64,000 bases of DNA from Rhodopseudomonas palustris. Its GTDB lineage: Bacteria; Pseudomonadota; Alphaproteobacteria; Rhizobiales; Xanthobacteraceae. The DNA lies in contig NZ_QYYD01000005.1 of assembly GCF_003591005.1 (NCBI RefSeq), positions 1 through 64,000 on the forward strand, read 5' to 3'. Below the pieces are notes generated by a model. That model was not told the origin of the DNA. It did no database searches and was given only the letters and a program-made list of their open reading frames with translations. Below, in pieces: positions 1 to 64,000 of the stretch. Each line of letters starts with the position of its first letter. Positions within the stretch are counted from its first letter, which is position 1. A program made the position numbers and the translations under genes.

Positions 1-72
1 GTATACATGACCGCACCCCGATTCATTTGCCGAAACACCAAAATGCTCTTGCCGAGAGGGGGCCGTCCATAC

Positions 73-417
73 ATGACGGTGGGTGGGGCAAGCGGGCGGA
101 AGCGTTCGTGCTTTTGGCGGCAGAGACGACAGCGGAGTCGAACTGAGCGCGCCCTCTCCGCGAGTCATTCCGCGGCGTGGGCGTAGCCCGCGAACCCGGA
201 ATCTCGAGTTGCGGGGCACTGCTGAAGGTTTCCACAATTGCGAGATTCCGGGTTCGCACGGCTTCGCCGCGCGCCCCGGAATGACGGTGGGTGGGGCAAG
301 CGGACGGAAGCGTTCGTGCTTTTGGCGGCAGAGACGACAGCGGAGTCGAACTGAGCGCTCGCCCTCTCCACGAGTCATTCGGGGCGTGGGCGTAGCCCGC
401 GAACCCGGAATCTCGAG
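73..417. repeat. Tandem ~137-bp direct repeat with inverted arms (non-coding)
   Basis: The stretch 73-208 is repeated almost base for base at 281-417; both copies begin ATGACGGTGGGTGGGGCAAG and end CCGGAATCTCGAG. Between them, 190-206 (GCGAACCCGGAATCTCG) is matched by its exact reverse complement at 241-257, and the same 17-mer recurs at 399-415. No convincing coding sequence occupies 1-435; the short reading frames there simply follow the repeat. It looks like an intergenic repeat family of this bacterial group that has duplicated locally. It lies just downstream of the radical SAM gene and could also end its transcript. Confidence 0.8.
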
Positions 418-435
418 ACGCGCGGAGCGTGCGCC

Positions 436-2253
436 CTACGCCACCGACTTCACGTGTGTCAGCTTTTCCACCTTGCGGATATGTTCGACGGCGTCGTGGG
501 CGGCCTGGCTGTGGGTGAATAACTGGAGCTCTTCGACATCGTGTTCATCGACCGCCGTGATCGCGGTGTCGATGTAGCTGGCGCGATCGGGATCGCTGAG
601 GATCTTGCGGCGTAGGCCATCGATCCACAGCCAGTGCCGCAAATTCTGGCCGAGCTTGAAGGCGGTGCCGAACACCAGCTTCGGATAGAACAGCCACGGC
701 GATTCCACCGGCAACGTCGACCGGCGATCGCGCCGATACTTCAGCCGCAGGATGCCGCCCTGCAGCGGATGCACGCGCTCGATCTTCACCATCGACGAGA
801 ACAGGAAGATCATCGACGCCAGCCGCGACACGCCGCCGCCGGTCGCCGCCGCGCGGCGCAGCAGCCGTTCGATGTGGTCGGCCGAGTAGTACAGATCCCA
901 CGCCTTGAAATACGTGCCTTGCCACTCGTCCCGGCTCATCCGCGGATGCTCCGTTACGGCGTGCTCGATGTCGAAGCGGTTGAGATCGGCATCCATCGGC
1001 GCGCCCTCATTGAACAGCCGCTGGTGATCCTCCGAGCCCGGCAGCGGCGTCAGGCAGAAGAATTCGAGGATGTCGAGCGGCAATTCCTTCTGGATGATCG
1101 CGATGTCCTCGGCGATGCTCTCCGGCGTGTCGTGCGGGAAGCCGAGAATGTAGCCGGCGTAGGTGATCACCCCGGCCTGCTTCCACGCCAGCAGCATCTG
1201 GCGATATTCGGTGATCTTGTTCTGCCGCTTTTTCGCCGATGCCAGGTTTTCGGGGTTAATACTTTCCAGTCCGAGAAACGTCCGCACCACCCCGGCCGCA
1301 CGGGCCTTCTCGATGAAGCCGTCGATCTTGTGACACAGCGTGTCGACCTGGATCACCAGCTTGATATCCTTCTGCCCGGTCGCGGCGAATTCCTGGCGCA
1401 GCGCCGCCAGCCGGTCAAGGATCAACTCCCAATCCTTGTTGCGGGCGAAGTTGTCGTCCGTCATGAAGAACCAGTTGACGCCCTGCGCCATGTTGGCGCG
1501 CACCAGCCGCTCGATATCGTCCGCGCTGCGCCCGCGTGACTTGCGGCCCTGCACGTTGATGATGGTGCAGAACGAACACTGATACGGACAGCCGCGCCCG
1601 GCGTCGAACGAGGTCTGCAGGCTGAACGTGCCCTTGAGATATTGGCGCGGCAGCAGCGGCGTCGGCGCGCCCTCAAGCGCCGGCAGGTCAGGCAGGTAGT
1701 CGTACATCGGCTTCAGCATGCCGGCCGCAGCATCGCGCAGCAGGTTGTCGCAGCGGCCTTCCAGCTCGCCAGCGTACAGGGTGACGCCGAGATCGAGCGC
1801 CTCCTGCAAGTCTTTCTGGATGCCCGGCAGCATCGCAACGCAGCCGGACACATGAAAGCCGCCGATCGCCACCGGCACCCCGGCCGCCCGGAGCGGCCGC
1901 GCGATATCCAGCGCCCGTGGAAACTGGTTCGACTGAACGCCGACCAGGAACACCAGTCCGAAGAAGTCATGCGCGCGGAAGCGTTCGATGATCCTGGATG
2001 GGCGGGTGCGGGTGTTGATTTCATCAGCAGCGGTGATGTCGATATCGACCGCGTCGCCGAGCGCTTTGCGCTGCCGCGAGTCCTCGACCAGACTGTACAC
2101 CACCGCCAATGAGTTCGACGGGATGAACGAACGTACCCATTGGATGACGTAACCCTCGTCGTCGTAGTGCGACGGCTTGATCAGCGCGACCTGAAATCGC
2201 TTGGCGGCGCGTGGCCCGGCATCCGGCCTGCGCGCTTGTAGCTCCCCGCTCAT
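436..2253 (-). CDS. B12-binding-domain radical SAM protein
   Basis: A 605-residue radical SAM enzyme. The [4Fe-4S] site C222-x3-C226-x2-C229 lies in RGCPYQCSFC, and a GFP motif of the radical SAM barrel follows in ILGFPHDTPES. Residues 20-190 resemble the cobalamin-binding-like N-terminal domain of this superfamily (FLVGVQSNQFPRAL, then VAIGGFHVSG). The C-terminal ~130 residues are an arginine-rich extension I do not recognise. I chose ATG 2253 because GAGGGG sits 7 bases upstream; an in-frame ATG at 2271 is the alternative. It stands alone, with 239 bp without a gene before it. The reaction cannot be told from sequence; a methyltransferase or ring-forming role is typical of the family but unproven here. 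Confidence 0.85.
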   Translation of the reverse strand: MSGELQARRPDAGPRAAKRFQVALIKPSHYDDEGYVIQWVRSFIPSNSLAVVYSLVEDSRQRKALGDAVDIDITAADEINTRTRPSRIIERFRAHDFFGLVFLVGVQSNQFPRALDIARPLRAAGVPVAIGGFHVSGCVAMLPGIQKDLQEALDLGVTLYAGELEGRCDNLLRDAAAGMLKPMYDYLPDLPALEGAPTPLLPRQYLKGTFSLQTSFDAGRGCPYQCSFCTIINVQGRKSRGRSADDIERLVRANMAQGVNWFFMTDDNFARNKDWELILDRLAALRQEFAATGQKDIKLVIQVDTLCHKIDGFIEKARAAGVVRTFLGLESINPENLASAKKRQNKITEYRQMLLAWKQAGVITYAGYILGFPHDTPESIAEDIAIIQKELPLDILEFFCLTPLPGSEDHQRLFNEGAPMDADLNRFDIEHAVTEHPRMSRDEWQGTYFKAWDLYYSADHIERLLRRAAATGGGVSRLASMIFLFSSMVKIERVHPLQGGILRLKYRRDRRSTLPVESPWLFYPKLVFGTAFKLGQNLRHWLWIDGLRRKILSDPDRASYIDTAITAVDEHDVEELQLFTHSQAAHDAVEHIRKVEKLTHVKSVA

Positions 2254-2492
2254 GGCACTTCCCCTCGCCATCCATCACCGCGACCGGACGTCCAGCCGAT
2301 CACCGACAGGTTGGCGCGGCAGGGCCGCTGGTATCAAGCTAACTTGAGGACAAACCCGCAACTATTCGCTGCGACTTCGTCGCAAACGGTCATTCGAGCT
2401 ACACCGCGTGCGCGAACGGGATATCGCTGTACAATTCGACACAATTCGACGGCCCGACCGCTACTAACTAGGTACCACTAGGCACCGAAGCA

Positions 2493-3095
2493 TCAGGCGG
2501 CCGGTTTCCGTGCCGAGACATGGAGGAAGCTGGCCAGCTCCTGATCGAAGCCCTTGCCTTCACTGCGCTCGACCGTCAGCGCAGTCCAAGGGCCCGCTTC
2601 GGCATAGCGAGCGCGGAGCCAGTCTTCGGACGGGTAGTTGTAGTAGCGCGCGAGCTTGTCGCGGCCTTCGGCCTCGCCGGATTTGAAGCTGGCATAGAAC
2701 AGCCCACCCGGCTTCAGCGCGCGATGAATTCGCCCGAGCACGCCGCCGAGTTCGTCGCGCGGCACGTGCAACAGGCAGGCATAGGCCCAGACGCCGTCAT
2801 AGGCCGCATCCGCATCGAGCTGATGAAACAGCAACGTGCGCGCCGGCCGCCCGAGCCGCCGCGACGCTTCGGCTGCCATTTCGGGCGAGCCATCGGTCGC
2901 GTCGACGTCGAAGCCGGCCGCCAGCATCGCCTCGGCGTGATGGCCGGCACCGCAGCCGAGCTCGAGAATTCGGCCGCCCGCGGGCATCTCGCCAAGAAAG
3001 CGCGCCAGGGTGCCGCCGGCCGGCTTGCGCTCGGCATAGGCAGCGGCGTTGCCGCGGTAGAACCGCAGCGTGGCATCATCGAAAGCGTCGGTCAT
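2493..3095 (-). CDS. Class I SAM-dependent methyltransferase
   Basis: A 200-residue Rossmann-type methyltransferase. Motif I is at residues 43-51 (ILELGCGAG), preceded by a short helix that begins FYRGNAAAYAE, as in many small UbiE/Tam-like enzymes. The conserved LHVPRDEL and ALKPGGLFYASFK segments correspond to motifs post-II and III. The substrate is unknown. It is the last gene of a three-gene minus-strand operon, beginning 8 bp after argC ends, so it is almost certainly co-transcribed with argC and the paiB-like gene. Confidence 0.85.
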   Translation of the reverse strand: MTDAFDDATLRFYRGNAAAYAERKPAGGTLARFLGEMPAGGRILELGCGAGHHAEAMLAAGFDVDATDGSPEMAAEASRRLGRPARTLLFHQLDADAAYDGVWAYACLLHVPRDELGGVLGRIHRALKPGGLFYASFKSGEAEGRDKLARYYNYPSEDWLRARYAEAGPWTALTVERSEGKGFDQELASFLHVSARKPAA

Positions 3096-3103
3096 GCGCC
3101 CGC

Positions 3104-4090
3104 TTAGTCGATGCGGCCGCCGTCCGGCAACCCCAACATCAGGCGCAGGTTCTGCACCGCCGCTCCCGACGCCCCCTTGCCGAGATTGTCGAGCCGCGCC
3201 ACCAGCACGGCCTGATGCTGCGCGTCGCTGCCGAACACGTAGAGCTCGAGGTTGTTGGTTTCGTTCAGCGCCTCCGGCTCGATCCGGCCACCGGCGTTGG
3301 CGGCGCTGTCGAGCGGCGCCACCAACACATAGGCGCTGCCGGCGTAGCGCTTGGTGAGCGCCGCATGCAGATCGGCGACCGACGGCTTGCCCGGCAGCGT
3401 ATCGAGATGCAGCGGCACCGACACCAGCATGCCCTGGCGGAAATTGCCGACCGAGGGAATGAAGATCGGCCGCCGCGTCAGGTTCGCGTACTTCTGCGTC
3501 TCCGCCAGATGCTTGTGCGCAAGGCCGAGGCCATACAATTCGAACGCCGGCGCGGTGCCGGCTTCATAAGCCGCGATCATCGACTTGCCGCCGCCCGAAT
3601 AGCCGCTGACGGCGTTGATCGAGATCGGGTAGTCGGTCAGGATCAGGCCGGCATCGACCAGCGGCCGCAGCAGCGCGATCGACCCGGTCGGATAGCAGCC
3701 CGGGTTGGAGACCTTTCGCGCGTTTCGGATGTTGTCGGCCTGGTCCGGCGCCAGCTCGGCGAAGCCATAGACCCAGTCTGGCGCGACGCGGAACGCCGTC
3801 GAGGCGTCGAGAACCTTCGGCGCGTCGCCGCCCATGCCGTCGATCACCGCGACGGTCTCCTTCGCGGCGTCGTCCGGCAGGCACAGGATGACGAGGTCGA
3901 CCTCAGCCATCAGCGCGCGCTTGGCGGCCGGATCCTTGCGCTTGTCCTCGGCGATATCCTTCACGACCACTTGGCCGTCACGGGCCAGCCGCTCGCGGAT
4001 ACCCAGTCCAGTGGTGCCGGCGGCGCCGTCGATGAACACGGCCGGTTTGCTGGCGGCGGCTTTGGTGGTCGTGGTGTCCGTCAGGGTCAT
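3104..4090 (-). CDS. argC: N-acetyl-gamma-glutamyl-phosphate reductase (short, type 2)
   Basis: ArgC reduces N-acetylglutamyl phosphate to the semialdehyde with NADPH, the third step of arginine biosynthesis, in the cytosol. The 328-residue protein has the nucleotide-binding GAAGTTG at residues 22-28 and the catalytic cysteine Cys132 in SNPGCYPTG. Its length matches the shorter AgpR class rather than the ~345-residue class. The frame stays open upstream to 4360, but that part overlaps the paiB-like gene and has arginine-rich nonsense composition, so ATG 4090 is the start. The upstream paiB-like gene ends 11 bp before it and the methyltransferase starts 8 bp after it, so the three form an operon. 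Confidence 0.95.
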
Positions 4091-4101
4091 CTTCGGTTCC
4101 T

Positions 4102-4770
4102 TCACAAGGCCAGCTCGGCGACCTTCGCCGCGGAGTTGTAATCGAGTTGCGGCCGCAGCGCGATCATCTGCGCGGCGATCGCCTGCGAAGCGGGATCCGG
4201 CTGCGCCGCCAGTGCATTTGCGACGGCCATGTGATCGGCGTCGGATTTGTGCTGGTTCAGCTTGAAGCTGCCCTCGACGCCATCCACCCGCATCATCACG
4301 CCCACGATCGCCTTCTTCATCGCGCTCAGTCGTCCGGCCGTCATTTTCGACGCGCGCCATGGCGGCTTCGGCGCCAGCGAGCTTTCGAAGACCGCGCTGA
4401 CCTCGTCAAGATGCGCATCGCGTTCCGCTTCCGACATCACCGCCGCCGGGCCGGTCAGATGCACGCTCTGATACAGCCAGGTCGGCACCTGATCGGGCGA
4501 GGCGTACCAGTCCGCCGATACATAGGCGCCCGGCCCGCTCACCGCCATCAGCCATGGCGTGCGGCTGTCAGCCAGCGCGGCGAGCGGATTGCCGCGCGCG
4601 ACGTGGAACGACAGCAGCGGCGTGCCGTCGCTGGAATAGTCGATCGCGAACGGCAGCGGCGACGCCACCGGCTTGCGGCCGTCATGAGCGCAGACAAGAC
4701 CGAAACCGCGCGCCGCCGCGAAGGCAAGGCAGGCGGATCGATCGGGCTTGAAGGCGGGCGGCACGTACAT
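4102..4770 (-). CDS. PaiB-type FMN-binding protein / putative negative regulator
   Basis: A 222-residue protein of the PaiB family (split-barrel flavin fold). It starts MYVPPAFKP, the usual family start, and contains [11 protein letters not shown] (residues 54-64), the [12 protein letters not shown] segment (79-90), the [10 protein letters not shown] segment (95-104) and FKLNQHKS near residue 170, all typical of the family. In Bacillus, PaiB is linked to repression of sporulation and protease genes; whether homologues regulate or are flavin enzymes is unclear. CAGGAG lies 7 bases before the ATG. It is the first gene of the operon with argC and the methyltransferase. The 289 bp upstream (4771-5059) hold no gene that I can support. 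Confidence 0.85.
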
Positions 4771-5059
4771 GGCTTGGCTCCTGGTTGAAGGCGGAGCCGC
4801 CGGGATCAGTTCGCGCTTGGATGGGGAAGATCAACCTGCCGCGGACCGAAACCGGCGGCAGGGGCAACGCTGTCAGACGCGAACAGCCGCTCCTACCGCG
4901 AGAATGCGGCGGCGCGTGGCTTTGACGATGGTCGCGGCGTTGATCATGGAACGGTTGATAGATTGAGAACCAAGCAGCGTCAAGCATGACGCCGGATGCA
5001 CGGCTATGCGAAAAGCGCGGCCACCCAACGGCCGGCGGCGCTCCTGGTCGCCCCCCGTC

Positions 5060-7378
5060 TCAGCGCCACTGCTTCTCCTCGGCCGACCATGCCCAGCCGG
5101 GTAGCTTGCCGGGCTTGCTGAATGCCGTGACCACATTGCCGAGCAGGCGCGAGACGTTGTTGTCGAAATTTCGATACGGCAGCGACTGGCTGAACGCGAT
5201 CGACCCGGTGGAGAACACCGCGCCGTCGTTCGGCGCCGTGAAGTACACCATGTCGGCGCGCACGCGATAATCGTGCGATCCGGACAGGCCGGGATAAGGA
5301 TAGAGCACCTCCTCCACCACGGTCTGATAATTGTCGCTGTGCCCGCCCGACGACGCAACGATCAGCGAGTGCGGCGGCGTGCCGAGCGTCAGATCGTAGC
5401 GATCGATCTCGATACCGCCCGCAGCCCCCTGAGCCAGGCCGAAATCGCCGATGATCTCGCCCTCGATCCCGTCCATGATCCACGACGCACGGCGATGCCA
5501 GCTATCCGGCATCCGGCGGAACGGACGCGCCGAGTCGAACCCTTCCGAGATGAAGCCGACGCCGAACACTTTTTGCGGGGGGCGGCCGAGGTCTTTCCAA
5601 AGCCCGCTCTTCTGGCCCGTTGTCGCCATGTAATACTCGCCCGGCCGCGCCTGCCACGCCCGCATCCCGGAGTTCAACTTGCGCACCTCCATGCACCACG
5701 GATCTTCACTGTGGTAGCCGACATTCCAGTAAAAGCCGTTGCCGCCGAGATAGATGAAGCGACCTCCCGCCGCGATGTAATCCTCGGTCGCGTCCAGCAT
5801 CTTCTCCGAAGTGTATTCCGGATGGGTGCCGCTCAGCACCACGCTATAGGGCTTCAGCGCGTCGACGCCGTCGCGGTGCAGATCCTCATCGGTGGTGATC
5901 TCGTAATCGTAGCCCATGTGGTCGAGCCAGGCGATGATCGACAGATCGGCGGGGAACTGCCACGTCACGCCCATTGATGACATGCGGGCCTTGGGACGCA
6001 TGTTCAGGATCGGCCGCCGATAGGTGCTGTAGCAGACCCCTGCCCCGTCGGCGTGATGATCGTATAGCGACAAGCCGAATTCCGCGGTCTGATAGAGCTC
6101 AATATCGACCTCCGACAGAATTGGCGACTGACCGGCGAGCGGCTGCATGATCTCGGCGTCGAAGCTGAGATGCTCGTTGGCATAGGCCAGATAGCTTCCG
6201 GTTGGCACCAGAAACAGGATCGGCGCTTTCGGCTTGAGCGGGCGGACGAAGAACACGATGTATTCCTCGCGCATTCCCTTTGCGTCGCCGGTCCGCAGAC
6301 GAAACGCGTAGGCGCCGCTCTTGACGTCGGGGACCTTGATCGACCTCGTCAGCTCCCATTTGCAGTCGATGATGGCGTCGTCGTGAAACTCGATGCCGCC
6401 ATATTGTTGCGGCGCGAGCCGGAAACAATCGTCTTTGCCCTGCCAATTGAAGCCTGTCTGAGCCCGAACGGGCCGGTTGTAACCGGCGGCATGCAGACCG
6501 TAAGGCCCTGCATCGATCACCTCGTCACCGATGCCGTGCTCGGTGTAGCCCTGCGTGGTGTCCCAGAACGCCAGCAATCCGTTCTGCGGCGGCATGCCGC
6601 TGTCGCGGTAGCTGTCCAGCTCGGCGCGCGTCAGCACGCGGTCGAACACGGAGGGACGATCCAGCTTGCCGTTCAGGCACTGGGTGACGAAGTCGCCGCG
6701 CAGCGTGTGATGATCGCGCGCGCCGGCCAGAAGGAATGGCAGTTCCGGCGGATTGGCCGGCCGGAAGCGCAGCGTCTCGCGGACGTGCGATCGGAAATCG
6801 ACATTGGCGACCTTGCTGAGCAGCGAATTGTACCTGGTGGCCACACCTTCCTGGTACAGCGTCGCAACGCCGGTCTTGGCATCGAACGTCGCCGCCACGA
6901 AGTACCAATTGTTCTTCAGAATCGGCACTTCGGCATCGAGATAATCGACCTCGCCGCCATCGCCGAAGCCGAACTCAAGGAAGCCGTCCGGATTGAGCCA
7001 TAACCCATAGCCCCGGTTGCCGAACGCATCCCACCGGCCGAGCAGACATTGCCGGCGGCCGCCGCCCGGGCTGTTGGCATGGATGAACGTGCACAGGCTG
7101 AAGCTGCCGTTCAAAGCCAGACGCCGCTCGGGGTCTGCCACGGTCAGGAACGAGCCGACCTGGGTGAACTGCTTGCGGACTTTCCATACCCCATTGGCGT
7201 CGGAGGCGATCTCCTCCTCCTTGTAGCCCGGACCGGCGGGATGCGCGTCGCCATGGATCAGGCGGACCAGTTGTGCATCGACGACATCGGTGCCGTCGGC
7301 ATGTACGTAGAACGAGATGTCGTCGCCGGGCTTGACCGAAATCTTGTCCGCGTATCCGAATATCTTCTTCTCGGCCAT
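5060..7378 (-). CDS. N,N-dimethylformamidase-like large subunit (amidohydrolase)
   Basis: A 772-residue protein closely resembling the large subunit of N,N-dimethylformamidase (DMFase, ~762 residues), which hydrolyses DMF to dimethylamine and formate. Residues ~85-250 form a LamG/concanavalin-like domain (CTFIHANSPGGGRRQ, then VAATFDAKTGVATLYQ); residues ~380-750 form the catalytic half. The mononuclear iron ligands I recall from the Paracoccus enzyme (Tyr399, Tyr440, Glu521) have counterparts here: Tyr399 in GSYLAYAN, Tyr439 in GLSLYDHH and Glu521 in GTHPEYTSE. No signal peptide, so it acts in the cytosol. GGAGAAG precedes the ATG. It is the last gene of the amide transport operon, 37 bp after the permease fused to the small-subunit domain. 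The true substrate may be another small amide. Confidence 0.88.
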   Translation of the reverse strand: MAEKKIFGYADKISVKPGDDISFYVHADGTDVVDAQLVRLIHGDAHPAGPGYKEEEIASDANGVWKVRKQFTQVGSFLTVADPERRLALNGSFSLCTFIHANSPGGGRRQCLLGRWDAFGNRGYGLWLNPDGFLEFGFGDGGEVDYLDAEVPILKNNWYFVAATFDAKTGVATLYQEGVATRYNSLLSKVANVDFRSHVRETLRFRPANPPELPFLLAGARDHHTLRGDFVTQCLNGKLDRPSVFDRVLTRAELDSYRDSGMPPQNGLLAFWDTTQGYTEHGIGDEVIDAGPYGLHAAGYNRPVRAQTGFNWQGKDDCFRLAPQQYGGIEFHDDAIIDCKWELTRSIKVPDVKSGAYAFRLRTGDAKGMREEYIVFFVRPLKPKAPILFLVPTGSYLAYANEHLSFDAEIMQPLAGQSPILSEVDIELYQTAEFGLSLYDHHADGAGVCYSTYRRPILNMRPKARMSSMGVTWQFPADLSIIAWLDHMGYDYEITTDEDLHRDGVDALKPYSVVLSGTHPEYTSEKMLDATEDYIAAGGRFIYLGGNGFYWNVGYHSEDPWCMEVRKLNSGMRAWQARPGEYYMATTGQKSGLWKDLGRPPQKVFGVGFISEGFDSARPFRRMPDSWHRRASWIMDGIEGEIIGDFGLAQGAAGGIEIDRYDLTLGTPPHSLIVASSGGHSDNYQTVVEEVLYPYPGLSGSHDYRVRADMVYFTAPNDGAVFSTGSIAFSQSLPYRNFDNNVSRLLGNVVTAFSKPGKLPGWAWSAEEKQWR

Positions 7379-7415
7379 GGTGGTGAGCTTCTCCGGCGAC
7401 TGAACTGACGGGTCT

Positions 7416-9071
7416 TCAGGTTTCGAGCAGGTCTTGCACGCGGCGCAGGAACAGCGCGTGATAGGCTTCGTCGGGCGTCTCGTAGTTGCGGTCCTCGACC
7501 ATGCGCGGCGCCGTGCCGCGATGGCCGGACAACGCGACGATGCGATAGGCCTTGAATTCCTCCAGCACCATGATGGCGTATTTGTCGATCTGGCCCTGGC
7601 GGCGGAAATAGATCAGCAGGCGTTCGAGCGCTTCGCTGTGCTGGCCGAGCGGCTTGGACTTGTGCTCGGCGATCACCGCGTCCGACACCAGGCGCTTGAG
7701 GAAGTCGCGCTGCATCTTGTCGAAACGGCGGAAATAGACCTGATCCTTGTCTTCGACCTCGGTGGCTTCTTCGGGCAACATCTCGCCCCCTTTCTCGGCT
7801 CGGGTTGATCGCCGCTCGCTCTTCTTCTTGTCGCGCCAGGCACGGAACTGCGATTTGACGCCGAAGATGCCGCCACGCAGAAACAGCACCACGCCGAGCA
7901 TGATCGCGCCGATCAGTACGAAGCGCAGCGGCCCGAGATCGATCAGCACACGATCGATGAACACCACGATCAGCGTGCCGGCGACAGCGCCTTCGGCGCG
8001 CCCGATGCCGCCGATCACCAGCATCGCCAGCGACAGCAGCAGCGTGTCGAACGAGAACAGGTTCGGCGAGGCGCCGCCGAAATGGGTCGCGTAAAAGCCG
8101 CCGATGAAGCCGAGCGCCGCCGACGAGATCAGGAACACCATGATGCGGGCGCGGATGAAATCGACCCCGCAGGCCTGCGCGAAGCCCTCCTTCTTCTCCT
8201 GCGCCATCCGCAGCAGCCGGCCGAGCCGCTTGCCGTCGACGAAGCGATACAGGAACAGCCCGAGGATCATGACGAGCAGCGCGACGTAGTAGCCGACCAG
8301 CAAGCGGTTGGATTGCGACAGCCATGTCGGCAAATAGCTCGGCGCGCCATAGAGGCCGCCGGTCGCCGAGCCGAACTGGCGCGACTGCACCACATAGACT
8401 CGGCACAGTTCGACGACGCCGAGCGTCAGCAAGGCGTAGTAGAAGCCGTCGAGCCGCATCGCGGGCAGCGCGATCAGAAGCCCGAAGGCCAGACCGATCA
8501 GCGCACCCGCGAGCGGCAGCAGCCACCACGGCAGGCCGAGCATGATCGCCATATAGGTGGTGCCATAAGCGGCCGCGCCGACCACCGCATAGGTGGCGAG
8601 CGAGAAGATGCCGGCCGTGCCGACCACAAGCATCCAGCACAGGTTGATCGCCGCATAGATGGCGAACACCGAGGCCGCCGACATCACCGTATTGTAGGAG
8701 CTGACCGGCACGAACAGCGGCATGATGAAGAACGCCGCCAGCGCCAGCGTCCACCAGATCGGCCGCTTGTCGACGATGGTCTTCTCGCGGCGCATCGTCT
8801 TCGGATTGTACTCGCCGTGGATGTTCAGTACGCGCCGGCGTGTCGGCCAATAGCGCGTCCGGGTCCACAGCGCGCCGCCGTGGCCGGGCCATTTGTAGTA
8901 ATAGCGCAGCCGGCCGACCGGATACATCTTGGGCCGGAATCGCGTCGTCTCGTCCCACGTCACCTGATGCGACAGATGCGGGTTGGTCACCACCTCGCGC
9001 GCCGGGGTCTCGGGATGCTGGGAGTCGGTGGGATCGATCCACATCGGGGCGGTCGTGTCGGCCATCGTCAT
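7416..9071 (-). CDS. LivM-type ABC permease fused to a DMFase small-subunit-like domain
   Basis: A 551-residue fusion. Residues 1-105 are a charged, aromatic-rich N-terminal extension. Residues ~106-400 are a LivM-family branched-chain-type ABC permease with 8-10 membrane segments and the ATPase-contact region KRLGRLLRMAQEKKEGFAQACGVD. After a charged linker (410-445), residues ~446-551 resemble the DMFase small subunit: a central LLIYFRRQGQIDKYAI, then EEFKAYRIVAL and, near the end, TPDEAYHALFLRRVQDL. The small subunit is normally a separate ~132-residue protein. The tail should face the cytosol, beside the large subunit encoded next. ATG 9071 overlaps the permease gene upstream (ATGA); ATG 9065 is the alternative. 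The frame open to 9476 overlaps that gene and is not real. Confidence 0.9.
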   Translation of the reverse strand: MTMADTTAPMWIDPTDSQHPETPAREVVTNPHLSHQVTWDETTRFRPKMYPVGRLRYYYKWPGHGGALWTRTRYWPTRRRVLNIHGEYNPKTMRREKTIVDKRPIWWTLALAAFFIMPLFVPVSSYNTVMSAASVFAIYAAINLCWMLVVGTAGIFSLATYAVVGAAAYGTTYMAIMLGLPWWLLPLAGALIGLAFGLLIALPAMRLDGFYYALLTLGVVELCRVYVVQSRQFGSATGGLYGAPSYLPTWLSQSNRLLVGYYVALLVMILGLFLYRFVDGKRLGRLLRMAQEKKEGFAQACGVDFIRARIMVFLISSAALGFIGGFYATHFGGASPNLFSFDTLLLSLAMLVIGGIGRAEGAVAGTLIVVFIDRVLIDLGPLRFVLIGAIMLGVVLFLRGGIFGVKSQFRAWRDKKKSERRSTRAEKGGEMLPEEATEVEDKDQVYFRRFDKMQRDFLKRLVSDAVIAEHKSKPLGQHSEALERLLIYFRRQGQIDKYAIMVLEEFKAYRIVALSGHRGTAPRMVEDRNYETPDEAYHALFLRRVQDLLET

Positions 9072-9949
9072 GCCTCGCGCGCCTTGTCGAGAATTCCGGA
9101 GATCCCGCGCGGGCGGATCAAAAGAACCACGATGATGAGCAAAAACTGGGTGATCAGGACGTATTGCCCGCCGAGGAATGTCGAGGTCAGCGACTCGTTG
9201 ACGCCCAGCATGATCGCGCCGATCACCGCACCGGGAATGCTGCCGAGGCCCCCGACCAGTGCAATGCTGAGCCCCTTGATCATGGGCGTGATGCCGCTGA
9301 ACGGCGCGACGTAATAGGTCTGCGCCAGCAGCACAGCCGCCAGGCCGGCGAGCGACCCGGTCAGAGCCATCACATAGATGCTGGTCCGGCGCACGCCGAT
9401 GCCGACGATCGAGGCGGCGTGCGGATTCATCATCATGGCGCGAATTTCGAGGCCGCGCCGGCTCGACCGCATCCACAGCAGGATCAGGGTGAGCAGCACG
9501 ATCGCCGAAACCGAGGCGCCGAGCTTGTCGGACGTCACCACCACGCCGAAAATATCAGCGTTCCAGTTGCCGAACAGCCGCGGCAGGGATTTCGCCCGGG
9601 GGCCGAACCACCACAGCAGGATCTGGTTTCCGACCAGGCTGATCGCCAGCGTGGCGATCAGCGCGCGGAGCGGGAAATTCGGCTTGTCGTGGATCGGGAT
9701 GAAAGCAATCAGGCAGACGAGCAACCCGCCGAACGCGCCTGTCAGGATTCCGGCAGCCATCACGACCACCGGGTAAGGGCCGATATACACACTCGCCAAC
9801 CACGCGCCGTAGCCGGACAGCGCGAAGATGAAGCCGTACGCCATGTTGACGAGGCCAAGGCTCGACCAGGTGACGGAGATGCCGATCGCCAGCGTGCCGT
9901 AGATGCAGGCCAGCGTGATCGCGTTGGTGACGATGAAACCCCAGTTCAT
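9068..9949 (-). CDS. LivH-type ABC transporter permease
   Basis: A 293-residue inner-membrane permease of the LivH family. It has about eight hydrophobic segments and the family start in which NAITLACIYGTLAIGISVTW precedes GLVNMAYGF. The ATPase-coupling loop is GLEIRAMMMNPHAASIVGIGVRR, typical of LivH. It pairs with the LivM-type fusion protein to form the channel of an HAAT-family ABC importer. Its start codon shares a base with the stop of the ATPase gene (TGATG) and its own TGA overlaps the start of the LivM-type gene (ATGA), so translation is probably coupled across the operon. Confidence 0.93.
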   Translation of the reverse strand: MNWGFIVTNAITLACIYGTLAIGISVTWSSLGLVNMAYGFIFALSGYGAWLASVYIGPYPVVVMAAGILTGAFGGLLVCLIAFIPIHDKPNFPLRALIATLAISLVGNQILLWWFGPRAKSLPRLFGNWNADIFGVVVTSDKLGASVSAIVLLTLILLWMRSSRRGLEIRAMMMNPHAASIVGIGVRRTSIYVMALTGSLAGLAAVLLAQTYYVAPFSGITPMIKGLSIALVGGLGSIPGAVIGAIMLGVNESLTSTFLGGQYVLITQFLLIIVVLLIRPRGISGILDKAREA

Positions 9950-10689
9950 CAGTTGCGCTCCATCGACAGGCTCTTGGATGTCGAAGCCTCGCCCTTCAGC
10001 TTGCCGGCGTGCATGCCGATGATGCGGTCGACGCTGCCTTCGAGCAGCGCGACGTTCTGTTCGGCGATCACCATCGCCGAGCCGCCGAGTTCGACCGCCA
10101 TCAGGGCTTCCACCACGGCGCGGCCGATCTTCGGGGCGAGCCCGAGCGAGGGCTCGTCGACGAGAAACAATTCGGCATCGGACATCAGGCCACGGCCGAT
10201 CGACACCATGCGACGCTCGCCGCCCGACAGGCGCCCGACCGGGGTCTTCATCAGCTTCTCGAGCGGCGGGAAGATCTGCAGAATGCGCTTCTTGCGCAGC
10301 CCGCGTTCGGCCCAGGCCCGCTTGGTGAAAGCGCCGCTGTCGAGATGCTCCTCCACCGTCAGGCCGTGGAAGATCTCGTCGCCCTGCGGGATCAGCGCCA
10401 GGCCGCGGCGGACGATGAGATGGGTGTAGCGCCCCGGCCCCTGGCTGCGGGTGCGACCGACCTCGAAGCCGTTGAGCTTGATCGAGCCGCGCTGCCAGCC
10501 GGTCAGTCCGGCGATCGCCTGAAACAGCGTCGACTTGCCGTGCCCATTGAGACCGACGAGGCCGATACGCTCACCGGCGAACACGGTCAGGTCGAGGTCG
10601 TGGATCACGCGCATCGGCCCCCACCCTGCGGAGAGTCCCTTGACGTCCAGGACCGCAGGACGCGCCGAACCGGCTTCGGGTGCAGCCAT
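9949..10689 (-). CDS. LivF-type ABC transporter ATP-binding protein
   Basis: A 246-residue ABC ATPase of the LivF class. Walker A is GLNGHGKST (residues 46-54), the signature is LSGGE (154-158), Walker B is LFLVDEPSLGLAP, and the switch region is VIAEQN. Gln instead of His in that switch is normal for LivF. ATG 10689 is chosen because upstream codons fall inside the preceding gene; the TGATG junction with the upstream ATPase gene gives a one-base overlap. It powers the amide-locus importer together with the LivG-type protein. Confidence 0.93.
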   Translation of the reverse strand: MAAPEAGSARPAVLDVKGLSAGWGPMRVIHDLDLTVFAGERIGLVGLNGHGKSTLFQAIAGLTGWQRGSIKLNGFEVGRTRSQGPGRYTHLIVRRGLALIPQGDEIFHGLTVEEHLDSGAFTKRAWAERGLRKKRILQIFPPLEKLMKTPVGRLSGGERRMVSIGRGLMSDAELFLVDEPSLGLAPKIGRAVVEALMAVELGGSAMVIAEQNVALLEGSVDRIIGMHAGKLKGEASTSKSLSMERN

Positions 10690-11432
10690 CAGTGCATCCC
10701 TCCGCTCGTCTCGGTTTCGAAGTACGCTGCCTTGACACGGGGATTCAGCAGGATCTCCGAGAGCCGCCCCTCGGCGATCGTCTCGCCGGCATCCATCACC
10801 AGGACGCGATCGGCGATCGTATCCAGCAATTCCATGCGGTGCTCGATCAGCACGATCGCAATGTTCAGCTCCTTGGCCAGGACGCGCATGATGTCGTCGA
10901 GTTCGTCGATCTCGGAGTTGATCAGTCCGGCGGCCGGCTCGTCCATCAGCAGCACCGATGGGCGGCGCATCAGCAGGCAGGTCATCAGCAGCTTGCGGCG
11001 GTTGAGTGTGTCGAGGCGATCCGCCATCATCCCACCGGGAATCCGAAAGCCGACCAGCCCCGCGCCCCACTCGGCGTCGTCAGGCGTGAGATAAGGCCGG
11101 TAGGCCTGCCGGGCGGCTTTCAACACCTGCGCGACGGTCATGTCCTCCGGCACGATCGGCGTCTGATAGGTGCGGCCGATGCCGAGCCGCGCCCGCCGAT
11201 GCAGCGGAAGCGGAGTCACGTCCTGACCGTCGTAAGTCACCGTGCCGCTCTTCGGCGAAATTCGGCCGGACAGCACCTCGAACAGGCTGGTCTTGCCGGC
11301 GCCGTTCGGCCCGATGATCCCCATCACCTCGCCCGGCTTCACGTCGAGCGAGATATCGCGCAGGATCGACCGGCCACCGAGATCGAGCGTGATCCGGTCG
11401 CAGGAGAAAATTGCCGAAGCCGCCATCGTCAT
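10689..11432 (-). CDS. LivG-type ABC transporter ATP-binding protein with degenerate signature motif
   Basis: A 247-residue ABC ATPase of the LivG class. Walker A is GPNGAGKTS (41-49), the Q-loop glutamine is in GRTYQTP (about residue 90), Walker B is VLLMDEPAAG (160-169), and the switch His198 is in LIEHRMELL. The signature motif expected just before Walker B, usually LSYGQQ or LSGGQ, reads LDTLNRRKL (140-148) and lacks the Ser-Gly-Gly core. The protein is otherwise intact. The start at 11432 (MTMAAS) follows the binding-protein stop by 10 bp; ATG 11426 is an alternative. Confidence 0.92.
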   Translation of the reverse strand: MTMAASAIFSCDRITLDLGGRSILRDISLDVKPGEVMGIIGPNGAGKTSLFEVLSGRISPKSGTVTYDGQDVTPLPLHRRARLGIGRTYQTPIVPEDMTVAQVLKAARQAYRPYLTPDDAEWGAGLVGFRIPGGMMADRLDTLNRRKLLMTCLLMRRPSVLLMDEPAAGLINSEIDELDDIMRVLAKELNIAIVLIEHRMELLDTIADRVLVMDAGETIAEGRLSEILLNPRVKAAYFETETSGGMH

Positions 11433-11442
11433 CGACCCGGCG

Positions 11443-12738
11443 TTACCACCACGGCGCCTTCTGCAGCTTGTTCTCGACGAGCACGTCCGGATAGATGATC
11501 TTGTGCTCGTTGTTCTGGACCTGGAAGAACAGCTGGGCCATGCCCTTCTCCAGCTCGGCCGCGCCGATCGCATCGCCCGTGTCGGGATAGTGCGCGCATT
11601 CCTGGTAGGGATTGTCCATGCTCATGAAGCCGCACACCCCGCGATAGGAGTTCTTGCGGATCCAGTCGCTGACGCCCTTGAAATTCGACGGATCGCCGAC
11701 CGCCTCCCAGGCCGCCTTGAAATAATAAGTCGTGTCGTAGCCGTTGCCGGTGTAGCAAAGCCCCATGATGCCGGGAAAACGCTTCTTGTACTTGGCGCGG
11801 AACGCCTTGCCTTTTTCATCGGCATAGACGCCGAGCACGGTGCTCCACACGAAGCCTTCGGCGGCGGGACCGGACAGTTCGAGGAACTCCGGCTGCGATG
11901 GGCCGTATTGCAGATACACCAACGCGCCCTTCAGCGGATCGGCGCTGTATTGCTTGACGAAGGCCGCGTATTCGGCCGCGACCCAGTGATCGATCATCAC
12001 CGCCCCGGCCCCGATCTTCTTGATCTCCTGGATCACCGGGCCCCAATCCTGGACCGGATACTGGATGTCGGTGATACCCGCGAGCTTGAACTCACTCTTG
12101 GGCAGCGACGCCTGCAGCGCTTTGGAGATCGTCTGGTTGTAGGCGATCTGCTCCTGAACGATATGCACGCCGTTGTTCAGGGGCTTCCACGTCCCCTGAT
12201 CCTTCATCGCCTTCAGAAACACCGGGAACGTATGTCCATAGTGCACTTCGGACGGGTCCGTCTGGAACACGTGGGAGTATTTGTCGGGCTCCTTGACGAC
12301 CAGGTCGGTCATGTTGCGCTGCGTCAGTCCCCACAGGAATGGCGCCTTGTAGCGGGCCGAAACGTCCGCGACCGGGATCGGCGTGAACACGAAGGCGCAG
12401 GACATCGCGTGCACCTTGGCGTCGATCAGCTTGTTGATTGCCACCTGCCCGCTTTCGGGCGAGAGTGGATCGATATCGACCACGACAGCCTTGATCTGGC
12501 GCCCGAGCACGCCTCCTGCGGCGTTGATTTCTTCAAGGGCCAGCGTGGTTCCGTTGAGATAGTCCTGGTGATCAGCGACGCCCGCCTGGGCGGTTTGAGC
12601 GGTCGGGACGCCGAGCAGGATCGGATCGGCCGACGCCGCGCGCGTGACGCCGGAGACGAAAGGGGCTGGAAATGCAGCAGCAGCCGTGCCGGCTGACGCA
12701 AGTTGCAGCAGTTTGCGACGTGAGACCTTGCCGACCAT
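11443..12738 (-). CDS. Periplasmic substrate-binding protein of the amide/urea-type ABC importer
   Basis: A 431-residue type I periplasmic binding protein. The N terminus carries a twin-arginine-like signal (SRRKLLQLASAG) with a likely cut after TRAASA, before DPILLG. The mature protein resembles the short-chain-amide/urea binding proteins of the AmiC/UrtA/FmdD type, with the conserved ALEEINAAGGVLGRQIKAVV segment. It should capture the substrate in the periplasm and hand it to the LivH/LivM-type channel. GGAGAGG lies 5 bases before ATG 12738. First gene of the operon, facing the AraC-type regulator across a 210-bp divergent promoter region. Confidence 0.92.
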   Translation of the reverse strand: MVGKVSRRKLLQLASAGTAAAAFPAPFVSGVTRAASADPILLGVPTAQTAQAGVADHQDYLNGTTLALEEINAAGGVLGRQIKAVVVDIDPLSPESGQVAINKLIDAKVHAMSCAFVFTPIPVADVSARYKAPFLWGLTQRNMTDLVVKEPDKYSHVFQTDPSEVHYGHTFPVFLKAMKDQGTWKPLNNGVHIVQEQIAYNQTISKALQASLPKSEFKLAGITDIQYPVQDWGPVIQEIKKIGAGAVMIDHWVAAEYAAFVKQYSADPLKGALVYLQYGPSQPEFLELSGPAAEGFVWSTVLGVYADEKGKAFRAKYKKRFPGIMGLCYTGNGYDTTYYFKAAWEAVGDPSNFKGVSDWIRKNSYRGVCGFMSMDNPYQECAHYPDTGDAIGAAELEKGMAQLFFQVQNNEHKIIYPDVLVENKLQKAPWW

Positions 12739-12824
12739 TAAGACCTCTCCATGATGAACGTCCCCCGGACGCTCTGTGTCGAAAGACGGTCTCATCCTAG
12801 GTAGCTGATCAAATTTTGGTCTTT

Positions 12825-12856
12825 CACTGGAAAGCACTGTCTCTACAATTCCAGTG
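12825..12856. promoter_or_regulatory. Inverted repeat, candidate operator of the amide locus
   Basis: CACTGGAA at 12825-12832 is matched by its exact reverse complement TTCCAGTG at 12849-12856. The pentamer CACTG also occurs at 12835-12839 (10 bp, one helical turn, after the first) and at 12857-12861. The element sits midway between the divergently transcribed binding-protein gene and the AraC-type regulator gene, where an AraC-family dimer would be expected to bind. Function is inferred from position and symmetry only. Confidence 0.5.
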
Positions 12857-12948
12857 CACTGCTAACTGCGGCGTGGCACAACAACTAACGGCCCACGGCA
12901 TACTTCTTGCGTTGCTCGGAAAGCTCCCGCTCCAACGAGGTCGCCGCG

Positions 12949-13959
12949 ATGAGTCAGAGGAACCACTATTCGACCGCCTCGCTCTCCGGGTCGGAAAGCA
13001 TCGCCGCCTGGCGCCAGGCGATGGCTGAAGTGTATTATCGGCTTGATATTCAGGCCCGCCACGACGATCGCGTAGTCGGCGAGTTGATCGACGTTCAGTT
13101 TGGCTCGATGGGGTTGTCCAATTTCAGGGCGGATGCGCAGCGTGTGATCAGGCGGAAGGAATCCGCCAAGATCGACGGCTCCGAGGACTTCGTGTTCCTG
13201 TTTCCAACCCGGAAGGGGCTCCAGTTCGAACAACGCGGTCGCACCGGCATGGTGATGCCGGGCGCCGTGTTTCTCCTCAACTCTGCTGAAGATTACGTCA
13301 TCGACGTTCCGGACGGATCGGAAAACATCACCATCAAGGTGGACCGCAGCCTGCTGATCGATCGGGTGAAGGGCATCGACGGGCTGTGCGCGTCGATGAA
13401 CATCGCCAATCCCCAACTCGTCCCGGTTGTGGCGACACTCGGACGACAACTACTCAACCTGCCGCCCGGCGAACACGCCGACCGGCTGCAGCACTCGGTG
13501 ATCGAGCTGATCTGCCTAATGCTGGATCTGCGCGAGTCGCCGCAGGACCGCTCCTTTGTCCGCGAGACGCTCGCCTCCTCGCTCTACAATCGGCTCAACA
13601 GCTACCTGCACCGCAATCTGTCGGATCACGAGCTGTCTCCCGATCAGGCGGCCCGCGAACACAAGATCTCGGTGCGCTACCTGCACAAGATCTTTCACTA
13701 TCACGGTACTTCGTTCGGTCAGCGGCTGTTGGAACTGAGGCTGCAGCGTGCGCGGCAACTGATCTTGCAGCATGGCGGGGCCAGCCACGTCAATCTCGGC
13801 CAGGTCGCCTACGAGTGCGGCTTCACCAGCCAATCCTACTTCTCGACCTGTTACCGCCGGCGCTTTGGACTGACTCCCCGTCAATCCGGCCAGCTTGCGG
13901 ACGAGAGCGCTCCGTCCGAAAATACCGACATCCAGATCCCTGGCGGCACCACTCGGTGA
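12949..13959 (+). CDS. AraC-family transcriptional regulator of the amide locus
   Basis: A 336-residue AraC-family regulator. The N-terminal ~210 residues resemble the AraC-binding-like domain (SMGLSNFRADAQRVIRR, then MPGAVFLLNSAEDYVI). The C-terminal ~105 residues carry the two helix-turn-helix units, ending VAYECGFTSQSYFSTCYRRRFGLTPRQ around residues 290-320. It is transcribed away from the amide operon and probably activates it on sensing an amide or amine. The start is set at ATG 12949, with CGAGG upstream; a TTG at 12907 would add 14 residues. The 236 bp after it hold no gene that I can support. Confidence 0.9.
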   Translation: MSQRNHYSTASLSGSESIAAWRQAMAEVYYRLDIQARHDDRVVGELIDVQFGSMGLSNFRADAQRVIRRKESAKIDGSEDFVFLFPTRKGLQFEQRGRTGMVMPGAVFLLNSAEDYVIDVPDGSENITIKVDRSLLIDRVKGIDGLCASMNIANPQLVPVVATLGRQLLNLPPGEHADRLQHSVIELICLMLDLRESPQDRSFVRETLASSLYNRLNSYLHRNLSDHELSPDQAAREHKISVRYLHKIFHYHGTSFGQRLLELRLQRARQLILQHGGASHVNLGQVAYECGFTSQSYFSTCYRRRFGLTPRQSGQLADESAPSENTDIQIPGGTTR

Positions 13960-14195
13960 ACGCGATGTCACTTTCGTAGCGGGAAGCTCCTCGCGTCCGC
14001 GCTGCACGCCCTGCTTGCAAAAACACCACCGCAAGTGTATTTCCCGCGGACTGGTCGGCAGTTCACCAAGGCGTCGCTGCCCCGCGAGGGGAGCTAAACC
14101 TGCCTCTACGTCTTGATCGGCAGACACTTGTCCCGTGCCGCGTCGAAAGTCAGCGACCATCGACTTATCCGTTCGGCACGATCGAGGATGAGGTC

Positions 14196-14741
14196 ATGAC
14201 CCGCACTGTTTTCCCCTACTCCGCCCAGGATGTGTCCGCGCTGGCGCGCGCGCTCAATCGCGAACTCGACGCGCAGGGCCACAAGCTCGGCCATGTCGAG
14301 ATGCTGAACCTGCTGGCGCGATCGGCCGGCTTCCGCAATTTCCAGCATTTCCGCGCCCAGCACGCAGCCGGCGATCGTCTGGCACGCGCGCCCGAGCCGG
14401 CGCCCGTGATCGATCATCAGCACATCGAGCGTGTTGCGCGGCACTTCGATGCCGCGGGCAGTCTGCTGCGCTGGCCGTCGAAGGCGAGCCACGCCGAGCT
14501 CGGGCTGTGGGTGCTGTGGTCGCGGATACCGCGTGGCCGGGAGCTGAGCGAGAAGCAACTCGCAGCGCTGCTCGCCGGCCATCACAGCTTCGGCGACCAC
14601 GCGCTGCTGCGCCGCGCGCTGTGCGACCACGGCCTGATGACGCGGACGCCCGACGGCCGCGTCTATCGCCGCATCGAGCAACGGCCACCGGCCGAGGCCG
14701 TAGCGCTGATCCGCCACCTCGCCCCGCGCCTCGCCGCCTGA
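14196..14741 (+). CDS. DUF2087 domain protein with glyoxalase-superfamily-like N terminus
   Basis: A 181-residue protein with two parts. Residues ~5-55 (ALARALNRELDAQGHKLGH, then LLARSAGFRNFQHFRA) resemble the small helical domain often labelled glyoxalase-superfamily N-terminal. Residues ~75-175 resemble DUF2087: a short winged-helix-like module with LRWPSKASHAELGLWVLWSRI, then FGDHALLRRALCDHGLMTRTPDGRVYRRI. DUF2087 proteins often look like small transcription factors, but function is not established. AGGATGAGG precedes the ATG. The hydrolase gene starts 30 bp downstream on the same strand, probably in one transcript. Confidence 0.8.
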   Translation: MTRTVFPYSAQDVSALARALNRELDAQGHKLGHVEMLNLLARSAGFRNFQHFRAQHAAGDRLARAPEPAPVIDHQHIERVARHFDAAGSLLRWPSKASHAELGLWVLWSRIPRGRELSEKQLAALLAGHHSFGDHALLRRALCDHGLMTRTPDGRVYRRIEQRPPAEAVALIRHLAPRLAA

Positions 14742-14771
14742 CGCCGCCCGCGCTTTTCTGAAGAGGCAATC

Positions 14772-15725
14772 ATGAATGCTCCCGCATCCGGCGGGCGCGC
14801 GGCCATGCGCGCATCCCCGCCCGCCATCGTTGTTTCCACTTATCGGGGCCCGATCGAATTGATCGATCGCGGCGCCGGCCCGGTCGTGCTCGCTTTGCAC
14901 GGCGGCATGGGCGGCTGCGACCAGAGCAGCCTGCTCGCCCGTGCCGCACTCGGCGACGATCCGCCGCCTCGCGTGCTGGCGCTGTCGCGGCCGGGCTATC
15001 TCGGCACGCCGCAAACCAGCGGCGCAACGCCGGAGGCGCAGGCCGACCTCTACGCGGCGCTGCTCGATGCGCTCAATATCGAGACGGCGACGATCATCGC
15101 CGTTTCGGCCGGCGGCCCCTCTGCTTTGCACTTCGCGCTGCGCCATCCGGCGCGTTGCGCCGGCGTTGTGCTGGTCTCCTGCTGCACCGGCACGCTTGAC
15201 GTGCCCGAGCAGGTCCGCGCCCGGTTGCCGATGATGCGACTGATCGCCCGCCTGCCGCCGCTGGTCGCGCTGCTGCGCTGGGCGGCGCTGCGCAACCCGG
15301 CGACATCCGCGCGCCGCTCGATCCGCGATCCGGTGTTGCGCACAAGGACGCTGGCCGATCCGGTCGCCGGCGCGATGCTGCGCGAGTTGCAGGCGAGCGT
15401 GTTCAGCCGAATGGCCGAGCGCCTGCCCGGCACGCTGAGCGATACAGCTTACTTCGCGCAAATGCAGGCGATCGACGTATCAGCTTTGGCAACACCGCTG
15501 CTGGTCATCCACGGCACGGGCGATGCGGTCGTGCCGTTCTCCCACGCCGCACGCGTCGCCCACGACGCGCCGCACGGCGAATTGCTGGCGATCGAGGCCG
15601 GCGAACACGTCAGCCTGTTCACGCATCTCGAGGAGGTGCGAGAGCGGGTGAGCGAGTTCGGAGCGCGGTGCTGCGTAAGATATCCGCTCAAAAACGGAGT
15701 GCCGAGTTTAAAGATCGATCATTGA
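14772..15725 (+). CDS. Alpha/beta hydrolase
   Basis: A 317-residue alpha/beta hydrolase. The oxyanion-hole motif is LALHGGMGG (about 38-46), the nucleophile Ser lies in AVSAGGPSA (about 115), and the late Asp and His are in HGTGDAVVPFSH and EAGEHVSLF. Substrate unknown. AAGAGG lies 6 bases before ATG 14772. It follows the DUF2087 gene closely. The last ~20 residues (CCVRYPLKNGVPSLKIDH) look like an unconserved tail produced by a shifted stop. Confidence 0.85.
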   Translation: MNAPASGGRAAMRASPPAIVVSTYRGPIELIDRGAGPVVLALHGGMGGCDQSSLLARAALGDDPPPRVLALSRPGYLGTPQTSGATPEAQADLYAALLDALNIETATIIAVSAGGPSALHFALRHPARCAGVVLVSCCTGTLDVPEQVRARLPMMRLIARLPPLVALLRWAALRNPATSARRSIRDPVLRTRTLADPVAGAMLRELQASVFSRMAERLPGTLSDTAYFAQMQAIDVSALATPLLVIHGTGDAVVPFSHAARVAHDAPHGELLAIEAGEHVSLFTHLEEVRERVSEFGARCCVRYPLKNGVPSLKIDH

Positions 15726-15751
15726 GCGAAGCCGCAACCGCACCGGCAGCG

Positions 15752-15890
15752 AACTCCCTCGCCCCGCTCTTGCGGGGAGAGGGTTGGGGTGAGGGGCAGG
15801 CCGCGGGTCACGAGCTCTCGGCCACGCGGAGACGCCGCCTCACCCGCCCGGCTTCGCCGGTCGACCTCTCCCCGCACGCGGGGAGAGGTT
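15752..15890. repeat. Intergenic palindromic repeat (CCTCTCCCCGC hairpin type)
   Basis: Two hairpin-forming arms lie between the convergent hydrolase and metallo-hydrolase genes. The right one is perfect: CCTCTCCCCGC (15865-15875), two bases, then GCGGGGAGAGG (15878-15888). The left arm, around 15755-15785, has related CCCTCGCCCCGC...GCGGGGAGAGGG symmetry. Repeats of this sequence type are scattered between genes in Bradyrhizobium-group genomes. By position it could serve as a two-way terminator. Confidence 0.65.
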
Positions 15891-15902
15891 AAGTCGCGCG
15901 CC

Positions 15903-16892
15903 TCAGATCACCGGGCTCCACGGCGCCGGCACCAAACGATAGCCGCTGCCGTCCTTCTGCACGTAGCCGTTGGCCGGGAACGGATAGTGGAAGCCCTGGA
16001 CGCGCATCTTGTCGGCGACCAGCATATCGTAGACCTTGCGTCGGGTAGTTTCGGCCTGGGCCGGGTCCTGGTCGAACATCAGGTGCCAGCCCGGATTGGC
16101 GACGAACAACGCCGGGTGGTTGGTGACGTCGGACTGGATGAACACCTTGTCGGTGCCGGACGACAGCACGAACGAGGTATGGCCCGGCGTATGGCCCGTT
16201 GCTTCGACCGCGAGCAGGCCCGGCGCAACGTCCTTGCCCCATTCGTACGGCTTGACCTTCTTCTGCAGGCCGGCTTCGAACACCCGACGGGCGTTCTTGA
16301 ATACGCCCTGCATCCGCTCGCCGGAGGCGCGGCTCATCTCGCCATCGTCCATGAAGTACTTCCACTCCGCGGCCGGCACCAGCACCTCGGCATTCGGGAA
16401 CGCCGGCTGGTTGTCGGCGGTCAGCAGGCCGTTGATGTGGTCGCCATGGAAGTGCGAGATCACCACGATGTCGACCGCTTTCGGATCGAGCCCAGCAGCT
16501 GCCATGTTGCTGGCGAACTGGCCGACATTGCCCTTGCTGGAGGCGAACGCGCCCGGCCCGTTGCCGGTGTCGACCACCACCAGCTTGCCACCGGTGTTGA
16601 TCGCCAGCGGGGCGAAGTTGATGGTCATCTTGTCCTTCGGCATGAAGGCCTGCTCGAGCGCGGCGTTGACCTCGTCCTTCTTGGCGTTGAGCACGAAGCC
16701 GTCCGGCAGCGGGAACGTGTTGGCGCCGTCGGAAATCACGTTCACCTGGGCGTCGCCGACCTTGTAGCGATAGAAGCTCGGCGCCTGCTTGTCGGCGAGC
16801 GGCGCGGCGGCCTCGGCGGGTCCGGTGCGCAACAGCGGCGTAGCGGCCAGAGCAGCAGCGGCAGTGAGCGCGTGACGGCGGGTCAGATCCAT
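15903..16892 (-). CDS. Exported MBL-fold metallo-hydrolase
   Basis: A 329-residue metallo-beta-lactamase-fold hydrolase with a twin-arginine-type signal (TRRHALTAAAALAA, likely cut after AEA near residue 28), so periplasmic. The metal-binding motif is H147-F-H149-G-D151-H152; later ligands are in ATGHTPGHTSF and QSDVTNHPAL. This architecture occurs in quinoprotein-associated and lactonase-like MBL proteins, so the substrate is uncertain. It stands alone, converging with the hydrolase gene across the palindromic repeat. Confidence 0.88.
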   Translation of the reverse strand: MDLTRRHALTAAAALAATPLLRTGPAEAAAPLADKQAPSFYRYKVGDAQVNVISDGANTFPLPDGFVLNAKKDEVNAALEQAFMPKDKMTINFAPLAINTGGKLVVVDTGNGPGAFASSKGNVGQFASNMAAAGLDPKAVDIVVISHFHGDHINGLLTADNQPAFPNAEVLVPAAEWKYFMDDGEMSRASGERMQGVFKNARRVFEAGLQKKVKPYEWGKDVAPGLLAVEATGHTPGHTSFVLSSGTDKVFIQSDVTNHPALFVANPGWHLMFDQDPAQAETTRRKVYDMLVADKMRVQGFHYPFPANGYVQKDGSGYRLVPAPWSPVI

Positions 16893-17042
16893 GGCGTGTC
16901 CTCATTGGGTGGGATTGTGGCAGTCGGCAGTGTAGCCCGAGTCCGGTGACGAGATCGCATCAAACGGCAGTCGGTCCACGCCCCGCGCCAGGACTAAAGG
17001 CTTCCGACACCAACCCCGCCCGAACCGCACTATTCCGCTCGT

Positions 17043-17573
17043 TCAAATCGACCGCACCAGCCAGCTGGCGCCGATCGACAGCGCGTCGCCGAACAGCAGC
17101 AAAACCGCCGACCACACGAACGCCGATAGCACGTTGGCGATCTGGAACTGCCAATACGGCATCTCGAAGATGCCGGCCGCCAGCGGCACCGAGGCGCGCA
17201 GCGGTCCGAAAAAGCGGCCAATGAAGATGCTCGGGACACCCCATTTCTGCACGAAGTCCTCGCCGCGGATCAGCAGCCCCGGGAACTTCGACAGCGGCCA
17301 GATCTGGGCAACGTTGTCCTTGTAGCGATAGCCGAACCAGTACGACAGCCAGTCGCCCAGCGCGGCGCCGACCGCGCCGGCGACCCACACCGGCCAGAAG
17401 CTGATGCCCGAAGCACCGACCAGCGCGCCGATTGCCACCAGCGCACCCCAGGCCGGAACCACCAGCGAGATGAAGGCGAGCGACTCCCCGAACGCCAGCG
17501 CCAGAACCACCGGCGCGGCCCAGGCCTGGTGCTCGCGCACAAACTCGATGAGGCCGCGAAATGCTTCTTCCAT
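17043..17573 (-). CDS. DedA family membrane protein
   Basis: A 176-residue inner-membrane protein of the DedA/SNARE-associated family, with about five hydrophobic segments. The conserved GDWLSYWFGYRYKD (about 93-106) and FIGRFFGPLRASVPLAAGI (about 135-153) segments are diagnostic. Family members are implicated in lipid carrier (undecaprenyl phosphate or phospholipid) recycling across the membrane and in membrane stress. AAGGACA precedes the ATG. It is divergent from the small membrane protein gene at 17915. Confidence 0.9.
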   Translation of the reverse strand: MEEAFRGLIEFVREHQAWAAPVVLALAFGESLAFISLVVPAWGALVAIGALVGASGISFWPVWVAGAVGAALGDWLSYWFGYRYKDNVAQIWPLSKFPGLLIRGEDFVQKWGVPSIFIGRFFGPLRASVPLAAGIFEMPYWQFQIANVLSAFVWSAVLLLFGDALSIGASWLVRSI

Positions 17574-17914
17574 TGTCCTTTGACCTGCGGGCGTCCCCAG
17601 CGGGCGGGTTCACACGCCTGTCGCATCGCACGGCCGGCGCCCGGCGGGCAAGCGCTTCGCCCCGTGGCCGATTGCCCGGGATAGTCGATAGACCAGACCG
17701 GATCGGCCTGAATGCGGCAACGCCCCGGCGCTGCGGCTGGTGCCACATTGCAAGGTTTTGGCGCTGCGCCTGCAATTGCCGTCGATGAGCCTGCCGGATT
17801 TTCGTTGAACCTTTTGCCGCAACGCGCGGCCAACGCAGGTACCTCGGTAGCCTCACGGCGGATCAAGATCGCGTGCAGCGATCGCTGCGTCCCGCCTTTC
17901 CCAAAGGACTGACG
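17574..17914. other. Divergent intergenic region without a gene
   Basis: These 341 bases separate the dedA-like gene (minus) from the small membrane protein gene (plus). The short reading frames here have no ribosome site or recognisable protein pattern. It should hold two promoters, but I saw no clear -35/-10 pair or terminator. Confidence 0.6.
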
Positions 17915-18454
17915 ATGATTGGATCTGTGATGATGTGCGCCAGCGTGGCGCTGTTTCTGCTCGGGATGCTCGGTGGCATCGTCATGGGCATCCAGCACGA
18001 TTTCACGCTTGGGCCGGCCCACGCCCATCTCAACCTGATCGGCGGCGTGATGTTGTTCCTGTTTGGGCTGTATTATCGGCTGGTTCCAGGAGCCGCCGCT
18101 GGTCGCCTGCCCCGGATCCAAGGTGGGCTGCACATCGTCGGCGCGGTGTTGTTCCCGCTCGGCATCGCCCTTTCCATTACGCAGGGTCCGGCCTATATGC
18201 CCGTTCCGGTCGTCGGCTCACTGGTCGTGACCGCGGCTGTAGCGCTGTTTGGGATTATCGTGATCCGTACCGCCCGGGCCGAAGCGCGACCGCTGCGACA
18301 TCCGCATCCGACCGACCGGCGCCACGGCCCGCACCCGGCGTCACATTCCCAGCCCTTCCATGGCATAGTGCAGCACAGCGATTCGTCCGGCGCAGGGCGC
18401 CGGCAGGACCTCAGGACAGACTCTCAGACTCATGGCCAAGGCATTAAAGGCTAG
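17915..18454 (+). CDS. Small multi-spanning membrane protein, function unknown
   Basis: A 179-residue protein with four hydrophobic segments (roughly 5-26, 37-55, 68-88, 98-118) and a polar, His/Arg-rich tail. The GPAHAHLNLIGGVMLFLFGLYY motif, with two His in the second segment, resembles small proteins related to the core of haem-copper oxidase subunit I, but I cannot assign a function. ATG 17915 follows AAAGGAC by 5 bases. The last 23 bases overlap the start of parE in another frame, so the two are likely to be co-transcribed and translationally linked; the tail may vary between strains. Confidence 0.75.
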   Translation: MIGSVMMCASVALFLLGMLGGIVMGIQHDFTLGPAHAHLNLIGGVMLFLFGLYYRLVPGAAAGRLPRIQGGLHIVGAVLFPLGIALSITQGPAYMPVPVVGSLVVTAAVALFGIIVIRTARAEARPLRHPHPTDRRHGPHPASHSQPFHGIVQHSDSSGAGRRQDLRTDSQTHGQGIKG

Positions 18455-20477
18455 CTCGAAATCGAAACCCGACCTGTTCGGCGCGGCCCCCAAAGTCGCC
18501 GCCCCGCGGCCGCCGGCCAAGCCGGCTGGTGCCGAGGACGGCTACACCGCCGCCGACATCGAGGTGCTCGAAGGGCTTGAACCAGTCCGCCGCCGTCCCG
18601 GAATGTATATCGGCGGCACCGACGAGAAGGCGCTGCACCATCTGTTCGCCGAGGTCATCGACAACTCGATGGACGAGGCGCTGGCCGGCCACGCCACCTT
18701 CATCGAGGTCGAGCTCGGCGCCGACGGCTTCCTCACCGTCTCCGACAACGGCCGTGGCATTCCGGTTGATCCGCATCCGAAATTTCCGAAGAAGTCGGCG
18801 CTCGAGGTGATCATGTGCACGCTGCACGCCGGCGGCAAGTTCGACAGCAAGGTGTACGAGACGTCGGGCGGTCTGCACGGCGTCGGCGTCAGCGTCGTCA
18901 ATGCGTTGTCGTCGCGTCTTGAAGTGGAAGTCGCGCGCAATCAGCAGCTCAGCCGCATGGTGTTCGCGCGCGGCATTCCGCAGGGCAAGCTGGAGAATCT
19001 CGGCAAGATCACCAACCGCCGCGGTACCCGCGTCCGCTTCAAGCCCGACACCGACATCTTCGGCGCCAAGGCGGCGTTCAAGCCGCAGCGTCTGTTCAAG
19101 ATGGCGCGGTCGAAGGCGTACCTGTTCGGCGGCGTCAAGATCCGCTGGAAATGCGATCCCGAACTGCTCAAGGGCATCGAGGACGTCCCGGCCGAGGATG
19201 AATTCCACTTCCCCGGCGGCCTCAAGGATTTTCTGGCAGCCGCGATCCACACCGACACGCTGGTGCATCCCGACATTTTCGCCGGCAAGAGCGGCCGCAA
19301 CGGCGCCCATGGCGCCTGCGAATGGGCGGTGGCGTGGACCGCGGACGCGGACGGCTTCATGTCGTCTTATACCAACACGGTGCCGACGCCGGACGGCGGC
19401 ACCCATGAAGCCGGCATGCGCAGCGCCCTGCTCCGCGGCCTCAAGGACCACGCCGAACGCGTCGGCCAGGGCAAGCGCGGCGCTTTGATCACCTCCGAAG
19501 ACGTCATGGTCGGCGCCGCGGTGATGCTCTCGGTATTCGTCCGCGAACCCGAATTCCAGGGCCAGACCAAGGACCGCCTCGCCACCGCCGAGGCCCAGAA
19601 GATTGTCGAACAAGCCATCAAGGACCCGTTCGACCACTGGCTGTCCGGCAACCCGGTGCAGGCCAACAAGCTCCTGGACTTCGTCATCGAGCGCGCCGAG
19701 GAGCGGCTGCGTCGCCGGCAGGAAAAGGAAATCTCGCGCAAGACCGCGGTGAAGAAGCTGCGGCTGCCCGGCAAGCTGGCCGACTGCACCTCGACCGCGG
19801 CCGAAGGCTCCGAACTGTTCATCGTCGAAGGCGACTCGGCCGGCGGCAGCGCCAAGCAGGCGCGCGACCGCAAGACGCAAGCTGTGCTCCCGTTGCGCGG
19901 CAAGATCCTCAACGTCGCCTCGGCCGGCAAGGACAAGGTGGTGGCGAACGCCCAACTGTCCGACCTGATCCAGGCGCTCGGCGCCGGCACCGGGGTGAAC
20001 TATCGCGAGGAAGACCTGCGCTACGCGCGCATCATCATCATGACCGACGCCGACGTCGACGGCGCCCACATCGCCTCGCTGCTGATCACCTTCTTCTATC
20101 GGCAGATGCCGAAGCTGATCGACGAGGGCCACCTCTATCTTGCGGTGCCGCCGCTGTATCGCCTGACCCATGGCGCCAAGACGGTGTACGCCCGCGACGA
20201 CGCCCACAAGGCCGAGCTGCTGAAGAAGGAATTCAACGCCAACGCCAAGGTCGATGTCGGCCGTTTCAAAGGCCTCGGCGAGATGATGCCGGCGCAGCTC
20301 AAGGATACCACGATGGATCCGGCCAAGCGCACCCTGCTCCGCGTCGTGCTGCTTCCCGACGACCGCGAAGGTACCGCCGACTCCGTCGAGCGCCTGATGG
20401 GCACCAAGGCCGAAGCGAGGTTTGCGTTCATCAGCGACAAGGCGGAGTTTGCCAGCGAGGAAATGCTCGACGTGTAG
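18432..20477 (+). CDS. parE: DNA topoisomerase IV subunit B
   Basis: ParE is the ATPase subunit of topoisomerase IV, which decatenates daughter chromosomes with ParC. The 681-residue protein has a Lys/Pro/Ala-rich leader (1-35) and the GHKL ATPase domain, with RRRPGMYIGGTD, EVIDNSMDEAL and the ATP-lid region TSGGLHGVG. A transducer domain follows, then the TOPRIM domain with EGDSAGGSAKQ, PLRGKILNV and MTDADVDGAHI. Full length for the family. Lacking gyrase-B-specific insertions, it fits parE better than gyrB. ParC is not in the window. Confidence 0.95.
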   Translation: MAKALKASSKSKPDLFGAAPKVAAPRPPAKPAGAEDGYTAADIEVLEGLEPVRRRPGMYIGGTDEKALHHLFAEVIDNSMDEALAGHATFIEVELGADGFLTVSDNGRGIPVDPHPKFPKKSALEVIMCTLHAGGKFDSKVYETSGGLHGVGVSVVNALSSRLEVEVARNQQLSRMVFARGIPQGKLENLGKITNRRGTRVRFKPDTDIFGAKAAFKPQRLFKMARSKAYLFGGVKIRWKCDPELLKGIEDVPAEDEFHFPGGLKDFLAAAIHTDTLVHPDIFAGKSGRNGAHGACEWAVAWTADADGFMSSYTNTVPTPDGGTHEAGMRSALLRGLKDHAERVGQGKRGALITSEDVMVGAAVMLSVFVREPEFQGQTKDRLATAEAQKIVEQAIKDPFDHWLSGNPVQANKLLDFVIERAEERLRRRQEKEISRKTAVKKLRLPGKLADCTSTAAEGSELFIVEGDSAGGSAKQARDRKTQAVLPLRGKILNVASAGKDKVVANAQLSDLIQALGAGTGVNYREEDLRYARIIIMTDADVDGAHIASLLITFFYRQMPKLIDEGHLYLAVPPLYRLTHGAKTVYARDDAHKAELLKKEFNANAKVDVGRFKGLGEMMPAQLKDTTMDPAKRTLLRVVLLPDDREGTADSVERLMGTKAEARFAFISDKAEFASEEMLDV

Positions 20478-20566
20478 TTGGCGAGCGGCGCTGCTGCTTA
20501 ACGCAGCTCTGCAACCTCTCTGCGAACGAAGCGTTGGATGGTGGTCTCGCAATTCGGGAGAACGCC

Positions 20567-21034
20567 ATGTGGCGCACCGCGCTGGCCCTGACCACTTTCG
20601 CCCTGCTCGCCGCCACGCCCGCAGCGGCCCAAGCTCCTCTCGACTGGCAACGCTACAACGTCGCCGCCAACTCCGCCGCGGCTGACGTTCCGCGGGCGAT
20701 CTTCAGCGAGGACGCGGGTCCTGCGACGGACGGCGCCGGCCGACGCTTTGCCAGCGCTGACGGTCGCGCCGATCTCACCGTGCAGGCGATCCCCAACGAG
20801 CGCGGCTTGTCTCCCTCGGCGTTTCTTGCAGCGCGCAATCCGCCGTCCGGGATCATTTACCGCCGCGTGACGCCGCGGTTCTTCGTCGTCTCCAGCGTTC
20901 GCGACGGCCGGATCTGGTACAATCGCTGCAACCGCGCCGCCGGCGCGATGCACTGCGTGCTGATGAACTACCCGGCCAGCGAAAAACGCAAATGGGATGC
21001 GGTTGTCACGCGGGTGAGCCGGTCGCTGCGCTGA
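20567..21034 (+). CDS. Exported small hypothetical protein
   Basis: A 155-residue protein with a clear Sec signal peptide (MWRTALALTTFALLAATPAAAQA, cut after AQA), so periplasmic or secreted. The mature part has no motif I recognise; two Cys (in YNRCNR and MHCVL) may form a disulfide. It resembles small secreted proteins common in Bradyrhizobium-type genomes. GGGAG lies 6 bases before ATG 20567; the frame opens earlier at 20534 but without a ribosome site. It is 89 bp after parE on the same strand. Confidence 0.75.
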   Translation: MWRTALALTTFALLAATPAAAQAPLDWQRYNVAANSAAADVPRAIFSEDAGPATDGAGRRFASADGRADLTVQAIPNERGLSPSAFLAARNPPSGIIYRRVTPRFFVVSSVRDGRIWYNRCNRAAGAMHCVLMNYPASEKRKWDAVVTRVSRSLR

Positions 21035-21055
21035 CAGCCGCCACCACAAGCCCTC

Positions 21056-21166
21056 CGTCATTGCGAGCACCCGGATCGGCGCTTCGCGCCGTCCGAGTGC
21101 AGGCTACGCGAAGCAATCCAGAGCCCCGCGCACAGCCTGGATTGCTTCGCTGCGCTCGCAATGACG
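21056..21166. repeat. Palindromic intergenic repeat (CGTCATTGCGAGC family), left arm interrupted
   Basis: The outer ends are CGTCATTGCGAGC and its complement GCTCGCAATGACG, and the inner arms are AAGCAATCCAG and CTGGATTGCTT. Unlike the other four copies in the window, the left arm has about 40 extra bases, which themselves contain the hairpin GGCGCTTCGCGCC. The right arm is standard. It looks like a repeat with a small nested insertion. Confidence 0.8.
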
Positions 21167-21270
21167 ACTGCTGTTAAGGTGCGGTACTCAGCTCGCATTG
21201 TCCTACGTTTCCGCCATAAGCAGCTTTGATCCTGCTTGAACAAGCCAGCGAAACTGTGCCTAATCGCCCC

Positions 21271-21459
21271 ATGCGCACCCTGTTTCTCATCATCGGCCTG
21301 CTGGCCGTCGTCATGGGGCTGATCTGGACCGGCCAGGGCGCCGGGCTGATTCAGTGGCCGGCGCAGAGCTTCATGATCAACCAGTCGCAATGGATGTGGT
21401 ACGGCGCCTCGACCGCATTCGGCGGGCTGCTGCTGATCCTGATCTCGCGCAAGGTGTGA
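21271..21459 (+). CDS. Small two-helix membrane protein
   Basis: A 62-residue protein with two hydrophobic segments (3-24 and 40-58) separated by a short loop, WPAQSFMINQSQ. It resembles a small conserved membrane protein of unknown function in Rhizobiales. ATG 21271 follows no strong ribosome site. Its TGA overlaps the probable GTG start of the next gene (GTGA), which supports both as real, coupled genes. Confidence 0.7.
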   Translation: MRTLFLIIGLLAVVMGLIWTGQGAGLIQWPAQSFMINQSQWMWYGASTAFGGLLLILISRKV

Positions 21460-22910
21460 GATTGGCGACGCCGTCGAAGAAGACGCTGAGTGCCGAGACG
21501 CTGGCTGGCCTCGGCGCGCGGCGATTGGCGGCGCTCTTGATGGAGATCGCGGCCGACGATGCGGCGATCAAGCGGCGCCTGCGACTGGAGTTGACCGCCC
21601 ACAAGAATCCCGACGCCCTCGCTGCGGAGGTTCGCAAGCGACTCGGCCAGATCGGGCGCGCCACCTCACCGCTCGATACGCGACAGGCCCGCCAGCTCGC
21701 TTCCGAGCTCGACCGCCAACGCCGTACCATCGTTGAGCGGATTGCAAAGGTCGATGCCGCCGAAGCACTGAGCTTGATGTGGCAGTTCACCGATATGGCA
21801 ACCGAAGTGGTCTATCGTTGCACCGATCGAGACGATCTCGTGGGCGACGTGTTCACGCAAGCCAGCGAGGATCTCGGACCGCTCGCCGCGGCGGCCAAGC
21901 TCGAGCCCGCCGTGCTGGCCAATCGGGCCTTCGAAGCCCTGCAACAGAAAAGCTACGGTCCCTACGGCAGGTTGATCGAGACGATTGCCCCCTCGCTGGG
22001 CGCCTCGGGTCTTGCCCATCTCGAAGCGCGGTTCAAGGACCTCGCCAAAGCTCCCGTCAAGACCCCCGCCAAGAGAAATCGCGAGGTGATCGGGTACAGC
22101 CTGGAAGGTCCGATCTACCAAGACGAGTTTGAACTGACTAATCGCGCGAGCATCATCCGCAACGCCTTGCTGCAGATCGCCGATGTGCGCGGCGACGTCG
22201 ACTCCTACGTCGCGCAATTCGACGAGATCCAACGCAAGTCTCCCGGCGTCGCCACCGAGATCGCGCAACGACTGATCGCGGCCAATCGCCCGGCGGATGC
22301 GCTCAGCATTCTCGATGCCGCCCAACATCGCCGGCCGGATCTGCGCGTCGTCGACTGGGATGATACGCGGATCGATGCGCTGGACGCGCTCGGCCGCGAT
22401 GACGAAGCCCAGGCAGCGCGCTGGTCGTGCTTCGAGCGCAGCCTCAGTTCGGAACATTTGCGCGCGTATCTGCAGCGCCTGCCGGATTTCGAAGACGTGG
22501 AAGCCGAACGCCGGGCGCTCGATCACGTCGAAACATATCAGCACCCAATCCGGGCCCTGGCGTTTCTGCTATCCTGGCCCGCCCATGAGCGCGCCGCACG
22601 GTTCATCATCCGGCACGCCGGCAAGCTCGACGGCAACATCTACGAGATCCTGTCGCCCGCCGCCGACGCGCTCGCCGGCAAACATCCGCTGGCGGCAACG
22701 CTGGCGTTGCGCGCGATGATCGATTTCACCCTCAAGCAAGATCGAACAGCGCGCTATCGTCACGCTGCCCGCCATTTGCTGGAATGTGAAAGCCTTGCTG
22801 CAGGCATCAGCGATTTCGCTGACTTCGACAATCACGTCACCTACAAGCTTCGCCTGCGCTCGGAGCACGGCCGCAAAGCAAGCTTCTGGAGCCTGCTCGC
22901 GGCGGACTAA
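21456..22910 (+). CDS. DUF6880-like protein, function unknown
   Basis: A 484-residue soluble, helix-rich protein starting near TPSKKTLSAETLAGLG. The opening part, LLMEIAADDAAIKRRLRLEL, and the repeat-like helical hairpins further on match what I recall of the DUF6880 family in Rhizobiales; no enzyme motif is visible. The start is either GTG 21456, overlapping the previous stop, or TTG 21462. The frame extends back to 21354, but that part overlaps the small membrane gene. Low-information name; function unknown. Confidence 0.7.
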   Translation: MRLATPSKKTLSAETLAGLGARRLAALLMEIAADDAAIKRRLRLELTAHKNPDALAAEVRKRLGQIGRATSPLDTRQARQLASELDRQRRTIVERIAKVDAAEALSLMWQFTDMATEVVYRCTDRDDLVGDVFTQASEDLGPLAAAAKLEPAVLANRAFEALQQKSYGPYGRLIETIAPSLGASGLAHLEARFKDLAKAPVKTPAKRNREVIGYSLEGPIYQDEFELTNRASIIRNALLQIADVRGDVDSYVAQFDEIQRKSPGVATEIAQRLIAANRPADALSILDAAQHRRPDLRVVDWDDTRIDALDALGRDDEAQAARWSCFERSLSSEHLRAYLQRLPDFEDVEAERRALDHVETYQHPIRALAFLLSWPAHERAARFIIRHAGKLDGNIYEILSPAADALAGKHPLAATLALRAMIDFTLKQDRTARYRHAARHLLECESLAAGISDFADFDNHVTYKLRLRSEHGRKASFWSLLAAD

Positions 22911-23023
22911 GCCGATGCTGCCCTGCGGCTGCGCGCGATCATTCATTCGAATGACTTATTCGATCACAGCACAGTCACCCGAGATGGCCACGGCCGCCGG
23001 CGGATCGAGCCCATCCTGAAAAG

Positions 23024-23950
23024 TCATGCGCTCTGCCCCACAGGCTCCGAAGCTTCGCGCGGCGATCGATAATTCATGGCTTTCAGATCCGTAATTAAAT
23101 CCGGACCGGCCGGCGTCCAGTCGAGCCGGCTTCGGGTCCAGGCGCTGGAGGCCAGCATATCCATCGTCATGAACGGAGCCAGCCAGGCGAAATGAGCGGC
23201 GGCCTCCCTCGCCGTCAAGGCGACCACCGGCACCCCGAGCCCCGCTCCGATGGTCTCTGAGATCCGGCGCAGGCTGATGCCTTCTTCGGCCACCGCATGA
23301 TAGCGGGCGCCGGCCTGGTGATGGTCGAGCGCCAACCGATACAGCCGCGCCGCGTCATCGATATGCACCGCCGGCCAGCGGTTGCTGCCGTCGCCCACAT
23401 AGGCCGAGACGCCTTTGGCGCGGCTGACGTCGATCAGCGGTGAGATCAGGCCCTGCCGCTCGGTGTCGTGCACCTGCGGCAGCCGCACCACCGCGACCGA
23501 GACGCCCTTGTCGGCCGCCTCCGCCCCGGCGCGCTCGCTGGCGATGCGTGGCAGCGCGTGGCTCCAATCCACCACGTCCTCCACAGCCGACTGTCCTGCT
23601 CCCCTGGCACCGATGCCAGTCGCCGATGTGATGATCAGCGGCCGGGTCGAACCTTTCAGCACCTCCGCCAGTGCGCCGATCACGCGCGCGTCCTTGGCGC
23701 AATTGTCGAGATAGCGCGAGAAGTCGTGGTCGAACGCCGTGTGGATCACCGCATCGGCCCGCTGGGCGCCGCGCGCGAGGCTACCGGCGTCTTCGAGCGT
23801 GCCGCGATACGGGCTGGCCCCCGCCTCGGCCAGCCAACGCTCGCCCGCGTCGGAGCGGGTCAGCCCGATCACCTGGTGGCCAGCGGCAAGCAATTCTTTC
23901 AGCACATGCGATCCGACGAAACCGGTCGCACCAGTCAGAAATACACGCAT
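23024..23950 (-). CDS. SDR-family NAD(P)-dependent oxidoreductase (extended, epimerase-like)
   Basis: A 308-residue extended short-chain dehydrogenase. Residues 1-15 hold the nucleotide-binding motif GATGFVGSH. The catalytic Tyr-x3-Lys pair of classical family members is not obvious, as in many atypical NAD-dependent epimerase-like proteins. Substrate unknown. It is divergent from the HTH regulator at 24052, with only 101 bp between the start codons, so that regulator probably controls it. Confidence 0.85.
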   Translation of the reverse strand: MRVFLTGATGFVGSHVLKELLAAGHQVIGLTRSDAGERWLAEAGASPYRGTLEDAGSLARGAQRADAVIHTAFDHDFSRYLDNCAKDARVIGALAEVLKGSTRPLIITSATGIGARGAGQSAVEDVVDWSHALPRIASERAGAEAADKGVSVAVVRLPQVHDTERQGLISPLIDVSRAKGVSAYVGDGSNRWPAVHIDDAARLYRLALDHHQAGARYHAVAEEGISLRRISETIGAGLGVPVVALTAREAAAHFAWLAPFMTMDMLASSAWTRSRLDWTPAGPDLITDLKAMNYRSPREASEPVGQSA

Positions 23951-24051
23951 CGAAACCCTCTGTGTTTTTGCGTCTTCCGCGAATTTCGCGCTATGCTTCG
24001 TCCTGTTAAAGTCGTGACATTATCCTGGTATAAGTCTCAACAGGCTCGCAC

Positions 24052-24885
24052 ATGGCCGGTGACCACAACGCCCTTGGGTCGTATCTGCGCAGTCGCCGCA
24101 CCCGGCTCGATCCCGCGGTGCTTGGCTTTGCCGGCGGCCGACGTCGCACGCCCGGGCTGCGGCGGGAGGAAGTCGCGCAGCGCGCCAATATCAGCGCCAC
24201 CTGGTACACCTGGCTCGAACAAGGCCGCGGCGGCGCACCATCCGCCGCGGTGCTCGATCGCATCGCCAAGGGCCTGATGCTAACCGAGCCTGAGCGCGCG
24301 CATTTGTTCATGCTCGGCCTCGGCCGGCCGCCGGAAGTGCGCTACACGCCGGCCGACGGCATCACGCCGCGGCTGCAGCGCGTGCTCGACGCCATGCCGT
24401 TCAGCCCGGCCATCATCAAGACCGCGACCTGGGACGTGCTCGGCTGGAACAAGGCGGCCGCTGCGCTGCTCACCGACTATGGCCAGCTGCCGCGCGAGCA
24501 GCGCAATATCCTGCGCCTGATGTTCGGGACCGCGCGCAAACGCGTGCGGCGCGAGGATTGGAGCAGCGTGGCGCGCTTCGTGGTCGGCGCCTTCCGCGCC
24601 GACGTTGCCCGCGCCGGCGCCGCCGACACCGATGAAGTCACGCGGCTGGTCGATGAGTTGTGTTTGCTCAGCGCCGAATTCGCGGCGTTGTGGCAGAACA
24701 ACGACGTGGTCGCGCACGGCGAAGGCGTCAAATGCATCACCCACCCCGAGGCCGGCCGTCTCGACCTCGAGTTCTCGTCCTTCGCAGTCGAAGGCCGACC
24801 CGACCTCGGCATGATCGTCTACAATCCGGCCACGCCGCAGGTTGCCCAGCGCGTGCGTGAGCTGATCGAGGCGAAGGCGGACTGA
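24052..24885 (+). CDS. HTH-type regulator with MmyB-like ligand domain
   Basis: A 277-residue regulator. The N-terminal XRE-type helix-turn-helix spans about 8-75: LGSYLRSRRTRLDP, then GLRREEVAQRANISATWYTWLEQGR. The C-terminal ~180 residues match the MmyB-like (PAS-fold, possibly fatty-acid-binding) domain, with ATWDVLGWNKAAAAL and the closing DLGMIVYNPATP. Such regulators usually sit next to and control an SDR oxidoreductase, as here. The ATG follows a short AT-rich stretch that should hold both divergent promoters. Confidence 0.88.
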   Translation: MAGDHNALGSYLRSRRTRLDPAVLGFAGGRRRTPGLRREEVAQRANISATWYTWLEQGRGGAPSAAVLDRIAKGLMLTEPERAHLFMLGLGRPPEVRYTPADGITPRLQRVLDAMPFSPAIIKTATWDVLGWNKAAAALLTDYGQLPREQRNILRLMFGTARKRVRREDWSSVARFVVGAFRADVARAGAADTDEVTRLVDELCLLSAEFAALWQNNDVVAHGEGVKCITHPEAGRLDLEFSSFAVEGRPDLGMIVYNPATPQVAQRVRELIEAKAD

Positions 24886-24899
24886 TCAGGTCGTTTGCA

Positions 24900-26141
24900 T
24901 TACGGCGCCTGCGGCGAGCGCACCCGCTCGGCCCGCACGCCCAGCCCGATCAGCATCGCAGGAAACCGCTGCAGCCACGGCACGGCATCGACCAGCCGCA
25001 GCAGCGCCGGCGGCGTCGGCTTGCCCTTCAGCGCCGGGTTGATGATGCGGTCCTGCACCGCGACCTGCGCGCCCTGAATGATCCTCACCGGCAGCAGCCG
25101 GCGCGCCTGCACGGCGCCGAGGTCTGCCAGCGTCACCCCGCCGCGCTGCAGCTTTTCAGCCAGCAGATTGGCGGTCGCGACCGCATCGGCGATCGCCAGA
25201 TTGATGCCGACGCCGCCGACCGGCGACATCGCGTGCGCGGCGTCGCCGATGCACAACAGACCGGGCCGCGCCCAGCGCTTGAGCCGGTCGATCGTCACGG
25301 TCAGCAGCTTGACGTCGTCCCAACTACCCACATCGGCGATATGCGGGCGCAGCGCCGGCACGATGTCGACGATGCGTTCGCGAAACGCGTCAAGGCCGCG
25401 CGCCTTCACGGCGTCCGCCTGCCCCTTGGCGATGACAAAGGCGCATTGCCAGTAATCGCCGCGATCGATGGTGACAAGGAAGCCGCCCTCGGCGGCGTGC
25501 AAAAACGCCGGAGCCAGCGCCTGCTGCGCGCGGCCGATGCGAAACCACAGCACGTCGATCGGCGCGCCGATGTCCTCGACCTCGAGCCCGGCACAGCGCC
25601 GCACTACCGAATGGCGGCCGTCACAGCCGATGACGAGATCGGCCTCGATCCGGAGTTCGCCGTCCGGCGACCGCGCGATCACGCCGGCGATCCTGTCGCC
25701 GTCGCGAATGAGGTCCGTGGCCTCGGTCCGCCGCAGCAGCCGTAGCGACGGCAGCTTGGCGCCCTGCTCGGCGAGAAAATCGAGAAACTCCCATTGCGGC
25801 ATCATCGCGATGAAGCGCGCCGGCACGTCGAGCCGGCCGAAATCGGCCACGCGCAGATAGGTGCCGCCGAAATCGCCGCCAATGCGGCTGAGCTCCTGAT
25901 GCGGTCGTTGTAGAAATTGCTGCAGCAGCCCGAGATCGTCGAGCACCCGCATGGTCGACGGATGCACGGTGTCGCCGCGAAAATCGCGCAGAAAGTCAGC
26001 GTGCTTCTCCAGCACGATCGTGTCGATGCCGGCGCGGCCGAGCAGATAGCCCAGCATCATCCCAGCCGGTCCGCCGCCAACGATGCAGCAACGGGCTTGC
26101 AAGATGCGTCCGCTTGAGTGAGACGAAGAAGCTTCGTTCAT
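24900..26141 (-). CDS. FAD-dependent monooxygenase (PHBH/UbiH-like)
   Basis: A 413-residue class A flavoprotein monooxygenase. The FAD-binding GGGPAGMMLGYLLGRAG is at about residue 22, the NADPH/FAD motif DG is in VIGCDGRHSV (about 180), and the ribityl-binding GD is in LCIGDAAHAMSPVGGVG (about 300). Substrate unknown; aromatic hydroxylation is usual for the family. It begins 61 bp after the caspase-like gene ends on the same strand, so the two may share a transcript. Confidence 0.87.
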   Translation of the reverse strand: MNEASSSHSSGRILQARCCIVGGGPAGMMLGYLLGRAGIDTIVLEKHADFLRDFRGDTVHPSTMRVLDDLGLLQQFLQRPHQELSRIGGDFGGTYLRVADFGRLDVPARFIAMMPQWEFLDFLAEQGAKLPSLRLLRRTEATDLIRDGDRIAGVIARSPDGELRIEADLVIGCDGRHSVVRRCAGLEVEDIGAPIDVLWFRIGRAQQALAPAFLHAAEGGFLVTIDRGDYWQCAFVIAKGQADAVKARGLDAFRERIVDIVPALRPHIADVGSWDDVKLLTVTIDRLKRWARPGLLCIGDAAHAMSPVGGVGINLAIADAVATANLLAEKLQRGGVTLADLGAVQARRLLPVRIIQGAQVAVQDRIINPALKGKPTPPALLRLVDAVPWLQRFPAMLIGLGVRAERVRSPQAP

Positions 26142-26202
26142 GGCGTCCTTCGTCTCCTCGGCCGACTGGTCGTCGTGGTCGTCATTCCCACCTATGGGTC
26201 TA

Positions 26203-27699
26203 TTACTTCCGGAACGTCTTGATCTCCGACACGCTCCCGTCGCGATAGGTCAGCTCGACCGAGACCGATTTGACGTTCGACGGCAGCTTCAAATACGGCG
26301 TGGCGCTGCTCGGGATGTTGACCGGGTCGCGCATGTCGCAGGCCGGCATCTTCAGCACCTTGTCAGGCACGGCGCTATCGACGCCGATCCGCACCTCGCG
26401 GATGGCGCAGCGATACGACATCAGATGCGTGTAGTACACCAGGAGCCCGTTGTAGTCCCGGAACGACAGCCAGCTCGTCGCCGTCATGTCGAGGATCTTG
26501 CGCTGATCGCGCAGCAGCGCCGCCTCGGGTTCGAACCGGATCGGGAACGGCCCTTGCAGTTCGCCCTGCGCATCGACGTAGCGCACCTCGATGGTCGAGG
26601 CCGGCGCATCGGCGGGAAGTTGGATGGACGGGTTCGGCAGCCGCTTGCGGGTGCGCGGATCGAGCGAGTCCATGAAGCCGGTCTCGCGGAAATCGCCCTC
26701 GCCGGCCATCCGCCACGAAATGCCCAGCGTCGGGTCGGCGATCGAGAACACCACGGTCCAGCCGCCATTGTGGCGCGAGAAGCTGGCGATCGGCGCGTTC
26801 AGGCTCTCCGACGACGGCGGCTTCAGCGGTGCTACCGGCGGCAGTGCCGCGACCTTTTCGGGTGCCTCACCCGGCGCGGCGGCGCTTGCGGCCGGCTTTG
26901 CCGGACCGTTGAGAAATACGTCGTCGACCATCTGGTCGAAATACACCGGCACCTGCTTGTGGCCGACGCTGTCGGCCATCTCGCTGACCAGCCGCCGCGT
27001 GCGCTGCGCCACCTGCACGAGATTGTCGCCGGGGTCCCTGATCTGCTTGGCGAAGACGCGCGTGAAAACCGAGTTCGGGTTGGCGTCACTGTCCGACAGC
27101 CGGTCGAGCGCGGTCTGCCGCGGGCCGGCGGAGAAGATCGAGAACACGCCCTCGGGCAGCGTGGTCATCGGCGCGAGGCCGCCGCGCCCGGCCAGCGCGC
27201 GCACGCCGCGGCGGTCGAACGGATTGTTGCGGCAGGCATCGAGCACCAGGATCGCGGTGCGGGCGCCGCGGTTCTGCAGCCGGTCGACAATCCGGTCGGC
27301 CATGATCGAGGCGTCGCGGACCAGTTCTTCCTGGCCCTCGGTGGCCGCGGGCACGTCAGTCGGCAGCAGGAAATTCTGGCCGGCGATCTCGAAGCCGTGG
27401 CCGGCGTAGAAGAAGAACGCGGTGTCGCCCGGCTCGATGACATTGTCGAACGCGAGCAGACTTTGGCTGAAGGCGGCGCGGCTCTGATTCTCGGCGACCA
27501 TCACCTGAAAGCCGAGCGCGCGGAGCGTGTCGCCCATGGTGCGGGCGTCGTTGACCGCCTTCTGCAGCTTCGGCACGTGGCGATAATCGTCATTGCCGAT
27601 CACCAGCGCGACGCGCTTGGCGGCCTCGGCCGGCGCGCAGATCAGCAGCGCTACAGCTACAACGATCGCCGATATCCCCCGCAGCAACAGCGATCGCAT
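26203..27699 (-). CDS. Exported caspase-like (peptidase C14) protein
   Basis: A 498-residue protein with a signal peptide (residues 1-27, cut after AEAA) followed by a caspase/metacaspase fold. The catalytic dyad is visible: His101 in FFFYAGHGFEI and Cys156 in LVLDACRNNPF, with family segments ALVIGNDDYRHVPKLQKAVNDA and GVFSIFSAGP. The C-terminal ~200 residues are a beta-rich domain I do not recognise. Bacterial orthocaspases cut after Arg or Lys in known cases; the target here is unknown. An exported form acts outside the cytosol. The start is set at ATG 27699, since the signal peptide begins there; ATG 27747 is upstream in frame. Confidence 0.88.
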   Translation of the reverse strand: MRSLLLRGISAIVVAVALLICAPAEAAKRVALVIGNDDYRHVPKLQKAVNDARTMGDTLRALGFQVMVAENQSRAAFSQSLLAFDNVIEPGDTAFFFYAGHGFEIAGQNFLLPTDVPAATEGQEELVRDASIMADRIVDRLQNRGARTAILVLDACRNNPFDRRGVRALAGRGGLAPMTTLPEGVFSIFSAGPRQTALDRLSDSDANPNSVFTRVFAKQIRDPGDNLVQVAQRTRRLVSEMADSVGHKQVPVYFDQMVDDVFLNGPAKPAASAAAPGEAPEKVAALPPVAPLKPPSSESLNAPIASFSRHNGGWTVVFSIADPTLGISWRMAGEGDFRETGFMDSLDPRTRKRLPNPSIQLPADAPASTIEVRYVDAQGELQGPFPIRFEPEAALLRDQRKILDMTATSWLSFRDYNGLLVYYTHLMSYRCAIREVRIGVDSAVPDKVLKMPACDMRDPVNIPSSATPYLKLPSNVKSVSVELTYRDGSVSEIKTFRK

Positions 27700-27862
27700 T
27701 CCCGGGTCCCCGATCAGTCGTGCGGCCGGATCGGGCCGCTGCGCCATAGTCGGCCAAAAGCCGAAGCGGGTTCAACCCAAAAGGCCAGCGCTCACCCGGC
27801 CGACATCATGCCTGCGCCGAAGTTGCAACCCGGCGCCGAAGCGCCGGGCCGGCACTCCAGTG

Positions 27863-29548
27863 CTACGCCGAGCGAACATTGCTCAAAAATCGGCCGACCT
27901 CGTCCTTCAGCCGATTGCTGTCTCGCGACAGCGACCGTGCGGCCGCCAGCACCTGGACCGAAGCCGAGCCGGTCTCGGTCGCGCCGCGCTGAACATCGAC
28001 GACGCTGCCGGACACCTGCTGCGTGCCCAGCGCCGCCTGCTGCACGTTACGCGAAATTTCCTGCGTCGCCGCGCCCTGTTCCTCGACCGCCGAGGCGATC
28101 GTCGAAGCGATCTCCGACATCTTTGAAATCGTCTGCCCGATCTCGCGGATCGCCACGACCGACTGATCGGTCGCCGATTGGATACTGCCGATCTGGGCGC
28201 TGATCTCGCCGGTGGCCTTTGCGGTCTGTTCGGCCAGCGCTTTCACTTCAGATGCCACCACGGCGAAGCCACGTCCGGCTTCGCCGGCGCGCGCGGCCTC
28301 GATCGTGGCGTTGAGCGCCAGCAGGTTGGTCTGACCGGCGATGGTGTTGATCAGCTCGACGACGTCGCCGATCCGGGCCGCGGCCTGCGACAGCTCGCTG
28401 ACGCGCTCGTTGGTCCGCTGCGCCTGAGCCACCGCCTCGCAGGCGATCCGGGCGGAGTCCTGAACCTGGCGGCTGATCTCGGTCACCGACGACGCCATCT
28501 CCTCGGTCGCGGAGGCGACCGATTGAACGTTGGTCGACGCTTCCTCGGAAGCTGCAGCGACCGCGGTGGTGACCTCCTGCGCGCGCTCCGCCGTCGATGT
28601 CAGCGTCGTCGCCGAGGCTTCGAGTTCGGTGGAGGCGGACGACACCGTCTGGATCACTTCGCCCACCGCGGCTTCGAAATCGCCGGCAAGCTTCGCCATG
28701 TCCTGCTTGCGCTGCTCGGCGATCCGGCGATCCTGCTCGGCCTTGGCCGCCGCTTCCTGCCGCGCCTTATCGTCCAGCATCAGCTTGATGCCGTTGACGG
28801 CGTTGGCGGTCTGTCCGATCTCGTCGCCGCGGTCGGTGCCGGCGATCTCGACCTGCTGACCGCGCGCCATCGATTGCAGATCGCCGACCAGGCGGGCAAG
28901 CGGACGCGCAACACCGAACTGCACGAGTGCGAACGCCATGGCCAGGACTGCGACGAAGCCGCCGCCGACGAGCACGATCGTGAGCTTGATCGTACTCGCG
29001 ACGTCGGCCGCTGCGGCGCGGGACTTCTCGGCGAATTCCTTGTCGAGCTTCTGCGTGATCGCAACCTGCGCCGATCGCAACGCGTGGTTGTCCGTTGCCA
29101 TCTCCTTGGCGAGTCGGATCGCCTCGTCCTTCCTGTTGGCCGCAGAGGCCCATTCGATCGGCGGGAATTTCCCGGTCATGATGTCGTCGAACATCTTGCC
29201 GATCTGCTCGAAGTCGGCGGCGTAGGCCGGCAGCGCCCGCTTCGCAAGCGCGATGAAATCGTTGAACTCGCGCTGGTTCGTCGCGACTTCGGCGCCGACC
29301 TTCTGCATCTCGGCGGGATCGGTTTCGGCGATCACACGCCACGACAGACGTCCGAGATTGTAGACCCTCGCATTGGCACGGAAGTTCGCCTTCATGCCCT
29401 GCACGTCGTTCTCGAGCATCGCCGCATAGGTGCGGTCGATCTCGTCCATCTTCGCGGCGGAGAACCAGAGGCCGAAGCCGACCACCAGACTGAGCAGGAC
29501 AAAACACGCGAGGATTTTGTAGAGGATCTTGATGTTGGACAGCTTCAT
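27863..29548 (-). CDS. Methyl-accepting chemotaxis protein
   Basis: A 561-residue chemoreceptor. A first membrane helix (about 8-32), a ~150-residue four-helix-bundle-like periplasmic sensor domain, a second membrane helix (about 180-205), a HAMP domain and a long coiled-coil signalling domain follow in order. The hairpin tip [25 protein letters not shown] is diagnostic. No C-terminal CheR/CheB-binding pentapeptide is seen. The ligand is unknown. ATG 29548 is chosen, since residues before it are not conserved-looking. No che genes are nearby. Confidence 0.92.
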
Positions 29549-29872
29549 TGTCGGTACCCCGATAAATTGTGTCAACGTGCCGCAGCTGCGCAACTACGCA
29601 ATCTGCGAAGTGAACCCACCCCACACGCGCGCGGACGTGGTGCAGCGACTGCAACGGCTGCATGACGACGAGATCCAGCCGAGTCGCCGTCGTTCGATTC
29701 GGCCACTGCGCGTGCGTCGCTTTGCGGTTGGCGCAATGCCCCACTGTCTAGCGGACGGCAGCTAATCGGCCGTAAGTACAAAATACGTCACCGAAGGACA
29801 GAAACCGGATTCCGGTTGTGCAGACACAACCTTTGATCGACTAATGCCGCGAAAGGGCGTTGTGATGCGGTG
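29549..29872. other. Divergent intergenic region, chemoreceptor / AraC regulator
   Basis: These 324 bases lie between the chemoreceptor gene (minus) and the AraC-type gene (plus). I saw no gene. The one clear structure is the perfect inverted repeat at 29814-29831, listed separately. The AT-richer stretch 29770-29800 is a plausible promoter zone. Confidence 0.55.
29814..29831. promoter_or_regulatory. Perfect 7+4+7 inverted repeat, possible operator
   Basis: GGTTGTG (29814-29820), CAGA, CACAACC (29825-29831) is an exact inverted repeat about 42 bp before the start codon of the AraC-type regulator. It may be an autoregulatory site or an RNA hairpin in the leader. Inferred from symmetry and position. 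Confidence 0.4.
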
Positions 29873-30871
29873 ATGATTGGTGAAACGGAGACGCCCCCGA
29901 TCGGGGAGCCGCTGCAAGACTTTCCTCTGATGCACTGCCACGACCCGGTCGAAGCGCAAAGCATTCTGCGGCGCTACGGAGTCGACCTGATCGTTCCGGA
30001 TCAAAACGGCTTCTTCCTGAGATCCAACCTTGCCGAACTTCCGCAAACGGGTTTGTACTTCACCGTCGGCAGAGGATCTGCGACGCTCAGCATTCCCGAG
30101 CGCCACATCGCTCTTGTCCATCTTTGCCTTCGCGGCCGCGCGCGGCTGACCAGCGGCGAACAGGTCGTTGAACTGTCCGAGGGCGCCGCGTGCATCTGCT
30201 CGCCTGGTCGGGCTGCCCAGCTCGAGATGGGAGATGGCTTCAGCCAATTGATCCTGAGGATTCCGCAACCCGTCCTCGAGCGCACGATCGCTTCACTGAT
30301 CGGCTTCAGGCCGCAGCAGCCGATCATGTTCGAACCCGCGATCGCTCATCGCGACCCGCGCTATCTCGGATTCCGGGATCTGACCAGATTGCTCGCCGCG
30401 CGGCTCGACGCACAGTTTCTGGCTTGGCCGAAGAACGTGCTGCTGCAACTCGAACAGAGCTGTATCACCGCGCTGCTGTACTGCAGCCGCCACAATCTTC
30501 ACCGCCTGCTGGACACCGAAGGCAGCGAAGCGCTGCCTCAGTTCGTTCTGAAGGCGGAGAACTACGCGGAAGGCCGCTGCGCACACGCGCGTGGCATGGA
30601 CGAGATCACCGTCGAGGACCTGGCTCGCAAGGCGGGCGTCAGCGTCTCGACGCTGAACCGCGGCTTCGTTCGCCATCGCGGCTACTCGCCCTCCGCCTTT
30701 CTCAAGCGGCTGCGGCTGGCGCACGCGCGGCGGCTGCTTGAAGCCGGCGCGGCCACCACCGTCGTCGGCGTCGCGCTCCGGTGCGGCTTCGCCAATCCGA
30801 GCCGCTTCGCGAACGACTACCGGGCGGCGTTCGGCGAGTCGCCGACCGAAACGCTGCGGCGGAGCCGCTGA
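29873..30871 (+). CDS. AraC-family transcriptional regulator
   Basis: A 332-residue AraC-family regulator. The N-terminal ~200 residues resemble the AraC-binding-like domain (HIALVHLCLRGRARLTSG, then SEGAACICSPG). The C-terminal double helix-turn-helix is at about 230-330 and includes VEDLARKAGVSVSTLNRGF and RCGFANPSRFANDYRAAFGESPTETLR. ATG 29873 is used; GTG 29870 is immediately upstream, and the ribosome site is weak (GAAAGGG 15 bases away). No target operon is adjacent apart from the divergent chemoreceptor. Confidence 0.88.
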   Translation: MIGETETPPIGEPLQDFPLMHCHDPVEAQSILRRYGVDLIVPDQNGFFLRSNLAELPQTGLYFTVGRGSATLSIPERHIALVHLCLRGRARLTSGEQVVELSEGAACICSPGRAAQLEMGDGFSQLILRIPQPVLERTIASLIGFRPQQPIMFEPAIAHRDPRYLGFRDLTRLLAARLDAQFLAWPKNVLLQLEQSCITALLYCSRHNLHRLLDTEGSEALPQFVLKAENYAEGRCAHARGMDEITVEDLARKAGVSVSTLNRGFVRHRGYSPSAFLKRLRLAHARRLLEAGAATTVVGVALRCGFANPSRFANDYRAAFGESPTETLRRSR

Positions 30872-30929
30872 TACGGCCGTTAAAACTGCAGGAATATTAA
30901 GCTTTTCGGCCGTTTCATCGTCTGGTGCA

Positions 30930-30957
30930 TTGACTTTACGCGATTCCGGCCTATGTT
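30930..30957 (+). promoter_or_regulatory. Sigma-70-type promoter candidate for the DEAD-box helicase
   Basis: TTGACT at 30930-30935 and TATGTT at 30952-30957 are separated by 16 bases. The start codon is about 200 bases further on, so an mRNA from here would have a long leader. The 288-bp gap holds no other gene. Predicted from sequence pattern only. Confidence 0.4.
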
Positions 30958-31159
30958 CCGGCCGTGATGCGGCCCGGTATCGACTAGCGATATCCCGATT
31001 GAGCCGCCTGTCCGCGACCGACATCCCCGTGCAACATTGCTTGCCGCTCCGGGGCTGAGCGCGACAGTGATTTCCGAGAAATCCTGGCGGCGGTTTCATC
31101 AAGTGGCGTGATCCTTGCAATCGTCGTTCGGATCGGATCGCGTCGACAACAGAGGCTCA

Positions 31160-32641
31160 ATGTCCTTTTCCAATCTCGGCCTTTCAGACAAGGTCCTCGC
31201 TGCCGTCGCGGCAAGCGGTTACACTACCCCGACCCCCATTCAAGAACAGGCGATCCCCCACGTCCTCGCCCGCAAGGACGTCCTCGGCATCGCCCAGACC
31301 GGCACCGGCAAGACCGCAGCCTTCGTGCTGCCGATGCTGACGATGCTGGAAAAGGGCCGCGCCCGGGCACGAATGCCCCGCACCCTGATCCTCGAGCCGA
31401 CCCGCGAACTCGCCGCCCAGGTCAAGGAGCAGTTCGACAAATACGGCGTCGGCCAGAAACTCAACGTTGCGCTGCTGATCGGCGGCGTCTCGTTCGGCGA
31501 TCAGGACACCAAGCTGATGCGCGGTGTCGACGTGCTGATCGCCACCCCGGGCCGGCTGCTCGACCACACCGAACGCGGCGGCCTGTTGCTGACCGGCGTC
31601 GAGATGCTGATCATCGACGAAGCCGACCGCATGCTCGACATGGGCTTCATTCCGGACATCGAGCGGATCTGCAAGCTGGTCCCCTTCACCCGGCAGACGC
31701 TGTTCTTCACCGCGACGATGCCGCCGGAAATCCGCCGCGTCACCGAAACATTCCTGCACAATCCCGAAAAAATCGAAGTTTCCAAGCCGGCGTCCACCGC
31801 CGTGACGGTGACGCAGTCCCAGGTGCCGTGCGGGCGCGAGCCGCACGAGAAGCGCGAGACGCTGCGCCGCCTGATCCGGGCGTCGACCGACCTCAAGAAC
31901 GCGATCATCTTCTGCAACCGCAAGCGCGAAGTCGCGCTGCTGGCGAAGTCGCTGCAGAAGCACGGCTTCAGCGTCGGCGCGCTGCACGGCGACATGGACC
32001 AGTCGGCCCGCACCGCCGCGCTCGATCAGTTCCGCAAGGGCGAACTGCCGATCCTGGTCGCCTCCGACGTCGCGGCCCGCGGCCTCGACATTCCGGAAGT
32101 CAGCCACGTCTTCAATTTCGACGTGCCGCATCATCCCGACGACTACGTCCATCGCATCGGCCGGACCGGCCGCGCTGGCCGTCTCGGCACCGCCATCTCG
32201 ATCGTCGCCCCGTCCGACCAGAAGTCGATCGCCGCGATCGAGAAGCTGATCGGCAAAGAAATTCCCCGCGCCGAAGCGGGCCCGGTCGGCGATGTCGAGG
32301 ACGAACACGAGCGCCCCGCGCGTTCGTCGCGCCGCTCGTCCGGGTCGCGCCACCGCGAGCCTCGCGAAGCCCGGGGCGAGGATCGCGCACCGCGTGAGGC
32401 TCGCGAGCCCCGTGAACAGCGCGACGCTCCTGAGCCGCGCGAACATCGCGAGCCGCGGAACGAAGGTCGCCGCGAGCCTCGTGACGCGCGCAAGCCGCGC
32501 CGCGAGCCGCGTAGCACCCCTGCTGTTGCAGCGCACGCCTCGTTCGGCTCGGCGCCGCCGCCGCGCGACACGTCGTCCGAACCCGGCGATCACTCGCACC
32601 TGCCGGCATTCCTGCTCCGTCCGGTCCGCGCCCGCGGGTAA
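31160..32641 (+). CDS. DEAD-box ATP-dependent RNA helicase with Arg/Glu-rich tail
   Basis: A 493-residue RNA helicase that unwinds RNA duplexes in ribosome assembly or mRNA decay. Motifs in order: Q motif TPIQEQAIP, I (AQTGTGKT), Ia (PTRELA), II (IIDEADRMLD), III (TAT), V (ASDVAARGLDIP), VI (HRIGRTGRAGR). The core ends near residue 375. The remaining ~110 residues are disordered and built of Arg-Glu-Pro/Arg-Glu-Ala units, which likely bind RNA. AGAGG lies 4 bases before ATG 31160. RhlE-like proteins of this kind are often cold-inducible; the subtype is not certain. Confidence 0.93.
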   Translation: MSFSNLGLSDKVLAAVAASGYTTPTPIQEQAIPHVLARKDVLGIAQTGTGKTAAFVLPMLTMLEKGRARARMPRTLILEPTRELAAQVKEQFDKYGVGQKLNVALLIGGVSFGDQDTKLMRGVDVLIATPGRLLDHTERGGLLLTGVEMLIIDEADRMLDMGFIPDIERICKLVPFTRQTLFFTATMPPEIRRVTETFLHNPEKIEVSKPASTAVTVTQSQVPCGREPHEKRETLRRLIRASTDLKNAIIFCNRKREVALLAKSLQKHGFSVGALHGDMDQSARTAALDQFRKGELPILVASDVAARGLDIPEVSHVFNFDVPHHPDDYVHRIGRTGRAGRLGTAISIVAPSDQKSIAAIEKLIGKEIPRAEAGPVGDVEDEHERPARSSRRSSGSRHREPREARGEDRAPREAREPREQRDAPEPREHREPRNEGRREPRDARKPRREPRSTPAVAAHASFGSAPPPRDTSSEPGDHSHLPAFLLRPVRARG

Positions 32642-32729
32642 TCGGCGAGGCTGATCCCTCGGATATTTACGCGGCATTCACCGCCACACCTTAGCCTCAC
32701 AGCAAGTAAGGCAGGGCCAGAATCGGCCG

Positions 32730-33806
32730 GTGGACGCGGTGGCTGCGATGCAGGATGAACACGAGCGCAGCTTGGCGTTTGCCGAGCTCGCGCTGAATCA
32801 GATCAAAGCGCTGCGGCAGCCCGCCATGCCGCGCAACTACGAGATCTGGTACGTCTACGCCACCGGCTACAATGTCGAGCTGAACCAGGCGATCAACGAG
32901 GCGCTGACGACCGGTGGTCGTCTCACCGACGCCGACCTCGAACGCCTTCACGACTGCTACCTCTCGCACGGCCGCACCAACGATCGCATCGACCGCATCG
33001 GCGCGCGCGTGCTGAGCGAGATCGACGACATGATGTCGCTGCTCGCCGACACGCTGGGCACCACCGCGACCTTCGGCGACAATCTGGAAGGCGCCAGCCA
33101 GACCCTGTTGCTCGCCACCGATCACGAACAGATCAAGACAATCGTCGAGCGCCTGGTATCGGCGACCCGCGAGATGCAGCAGGCCAACACCGCGCTCGAG
33201 GACCGGCTCTCCAATTCGCGGCGGGAAATCAGCAACCTCCAGACCAACCTGGAAGCGATCCGTGCCGAAAGCGTCACCGACCCGCTGACCGGCCTCGGCA
33301 ACCGCAAGCATTTTGACCGCGTCGTCAGTGACGCCGTCCGCACCGCGTCCGTCAGCCGCCGCCCGATGTCGCTCCTGATGATCGACATCGATCACTTCAA
33401 ATCGTTCAACGACACCTACGGCCATCTCACCGGCGATCAGGTGCTGCGGCTGGTGGGGATGACGCTGAAGCAGACCATCAAAGAGCGGGACATCCCGGCC
33501 CGCTATGGCGGCGAGGAGTTCGCCGTCGTGTTGCCCGAGACGCCGCTGCGCCAGGCCCTGATGCTGGCGGACGACATTCGCCGTGTGGTGATGTCGAAGG
33601 AGCTGAAGAAGAAATCGACCGGCGAAATTCTCGGCCGGGTCACGCTGTCGGTCGGCGTCTCGACGCTGAAACCCGACGACGACGCCGACGCCCTGATCGA
33701 ACGCGCCGACGCCTGCCTTTACTCGGCCAAGCGCAACGGCCGTAACCGCGTCATCTGCGAAACCGATCCGGAATTCCGCAAAGTCCAGCCTGCGAGAGTG
33801 GCATAA
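32730..33806 (+). CDS. GGDEF-domain diguanylate cyclase
   Basis: A cytosolic 358-residue protein that should make cyclic di-GMP. Residues 1-175 are a helical, coiled-coil-like N-terminal region without membrane segments. Residues ~180-345 are the GGDEF domain, with DPLTGLGNRK, the metal-binding DIDHF (219-223) and the active-site GGEEF (260-264), which is a catalytically competent variant. The inhibitory I-site, normally RxxD, reads KERD (251-254), so product feedback may be weak. The start could be GTG 32730 or ATG 32748; neither has a strong ribosome site. Confidence 0.9.
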   Translation: MDAVAAMQDEHERSLAFAELALNQIKALRQPAMPRNYEIWYVYATGYNVELNQAINEALTTGGRLTDADLERLHDCYLSHGRTNDRIDRIGARVLSEIDDMMSLLADTLGTTATFGDNLEGASQTLLLATDHEQIKTIVERLVSATREMQQANTALEDRLSNSRREISNLQTNLEAIRAESVTDPLTGLGNRKHFDRVVSDAVRTASVSRRPMSLLMIDIDHFKSFNDTYGHLTGDQVLRLVGMTLKQTIKERDIPARYGGEEFAVVLPETPLRQALMLADDIRRVVMSKELKKKSTGEILGRVTLSVGVSTLKPDDDADALIERADACLYSAKRNGRNRVICETDPEFRKVQPARVA

Positions 33807-33815
33807 CGCGCGTTA

Positions 33816-34217
33816 CTACGCGCGGCGTTGCCGCGGCTTCAATTTCGGCGTCGTCGCCTTGGCGACGCGCGGCTTGCTGCTTGGCTTGCGCGCCTTCTCC
33901 AGCGCCGCGCGCTCGGCTGCGGCCAGCGCTGCCCGCGACCACATGGCAAATTCGTCCGGCTCGTCGAGCAGCCGGTCCGGCAGCCGCCAATACGAGGCGA
34001 CCGTGACGGTTCGCAGCCGGGTCGTGTAGGAGAACGGCCGCGAGCCTTCGGCCTCGAACTTGGCGATCGTCGCCGCGTCGGCGCGCAGATAGATCGCGTC
34101 TTGAATCACCAGCGCAAAATTGACGCCGTCGGCCGAGATCCCAAATCCGGAAAACATCCGCCGGATCGTGACCCGGCCGAACGGCTCGAACAAATCGGCG
34201 AGATGATCACGATCCAT
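33816..34217 (-). CDS. TfoX N-terminal domain protein
   Basis: A 133-residue protein with the TfoX/Sxy N-terminal domain: DLFEPFGRVTIRRMFSGFGIS, then FALVIQDAIYLRAD and PFSYTTRLRTVTVASYWRLP. The C-terminal ~40 residues are a Lys/Arg/Ala-rich tail typical of nucleic-acid binding. It lacks the C-terminal TfoX domain. In other bacteria TfoX links to competence; in this group the role is unknown. ATG 34217 has GGAGG about 11 bases upstream. It is 268 bp after the RidA-like gene on the same strand; that gap holds nothing I can call. Confidence 0.85.
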   Translation of the reverse strand: MDRDHLADLFEPFGRVTIRRMFSGFGISADGVNFALVIQDAIYLRADAATIAKFEAEGSRPFSYTTRLRTVTVASYWRLPDRLLDEPDEFAMWSRAALAAAERAALEKARKPSSKPRVAKATTPKLKPRQRRA

Positions 34218-34485
34218 CGGCGTCCGGGCCTCCTCCGCTTTGCTCGCAACCCGATCAGCATAGCAAGCCAAAAGCCGCAAGCGACGTTCGATCGGCTTGG
34301 GGAGCGCGCGGCCCAGTACGAGGCGTCGCCTCACCCCCGGGCGACCCAGTTCCAGAGCGGTTGGTCTCAATTTATGAGGTCAGCCGTCAACGCCGAACGC
34401 TGACTCTCTGCATACTGGATCACCCGCATGCGCTGGTGACGACGACCACCGTGGATGGCGGCACGCAGCACGGCGCCCCTTCGAA

Positions 34486-34959
34486 CTACTTCTTCACCGG
34501 CGCGTAGAACGTGCCGTCAATCTCGGCGATGTCGCCCTGATCGAGCGCCGGCACCTGCAGCACGGTGCGCGGCGGGTATGGCCCATCGCCCCAGATGTCC
34601 TTCTGCACCTTGTTGACCAGCGGGCGATATTTGGCGACGTCGGTGACGAATACAGTCAGGCGCACCGCGTCGGCCTTGGTGGCGCCGGCGGCTTCGGCGG
34701 CGGCCAGCATGTTGTCGAACATCCGGCGCACGCGCGCCTCGTCGCCGTCGACCATCTTGCCGGTGACACGGTCGGTGCCGCGCATGCCGCCGATGAACAC
34801 GAAATCGCCGGCGCGCGCGCCGATGCTCCAGGTGCCGCTCGGCGTGATGGTCTTGTCGGTCGGCGCGATGATCTGCACGGCGCTCTCGGCGGCGGCAGCC
34901 ATGGGCACGGCGGTGACAGCGACGGCGGCGAGTAGCAGCGCGCGCAGCGAAGTGGTCAT
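34486..34959 (-). CDS. Exported RidA-family protein
   Basis: A 157-residue RidA/YjgF family protein with an N-terminal Sec signal peptide (about 1-23, MAAAA then ES). RidA proteins hydrolyse reactive enamines and imines to ketones. The conserved Arg is in PPRTVLQV and a Glu in AEIDGTFY; the core DVAKYRPLVNKV is typical. Most RidA proteins are cytosolic, so export is unusual. The start overlaps the stop of the LodB-like gene (ATGA), which ties it to the LodA-LodB pair; it may process the imine product of the oxidase in the periplasm. Confidence 0.87.
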   Translation of the reverse strand: MTTSLRALLLAAVAVTAVPMAAAAESAVQIIAPTDKTITPSGTWSIGARAGDFVFIGGMRGTDRVTGKMVDGDEARVRRMFDNMLAAAEAAGATKADAVRLTVFVTDVAKYRPLVNKVQKDIWGDGPYPPRTVLQVPALDQGDIAEIDGTFYAPVKK

Positions 34960-36059
34960 GCGGTTTCCTCCTTGTGGTCGGTTGTGAACGGTTCGGTCTG
35001 ACGCCGGCGCCAGAACGGCGCGGCGGCGAAGCGAGGCTCGGACGCGTACATCGCCCGCTGCGTCGCGAGCTGATGGCTGACGCCCTGCAAATAATCGCGC
35101 TCATAGGTTGAGGCGACGCCGGCCTCGCCCCTGATCAGCGCGAGCGCGGCCGCGGCCGCGTGCAGGCCGCTCCACAACGCGGTGGCGATGCCGTTGGCGC
35201 CGACGGGGTCGAGCGCCGCGGCTGCGTCGCCGGCGCGAACGATACGGCCTTCGATCAGACGGCTGACGGTGACCGAGGCGGCCGGCGCCATCGCCGGCGC
35301 TGCGCCGGCCGCGACGGCGTCGAGCCCGAGACTACCCAGCCGCGGCGCGATCGCGTGCGTGCCGGCCGCAAGGCCCGCCCAACGCGCGCCATCCTGCGCG
35401 ACGCCGGTGGGAAGCAGATCGGAGTCGGTGAATAGGCCGAGCATCATGCGGCGGCCCGGCAACGGCGACATGTACCACCAGCCGAGTTCGACCGCTTCGA
35501 CCAGTGTCGCCGCCGCGGTGTCGGCATCGTCCGGCAGATCGAGCACGCGCCACGCCGCGACCAGCCGGTCGAGCCGCCGGCGCTCGGCGGCGGCGCCGGA
35601 CGACAGCGCAGCGCGGCCGGTGCAGTCGATCGCCGCCGCCGCCGAGATGGTTGCGCCGTCAGCCAGAGTGAGCTCTACGCCGCCGGGCCGATGCGTCATC
35701 GCCGTCACGCTGCTACTGATCCGCTCGACGTTGCCGGCGAGCAGCGCGGTGCGCATCAGGCGTTCGAATTGCACGCGGTCAAGGTGATAGCCGAGGCCTT
35801 CGTGATCGGGTGCCTTGCGCAGCGTCGCGTCACCCCACACCGAGAACCGCCCCTCGCCCGGCAGCGCGCTATCGGCGTCGAGCAGATGGCTCCACTGCAG
35901 CGCTTCGAGCAGCGTCGTCGCTTTCGGCGACAGCGTCTCGCCGCGGTTCGGCACCGCGGGATCGGGACTGATCAGGATCGGCCTGTGCCCGACCAGCAGC
36001 AGCCGGCGGGCGGCGGATAGTCCCGCCACCCCGCCCCCGATCACCGCAACCCTATCCAT
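34956..36059 (-). CDS. LodB-like FAD-dependent maturation flavoprotein
   Basis: A 367-residue flavoprotein of the tryptophan-halogenase-like/LodB group. The FAD-binding GGGVAGLSAARRLL is at residues 8-21 and the late GD motif is in RAGDAAAALDPVGANG (about 277). LodB proteins are required to form the cysteine tryptophylquinone cofactor of LodA-type oxidases before export. It starts 6 bp after the LodA-like gene ends. No signal peptide, so it acts in the cytosol, as expected for cofactor maturation before Tat export. Confidence 0.8.
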   Translation of the reverse strand: MDRVAVIGGGVAGLSAARRLLLVGHRPILISPDPAVPNRGETLSPKATTLLEALQWSHLLDADSALPGEGRFSVWGDATLRKAPDHEGLGYHLDRVQFERLMRTALLAGNVERISSSVTAMTHRPGGVELTLADGATISAAAAIDCTGRAALSSGAAAERRRLDRLVAAWRVLDLPDDADTAAATLVEAVELGWWYMSPLPGRRMMLGLFTDSDLLPTGVAQDGARWAGLAAGTHAIAPRLGSLGLDAVAAGAAPAMAPAASVTVSRLIEGRIVRAGDAAAALDPVGANGIATALWSGLHAAAAALALIRGEAGVASTYERDYLQGVSHQLATQRAMYASEPRFAAAPFWRRRQTEPFTTDHKEETA

Positions 36060-36065
36060 GCGCGA

Positions 36066-38027
36066 TCAGCGTGACGGAATCGGCTCGACGATATCCATCG
36101 AGCCGCGCTGCACTTCGACGAACACCTGGTCGGGCACGCCGGCCAGCCCCTTCGGACCCGGCCGCTTCACCACCACGCCCATCCGCGTCCACAGCTCGAT
36201 CATGCGGCGCAGGCCGTCGGTGTAGCCGGCCTCGACATGCAGACCGATGCCGGCGGCGCCACGCGCCCACGGCACGCGCATGTGATAAAATCGCAGCCGC
36301 TCCTCTTCGGTGAGGTCGGTGCGCATCATCTGCTTGTAGAACGCCTCGGGCAGCACATCGACTGGCAGCAGCGCCGGCCACCACACCGGCGTCGGGAAGC
36401 CGGTCGCGGTCAGCACCGCCTGGCAGCTGAACGCGTCGCCCTGCCACGGCACGCCCATCCAGCGCGTCAGATCGCCGGGCGCCTGCGGGCCGATCGGCGA
36501 GCCTTGGTCCGGCTTGGCCGGATTGCCGGTGAAGACGTTATCGACGTTGAGCTGGAGGCCGAGATCCTGGTTGAGCGTCTTGCGGCCCGACAGCGCGATA
36601 CGGAACGGCAGCTTGGTTTCGTTCGGGCCGCGATACAGCGCCTTGTGGCGGATCGGCCAGGTGATCTCGACGCCGGGGTGGAAGGCGCCGCCCGAGCAGG
36701 CGTCGAGCGCCGCGCGGGTCATTGCTTCCGGACGGAGTTCGACCGGAAGATCGTCGAGCGTCTTCACCGCGTCCGCCGCGGCATTCACGTAGTCGGCGTC
36801 GAACTTGCCGTCGACCCACAATTCGAGCACGCGGTACTGGGTCGGCGTCAAAGCCAGCCAGGAATGCGCGCTGTCTGGGTAATTGACGCCGTCGCCGAGC
36901 ATGATCGGGATCGCGTTGCCGCGTCGATCCTCGCCACCCGGCTTGCGGAAGACGTCGAACACGCGCTTGCGCTCCGCCTGCGCGTCGGCCGACGACTTCG
37001 CCAGCGTCTCGATCACCTTCGGGTCGGACAGATCGCCGATGTCGTGCCAGGCCGCGCCGAGGAACGATGCCGCCGCGACCCATTGCATGGTGCCGGCACG
37101 GCGCAGGATCGGCAGCACGTCGCGGCGGAACGACACCTTGTCGGCCGGCGCCTGCAGCTGGCCGAGGTCGATCATCGCCTCGCGCGCCGCGTCGTACAGC
37201 GTCACGATCGGCTCGAGCTGCGGCGCGAATTTCGGCCCGCAGCACACCACCCAAGCCGGCTCGGCCTCGACGGTCTGGCCGTCGATGCTGACGCTGGCCT
37301 TGACCCAGCCGTCGGCCCAGTCGTCGTGCCAGCCGTCATTGTTGGTGAAGTCGCGCACCGGGTTCTGCGGCAGCGCCGAGCGCGACACGCCCTCGGCGGC
37401 GAACACCAGCAGGCGACCCTTGTCATCGGTGCGCAGATGGCCGAGCGAGACGTCGAGCGTCTGCCAGAACCGACCCTTGAGTTTGTACTTGTCGTCGCCG
37501 CCGGCGCCGTTCACCGAGGCGCCTGAGATCGCGATAGCGCCGGGATCGATGCACAGCATCTGGTCGCGCTTGTCGAGCGGGATGAAGGCATTGCGCTGCG
37601 GGTTGGGCACGCCCGGCATGCTGGCGCCGCGGTCGAGCGCGTTGCTGAAGCCGTACCAGGTCGCCTTGGTGTTGGCGGCGTGCACGGTCCATTTCGCCGA
37701 CGCCGCGTCGATCTCGCGCACGACGCGGCCTTGGTCGTCGTAGCCGAACAGCCGGAAGCGCTGCACCTGCTTCTTGATGCGGCCGCGGGAGTCCTTGAAG
37801 CCGCCCTCCGGCTCGTCGAGCAGGCCGGGCACCTCGGGTGCCAGAAACCAGTCGTCGGCATTGCCGACGCGGGAAAAGCCGATGGCCGGGAAGATCGCGA
37901 CCTTGGCAATCTTGGCGCCCTGCGGCGCGGCCTGCTGGGCATGCAGCGACGATATCGCCGCTTTGCCGAGGATCGGACCGCTAAGCCCCAGCGCTGCAGC
38001 CCCGAGCAGAAAGTCACGGCGTTTCAT
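36066..38027 (-). CDS. LodA-like cysteine tryptophylquinone-dependent oxidase
   Basis: A 653-residue LodA/GoxA-family protein; relatives oxidise lysine or glycine with oxygen, releasing ammonia and hydrogen peroxide. It has a Tat signal (KRRDFLLGAAALGLSG). The family start KVAIFPAIGFSRVGNA is clear. In the family's conserved Asp-x3-Cys motif (Asp512/Cys516 in LodA), Asp531-AFS-Cys535 fits exactly, so Cys535 should form the cofactor; Trp587 or Trp613 could be its partner. Substrate unknown. GGGGAG lies 5 bases before ATG 38027 within a hairpin. First gene of an operon with the LodB-like and RidA-like genes. Confidence 0.85.
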   Translation of the reverse strand: MKRRDFLLGAAALGLSGPILGKAAISSLHAQQAAPQGAKIAKVAIFPAIGFSRVGNADDWFLAPEVPGLLDEPEGGFKDSRGRIKKQVQRFRLFGYDDQGRVVREIDAASAKWTVHAANTKATWYGFSNALDRGASMPGVPNPQRNAFIPLDKRDQMLCIDPGAIAISGASVNGAGGDDKYKLKGRFWQTLDVSLGHLRTDDKGRLLVFAAEGVSRSALPQNPVRDFTNNDGWHDDWADGWVKASVSIDGQTVEAEPAWVVCCGPKFAPQLEPIVTLYDAAREAMIDLGQLQAPADKVSFRRDVLPILRRAGTMQWVAAASFLGAAWHDIGDLSDPKVIETLAKSSADAQAERKRVFDVFRKPGGEDRRGNAIPIMLGDGVNYPDSAHSWLALTPTQYRVLELWVDGKFDADYVNAAADAVKTLDDLPVELRPEAMTRAALDACSGGAFHPGVEITWPIRHKALYRGPNETKLPFRIALSGRKTLNQDLGLQLNVDNVFTGNPAKPDQGSPIGPQAPGDLTRWMGVPWQGDAFSCQAVLTATGFPTPVWWPALLPVDVLPEAFYKQMMRTDLTEEERLRFYHMRVPWARGAAGIGLHVEAGYTDGLRRMIELWTRMGVVVKRPGPKGLAGVPDQVFVEVQRGSMDIVEPIPSR

Positions 38028-38031
38028 ACGA

Positions 38032-38058
38032 ACTCCCCTGCAAATGTCTTGCAGGAGT
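38032..38058 (-). promoter_or_regulatory. Hairpin overlapping the ribosome site of the LodA-like gene
   Basis: In the transcript, ACTCCTGCAA pairs with TTGCAGGGGAGT around a five-base loop, giving about ten base pairs with a two-G bulge. The ribosome site GGGGAG of the LodA-like gene lies in the 3' arm, 5 bases before the ATG. The fold would hide the site, so it may reduce or regulate translation. Predicted by eye. Confidence 0.45.
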
Positions 38059-38140
38059 TATTCGCGATCGCCTCTTAATTCCAACTTAATGGAACATGCA
38101 GGGACTGAGCATCAAGTTCGTCAAACGAGCTTCAACAGCA

Positions 38141-38174
38141 CTCATAGGCTATGAGCAGAAGCGTCTGGCGCTTC
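38141..38174. terminator. Two adjacent hairpins after sufA, possible transcription end
   Basis: CTCATAG-G-CTATGAG (38141-38155) and GAAGCG-TCTGG-CGCTTC (38158-38174) are perfect inverted repeats directly after the sufA stop codon. Neither has a T-run, so this is a weak candidate for intrinsic termination or for 3' end stabilisation of the suf mRNA. Confidence 0.35.
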
Positions 38175-38175
38175 C

Positions 38176-38586
38176 TCAGCCATCGATCTCGGCTGGCTTC
38201 AACTCCACCGACTCGCCACAGCCACAGGCCGAGATCTGGTTCGGATTGTTGAAGACGAACTGCGCCTGCATCTTGTCGGCCTTGTAGTCCATCTCGGTGC
38301 CGAGCAGGAACAGCACGGCCTTCGGATCGACCATGATCTTGACGCCCTTGTCCTCGATCACTTCGTCGGTCGGCTTGATGTCGTGCGCGTAGTCCACCGT
38401 GTAGGACTGCCCGGCGCAGCCGCCGTTCTTGATGCCGACGCGCAGGCCGAGGATCTCGCTGTCGGCGCGGCCCATCAGCTCCTTGACGCGCGTCGCCGCA
38501 GCGTCAGTCAGCCGCATCACCTGCGGGCGCGGCCGGCGGGCCGGCTTGGCCGGGGTCGTTGGCGTCGCTTCCGTCATCGTGTCCAT
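38176..38586 (-). CDS. sufA: Iron-sulfur cluster assembly A-type carrier
   Basis: A 136-residue HesB/IscA-type carrier that accepts nascent Fe-S clusters and passes them to target proteins. The three conserved cysteines are visible: one in IKNGGCAGQSY (about 58) and two in SACGCGESV (about 122 and 124). A 25-residue Pro/Thr/Lys-rich leader precedes the domain. Last gene of the suf cluster, separated from sufT by a 153-bp gap holding a palindromic repeat. Confidence 0.92.
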   Translation of the reverse strand: MDTMTEATPTTPAKPARRPRPQVMRLTDAAATRVKELMGRADSEILGLRVGIKNGGCAGQSYTVDYAHDIKPTDEVIEDKGVKIMVDPKAVLFLLGTEMDYKADKMQAQFVFNNPNQISACGCGESVELKPAEIDG

Positions 38587-38639
38587 CCTCGTAGCGGTTC
38601 AAGGCCGCTCGGTTGGCTGATTATCTAAGACCCTCACCC

Positions 38640-38720
38640 CGTCATTGCGAGCGCAGCGAAGCAATCCAGCTCAGTGCACGTGGCATGGATTGCTTCGTCG
38701 CTGCGCTCCTCGCAATGACG
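38640..38720. repeat. Palindromic intergenic repeat (CGTCATTGCGAGC family)
   Basis: CGTCATTGCGAGCGCAGCGAAGCAATCCAG at the left end and its near-exact complement at the right end flank a short centre. It would form a long hairpin in the suf mRNA between sufT and sufA. Confidence 0.85.
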
Positions 38721-38739
38721 GCGCGCCTGTTGCAAGCCT

Positions 38740-39108
38740 TCACCACATATTCAGCACGAGTCGCGCTTCGTCGCTCATGCGCTCGGGCGTCCACGGCGGC
38801 TCCCAGACGATGTTGACGTTGACAACGCCGACGCCCGGCACCGAGGCCACGGCGTTCTCGACCATCGTCGGCAGTTCCGCCGCGGCCGGGCAGTTCGGCG
38901 TCGTCAGCGTCATATCGAGGTCGACGGTGCGGTCGTCCTTGATCTCGACCTTGTAGATCAAGCCCAACTCGTAGATGTCGGCGGGGATTTCCGGGTCGAA
39001 CACCGTCTTGAGCGCACCCACGATTTCGGTGCCGAGCCGCTCGGTCTCCTCGGGCGGCAGCGCCGAGACGGTCTGCATATTGGCTTTGGCCTCGATCGTA
39101 TCGGTCAT
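38740..39108 (-). CDS. sufT: SUF system Fe-S assembly protein, MIP18/DUF59 family
   Basis: A 122-residue SufT-type protein. The domain signature runs VFDPEIPADIYELGLIY, then DMTLTTPNCPAAAELP, where the Cys near residue 73 is the conserved one, and ends with the WEPPWTPERMSDEAR segment. It helps to mature Fe-S proteins, especially when demand is high. The start overlaps the sufS stop by four bases (ATGA), so translation is coupled. Confidence 0.93.
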   Translation of the reverse strand: MTDTIEAKANMQTVSALPPEETERLGTEIVGALKTVFDPEIPADIYELGLIYKVEIKDDRTVDLDMTLTTPNCPAAAELPTMVENAVASVPGVGVVNVNIVWEPPWTPERMSDEARLVLNMW

Positions 39109-40349
39109 GCGAACAGATCCCGCGCCTTGATCAGCGCCTGTGCGAGTTGGTCGACATCTTCACGCGTATTATACATGCCGAACGACGCCCGGCACGTCGC
39201 CGTCACCTGGAAACGCTCCAGCAGCGGCATCACGCAGTGGGTTCCCGCGCGCACCGCAACGCCCTGGCGGTCGATCACCGTGGCGACGTCGTGCGGATGC
39301 GCCCCCTTCATTTCGAAGGAAATCACCGGGCCCTTGTTCTTGGCAGCGCCGATGATCCGCAGCGAGTTGATTTCGCGCAGCCGTTGCTCGGCATAGGTCA
39401 AAAGATCGTGTTCGTGCGCGGCGATGCGCTCCTTGCCGATCGAATTGACGTAGTCGATCGCGGCACCCAGCCCGACCGACTCGACGATCGCCGGGGTTCC
39501 GGCCTCGAAGCGGTGCGGCGGGTCGCCATACGTGACCCAGTCCTGCGCCACTTCGCGGATCATCTCGCCGCCGCCGTTGTAGGGGCGCATCTGCGCCAGC
39601 ACGTCGTACTTCCCGTACAGCACGCCGATGCCGGTCGGGCCGTACAGCTTGTGACCGGTCATGATGTAGAAGTCGCAATCGATGTCCTGGACGTCGATGG
39701 TCAGGTGCACCGCGCCCTGGCTGCCGTCGACCAGAACCGGAATGCCGCGATCATGCGCGATCTTCACGACCTCCTTGACCGGCACGATGGTGCCGAGCGC
39801 GTTGGACATCTGGGTGATCGCCACCAGCTTGGTCTTCGGCGTCAGCAGCTTCTCGAATTCGTCGATCAGGAAGTTGCCCTCATCGTCGACCGGCGCCCAT
39901 TTCAGCACGGCGCCCTGGCGCTCACGCAAGAAGTGCCACGGCACGATGTTGGAATGGTGCTCCATGATCGAGAGCACGATCTCGTCACCCTCGCCGATGT
40001 TCGGCGAACCGTAGGACGACGCGACCAGGTTGATGGCCTCGGTGGCGTTGCGGGTGAAGATGATCTCTTCCGGCTTACGCGCGTTGAGGAAGCCCTGCAC
40101 CCGCGCGCGGCCGCCCTCGTAGGCCTCGGTCGCGGCGTTGGCGAGATAATGCAGGCCGCGATGCACGTTGGCGTATTCGCTCTCATACGCCTTGGTCATC
40201 CGCTCCAGCACCACGCGCGGCTTCTGCGCCGACGCGGCGTTGTCGAGATACACCAGTCGCTTGCCGTAGACTTCGAGCCCGAGCGCCGGAAAATCCTCGC
40301 GCACGCGGGCGACGTCGTAGGAGCCGTTGCTAACTGCGGGATGCGCCAT
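39105..40349 (-). CDS. sufS: Cysteine desulfurase SufS
   Basis: A 414-residue group II PLP-dependent cysteine desulfurase that mobilises sulfur from cysteine for cluster assembly. The PLP lysine is in MTGHKLYGPTGIGVLYG (about 225), and the catalytic Cys is in TATCRASFGMYNT (about 363), in the short loop typical of SufS. I chose ATG 40349; a TTG at 40367 is in frame upstream. It follows sufD after 150 bp holding a palindromic repeat. A SufE/SufU partner is not in the window. Confidence 0.94.
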   Translation of the reverse strand: MAHPAVSNGSYDVARVREDFPALGLEVYGKRLVYLDNAASAQKPRVVLERMTKAYESEYANVHRGLHYLANAATEAYEGGRARVQGFLNARKPEEIIFTRNATEAINLVASSYGSPNIGEGDEIVLSIMEHHSNIVPWHFLRERQGAVLKWAPVDDEGNFLIDEFEKLLTPKTKLVAITQMSNALGTIVPVKEVVKIAHDRGIPVLVDGSQGAVHLTIDVQDIDCDFYIMTGHKLYGPTGIGVLYGKYDVLAQMRPYNGGGEMIREVAQDWVTYGDPPHRFEAGTPAIVESVGLGAAIDYVNSIGKERIAAHEHDLLTYAEQRLREINSLRIIGAAKNKGPVISFEMKGAHPHDVATVIDRQGVAVRAGTHCVMPLLERFQVTATCRASFGMYNTREDVDQLAQALIKARDLFA

Positions 40350-40401
40350 GACCGTACTAACTTTCAACTGTCTTCAAGATGTCCGCAGGAAGTAGCCACA
40401 C

Positions 40402-40484
40402 CGTCAGTGCGAGGAGCGAAGCGACGAAGCAATCCAGCTCAGTGCACGGAATTCCTGGATTGCTTCGCTGCGCTCGCAATGACG
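40402..40484. repeat. Palindromic intergenic repeat (CGTCATTGCGAGC family)
   Basis: CGTCAGTGCGAGGAGCGAAG at the left and GCTGCGCTCGCAATGACG at the right, with inner CAATCCAG and CTGGATTG arms. One mismatch (CAGTG for CATTG) against the other copies. It lies between sufD and sufS inside the operon. Confidence 0.82.
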
Positions 40485-40499
40485 ATCTCATTGGCTATA

Positions 40500-41813
40500 C
40501 TACCCCCGCGCCGCCAGCCAGCGCTCCGCCGCACCGATTGCCAGCGTGCGCAGATTGTCGTCGGCGATCGCTTCGATCGCCTCGCCGACGAAGGCCTGGA
40601 TCAGCAGCGCCTCGGCTTCCTTCTCGGGAAGACCGCGGGCGCGCAGATAGAACAGCAGCTGATCGTCGAGCGCGCCGATCGCGGCGCCGTGGCCGCAGGT
40701 GACGTCGTCGGCAAAAATCTCGAGCTCGGGCTTGTTGTCGGCCTCGGCGTCGTCGGACAGCAGCAGCGCCCGCGTCATCATCTTGGCGTCGGTCTGCTGC
40801 GCCGGCTGGCGCACGTTGATGCGGCCCTGGAACACCGAATGGCCGCGATCATCCACCACCGCGCGAAAACCTTCGCGGCTGACGCAATGCGGCACGTCGT
40901 GGTTCATGGTCAACGTGGTGTCGGCGTGCTGGGTGCCGTTGAGCAGATTGACGCCGTTGGTCTCGACCCGGGCATGCTCGCCGGCGATCGTCACGGTCGA
41001 CGAGTAGCGGCTGACCAGCGAGCCGGTGTTGACGCCGACCACGCCGTAATGCGCCTGGGTGCCGACGCGGACTTCGGCGGCCGAGATATTGAAAGCGTCG
41101 CGCGCGTCCTCGATCAGGCGGACATGATCGAGCCGTGCGCCGTCGCCGATGCTGATCACGGCTGCGTCGTGGACCTGATAGGCGCCGGCGCCCTCACCTG
41201 CGACGTAGCTCTCGACCAGCGTCGCGGCCGCATTCTTGCCGAGTTGCAGCAGCGAGCGGGTGAAGCTTGCTGTCCTCGTGCTGCTCGCCGCGATGTGGAC
41301 GACGTGCAGCGGCTGCGCCAGCTTGATGCCATCGGCGATGTCGATCACCACACCGTCGGTCATCAGCGCGGTGTTGAGCGCGACCATCGGATCGGCGGTG
41401 CCGAGCGACAGCAGGCGTTCGTCGCCGGCCGCCAGCGCGTCGCGCAGGCTGCGGATCGACAGGCCCTGCTCAAGCGCCGCCAGATCGGACAACTCAGTCA
41501 CCAGGACGCCGTCGACCAGCACCAGCCGGCGGACGCCGTCGATGCCGTGCAGCTTCAACACCGCCTCAGCGCGGGCCAGCGCGGCGGCGTCCGGCGCCGG
41601 CGCGATCGGCAGCACCTCGCGCATCAGCGCGCGCAGGTCAGTGTACTTCCAGTCCTCGATCCGCCGATGCGGCAGGCCGATCAGCTGAAACTGATCGAAG
41701 GCACGGCGCCTTGCGTCGGCGACCTTGCCGGCGCCCGGCTGGCCGGCCAGCACGCTCGCGAAGTTCGCGCCTGCGACGTCTGCCTTGTCGGTCTTCGCCA
41801 ATGCGATATTCAT
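40500..41813 (-). CDS. sufD: Fe-S cluster assembly scaffold subunit SufD
   Basis: A 437-residue SufD protein, part of the SufBC2D scaffold on which [4Fe-4S] clusters are built. Family segments RRIEDWKYTDLRAL (as read near residue 55) and, in the beta-helix region, NHDVPHCVSREGFRAVVDD, then HSVFQGRINV are present. The conserved His is in CGHGAAIGALD near residue 360. GAGG lies 8 bases before ATG 41813, which starts 16 bp after the sufC stop. Confidence 0.93.
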   Translation of the reverse strand: MNIALAKTDKADVAGANFASVLAGQPGAGKVADARRRAFDQFQLIGLPHRRIEDWKYTDLRALMREVLPIAPAPDAAALARAEAVLKLHGIDGVRRLVLVDGVLVTELSDLAALEQGLSIRSLRDALAAGDERLLSLGTADPMVALNTALMTDGVVIDIADGIKLAQPLHVVHIAASSTRTASFTRSLLQLGKNAAATLVESYVAGEGAGAYQVHDAAVISIGDGARLDHVRLIEDARDAFNISAAEVRVGTQAHYGVVGVNTGSLVSRYSSTVTIAGEHARVETNGVNLLNGTQHADTTLTMNHDVPHCVSREGFRAVVDDRGHSVFQGRINVRQPAQQTDAKMMTRALLLSDDAEADNKPELEIFADDVTCGHGAAIGALDDQLLFYLRARGLPEKEAEALLIQAFVGEAIEAIADDNLRTLAIGAAERWLAARG

Positions 41814-41829
41814 GATCAAATCCTCGGCG

Positions 41830-42588
41830 TCAGGCCGCCGCTTCCTGATACTGGGCGTAGCCGTTGGCTTCGAGTTCGAGCGCCAGCTCCTTGCCGCCGC
41901 TCTTCACCACCTTGCCCTTCGACATCACGTGCACATGGTCGGGCACGATGTAATCGAGCAGCCGCTGATAGTGGGTGATCACGACCATGGCGCGGTCCGG
42001 CGTGCGCAGCGCGTTGACGCCTTCCGAGGCGATCCGCAGCGCGTCGATGTCGAGGCCGGAGTCCATTTCGTCGAGAATGCACAGGCTAGGCTGGAACAGC
42101 GCCATCTGCAGTACCTCGTTGCGTTTCTTCTCACCGCCCGAGAAGCCGACATTGACGCCGCGCTTGAGCATCTCCTGCGGGATGCCGAGCGAGGACGCGA
42201 CCTCGCGCACCCGGCGCAGGAAATCCGGCGTCGAGAACTCGTCCTCGCCGCGCGCCTTGCGCTGCGCGTTCAGCGCGGTGCGCAGGAACGTCATGGTGGC
42301 GACACCCGGGATTTCGACCGGATACTGGAAGGCCAGGAACACGCCCTTGGCGGCGCGCACATCCGGCGCCATTTCCAAGAGGTCCTCGCCCTTGAACAGG
42401 ATCTGCCCGCCGGTGACTTCGTAGCCCGGCTTGCCGGCGATGACGTGGCTCAGCGTCGATTTGCCGGAGCCGTTCGGCCCCATAATGGCGTGGACTTCGC
42501 CGGCGTTCACCGTGAGGTTCAGCCCATGCAGAATCTCCCGATCCGCGACGCTGACCTTGAGATCATTGACTTCGAGTAGTGCGGGCAT
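41830..42588 (-). CDS. sufC: Fe-S cluster assembly ATPase SufC
   Basis: A 252-residue ABC-type ATPase of the SUF scaffold. Walker A is GPNGSGKST (36-44), the signature is FSGGEKKR (about 150), Walker B is LCILDEMDSGLD (about 170), and the switch His is in VVITHYQRLL (about 205). It drives the conformational change of SufBC2D during cluster assembly. It lies between the small coiled-coil ORF and sufD. Confidence 0.95.
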   Translation of the reverse strand: MPALLEVNDLKVSVADREILHGLNLTVNAGEVHAIMGPNGSGKSTLSHVIAGKPGYEVTGGQILFKGEDLLEMAPDVRAAKGVFLAFQYPVEIPGVATMTFLRTALNAQRKARGEDEFSTPDFLRRVREVASSLGIPQEMLKRGVNVGFSGGEKKRNEVLQMALFQPSLCILDEMDSGLDIDALRIASEGVNALRTPDRAMVVITHYQRLLDYIVPDHVHVMSKGKVVKSGGKELALELEANGYAQYQEAAA

Positions 42589-42682
42589 CGATGCTTCCTT
42601 TTATCTCAATCGGGGATGCGCGGCGCACGCGCTTCCCTGCAATTTAGTCCACGAGATCGAGCCGCTTTTCGATGCGGTCAAG

Positions 42683-42862
42683 TCAGGTTTTGATCACCGC
42701 GATATCGCTGTGATCGTGCTCAACGAGGGTCACGAGGCCGGCGAGATATTGTCGGACGGTTGTCATTTCCGCGCTCAGCGTGCTGATCCGGTCCGACATC
42801 TTCGCCATGTCGCTGCGGATCTCGCGAAGATACTCAAGCACCAAACTGTCTGGCTCGACCAT
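42683..42862 (-). CDS. Small coiled-coil protein inside the suf operon, apparently truncated by TGA
   Basis: A 59-residue helix/coiled-coil protein (VEPDSLVLEYLREIRSDM at the start) between sufB and sufC, with GGAG upstream of ATG 42862. It resembles a family of ~70-75-residue Rhizobiales proteins that end in an RIERRLDLV-type helix. Here the frame stops at TGA (42683-42685), yet the following in-frame codons spell LDRIEKRLDLVD before a TAA at 42644-42646. One C-to-T change (CGA to TGA) would explain this. It may be a slightly shortened functional protein, a mutated gene, or a readthrough case (TGA followed by C). Function unknown. Confidence 0.7.
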   Translation of the reverse strand: MVEPDSLVLEYLREIRSDMAKMSDRISTLSAEMTTVRQYLAGLVTLVEHDHSDIAVIKT

Positions 42863-42948
42863 CACGCAGCTCCGTCCTGTTCTCCAATACGGCTACCGGC
42901 AGACGACCCTGACGAGTTGGCTCACGCGAAGCGCACTTGCCGCTTCGC

Positions 42949-44445
42949 CTAGCCGACACTCCCCTCGAGCGAGATCGAGATCAGCTTCTGGGCTTCAACG
43001 GCGAACTCCATCGGCAGTTGCTGGAGCACGTCCTTGACGAAGCCGTTGACGACGAGGCCGACGGCCTCCTCCTGCGATAGGCCGCGCTGAATGCAGTAGA
43101 ACAGCACGTCTTCGGAGATCTTCGACGTCGTAGCTTCGTGCTCGAACAGCGCCGAGGAATTCTTCGCTTCGATGTACGGCACTGTATGCGCGCCGCACTG
43201 GTCGCCGATCAGCAGCGAGTCGCAGGCGGTGAAGTTGCGCGTATTCTTGGCCTTGCGGTGCGCGGTGACGAGGCCCCGATAGGTGTTCTGCGATCGGCCG
43301 GCCGCGATACCTTTACTGATGATCCGGCTCGTGGTGTTGTTGCCGAGATGGATCATCTTGGTGCCGCTATCGACCTGCTGATAGCCGTTCGAGATCGCGA
43401 TCGAATAGAACTCGCCGCGCGAATTATCGCCGCGCAGGATGCAGCTCGGATATTTCCAGGTGATCGCCGAGCCGGTTTCGACCTGGGTCCAGGAGATCTT
43501 CGAATTGGCGCCGCGGCAGTCGCCCCGCTTGGTGACGAAGTTGTAGATGCCGCCCTTGCCTTCCGAATTGCCCGGGTACCAGTTCTGCACCGTCGAGTAC
43601 TTGATCTCGGCGTCGTCGAGCGTGACCAGTTCGACCACCGCGGCGTGCAGCTGGTTCTCGTCGCGCTGCGGCGCCGTGCAGCCTTCGAGATAGCTGACGT
43701 AGGAGCCCTTGTCGGCGATGATCAGCGTGCGCTCGAACTGGCCGGTGTTGCGCTCGTTGATGCGGAAATAGGTCGACAGCTCCATCGGGCAGCGCACGCC
43801 CGGCGGCACGTAGACGAACGAGCCGTCGGAGAACACCGCGGAGTTCAGCGTCGCGTAGAAATTGTCCGAGGTCGGCACCACCGTGCCGAGATATTTCTTC
43901 ACCAGATCCGGATGTTCTTTGATGGCTTCCGAGATCGGCATGAAGATCACGCCGGCCTTCTTCAGCTCGGCCTGGAACGTGGTCGCCACCGACACCGAAT
44001 CGAACACGGCATCGACCGCGATCTTGCGGCTCGGCGTGTCCGGTCCGCCCGGCGCCGGCTCGACGCCTTCGAGCAGCGCGACTTCGCGCAGCGGAATGCC
44101 CAGCTTCTCGTAGGTCTTGAGGATCTCCGGATCGATCTCGTCGAGCGAGCCGACGGTCTTCTTCGGCTTCGGCGCCGAATAGTAATAGAGATCCTGGAAG
44201 TCGATCTTCGGGTAGTTCACCCGCGCCCAGGTCGGCTCGGTCATCGTCAGCCAGCGACGATAGGCCTCGAGCCGCCACTGCAGCATCCAGTCCGGCTCGT
44301 TCTTCTTTGCTGAGATGAAGCGGACGATGTCTTCCGACAGCCCCTTCGGAGCCTTGTCGGACTCGATCAGCGTCTCGAATCCATAACGATATTGATCAAC
44401 GTCGATCTGGCGAACCCGATCGACGGTCTCTTGGACGGCAGCCAT
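42949..44445 (-). CDS. sufB: Fe-S cluster assembly scaffold subunit SufB
   Basis: A 498-residue SufB scaffold subunit, on which the cluster forms. Family segments [20 protein letters not shown], then [20 protein letters not shown], with the candidate sulfur-acceptor Cys in GCTAP, and [12 protein letters not shown]; near the end the [21 protein letters not shown] and [20 protein letters not shown] segments are typical. Full length. An Irr-box-like site lies about 80 bp upstream. The next gene downstream is the small ORF. Confidence 0.96.
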
Positions 44446-44525
44446 TTAAACCTCCGCTCGCGGTTTCAAGGACCGCGGTGGATCTGCTGGAACATGCTTA
44501 CACGATCCGGCGCGGGATGAAACCC

Positions 44526-44543
44526 TCTTAGAACCGTTCTGGC
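44526..44543. promoter_or_regulatory. Irr-box (iron control element)-like site before sufB
   Basis: CTTAGAACCGTTCTGGC matches the iron control element of alphaproteobacteria, which I recall as TTTAGAA-N3-TTCTAAA: the left half fits 6 of 7 and the right half 4 of 7. It lies about 82-98 bp before the sufB start and overlaps the last codons of the upstream desulfurase gene. Irr commonly regulates suf genes in this group when RirA is absent. Predicted by eye only. Confidence 0.45.
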
Positions 44544-45703
44544 ACTGTTTCATGATCTCTCTTAGTTAGGTTGCCGGCGAGCCTTTTCCAAGCATTTAGG
44601 CACGCCTCGATGTCGGATTCGCTACTCGACCAGCCGAGACTGATGCGTATGGCCGACTGTGCAAGTTCCGGACCGTACCCCATCGCCTGCAGCACGTGCG
44701 ACGGCTGCACCTTGCCCGACGAGCACGCCGAGCCCGACGACACCGCAACCCCGGCGAGGTCGAAGCCGATCACGGCCGTCTCCGCGCGCAGTCCCGGGAC
44801 GGCGAACAGCGTCGTGTTCGGCAGCCGGGCGACGGATTCGGCGATCACGAAGCCGCCGAGGCTGCCCTCGGTCTGCCTCAAGCCTTTCTCGAGCCGATCG
44901 CGGAGTTCTTCCACGCGCGCCATATCCTCCACCATGGTCGGCAGCGCGGCCGAAACCGCCGCCCCGAATCCAGCAATCCCTGCGACATTCTCGGTGCCGG
45001 CCCTCCGGCCGAACTCCTGCCCGCCCCCGCGCAGCAGCGGCTCGAGCCCTTGCACGTCCGCGCCGAGCACCAGGGCCCCGACGCCTTTCGGTCCGCCGAT
45101 CTTGTGCGCAGACAGCGACATCAATTCGGCGCCCAACTCTTTGATCCGCAACGGCACCTTGCCTAGCGCCTGGATCGCATCGACGTGCAGCATGCCGCCC
45201 GCGGCGTGAACAATTTCAGATGCCTGCTCCACCGGTTGCAGCGCTCCGGTCTCGTTGTTGGCGAGCATCAGCGACATCAGCGCCGGTGGCCCTTCCGCGA
45301 GAAGCTGTCGCAAGTGATCGAGGTTGAGAACGCCTTCAGGTGTCACTTCAACCACTTCAATCTGCTCGCGAGCAAACCGCCCGCCGCTCAGCACCGCGGC
45401 GTGCTCGATGGCCGAAACCAGCAGCCGCTCAACAGGTTGGGAACCGATGCGGAGACCCGGCGTGAGCGCAAGCATAATCGCCTCGGTGCCGCCGGAAGTG
45501 AACACAACGTCACGCGCCGAAGCTCCGACTGCTGCCGCCACCGCCGCCCGTGCCTGCTCCACCAGTCCCCGCGCCGCCCGGCCTTCGGCGTGGATCGATG
45601 ACGGATTGCCCGCCAGCTCCAGCGCAGCCGTCATCGCCGCCAGGGCCTCCGGCCGCAGCGGTGTGGTGGCATTCCAATCGAGATACACGCGTTTGCTGGT
45701 CAC
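44528..45703 (-). CDS. Second cysteine desulfurase (NifS/IscS type)
   Basis: A 391-residue group I cysteine desulfurase. Family start RVYLDWNATTPLRPEA; PLP lysine in LSAHKIGGPKGVGAL (about 200); the catalytic Cys is in the longer flexible loop SSGSACSSGKVQPSH (about 325), typical of NifS/IscS rather than SufS. It opens the suf gene cluster, giving the cluster two desulfurases of different groups. GTG 45703 is chosen because AAGGGAAG lies about 8 bases upstream; the frame also opens at ATG 45778. Confidence 0.9.
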   Translation of the reverse strand: MTSKRVYLDWNATTPLRPEALAAMTAALELAGNPSSIHAEGRAARGLVEQARAAVAAAVGASARDVVFTSGGTEAIMLALTPGLRIGSQPVERLLVSAIEHAAVLSGGRFAREQIEVVEVTPEGVLNLDHLRQLLAEGPPALMSLMLANNETGALQPVEQASEIVHAAGGMLHVDAIQALGKVPLRIKELGAELMSLSAHKIGGPKGVGALVLGADVQGLEPLLRGGGQEFGRRAGTENVAGIAGFGAAVSAALPTMVEDMARVEELRDRLEKGLRQTEGSLGGFVIAESVARLPNTTLFAVPGLRAETAVIGFDLAGVAVSSGSACSSGKVQPSHVLQAMGYGPELAQSAIRISLGWSSSESDIEACLNAWKRLAGNLTKRDHETVPERF

Positions 45704-45940
45704 CCAGTCAGCTTCCCTTGTTCCATGTCGCACATTCCGTGTCGCAATACCTGCACCGGAAATCCTGTAGGCGTTCAATATGCTTGCATTTGGCCCTGCG
45801 CCCTATGCTAGAACGCAACTCCCCGTTCATCCGGCCAAATGCCAGACCCGCACGACGGCGTCAGGCGGCCGATGCTGTGCAAGCCCGGTGCGCACCTGAC
45901 GCGCCAGGCCAGATGCCAAGATGTCTACCAAGGATCGCTG

Positions 45941-46588
45941 ATGCCTGAAGTTATTTTCACCGGTCCGGCGGGCCGCCTCGAAGGCCGCTATCACCCCGCC
46001 AAGCAGAAGAACGCCCCGATTGCGATGGTGCTGCATCCGCACCCGCAGTTCCGCGGCAACATGAACCACCCGATCGTCTATCAGGTGTATTACGCCTTTG
46101 TGGCCCGCGGTTTCTCGGTGCTGCGCTTCAATTTCCGCGGCGTCGGCCGCAGCCAGGGCTCGTTCGACCACGGCACCGGCGAATTGTCCGATGCCGCCTC
46201 GGCGCTCGACTGGGCCCAGACCATCAACCCCGAGGCCCGCGCCTGCTGGGTCGCCGGCTTCTCGTTCGGCGCCTGGATCGGCATGCAGCTGTTGATGCGC
46301 CGGCCCGAGGTCGAAGGCTTCATCTCGATCGCCCCGGAACCGAACCGCTACGATTTCTCGTTCCTGGCGCCCTGCCCGTCGTCCGGCCTGATCGTCCACG
46401 GCGAGAAGGACATCGTCGCCCCGGCCAAGGACGTCAACACGCTGGTCGAAAAGCTGAAGACCCAGAAGGGCATCGTCATCGACCAGCAGACCATCCCCGG
46501 CGCCAACCACTTCTTCGAGGACAAGATGGAGCCGCTGATGGAGACGGTGACGTCCTATCTCGACATGCGGCTCGCCAACGTTCGCTGA
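45941..46588 (+). CDS. Alpha/beta hydrolase (COG2945-like)
   Basis: A 215-residue hydrolase. The opening FTGPAGRLEGRYHP, then the oxyanion segment LHPHPQFRGNMNHPIVY, the nucleophile Ser in AGFSFGAWIG (about 107), Asp in VHGEKDIVAP and His in IPGANHFFED (about 190) match small alpha/beta hydrolases of the COG2945 type. Substrate unknown. AAGGAT lies 5 bases before ATG 45941; the earlier ATG 45839 lacks a ribosome site. It diverges from the suf cluster across 237 bp. Confidence 0.88.
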   Translation: MPEVIFTGPAGRLEGRYHPAKQKNAPIAMVLHPHPQFRGNMNHPIVYQVYYAFVARGFSVLRFNFRGVGRSQGSFDHGTGELSDAASALDWAQTINPEARACWVAGFSFGAWIGMQLLMRRPEVEGFISIAPEPNRYDFSFLAPCPSSGLIVHGEKDIVAPAKDVNTLVEKLKTQKGIVIDQQTIPGANHFFEDKMEPLMETVTSYLDMRLANVR

Positions 46589-46594
46589 AGCTTC

Positions 46595-46669
46595 CGTCAT
46601 TGCGAGCGAAGCGAAGCAATCCAGCCCCGTGCCGTGCGCGCTGGATTGCTTCGCTGCGCTCGCAATGAC
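46595..46669. repeat. Palindromic intergenic repeat (CGTCATTGCGAGC family)
   Basis: The arms CGTCATTGCGAGCGAAGCGA and its complement GCTTCGCTGCGCTCGCAATGAC flank a short centre. It sits between the convergent hydrolase and anmK genes, a usual place for such repeats. Confidence 0.88.
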
Positions 46670-46677
46670 TACCTAAT

Positions 46678-47781
46678 TTACGGCCGCGCCAGCAGCCCAC
46701 CGGTCATCGGGAACGCCACGCCGGTGGTCGCCGGATAGCTCAGCGGCAGACCCTTCAGGCCGCGGGCCGCCAAGAAGCCGAAGGCTTGCGCCTCCATCGC
46801 GTCCGCCGACCAGCCGAGCGCATCCGCGCTCTCGACCTGCGCCGGCGCCAGCCGCTCCCGCAGCATCCGCAGCATCGTCAGATTGCGCGCGCCGCCGCCG
46901 GTGATGATCACGCTGCGCGGCGGCTTCGGCAGCAGCGGCACGATCGCCGCGATCGCGCCGGCCGTGAATGCGGTCAATGTCGCCGCTCCATCCGCCGCCG
47001 ACCAGTTTCCCAGCGCCAGCGCTGCAAAATCGTTGCGGTCGAGCGACTTCGGCGCGGGCTTGGCGAAGAATCGATGCTGCAGCGCCTGCGCCAGCCAGAC
47101 TTGGTCGGCCGTGCCCTGAGCAGCCAGCCGGCCCTCGCAATCGAACGCCTGCCCCATCGTCCGCAATACGAAATCGTCGAGCAGTGCGTTGCCGGGTCCG
47201 GTATCGCAGGCGATCAGCGTGTCATTGCCATCGATGTAGGTGACGTTCGACACCCCGCCGATATTCACCACCAGCACCGGCCCGTCGCGACCAAGCGACT
47301 GCGCCAGCGCGCGGTGATACACCGGCACGAACGGTGCGCCCTGTCCGCCAGAAGCGACGTCGGCCGCGCGGAAGTCGTAGACAACCGGAATGTGAATGGC
47401 CTTCGCCAGCGCCTGCGCGTCACCGATCTGGACGGTGAGCTTTGACGCTGGACGATGCAGCACGGTCTGGCCATGGAAGCCAACGATATCAACCGTGTCG
47501 GCCGCGATGCCGTTGGACGCCGTGAACGCCGCGACGGCCTCCGCATGAGCGATCGTCACCGCGCGCTCGGCCTCGCCAAGACAGCCGGGCCGAGCGTCAC
47601 GGCGCTCGAGCTGCGTCGCCTCGGCCAGCGCCTGGCGCAGCAGCGCGCGTTCGGGCTCGCTGTAAGGCCGATAGAACGAGGGGCCGAGTTCGGCCACCCG
47701 ACGCCCATCGGTCTTGATCAGCGCGACGTCCACGCCATCCAGCGACGTCCCACTCATCAATCCAATCGCAGTCAGCATCAT
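46678..47781 (-). CDS. anmK: Anhydro-N-acetylmuramic acid kinase
   Basis: A 367-residue sugar kinase that opens and phosphorylates 1,6-anhydro-MurNAc to MurNAc-6-phosphate for cell-wall recycling. Diagnostic segments are MSGTSLDGVDVALI at the start, DIVGFHGQTVLHRP, VVNIGGVSNVTYI, CDTGPGNALLDDFV and IITGGGARN. ATG 47781 or 47778 starts it. It diverges from tyrS, as in many related genomes. Confidence 0.95.
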   Translation of the reverse strand: MMLTAIGLMSGTSLDGVDVALIKTDGRRVAELGPSFYRPYSEPERALLRQALAEATQLERRDARPGCLGEAERAVTIAHAEAVAAFTASNGIAADTVDIVGFHGQTVLHRPASKLTVQIGDAQALAKAIHIPVVYDFRAADVASGGQGAPFVPVYHRALAQSLGRDGPVLVVNIGGVSNVTYIDGNDTLIACDTGPGNALLDDFVLRTMGQAFDCEGRLAAQGTADQVWLAQALQHRFFAKPAPKSLDRNDFAALALGNWSAADGAATLTAFTAGAIAAIVPLLPKPPRSVIITGGGARNLTMLRMLRERLAPAQVESADALGWSADAMEAQAFGFLAARGLKGLPLSYPATTGVAFPMTGGLLARP

Positions 47782-47939
47782 GGGCTATGCGCCTTTCCGA
47801 GCGCTGCGGAAGGTCCAACTTGTGTCAAACACGCAGTTCTTATAATGCCACACAGTAACCCGCCTGAAAGACCTTCCTGCACCACGCTTGGCGCGATCTG
47901 CGCCGAACGTGAAGGATCAGTGATCAGAGATCGATACAG

Positions 47940-49196
47940 ATGGCCGCCTTTAAGTCAGATTTTATGAATGTGCTCCAAGAGCGGGGCTTCATTCATCAGA
48001 TTTCCGACCCGGATTCGCTGGACGCGCTCGCCGCCAAGCGCGAGGTGGTGGCCTATGTGGGTTATGACTGCACCGCGGCCTCGCTGCATGTCGGTCACCT
48101 GCTGTCGATCATGATGCTGCATTGGCTGCAGGCGACCGGCAACAAGCCGATCGCCCTGATGGGCGGCGGCACCACCCGCGTCGGTGATCCGTCCGGCCGC
48201 GACGAGACCCGCAAGATCCTGACCTACGAGCAGATCGACGCCAACAAGGAGTCGATCAAGGGCACCTTCGCCAAGTTCATCAAATTCGGCGACGGCGCCA
48301 GCGACGCCCTGATGGCCGACAACGCCGAGTGGCTGACCAAGCTCAACTACATCGAGATGCTGCGCGACATCGGCCGCCACTTCTCGATCAACCGCATGTT
48401 GACGATGGATTCGGTGCGGATGCGGCTCGAGCGCGAGCAGGAGCTGTCGTTCATCGAATTCAACTACATGATCCTGCAGTCCTACGACTTCGTCGAGCTG
48501 GCACGGCGCTACAACTGCAATCTGCAGATGGGCGGCTCCGATCAGTGGGGCAACATCGTCACCGGCGTCGATCTCGGTCGCCGTATGGGCACGCATCAGC
48601 TGCACGCGCTCACTTGCCCGCTGCTGACGACGGCATCCGGCGCCAAGATGGGCAAGACTGCCGCCGGCGCGGTCTGGCTCAACGGCGACATGCTGTCGCC
48701 CTATGATTACTGGCAGTACTGGCGCAACACCGAGGACGCCGACGTCGGCCGCTTCCTCAAGCTGTTCACGCTATTGCCGATGGACGAGATCGAGCGACTG
48801 TCGAAGCTGCAGGGCGCCGAGATCAACGACGCCAAGAAGGTGCTCGCCACCGAGGCGACCGCGCTGATCCACGGCCGCGAAGCCGCGGAGAAGGCCGAAG
48901 CCACCGCGCGCACCACCTTCGAACAGGGCGGCACCGCGCAGGATCTGCCGAGCGTCGAGATCGCGCGTGCCGAACTCGACGCCGGCATCGGCGTGCTGGC
49001 CGCGTTCGCCGAGAAGGCCGGGCTCGTCGCCTCCAACGGCGAAGCGCGCCGCCAGATCAAGGCCGGCGGCCTCAAGGTCAACGACATCGCCGTGACCGAC
49101 GAGAAGATGGCGCTGACCGCGGCCAATCTCACGGCCGACGGCGTCATCAAGCTGTCGATGGGCAAGAAGAAGCACGTGCTGCTGAAGCCTGCATAG
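47940..49196 (+). CDS. tyrS: Tyrosyl-tRNA synthetase
   Basis: A 418-residue class I synthetase charging tRNA-Tyr. The HIGH motif reads HVGH (50-53), the tyrosine-binding region is around YDCTAASLH, and the KMSKS motif reads KMGKT (about 238). A C-terminal S4 RNA-binding domain ([21 protein letters not shown]) closes the protein. ATG 47940 follows GAAGGATCAG at a somewhat long distance; GATCAG is repeated just before the start. It faces away from anmK. Confidence 0.96.
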
Positions 49197-49273
49197 CCCC
49201 ATTCGCCGCAGGCGCTGTTCTTTTCCGGCGGAAACGCGCTCCATGGCGCAAACATCGCCGGGAAGAATCGCCT

Positions 49274-50503
49274 TTGCATCCCACCTCAACTTCGCGCGCG
49301 CCGCAACGCACCGGCCTCGCCGTGCTTGGCGTCTGCTTCGTGCTGTCGCTGCTCAGCCGCGGGCTCGGTGAAAGCTTCACCGTGTTCCTGCTGCCGATCT
49401 CGCAATCGTTCGGCTGGGACCGCGCCGAGGTGGTGTCGATCTATTCGCTGACGGCGCTGTGCACCGGCCTCGCCTCGCCGTTCGTCGGCCGGCTGTTCGA
49501 TCGCTCTGGTCCGCGCGTCGTCTACATGCTCGGCCTGCTGCTGCTCGGCGGCGCGTTTCTCGGCGCGGCGATCGCCCAGCAGCTGTGGCAGTTGCAGATC
49601 GCAGTCGGCCTCTGCGTTGGGCTCGGCATCGCCTTGACCGGCAATGTGCCGAACTCGATCCTGCTCGGCCGCTGGTTCGGACCGCGGCTGCCGACCGCGA
49701 TGGCGGTGGTGTACTCGGCGACCGGCGCCGGCGTGCTGCTGATGCTGCCGATCGCGCAGCTGCTGATCGATCGCTCCGGCTGGCGCGGCGCCTATGAGCT
49801 GCTCGGCGCCGCGATGCTCCTGCTGATCGTACCGCTGCTGATGCTGCCGTGGCGCCGCTATGCCGCCGGAACCGCCGGCCTATCGCCAGCCCCCACGCTC
49901 GAAGCGCCGGACGACGGCTGGACGCTGCGGCTGGCGATCCGCCATCACGCGTTCTGGGCGCTGTTCGCCACCTTCTTCTTCACCGCGATCGGCATGTACG
50001 CGATCTCCGCGCAGGTCGTCGCCTATCTGGTCGACGCCGGCTTCCCGCCGCTGCAGGCCGCGACCGCCTGGGGCTTTTCGGGCGTAGTGCTGGTGGTCGG
50101 CATGCTGAGCGTGAGCTGGCTCGACGGCGTGATCGGGCGACGGCCGTCGATCCTGTTCAGTTACGCGATCTCGATCACCGGGATCGTGCTGCTGTGGCTG
50201 CTGCAATGGTACCCGAACTACGTGGTGCTGTCGGGTTTCGTGCTGTGTTTCGGCAGCATGATCGGCTCGCGCGGGCCGCTGATCACCGCCACCGCCATGA
50301 AGGTGTTTCGCGGCAAGCAGGTCGGGCTGATCTACGGCACCATCACGATCGGCAGCGGCCTCGGCTCGGCGTTCGGCTCATGGTGCGGCGGCCTGATCCA
50401 CGACCTCAGCGGCAGCTACAATCCGCTGATCGCGTTCGCGTTGGTCGCCGTGCTGATCGGCATGATCCCGTTCCTGGTCGTGCCGGCGCTGCGGGAGCGA
50501 TAA
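49274..50503 (+). CDS. MFS transporter
   Basis: A 409-residue major facilitator permease with about 12 membrane helices. The N-terminal-half loop GRLFDRSGPRVVYMLG matches the family motif GxLxDRxGxR. It resembles oxalate/formate or monocarboxylate-type MFS proteins, but the substrate is not clear. The start is TTG 49274, with GGAAG 8 bases upstream; no ATG fits. It follows tyrS by 77 bp. Confidence 0.88.
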   Translation: MHPTSTSRAPQRTGLAVLGVCFVLSLLSRGLGESFTVFLLPISQSFGWDRAEVVSIYSLTALCTGLASPFVGRLFDRSGPRVVYMLGLLLLGGAFLGAAIAQQLWQLQIAVGLCVGLGIALTGNVPNSILLGRWFGPRLPTAMAVVYSATGAGVLLMLPIAQLLIDRSGWRGAYELLGAAMLLLIVPLLMLPWRRYAAGTAGLSPAPTLEAPDDGWTLRLAIRHHAFWALFATFFFTAIGMYAISAQVVAYLVDAGFPPLQAATAWGFSGVVLVVGMLSVSWLDGVIGRRPSILFSYAISITGIVLLWLLQWYPNYVVLSGFVLCFGSMIGSRGPLITATAMKVFRGKQVGLIYGTITIGSGLGSAFGSWCGGLIHDLSGSYNPLIAFALVAVLIGMIPFLVVPALRER

Positions 50504-50671
50504 CTCACAGCCATTGCGACGCACTCGCAGATAACGTCTGGCGCCGCTGCGACATCGCGTCGCCTGCAGCTCTGATCAGAAAATTGTGTTCCGAAGATTT
50601 GCGCTCGATCACATCGGCGCATCGGCGATGCCGCACATGATGCCGTCGTGGGTAGCTCGCGCCGCAGGATG

Positions 50672-50690
50672 CTGCGTGTCGCAGATTTTT
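50672..50690 (+). terminator. Short hairpin with T-run upstream of the cytochrome b561 gene
   Basis: CTGCG-TGT-CGCAG (50672-50684) is a perfect 5-bp stem followed by ATTTTT. It lies within 20 bp of the next start codon, so it could be the end of the MFS transcript or an attenuator-like leader structure. The stem is short and confidence is low. The rest of the 199-bp gap shows nothing clear. Confidence 0.3.
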
Positions 50691-50702
50691 CCGGGAGAGA
50701 CC

Positions 50703-51263
50703 ATGACCACGACCACCCTTGATACAGCCGACAAAAGCCCCCGGGAGTACGGCGCCCTCGCCGTCACCATCCACTGGGCCATCTTTTTTGCTGTGATCGC
50801 GCTGTTCGCGTCGATGAACTACGCGCACAGCCTCGACAAGGCCGACCCGCTGCGTCGTACGCTTTACGACTGGCACAAGGCGGTCGGCACCATCGTGCTC
50901 GGCGTCGCGGTGCTGCGCATTCTGTGGATCAATATCCACGGCGCGCCCGAGCTGGTGCCGTCGCCGCGGATCACCGAGGTGATCGCGCGGATCAGCCACG
51001 GCCTGCTGTATCTGTTGCTGATCGCCGTGCCCGTCACGGGCCTCGGTATGTCACTGTTCTCGGGACGCGGCGTCGATCTGCTTGGCATCCCGCCGCTGGC
51101 CAAGAACGAGGCGCTGGCCGGCGCGCTGCATGCGGCCCACGAACCGCTCTTCCTTGCCACCGTTGCGGTGGTGTTCATCCACATCGTCGGCGCGCTGTGG
51201 CACCAGTATTTCCGTCACGACGCCACGCTCGGCCGCATGGTGCCGTGGCTGCGGGCAAAGTAA
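50703..51263 (+). CDS. Cytochrome b561 family protein
   Basis: A 186-residue inner-membrane dihaem cytochrome b of the bacterial b561 type with four membrane helices. Candidate haem-ligand His residues are in the first helix (TIHW, about 20), at DWHKAVG, in the third helix (SHGLLYLLL) and near the end (HIVGALWHQYF). It carries electrons from the quinone pool or buffers superoxide. GGGAGAG lies just before ATG 50703; an earlier start at 50586 is unlikely. Confidence 0.92.
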   Translation: MTTTTLDTADKSPREYGALAVTIHWAIFFAVIALFASMNYAHSLDKADPLRRTLYDWHKAVGTIVLGVAVLRILWINIHGAPELVPSPRITEVIARISHGLLYLLLIAVPVTGLGMSLFSGRGVDLLGIPPLAKNEALAGALHAAHEPLFLATVAVVFIHIVGALWHQYFRHDATLGRMVPWLRAK

Positions 51264-51271
51264 CCGCCCCA

Positions 51272-51355
51272 CGTCATTGCGAGGAGGCGAAGCCGACGAA
51301 GCAATCCAGCGCCGTGCACTGCGCTGGATTGCTTCGCCTTCGGCTCGCAATGACG
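51272..51355. repeat. Palindromic intergenic repeat (CGTCATTGCGAGC family)
   Basis: The arms CGTCATTGCGAGGAGGCGAA and TTCGGCTCGCAATGACG surround inner CAATCCAGCGC and GCGCTGGATTG arms. It sits between the convergent cytochrome b561 and YhdP-like genes. Confidence 0.86.
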
Positions 51356-51371
51356 GAAATCTGCCGGTTTG

Positions 51372-54300
51372 TCAGTTCGGCGGCGTCGGGAAATCGACGT
51401 TGTTATTTTGCCGTCCGGTGTTGAACTCAAAGATCTTGCGCAGCACGCCGGGCGCCATGGCCGAGATCGGGTTGACGCGCAGCACCGGCTGGCCGGGCGT
51501 GCCGACCACTTCGTAGGTGACGCCGATCAGCCCCTCGTTGCTGCCGCCGCCGAGGAACAGCCCGACGATCGGGATCTGGCCGAACATGTTGTTCAGCCCG
51601 TACATCGGCACGAAGGTGCCGCTCATCCGGACCTGATTGGCCGGATAGTCGATCGAGCCCTCGATCGTCGCGCCGATCGTCGGCCCCTTCACCACGCCGT
51701 CGCGCACCGTGAGCTGGCCGTTCTGGCGGGTAAACTCAGCGCGCAGCCGCGAGAACCCGATGCCGGCGGCGGCGCCACCCGGTGCGCCGGCAGCGGCCCG
51801 CTCTAGCGCCGCCTCACCCTTCACGGTGAAGTCACGCACGTTGATCAGGCCTTCCTTCTCGCGCGACTCGGCCCCCGGCGGCTCGAGCGCCAGCGCGAGC
51901 TGGCCGCCATACATTTTCGAATACGTATCGGCGAAGCGGAAGAACGCGCCGGCATCGTTGGTCTCGAGATAGACCACCTCGCGGCCTTTGTTCTTGCCGC
52001 GCAGATCGGCGGTGATCGGGGTGTCGCGGCCGATCTTGCCGTTGAAACTGAAGGAGCGGAACGCGCCGTTGCGGCGGACCATCTTGACGTCGACGGCGCG
52101 CAGCGCCTCGCCGGAATAGCCGGCGACCGCGCCGAGCTTGAGGTCGAGATCGAAGTCGAGGCTCTTGGACTTGCTCTTCGGCTCGGCCTGCGTACCCGAC
52201 AGCGCCGACTTGATGAAGCCGCGGCCGTCGAACACGTCGCCGCGCATCACCACCTTGAGCACGCCATCCGGACCGCGGTCGGCCTTCAGCGTGGTCTTGT
52301 CGCCCTCGGACGGCGAATACACCGGGAAATTGGCGTTGATGATGTCGCCGTCCTCGTCGATCTCGAGCGAACCCTTGATCAGCGTGCCGCTGCCTTCGAT
52401 CTGAATATCCTCGAGCCGGGTCGACTGCGGCTTCTTGACGACGTTGAAGGTGGCGCGACCGGACTTGCCGGTCTGCTTGGTCCAGCCCGGCAGCACGTTG
52501 TCGAATTTCATCGCGGTGAGATCGATGTCGAGACCGAGTTTGGTGTCCTGCTCGTTGTCGCCCATCTTGCCGGCCAGCTTCACCGGCATGGCGCCGCTCA
52601 CAGCCGGGCCGAGATCGAAGCCGAGCTTGGCGCGGCTGGCATCGTCGAGCGTTGCCTGCAGCTTGACGTCGGCATCACCATCGGTCGGCTTGCGATAGTC
52701 GAGCGTCGCCGCCTGGCCGTTGATCTTGACGTCGCCTTTGACCTGATAGCCCTGATTGTTGGCGACCAGCTTCAGCGTGTTCGCCTCGAGCTTCTGCCCC
52801 ATCACCAGCTTGTCGCCGGAGAAGCCGGTCAGATCCGCGGCGATCGTGTAGGTCGTGTCGGCTTTGGTCAGTTCGCGCTGGATCGGCATGCCGAGCGCAA
52901 TCTGTGCGGTGACATTGCCCTTGGTGGCGGCCGGATCGATCGGCACGTTGCTGACATCGCTCAGCCGCCCGGACGACAGCACTTCGGCGACGGCGGGCAC
53001 CGGCGCCTCGAGCTTGAATTTGATCCGGGACGGCGAAGGCTTCGGCGCCATGTCCGGCACCTCGAACAGCACGTCGGAAATCGCCACGCGTCGGCCGCTG
53101 GCCGTCTCCGCGTTGGCCTGCGCGATCGCGACCGTCGCGGTGCGACCGGTGACGCGCACCCGCATGTCGGCATCACGCACCGATGGCAAGCCATCGACCG
53201 GATGGATCGTGGCGCCATTGCCGATGATGTTCACCAGCAAGCCCTCGTCGGGGATCGGCGGTCCGCGCCGCGACAGGTTCTTCACCGGCGAGTTGACCGC
53301 GATGTCGATACTCTGGATCGAGCCCTTGTCGATCCGCTCGTTCACCCATTCACGGACTTCAGGCACGACCAAAATCGGCCAGATCCGCTTCAGAGCGGAC
53401 ACCGACATCGGCGTGCCGGCGAAGCCGAGCTTCAGCCGCGGCTCCCCCGAATAGTCGATGCTGCCCGACCCGGCGACGCCGATCTCGCCATTGTTGAAGT
53501 CGGCCTGCGTCAGCAGCACCCGGCGATTATCGGTGTCGAAACGAACCTGCACCGCAATGCGGTTGAAGATCAGCGGCTGCTCGCCCTCGATGCCGGGCAG
53601 CACGATCGTCCCGCCGGATAGGCCGAGCCGCCAGTCGTTGACGTCGCCGTTCGGTGGTTCGAGCGACGCCAGCAGGGTCACCCGATTGGGCCCCGCGATC
53701 ACCTTGAGCGGCACCATCAGCACGCGCCGATTGGCATCCCATTCGAAGCTGAATTCCGCCTGATCGATCGCCATCGGATAGTCAGGCGTATCGTAGTCGA
53801 TCAGCGTGCCGGCCCCGGCCACCAGCTTGCCGCGCAGATAAGTCGGCACACCGTCGCGGCCGAGTTCGCCGCGCAGATCGCCCGTCAGAGGAAAATCAGC
53901 GCCATAGGTCAGGTTCTTGAGGCGCAGCGCCAGCAGGATGTTGCGGGTCGGCACCTGATTGGCGTGTACTTCCACGGCCCGGACGCCATCGTGCGGGGGG
54001 CCGACCTGCACCCGCAGCGACCACGCCTTGCGGCCCTCCTCGCCGAGGCTCAGCGCGACGCCGCCGCGGCTCGGCCGACGCAGGCTGAGGCTGATGTTCT
54101 CGAAATTCCAGCGATTGCCGCGCTGCTGATCGTCGACGACGAGGTTGCCGTTCTTCAGGCCGATTTCGTCGAGATTCTGGCCGTCGAGGCCGGTCAGGCT
54201 GAGACTGTCGAGCCAGTCCAGCCCCGCCAGCAGGCTCTTCATCGCTTCGCCATTGTCGGCGGCGGGCGGGCCGGCCGGCGGCACGACGCTGTCCGGCGCC

Positions 54301-55007
54301 GTGCTTCCCGGCGTTGCGGCGGGTGGCTGAACCGGAAGCGTGAATTCCGGCGGCTTGCGGGTTGATGCAACGCCGGTGGCCAGCGGCCGGGCCGTGTCAC
54401 CAGTGGATACGGTCACCTGCCCGTCGGGGGTGATGCGAATGGCGAGTTCGGCATCGACCAGGCGCAGACTCTCGGCGCGTAACTTGCCGAGCAGCAATGC
54501 CGAGCCGGACAACCGGACTTCGGCTTTCGGAGCGCTCGCGACGATCACGTGATCATGGTCGCGCACGACGATGTCGCGAATCCGGACGGCAACGCGGATC
54601 CGTCCGACGCGCTCGATCTGGGTGCCGCCGACCTCGACCGTGTTGCCGTGGCCGATGTTTTGTTCGATCGCGTCGGCGAGCCAGGGCGTCGCCATATCGA
54701 GATTGATCGGCCCCGCCCCGAGCCGCAGCCACACGCCGCCGAACCCGGCCGCCAGCACAAAACCCACCACCACCAGCGTGATCAGCGTTCGCCGGAGCCA
54801 GGGCGTGCCGACCAACCGGTGCCGCCAGCGCCGCATCGAATCATCGACGCGGTCAAAGCCGAGATTGCGCCGCCTCAGCAGTTTGCGGGCCCGGTCGCGA
54901 CACGCCTCTTCGTGCTCATGATCCCACTCGCCATCGTGCCAGCGATGGGCGTCCTCGTCCTGCCGGGAATGCGGGCCGGAAGCGTTGGGCGATGGGTAGT
55001 TGGCCAT
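51372..55007 (-). CDS. AsmA/YhdP-like (DUF3971) envelope protein
   Basis: A ~1211-residue protein with a charged cytosolic head (about 70 residues), one membrane anchor (PWLRRTLITLVVVGFVLAAG) and a very long beta-rich periplasmic part with DUF3971-like and AsmA-like C-terminal regions (ending ARLMSGTFVPMYGLN-type and IPIVGLFLGGGSNEG). Such proteins (YhdP, TamB, AsmA) form bridges that carry phospholipid from inner to outer membrane. ATG 55007 has GAGAGG close upstream; the frame also opens at ATG 55130, so the start is uncertain. It diverges from the peroxiredoxin gene. Confidence 0.85.
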   Translation of the reverse strand: MANYPSPNASGPHSRQDEDAHRWHDGEWDHEHEEACRDRARKLLRRRNLGFDRVDDSMRRWRHRLVGTPWLRRTLITLVVVGFVLAAGFGGVWLRLGAGPINLDMATPWLADAIEQNIGHGNTVEVGGTQIERVGRIRVAVRIRDIVVRDHDHVIVASAPKAEVRLSGSALLLGKLRAESLRLVDAELAIRITPDGQVTVSTGDTARPLATGVASTRKPPEFTLPVQPPAATPGSTAPDSVVPPAGPPAADNGEAMKSLLAGLDWLDSLSLTGLDGQNLDEIGLKNGNLVVDDQQRGNRWNFENISLSLRRPSRGGVALSLGEEGRKAWSLRVQVGPPHDGVRAVEVHANQVPTRNILLALRLKNLTYGADFPLTGDLRGELGRDGVPTYLRGKLVAGAGTLIDYDTPDYPMAIDQAEFSFEWDANRRVLMVPLKVIAGPNRVTLLASLEPPNGDVNDWRLGLSGGTIVLPGIEGEQPLIFNRIAVQVRFDTDNRRVLLTQADFNNGEIGVAGSGSIDYSGEPRLKLGFAGTPMSVSALKRIWPILVVPEVREWVNERIDKGSIQSIDIAVNSPVKNLSRRGPPIPDEGLLVNIIGNGATIHPVDGLPSVRDADMRVRVTGRTATVAIAQANAETASGRRVAISDVLFEVPDMAPKPSPSRIKFKLEAPVPAVAEVLSSGRLSDVSNVPIDPAATKGNVTAQIALGMPIQRELTKADTTYTIAADLTGFSGDKLVMGQKLEANTLKLVANNQGYQVKGDVKINGQAATLDYRKPTDGDADVKLQATLDDASRAKLGFDLGPAVSGAMPVKLAGKMGDNEQDTKLGLDIDLTAMKFDNVLPGWTKQTGKSGRATFNVVKKPQSTRLEDIQIEGSGTLIKGSLEIDEDGDIINANFPVYSPSEGDKTTLKADRGPDGVLKVVMRGDVFDGRGFIKSALSGTQAEPKSKSKSLDFDLDLKLGAVAGYSGEALRAVDVKMVRRNGAFRSFSFNGKIGRDTPITADLRGKNKGREVVYLETNDAGAFFRFADTYSKMYGGQLALALEPPGAESREKEGLINVRDFTVKGEAALERAAAGAPGGAAAGIGFSRLRAEFTRQNGQLTVRDGVVKGPTIGATIEGSIDYPANQVRMSGTFVPMYGLNNMFGQIPIVGLFLGGGSNEGLIGVTYEVVGTPGQPVLRVNPISAMAPGVLRKIFEFNTGRQNNNVDFPTPPN

Positions 55008-55283
55008 TGCCTCTCGTTGTGCGCGCTCGGTCGCAGTCTGATCGCCGAGGGAGGTTTGCGCGCCGACGCGCAGGAGACGCTCCTGTGGCGGCATTTCTGC
55101 CCGTCCTCGGTTGAACTGTTGACTCGTCACCGAGCCGGAAGGCCTACGTCACTATCGGGTGGCCGGGATGACGAATCCCTGCAACCATATCCTGAGGTAA
55201 ACGGATTTGCCCAGCGATGCCGGTGCCGCAGCAACTTTCGCGAACCTCCGTTTGACCCGCCGAAAGCGACGAAAGGAAGGCGT

Positions 55284-55925
55284 ATGTCCAAGCAAACGCG
55301 TGAGAATCCTGCGAAATCGGGATCGGCAAAGAAGTCCGCGGCGAAACCCGCCGCCGGTAAGCGGTCAGCCCCGGCCGCGAAAACCGCGGCCAAGCCGAAG
55401 GCCGGCGCTCCCGCCAAGGCTGCTGCTTCAAAGACTGCAACGGCCGCAATAGCCGAGGCAGCTGTCCTCCCCGAGGGCGCCAAGGCACCTGACTTCGCAC
55501 TGCCCCGCGACGGCGGCGAGACCATCAGGCTGGCTGACTTTGCCGATCAGAAGCTGGTGATCTTCTTCTACCCGCGCGCCAATACCCCCGGCTGCACCAA
55601 GGAGGCGATCGACTTCACCCGGCTGAAGCCGGCATTCGCAAACTGCGACACCGCGGTGATCGGCGTATCCGCCGACTCGGTGAAGGCGCAGGCTTCGTTT
55701 CGCGACAAGCACAGCCTGGGGACGCCGCTGCTCTCGGACCCCACCCACCAGATGCTTGAAGCATACGGCGCCTGGGGCGAAAAATCATTGTATGGCCGCA
55801 AGTTCGAAGGGGTGCTTCGGACAACGGTTCTGATCGGACGGGACGGAAAGGTCGCTCGGATCTGGCGCAATGTGAAGGTCGACGGCCATGCCGACCAGGT
55901 CCTCGCCGCGGCGCAATTGCTGTGA
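55284..55925 (+). CDS. Bcp/PrxQ-type peroxiredoxin with Lys/Ala-rich N terminus
   Basis: A 213-residue thiol peroxidase that reduces hydrogen peroxide or organic hydroperoxides. Residues 1-60 are Lys/Ala-rich (repeats of AAKPAA), like histone H1 tails. Residues ~60-210 form the peroxiredoxin fold. The peroxidatic Cys104 is in NTPGCTKEA; the nearby resolving Cys of E. coli Bcp (5 residues on) is Ile here, leaving Cys121 as the only other candidate. GAAAGGAAGG precedes ATG 55284. It lies 87 bp before the M23 peptidase gene on the same strand. Confidence 0.9.
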   Translation: MSKQTRENPAKSGSAKKSAAKPAAGKRSAPAAKTAAKPKAGAPAKAAASKTATAAIAEAAVLPEGAKAPDFALPRDGGETIRLADFADQKLVIFFYPRANTPGCTKEAIDFTRLKPAFANCDTAVIGVSADSVKAQASFRDKHSLGTPLLSDPTHQMLEAYGAWGEKSLYGRKFEGVLRTTVLIGRDGKVARIWRNVKVDGHADQVLAAAQLL

Positions 55926-56011
55926 ACCTCTTTTCCGAAAATTAACCATGAGGGGGTCAAATCTGCCCGCGCGTTGAGCCGACGACCTGTTCCGTCGGCG
56001 CGGGAGTATCG

Positions 56012-57400
56012 ATGTCCTACCGTCTAGGTTCCCACCCCGACCACCAGCCCCACGCCCCCCATCACGGCCGCCCGCAGCCGCCGCATCGCACGCCTCGGCC
56101 GCAATACCCGGCGCCCAAGCTGGCCCAGGCCGCGGTTGCAGAAGGCAGCAGCTACACCATCGCCCATGCGGGCAAGCAGGTCAGGATCGGCCCGGTGGTG
56201 TTCTGGATCGTGGTTGGCACCGTCGTGGCACTCGGCGTCTGGTCGGCCGCCACCGCCACCTACTTCGCGTTCCGCGACGACGTGCTGACCCGGCTGATCG
56301 CCCGCCAGGCCGAGATGCAATACGCCTATGAGGACCGTATCGCCGAGCTGCGCGCCAAGGTCGACCGCACCACCAGCCGGCAATTGCTCGACCAGGAGCA
56401 GTTCGACCAGAAGCTCGACCAGATCATGCGCCGCCAGAGCATGCTCGAATCGCGCGCCAACGCCCTGAACAGCCTGCCCGACGTCGCCGTGACCGGCAGC
56501 ATCAAGAGCGGCCGCGGGGCCTCGGCCGAGGCCGCGCCGTCCGGGCCGCTGAAGCCCTCGCCGATCAATGACACCGTCATCTTCGTCGCGCCGCCCGACC
56601 GCGAGGCGCGGCTGGAATCGCGCACCCCCGCCACCATGCCGGCGCTGCCGAACACCCAATATGCCAAGGCGCAGGGCGTCGGTACCGCGCTGTCCAAGCT
56701 CGACCAGTCGCTCGATCAGGTCGAGCGCCGCCAGATCGCCCTGCTGGGCTCGGTGGAAGAATCGTTCGACTCCCGTGCTCGCCGGATGCGCGGCGTGCTG
56801 ACCGACCTCGGCCTCGACGCGCGCGGCATCGAAGCCGCCGCCCCGCGCGGCGCAGGCGGCATCGGCGGCCCATTTGTGCCGGTGAAGGCCCCCAGCAGCA
56901 ATGCCAGCGCGTTCGATCGCCAGCTCTACCGCATCAACATCAGCCGCGCCCAGCTCGACAAGCTCAACCGCGCGCTGACACTGGTCCCGTATCGCAAACC
57001 GGTACTTGGCGAGGTTGAATTCTCGTCGGGCTTCGGCGTCCGCACCGACCCGTTCCTCGGCCGTCCCGCGATGCACTCCGGTCTCGACTTCCGCGCCTCC
57101 ACCGGCGACCCGGTCCGCGCCACCGCGATCGGCAAGGTGGTGAACGCCGGCTGGCAGGGTGGCTACGGCCAGATGGTCGAGATCGACCACGGCAACGGCC
57201 TGTCGACCCGCTACGGCCATTTGTCGAAGATCATCGCCAAGGTCGGCCAGAGCATCCAGATCGGCCAGGTGATCGGCGAAGTCGGCTCCACCGGCCGCTC
57301 GACCGGCCCACATCTGCACTACGAAACCCGCATCGACGGCGAAGCCGTGGATCCGCAGAAATTTTTGCGGGCGGGGGTCAGGCTGGCGGGGGCAAACTAA
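56012..57400 (+). CDS. M23-family peptidoglycan metallopeptidase
   Basis: A 462-residue membrane-anchored, likely periplasmic protein. Residues 1-55 are a Pro/His-rich cytosolic head, 60-85 a membrane segment (VVFWIVVGTVVALGVW) and about 90-155 a coiled coil. The LytM domain (~315-460) has metal ligands His355 and Asp359 in HSGLDF and His436 in HLHYE, with the active-site GHLS. The zinc site is complete, so it may cut peptidoglycan crosslinks or activate amidases. ATG 56012 starts it. Confidence 0.92.
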   Translation: MSYRLGSHPDHQPHAPHHGRPQPPHRTPRPQYPAPKLAQAAVAEGSSYTIAHAGKQVRIGPVVFWIVVGTVVALGVWSAATATYFAFRDDVLTRLIARQAEMQYAYEDRIAELRAKVDRTTSRQLLDQEQFDQKLDQIMRRQSMLESRANALNSLPDVAVTGSIKSGRGASAEAAPSGPLKPSPINDTVIFVAPPDREARLESRTPATMPALPNTQYAKAQGVGTALSKLDQSLDQVERRQIALLGSVEESFDSRARRMRGVLTDLGLDARGIEAAAPRGAGGIGGPFVPVKAPSSNASAFDRQLYRINISRAQLDKLNRALTLVPYRKPVLGEVEFSSGFGVRTDPFLGRPAMHSGLDFRASTGDPVRATAIGKVVNAGWQGGYGQMVEIDHGNGLSTRYGHLSKIIAKVGQSIQIGQVIGEVGSTGRSTGPHLHYETRIDGEAVDPQKFLRAGVRLAGAN

Positions 57401-57415
57401 CGTGGTCGCGGTGGC

Positions 57416-58267
57416 TTACTTGCTACCGCGAATGGTGTAGTCCGCCATCGCTGCCCAGTCTCGATCGCCCATGCCGGCATCGACCGTCTCAGACATCTGC
57501 CGGTGCACCGCTCCCAGCATCGGCAGTTGCCGGCCCGCCTGCTCGGCGGCCTCCGTGGCCAGACGAAGATCCTTCAGTCCCAACGTGGCCTTGAAGCCGG
57601 GGTGATACTTTCCTTCCGCGATAATCTTCGAATACACCAGATAGGACCGCGCGCCGAACAGCGTACCGAGAATCAGTTCGAAGAACTTCTCTCGCGGCAA
57701 TCCATTCGCCTCGGTGATCACCACGCCTTCGGCCATCGCCTCGATCGCCATGGTGATCATCATGTTGCAGGCGACCTTCGCGGCATTCGCGGTCGGCGCC
57801 TCCGGTCCCATGTCCCAGATCTTGCCGCCGATGACATCGAGCACCGGGCGCACTGCCTCCACGGCCTCAGGCGGACCGCCCACCAGCACGTTGAGCTGGC
57901 CTGCAGCGGCGACATCAGGCCGTCCGAGCACGGGCGCTGACACATAAGAGATCCCGACGGCCTGATGCGCCGACACCAGCTCGCGCGCGAACGCCACCGA
58001 GATAGTCGAGTTGACGACATGGACGAGTTGCTTGCCCGCTTTGGCGAGCGCGCCGCTATCGAGCAACACCGACCGGATCACGGCGTCCTCGGATAGCATC
58101 GTCAGCGCGACATCGCCTTGCAACGCTTCGACCGGCGACGCGACCATGGTGACGCCTTCGATTTCGCCGCCGGAGCGATTCCATGCTTTCACCTGATGAC
58201 CCGCAGCGACCAGATTGCGTGCCATCTCACGCCCCATCGCGCCGAGGCCGATCACGCCGATATCCAT
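57416..58267 (-). CDS. Beta-hydroxyacid dehydrogenase family oxidoreductase
   Basis: A 283-residue NAD(P)-dependent dehydrogenase of the 3-hydroxyisobutyrate/tartronate-semialdehyde type. The nucleotide-binding GVIGLGAMGREMARNL is at residues 4-19, and the catalytic Lys is in AAKVACNMMI (about 170). The substrate-specific first motif is only partly conserved, so the substrate is unknown. GGAGAG lies upstream of ATG 58267. It follows prfB by 204 bp, which hold nothing I can call, and may have its own promoter. Confidence 0.88.
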   Translation of the reverse strand: MDIGVIGLGAMGREMARNLVAAGHQVKAWNRSGGEIEGVTMVASPVEALQGDVALTMLSEDAVIRSVLLDSGALAKAGKQLVHVVNSTISVAFARELVSAHQAVGISYVSAPVLGRPDVAAAGQLNVLVGGPPEAVEAVRPVLDVIGGKIWDMGPEAPTANAAKVACNMMITMAIEAMAEGVVITEANGLPREKFFELILGTLFGARSYLVYSKIIAEGKYHPGFKATLGLKDLRLATEAAEQAGRQLPMLGAVHRQMSETVDAGMGDRDWAAMADYTIRGSK

Positions 58268-58471
58268 TGCCCGCTCTCCTGTTGGGTATTGTCGATCAGG
58301 AGCTGACTGCCGCCCCTGCTCTGCAACAGGTGGTGCGCGTCCGCCTCGACAGAACACACAGCTTCGCGTCCCGGCTATGCTCCACGCCAGCAACCAAGCT
58401 TATGTCGATGCGATCAAATAGTCTCGGCAGCGGCGCGCCGTGACTCCACAACGAAGCGGCGATCCGCTGAA

Positions 58472-59603
58472 CTAATCCACGTCCTCGACGCTGCCCGGCC
58501 CGGTCCCGAACGCCCTCTGCGCCAAGGTCGCGGCCATGAATTCGTCGAGGTCGCCGTCGAGTACGCCGGCGGTGTCGGAGGTTTGCACGCCGGTGCGCAG
58601 GTCCTTGACCATCTGATACGGCTGCAGGACGTAGGAGCGGATCTGGTGGCCCCAGCCGATTTCGGTCTTGGCAGCCTGATCGGCGGCCGCCTGCTCTTCG
58701 CGCTTCTTCAACTCGATCTCGTACAGCCGCGCGCGCAGCATGTCCCACGCCTGGGCACGGTTCTTGTGCTGCGAGCGGCCGGCCTGGCACACCACAGCGA
58801 CACCCGTCGGAATATGCGTCAGCCGCACGGCCGACTCAGTCTTGTTGACGTGCTGGCCGCCGGCGCCGCCCGACCGCATGGTGTCGACCCGGACGTCGGA
58901 CTCCGCGATGTCGATCTTGATCGAGTTGTCGATCACCGGGAAGATCTGCACGCTCGAGAACGAGGTGTGGCGGCGGGCGTTCGAATCGAACGGCGAAATG
59001 CGGACGAGGCGATGCACGCCGGCTTCGGTCTTCAGCCAGCCGTAAGCGTTGTGGCCGGAGATCTGAATCGTCGCCGATTTGATGCCCGCCTCTTCGCCCT
59101 CCGATTCTTCGAGATACTCGATCTTGAAACCGTGCTTCTCGGCCCAGCGCGTGTACATCCGCAGCAGCATCGAGGCCCAGTCCTGGCTCTCGGTGCCGCC
59201 GGCGCCGGCGTGGACTTCCAGATAAGTGTCGAACTTATCGGCTTCGCCGGACAACAGCGCTTCCAGCTCGCGGCGCGCGACTTCCTTCTTCAGCGCCTTG
59301 AGCGCGTTCTCGGCTTCCTTGACGATGCCCTCGTCGCCCTCGGCTTCACCGAGTTCGATCATCTCGACATTGTCGGTCAGCTCACGCTCGACCTTGCCGA
59401 TACCGGTCAGCGCGTCCTCCAGCGAGGTGCGCTCCTGCATCAGCCTTTGAGCCTTCTGCGGATCGTTCCAGAGGTCGGGATCTTCGGCGAGCTTGTTCAG
59501 CTCCGCGAGGCGGATGGTCGACTGATCGACGTCAAAGATGCCTCCTCAGCAGCCCGACTGACTGCTTGATCTCTTCGACGAGGCGTTCAATTTCTGAGCG
59601 CAT
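58472..59603 (-). CDS. prfB: Peptide chain release factor 2, with programmed +1 frameshift
   Basis: RF2 ends translation at UGA and UAA. The gene is read in two frames: 23 codons from ATG 59603 to a CTT-TGA, then +1 shift into the frame running to 58472, giving 376 residues. The shift site is AGGAGG-CAT-CTT-TGA-C (59531-59546). The second part starts [12 protein letters not shown]; the stop-codon motif SPF is in [11 protein letters not shown] and the catalytic GGQ is in [15 protein letters not shown] plain reading-frame search would wrongly start it at ATG 59440. It is 106 bp after mrcA. Confidence 0.95.
59531..59546 (-). promoter_or_regulatory. Programmed frameshift site of prfB
   Basis: On the minus strand the sequence reads AGGAGG CAT CTT TGA C. 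The internal Shine-Dalgarno-like AGGAGG lies three bases before CTT, the same spacing as in E. coli prfB. When RF2 is scarce, ribosomes slip forward at CTT-TGA, so the protein controls its own amount. Confidence 0.95.
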
Positions 59604-59709
59604 GGAAACTCTGATGAAGTGGCAACGCGGCCGACGCGGCCGCAGGCGTTGAGACGCGATTTAACGGGCGACGCGGCAAAGCGCAATCGCCCGTTGGATC
59701 GGAAGGCGG

Positions 59710-62199
59710 TCAGTAAAGTCCGCCGGTGCCGGGGCGGAAGAAGCCGCGGTCGTCGGGCGGCGCCATCTGTTGCTGGCGGCCGTCGGCGTCGGCGACGCCG
59801 ATCACCGAGTAATTGTCCGGCGGCGCGGTGCCCGGCTTGAACGCCTCGAGGATGGTGCGGCCATCGCCCGGGCCGGCGCGCATCCCGCTCTTGGCATCGA
59901 CACGAATCAGCTTGATGCCGGCCGGAACGCGGAACGGCACCGCCGGCTTGTCGGCCAGCGCAAGCTTGAAGAAATCCTTGGCGACCGGCGCGGCGAGATG
60001 GCCGCCGGTGGCGCCGCGGCCGAGATTGCGCGGCTTGTCGTAGCCGAAATAGATGCCGACCACGAGGTCCGGCGAGAAGCCGATGAACCACGCATCCTTC
60101 TCGTCATTGGTGGTGCCGGTCTTGCCGGCGATCGGCTTGCCGACTTCGCGCACCACGGTGGCGGTGCCGGCCTGCACAACGCCTTCCATCATCGACGTGA
60201 TCTGATAGGCCGTCATCGCGTCGATCACCTGCTCGCGGCGGTCGACCAGTTGCGGCTCCGGCTGGTTCTTCCAGCCTTCCGGTGCTTCGCAGCCGCGGCA
60301 TTCGCGGGCGTCGTGCTTGAAGATGGTGTGTCCGTAGCGGTCCTGGATGCGGTCGATCAGCGTCGGCTTCACCCGTCGGCCGCCATTGGCGAACATCGAA
60401 TAGGCCGTGACCATCCGCATCACCGTGGTTTCACCGGCGCCGAGCGCATAAGACAGATAGTTCGGCAGCTCGTCATAGACGCCGAACCGCTTGGCGTACT
60501 CGCCGATCAGCGGCATGCCGATGTCCTGCGCCAGCCGCACCGTCACGGTGTTGAGCGAGCGCTGCAGCGCGTTGCGCAGCGTGGTCGGGCCGTAATACTT
60601 GCCGGTCGAGTAGTTCTCCGGCCGCCACACGCCGACGCCCTGCCCCTGATCGATTTCGATCGGCGCGTCGATCACCACGGTTGAAGGTGTGTAGCCGTTG
60701 TCCATCGCGGCCGAGTAGACCAGCGGCTTGAACGACGAGCCGGGCTGCCGATAGGCCTGAGTGGCGCGGTTGAACTGGCTCTGATCGAACGAGAAGCCGC
60801 CGACCATGGCCAGCACGCGGCCGGTCCACGGATCCATCGCCACCATCGCGCCCGATACTTCAGGGATCTGCCGCAGCCGGTACTGCCCGTCGACGATCTT
60901 GCCCTCCTTGTCGAGCAACGGATCGGCGTAGATCACGTCCCCCGGCGACAGCACCTGCGATACGGTGCTCGGCGTCCGCCCGCGCTGCGGGCCGGTCGCG
61001 GCCTTGGCCCAACGCACGCCGTCGAGCGAAATCAGTCCGGTCTCGCGCTGCTTCGACACCGCGCCGCCGAGCTCACGTCCCGGCTGGAAGCCAATCCGCG
61101 CCGACTGATCGGACGTCTCCAGCACCACCGCCATCCGCCACGGCGAAATGTCGGACAGCGACTTGACCTCGGCGAGCTTCACGCCCCAGTCACCGCTGAT
61201 GTCGAGCTTGGTCGCCGAGCCACGCCAGCCCTGCGCCTCGTCGAACTTGACCAGACCGGCCGTCATGGTCCGACGCGCCTCGACCTGCAGCTTCGGGTCG
61301 AGCGTCGCGCGCACCGACAGGCCGCCTTCATACAGCTTCTTCTCGCCGTAGCGCTCGAGGATGTCGCGGCGGACCTCCTCGGCGAAATACTCGCCCGCGA
61401 AGGTGTGGGCGCCGGTGCCGCGGGTGGCGACTGCGAGCGGTTCCTTGCGGGCCTTGTCGGCATCGGCCTGCTTGATCCAGCCGTTCTCCAGCAGGCGGTC
61501 GATCACGTAGTTGCGGCGCTCGACCGCGCGGTCGTGATTCTTCACCGGGTGCAGCGAAGACGGAGCCTTGGGCAACGCCGCCAGATAGGACGCTTCGGCG
61601 ACCGTCAATTCGTTGACCGATTTGTCGAAATACACCAGCGAGGCGGCCGCGATGCCATAGGCGCCGAGGCCGAGATAGATCTCGTTGAGATACAGCTCGA
61701 GGATGCGGTCCTTGGAATAGGCCCGCTCGATGCGCATCGCCAGCAACGCTTCTTTGATCTTGCGGGTGAACGACACCTCGTTGGTCAGCAGGAAGTTCTT
61801 CGCCACCTGCTGGGTGATGGTCGAGGCGCCCTGCGGCCGGCGATTCGAGCCGATATTCTGCGCATACAACACCGCCGCGCGCGCCATGCCCGAATAGTCG
61901 ATGCCGCCGTGCTCGTAGAAATTCTTGTCTTCAGCGGCGAGGAAGGCGTTGATCACCAGCTTGGGCACCGCCTGGATCGGCAGGTACAGCCGCCGCTCCT
62001 TGGAATACTCACCGACCAGCGAGCCGTCCGAGGCGTGGACCCGCGTCATCACCGGCGGTTCATAATCTTGAAGCTGAGAGTAGTCCGGCAAGTCCTTGGA
62101 GAAGTGCCAGATCAACCCCGCCGCGGCGGCGACGCCGACGAGAAACACGATGGTCCCGGCCGCAAACAGAAAGCCGAAAAACCGCAGCAGGAAGCGCAT
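59710..62199 (-). CDS. mrcA: Penicillin-binding protein 1A (glycosyltransferase/transpeptidase)
   Basis: An 829-residue bifunctional class A PBP that makes and crosslinks peptidoglycan. It has an N-terminal membrane anchor (5-30) and a GT51 glycosyltransferase domain with the catalytic Glu in FLAAEDKNFYEHGGID, then the GASTITQQVAKN and RKIKEALLAMRIER segments. An OB-like insert follows, then the transpeptidase domain with SSFK (the catalytic Ser), SLN and KTG in AGKTGTTNDEKDAWFIGFS. All active residues are intact. It lies between amiC and prfB, an order shared by relatives. Confidence 0.95.
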   Translation of the reverse strand: MRFLLRFFGFLFAAGTIVFLVGVAAAAGLIWHFSKDLPDYSQLQDYEPPVMTRVHASDGSLVGEYSKERRLYLPIQAVPKLVINAFLAAEDKNFYEHGGIDYSGMARAAVLYAQNIGSNRRPQGASTITQQVAKNFLLTNEVSFTRKIKEALLAMRIERAYSKDRILELYLNEIYLGLGAYGIAAASLVYFDKSVNELTVAEASYLAALPKAPSSLHPVKNHDRAVERRNYVIDRLLENGWIKQADADKARKEPLAVATRGTGAHTFAGEYFAEEVRRDILERYGEKKLYEGGLSVRATLDPKLQVEARRTMTAGLVKFDEAQGWRGSATKLDISGDWGVKLAEVKSLSDISPWRMAVVLETSDQSARIGFQPGRELGGAVSKQRETGLISLDGVRWAKAATGPQRGRTPSTVSQVLSPGDVIYADPLLDKEGKIVDGQYRLRQIPEVSGAMVAMDPWTGRVLAMVGGFSFDQSQFNRATQAYRQPGSSFKPLVYSAAMDNGYTPSTVVIDAPIEIDQGQGVGVWRPENYSTGKYYGPTTLRNALQRSLNTVTVRLAQDIGMPLIGEYAKRFGVYDELPNYLSYALGAGETTVMRMVTAYSMFANGGRRVKPTLIDRIQDRYGHTIFKHDARECRGCEAPEGWKNQPEPQLVDRREQVIDAMTAYQITSMMEGVVQAGTATVVREVGKPIAGKTGTTNDEKDAWFIGFSPDLVVGIYFGYDKPRNLGRGATGGHLAAPVAKDFFKLALADKPAVPFRVPAGIKLIRVDAKSGMRAGPGDGRTILEAFKPGTAPPDNYSVIGVADADGRQQQMAPPDDRGFFRPGTGGLY

Positions 62200-62389
62200 C
62201 GATTGAGTTCCGTATCACGAGGACCGCGCGACGCGGCGAAATGTCCCTTGAACGAGATTGGCGCGGTCCGCAACCCTGAGATCATACGCGTCGGGAACGC
62301 CTTCATCCAAGCCGAAATCACGAACTGCACTGGCCGTCTTATAGAACTTGCGCTGTGGCCAAACTAGGGCCCAGCCTCGCCCGTCCGTG

Positions 62390-63718
62390 TCAGTCGGGCT
62401 TGCCGGCGGAGACGACCCGCTTGGCGAAGAACGAATCGATTGCCTGGGAGACGGCGCCGACCGTCCTGGTCCGCCACTGCTCCGACACCAGCTGCTGCAG
62501 GTCGCCCTTGTTGGAGACGTAGCCGAGCTCGAGCAGCACCGACGGCACGTCGGGCGCTTTGAGCACCCGGAAGCCGGCGGATTTCAGCGGGTTCTTGTGC
62601 AGCCGGGTCGTGCCCTTCATCTCCCGCATCAAGGTCCGGGCAAAGCGGTTGGAGAACGTCCTGGTTTCGCGCTGCGCGAGGTCGATCAGGATGTCGGCGA
62701 CGTCGGTCGGCTCCTCGGTGAGGTTGACGCCGCCGATCGCGTCGGCCTTGTTCTCTGCATCGGCCAGCCGCTGCGCCTCGGCGTCGGAGGCCTTGTCGGA
62801 CAGCGTGTAGATCGTCGCGCCCTGGGCGTCGCCTTCGCCCCGCGGCAGCGCATCGGCGTGAATCGACACGAACAGCGCGGCACCATGGCCACGGGCGATC
62901 TTCACCCGATCGTTCAGCGGGATGAAGGTGTCGTCGGCGCGGGTGAGCACCACCCGGTACTTGCCCCCCTTCTCCATCTGGTCGCGAAGCGCCAGGGCAA
63001 AATCCAGCACCAGCTGCTTCTCGGCAATGCCGCTGGCCGATTGGGTGCCGTTGTCGATGCCGCCGTGGCCGGGATCGAGCACCACCACCGGCCGCAGATC
63101 GTCCTTGGCGGCTTCGGTTTTGGCCGTTTCCACGCCGCGCGGCACGGAAGCCGTCGTCTCTGTTGCGCCGACGGTCGGACGCAGCTCTGGCCCCTTCTCG
63201 GCGCCGAGTTGCTCGGCAAAGGTGGCGCGGTCGACCGAATCGAGATCGATCACGAGCCGGGCCGGCTGACCGTTGGCCGGATCCAGCATCTCGGCTTTGG
63301 CGATCTTGGCCGGACCGTTCAGCTCGAGCACGATCCGCGATCCACCCGGCATCACCAGTCCGTAGCGAAATGCCTTGATCAAGCCGCGGCCGTTGCCGCC
63401 GGCGGCAGCCGGCAGGCGGAAATTGATCTGCGGCAGATCGATCACGACCCGATAAGGATCCGCCAGAGTGAAGGCGCGCATCGGCACCTTGGCGTCGAGG
63501 TCGACAATGAAGCGGGTTTGCGTGTCATCGCCGGCAATCCGGGCTTCGGACGCGATCGGAAAGCCGCCAGGCGTCGGCTCGGTGGCCTGCTCCAATCCAG
63601 TTGCTAGGCCGGCGGCCGGAGCGCACAGGAATGCTGCAGCGCAAACCACGAAGGCGCGGAACAAAACAAAATGATTTGCGCGCCCCTGCAAGGATTCGAG
63701 CCCCTCTCCGATCGACAT
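62390..63718 (-). CDS. amiC: N-acetylmuramoyl-L-alanine amidase (AMIN + Amidase_3)
   Basis: A 442-residue periplasmic amidase that splits daughter cells by cutting septal peptidoglycan. Signal/anchor at ~16-40 (VLFRAFVVCAAAFLC), AMIN domain at ~55-160 (RFIVDLDAKVPMRAFTLADP), then Amidase_3 at ~200-425 with zinc ligands in VVLDPGHGGIDNGT and VSIHADA and the catalytic Glu in PSVLLELGYVSNKGD. Start ATG 63718. First gene of the amiC-mrcA-prfB run, diverging from whatever lies beyond the right edge. Confidence 0.94.
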   Translation of the reverse strand: MSIGEGLESLQGRANHFVLFRAFVVCAAAFLCAPAAGLATGLEQATEPTPGGFPIASEARIAGDDTQTRFIVDLDAKVPMRAFTLADPYRVVIDLPQINFRLPAAAGGNGRGLIKAFRYGLVMPGGSRIVLELNGPAKIAKAEMLDPANGQPARLVIDLDSVDRATFAEQLGAEKGPELRPTVGATETTASVPRGVETAKTEAAKDDLRPVVVLDPGHGGIDNGTQSASGIAEKQLVLDFALALRDQMEKGGKYRVVLTRADDTFIPLNDRVKIARGHGAALFVSIHADALPRGEGDAQGATIYTLSDKASDAEAQRLADAENKADAIGGVNLTEEPTDVADILIDLAQRETRTFSNRFARTLMREMKGTTRLHKNPLKSAGFRVLKAPDVPSVLLELGYVSNKGDLQQLVSEQWRTRTVGAVSQAIDSFFAKRVVSAGKPD

Positions 63719-64000
63719 CTACCGCAATAGAACTGCGTGGTTAATCGCCTCTTAAGCGCCCCGTTTCGATTACGTCGCAGTGTGACCGGCCGGCGACGCT
63801 CTCCTTGCAAGCGAGAGCCAATCCACGTATGTATCTGTTGCTGACGGTCTAATCCTCCGGTTGTGTCGCGTTCAGCCATTCGGTGCAGCGCCCGATCCCC
63901 CAATCTCAACATGCGGGATCTAGCGTTTTTCCGTCCCCTCCTCGCCAGCGCAGCGCGCGGCCAGGCAGGAGCGGCGGTGAGGCCCGAGCGGCGTCCGGTC
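63719..64000. other. Divergent upstream region at the right edge
   Basis: These 282 bases hold the amiC promoter (minus) and probably the leader of a gene on the plus strand beyond the window. In related genomes the neighbour of amiC is rne, with a long leader, but no coding start is visible here, so that is inference. I saw no tRNA or clear terminator. Confidence 0.5.

Follow-up and report, generated by a model that had tools for sequence, protein, structure and literature searches.

N,N-Dimethylformamidase (DMFase) is described as an alpha2beta2 unit in which the large subunit is inactive without the small one and the entrance to the active site is built by both subunits; in the characterised enzyme, two separate chains form a soluble complex (PMC7686228). 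Its small subunit (6lvb_B, DmfA1 in Paracoccus aminophilus) resembles the C-terminal part of the gene considered here in sequence, in fold, and in the adjoining position of a large-subunit gene, but it is a separate protein of 132 aa there, whereas here it is fused to a permease and is predicted to be made also in free form from an internal start. The rest of the gene is closest to the LivM-type branched-chain amino acid ABC permeases, with which it shares a Pfam domain and an operon containing a LivH-type permease, two ATPases, and a binding protein. In comparison with these permeases, the fused gene adds a 104-aa N-terminal extension, a basic linker, and an enzyme-subunit tail, scores below the LivM and UrtC model cut-offs, and probably belongs to a system for an amide. 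A parallel for two products of one gene is provided by Cas11: a cas8 or cas10 gene is reported to yield a large protein and, via an internal in-frame start, its own C-terminal small subunit, and other CRISPR subtypes use a separate gene, as some fused loci do here (PMC11899642). The Cas11 case concerns a CRISPR complex and is reported as shown by experiment, whereas ours concerns membrane transport and catabolism, with an internal start predicted by sequence comparison.

Soluble partners fused to transporters are known from peptidase-bearing ABC exporters and from Amt-PII proteins. None of these peptidase and PII fusions is known to join a subunit of a catabolic enzyme to an ABC importer, or to involve a shared subunit that is made twice. 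The parts of the present locus are known; a fusion of a DMFase subunit to an ABC permease was not found described in the open-licence literature, whose silence is weak evidence of absence, and the same literature gave no matching paper on transporter-enzyme fusions, permease fusions, or a related acylase. One paper joining DMFase and a permease describes no fusion in its available text. Dimethylformamidase and an inner membrane translocator have been reported in flotillin-rhodopsin gene clusters (PMC10308929).

The stretch of DNA that was analysed, here called the window, comprises 64,000 nucleotides of Rhodopseudomonas palustris (contig NZ_QYYD01000005.1 of assembly GCF_003591005.1, positions 1-64,000, forward strand). 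The fused gene (7416..9071, minus strand) was delimited by its frame, homology, Pfam match, and fold; it is a single unbroken frame of 551 codons plus a stop, with the start ATG at 9071. Its permease part (residues 1-428; 7788..9071, minus strand) was defined by PF02653, hydropathy, the linker dN/dS, and regional identities, and consists of (i) an N-terminal extension, residues 1-104, conserved from about residue 41, (ii) a membrane part, about 105-402, and (iii) a basic linker, 403-428. The PF02653 (BPD_transp_2) match spans residues 131-394 (E 4.4e-22) and lies above the cut-off, within an ABC operon, and the scores with the more specific models are below theirs (73.1 bits against 366 for LivM, 50.5 against 296.2 for UrtC). 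Upstream on the same strand are the LivH-type permease partner (9068..9949, PF02653 E 2.2e-33), two ABC ATPases, one of the LivF/UrtE type (9949..10722, start codon approximate) and one of the LivG/UrtD type (10689..11573 as the listed frame, true start probably inside), and a substrate-binding protein of the Peripla_BP_6 family (11443..12837, again the listed frame with the true start probably inside). In the PDB the latter is matched best by 3h5l (E 7e-44), a putative binder of branched-chain amino acids, which is uninformative on the substrate. A gene for an AraC-family regulator (12907..13959, plus strand) is divergent from the operon. Near the start of the window, a large frame at 436-2271 (minus strand) resembles a B12-binding radical SAM protein by eye.

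The tail of the fused gene has the sequence and the fold of a DMFase small subunit. Residues 429-551 alone retrieve 6lvb_B with phmmer (E 6.4e-11, residues 14-127 of 132). An AlphaFold model of the tail alone (mean pLDDT 83.8) has the small-subunit fold, helices and two strands; at E<=0.001 it matches three PDB chains, all of them DMFase small subunits (6lvv_B, 6lvb_B, 6lvd_B; TM 0.72-0.80, with 0.79-0.80 to 6lvv_B/6lvb_B). Since the tail alone finds 6lvb_B and the frame is open, the description in the earlier note of a LivM-type permease with a DMFase small-subunit-like tail is borne out, also by the structural comparison it had suggested. Its placement of the domain start at residue 446 has to be corrected: the domain begins at about M431 and comprises residues 431-551 (7416..7781, minus strand), as judged from the 6lvb_B match, the TM, and the start signature; the same segment is the predicted free small subunit of 121 aa. 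The whole-protein AlphaFold model of the 551-aa product is poor (mean pLDDT 56.7) and too weak for topology or contacts; its best PDB matches are again DMFase small subunits.

The large subunit is encoded by the next gene, as the earlier note has it: the 772-aa homologue at 5060..7378 (minus strand), which starts 37 nt after the stop of the fused gene, matches 6lvb_A (E 2.1e-186) and PF20254 (E 4e-89) and is a predicted cytosolic amidohydrolase. Read by eye, its alignment with 6lvb_A shows that it keeps the iron ligands Y399, Y440, and E521, as well as two catalytic neighbours, H519 and N547 (numbering of PMC7686228). By eye, residues 403-430 of the fused protein, following the last membrane helix, contain 10 K/R and 4 D/E, and the large subunit has no obvious export signal. 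On these two grounds, the C terminus of the permease is placed in the cytosol. At the other end of the protein, the part of the N-terminal extension ahead of the first membrane helix (residues 41-104; 8760-8951) shows 28-91% identity across the compared fused loci, and it may provide a second contact with the enzyme or the ATPase.

The survey of genomes proposed in the earlier note demonstrated that the same in-frame fusion recurs across many of them. A scan of named genomes yielded 17 loci, every one fused in frame and open through the joint. The fusion is present in Rhodopseudomonas, Tardiphaga, Bradyrhizobium, Methylobacterium, Methylorubrum, Aestuariivirga and relatives, and also in a Rhodobacteraceae MAG, a Zavarzinia MAG, a Pelagibacteraceae (SAR11) record, and a gammaproteobacterial MAG. 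Together with 46 further fetched records and the window, 64 records were examined; they contain 57 frames combining permease and small subunit, or 52 distinct loci after 5 duplicates had been dropped. In 50 of these a large-subunit gene lies downstream, and the other two stop at contig ends. The 52 loci are open through the joint by definition, so that the weight is carried by the 17-locus scan and by an order-wide search with the permease lacking its tail, in which at most four candidates per genome were scored. Of the 397 genomes searched in this way, 15 contained matches at E<=1e-60, 16 in total, and each of the 16 close permease relatives found shares one frame with the tail (one is cut by a contig end).

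Plasmids provide further examples. Among the matches listed, those of 26 of the 289 matching plasmid records span 80% or more of the protein without a break, at 56.8-77.7% identity; the next 14 among the best 40 of 289 have 24.9-32.3% identity and end before the tail. Four of the 26 records were fetched and all four are open through the joint, with single annotated CDSs in three of them. The annotation of the 26 is "branched-chain amino acid ABC transporter permease" in 24 cases and missing in two. The coupling is easily overlooked because the plasmid genes are annotated simply as such permeases. In phage records, two weak matches to the permease part were found, neither with the tail. The fusion in 52 distinct loci and the three single-CDS plasmid records rule out that an assembly error, a missed stop, or a frameshift joined two neighbouring genes, the objection that the earlier note had raised to its own reading.

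Relatives of the small subunit, fused or not, were surveyed with the tail profile in samples that overlap. At E<=1e-5 they occur in 33 of 385 genomes from the class; at E<=1e-10, 39 of 397 genomes from the order and 19 of 248 from the family contain them; and at E<=1e-20 they were found in 3 of 329 of the phylum and in 8 of 159, 1 of 1, and 9 of 18 genomes of three further groups. Such relatives are only partly fused: long frames with strong matches occur in 16 genomes of the order survey and 10 of the family survey.

The joint itself contains a second predicted start codon. In the window it reads E-K-G-G-E-M (GAG AAA GGG GGC GAG ATG): a purine-rich AAAGG stretch is followed by an ATG whose position in the alignment differs by no more than a few residues from the starts of stand-alone small subunits. 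This ATG, M431, occupies 7779..7781 (minus strand) and was identified by comparison of the position over the 52 fused loci; the Shine-Dalgarno-like stretch AAAGGGGGC upstream of it covers codons K427, G428, and G429 (7785..7793, minus strand) and was identified by codon choice. ATG is found at position 431 or 432 in 42 of 52 loci, and its presence varies with whether a separate small-subunit gene is nearby, that is, within the fetched flank of up to 6-7 kb or to the contig end: 40 of 42 loci without such a gene have the ATG, against 2 of 10 with one (Fisher p 2.5e-6, loci not corrected for phylogeny). Among 38 clusters at 90% identity, 28 have the ATG and no gene, 7 the gene and no ATG, 2 both, and 1 neither. 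A start codon at the domain boundary, replaced elsewhere by a separate gene, thus describes the 52 loci with four exceptions. L039 and L048 have both the ATG and the gene; L040 and L042 have neither nearby, and carry TTG at 432, which occurs also in two loci with a separate gene. Eight loci combine a separate gene with the lack of ATG; one of them, L050, is included on the strength of L049, an identical copy in that genome.

The number of independent events behind this pattern is small. The tree of 68 small subunits is poorly resolved; fused loci with a separate gene fall into about three groups, not all of them resolved, and the well-supported branches force only one origin of separate small-subunit genes. 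Thus, independent support amounts to a few events rather than ten. The fused tails require three changes on this tree, because the stand-alone L058 nests among them and separate genes are interleaved. L058 (G289:C56) had been taken up as a fusion candidate for its long frame and was rejected, having no permease and a stand-alone small subunit; its position within the fused family makes a reversal of fusion possible.

Synonymous positions at the joint carry further signals. They were analysed in 39 ATG loci, with L016, L039, L040, L042, and L048 set aside; in 8 of the 39 the ATG is one codon later, where 431 is Val. AAA encodes K427 in 34 of the 39 loci, the highest share among the 13 conserved Lys columns (median 14%). 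In the use of GGA, G428 comes first and G429 second among 35 Gly columns, and G428 is a codon other than GGC in 85% of the loci (median over the 35 columns 28%). In the eight loci without ATG, by comparison, G428 is GGC in all eight and the Lys codon is AAG in six. Two Lys columns far from the joint, K60 (8892-8894) and K497 (7581-7583), also favour AAA in about 71% of ATG loci, whereas AAG predominates in the other Lys columns. GC3 along the gene, taken over 27 ATG representatives, has its minimum at codons 427-436, the lowest of all 513 windows. In seven ATG-less representatives the five lowest windows are at the normal start of the gene, and the lowest 286 windows of 514 include none that covers the joint.

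Around the ATG the mRNA is predicted to be less structured than its synonymous recodings in 25 of the 27 ATG representatives (mean z 1.28), L003 and L057 giving no signal; along the gene, position 431 is the highest of 28 scanned for weak structure (mean z 1.14 in that run). The mean z is -0.73 in the seven ATG-less representatives, and in L039 and L048, which have both an ATG and a separate gene, structure at the ATG is strong (z -3.25 and -2.74); the 27 differ from these nine others with a Mann-Whitney p of 3.7e-5. The energy of anti-Shine-Dalgarno pairing at single loci is mostly not significant, and it counts as a weak point of the internal start rather than as proof of it.

These signatures suggest that the same gene may also yield a free small subunit, predicted to start at M431. 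An unlikely alternative is that only the fused protein is made, and that the ATG and the purine stretch are a fossil of an old gene boundary or a by-product of the EKGGEM peptide. The peptide EKGGE is conserved even in loci without ATG, which means that the Shine-Dalgarno-like stretch is partly forced by the protein, and only 7 of the 52 loci show pairing above the synonymous expectation at p<0.05; several genera, Bradyrhizobium and Agrobacterium among them, have pairing no stronger than that of the ATG-less loci. However, the codon, GC3, and mRNA-structure signals are at the synonymous level, peak at the joint, and are absent as a group from loci with a separate gene, which argues against a fossil or a by-product. 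The earlier note was right about the fusion and incomplete in the rest: it overlooked the conserved, predicted start at M431, as well as a second fused copy and two stand-alone small-subunit copies in the same genome.

The tail and the linker evolve under strong purifying selection. In nine locus pairs dN/dS is 0-0.11 for the linker, one pair having saturated dS, and 0-0.23 for the tail. The linker values indicate that the joint is translated and selected. Of 13 distant loci that were chosen from the 51 others and compared with the window, 11 also show higher conservation in the linker than in the membrane part, the exceptions being L003 (86 vs 87%) and L063 (54 vs 58%). In three ATG-less pairs, L037/L071, L051/L052, and L027/L050, the tail dN/dS is 0.028-0.055, with dS near saturation in the first; since the internal start is absent, the tail can act there only as part of the fusion.

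These data bear on the possibility that the free small subunit is the working part of the enzyme, and that the tail of the permease is a tolerated read-through which does not bind the large subunit. Such a scenario would agree with the soluble, two-chain organisation reported for the characterised DMFase (PMC7686228) and with the stand-alone small subunit of L058, from which it follows that tethering is not indispensable. It is nevertheless rather improbable in view of the frame retained by all 16 close permease relatives found in the order, the conservation of the linker above the membrane part in most of the chosen comparisons (L003 and L063 excepted), and the low tail dN/dS in the three ATG-less pairs (dS near saturation in L037/L071).

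Based on these observations, we propose, with a probability of about 0.72, that one gene gives two products: a permease-tethered small subunit docked to the large subunit, and a predicted free small subunit from M431. Translation from the gene's own start would produce a LivM-type permease to which a basic cytosolic linker attaches an entire DMFase small subunit. This full-length product is expected from the open frame, and binding of its tail to the large subunit is predicted from homology; with the large subunit made from the next gene, the tethered subunit would assemble into an amidohydrolase sitting on its own importer. Translation from M431, with its own ribosome site, would give the small subunit alone, which would both complete the tethered enzyme and supply a soluble one. 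A free copy would be needed for completion because the LivH-LivM pair offers one tail, whereas in the DMFase core two small subunits join two large ones. What the sequences show is the conserved fusion, the fold of its tail, and comparative signs of an internal start; formation of both products in cells, their docking, and this stoichiometry are what we infer.

The permease-tethered small subunit of the earlier note is supported, and physical coupling of the enzyme to the permease, which the note had put forward as its own deduction, is favoured, because no permease that is translated as far as its stop codon can lack the small subunit, and because linker and tail are under strong purifying selection. 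A different role for a tethered tail is conceivable: the small subunit on the permease could sense the enzyme or the substrate and gate transport, instead of bringing catalysis to the membrane. PII proteins gate ammonium channels in this way. Sequence cannot tell gating from docking, and we consider gating very unlikely here.

A fuller version of the docking scenario, to which we give even chances, is that the importer and the cytosolic enzyme share a subunit gene, that mixed particles with one tethered and one free small subunit take the amide directly at the importer exit, and that lineages with a separate gene lost the internal start and kept the tether. That a nutrient importer is coupled directly to the enzyme that begins catabolism has often been proposed and could seldom be tested; here an enzyme subunit is part of the permease, and the natural variants, with or without the internal start and with or without a separate small-subunit gene, are ready controls for docking, stoichiometry, and channelling.

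Several variants coexist in the genome of the window, which contains a second fused copy and two stand-alone small-subunit copies. A second complete operon of importer and amidohydrolase (G000:C55:159783-170313; L027:4784-15314) encodes a fused permease of 549 aa, followed by two large-subunit genes that flank one for a stand-alone small subunit; the joint of this permease has CTG in place of ATG. In a third operon (L028, also on G000:C55; L028:2472-11339) a LivM-like permease of 368 aa without a tail is accompanied by a separate 146-aa small subunit and then a large subunit. As in the window, ABC importer genes lie beside a DMFase pair of small and large subunits, but the small subunit is separate there. 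The gene after that large subunit (L028:2472-3506, minus strand) resembles a Rieske-type oxygenase by eye. On the Aminobacter plasmid pMDW2 (L070), the fused permease has ATG and AAAGGAGG at the joint and is followed by two large-subunit genes; a separate small subunit was not found at this locus.

The substrate is probably a small N-substituted amide. A second dmfA1-dmfA2 locus of Paracoccus aminophilus is reported to be unlinked to DMF use (PMC4543880), and relatives of DMFase may therefore act on other amides. Gene contexts in the SAR11 record and on a Rhizobium plasmid are suggestive of C1 or amide metabolism and are not decisive. The Rhizobium plasmid carries formaldehyde-glutathione genes, and in the Pelagibacteraceae record (L016) the fused permease and large subunit adjoin genes for a type III glutamine synthetase and a diaminopropionate ammonia-lyase.
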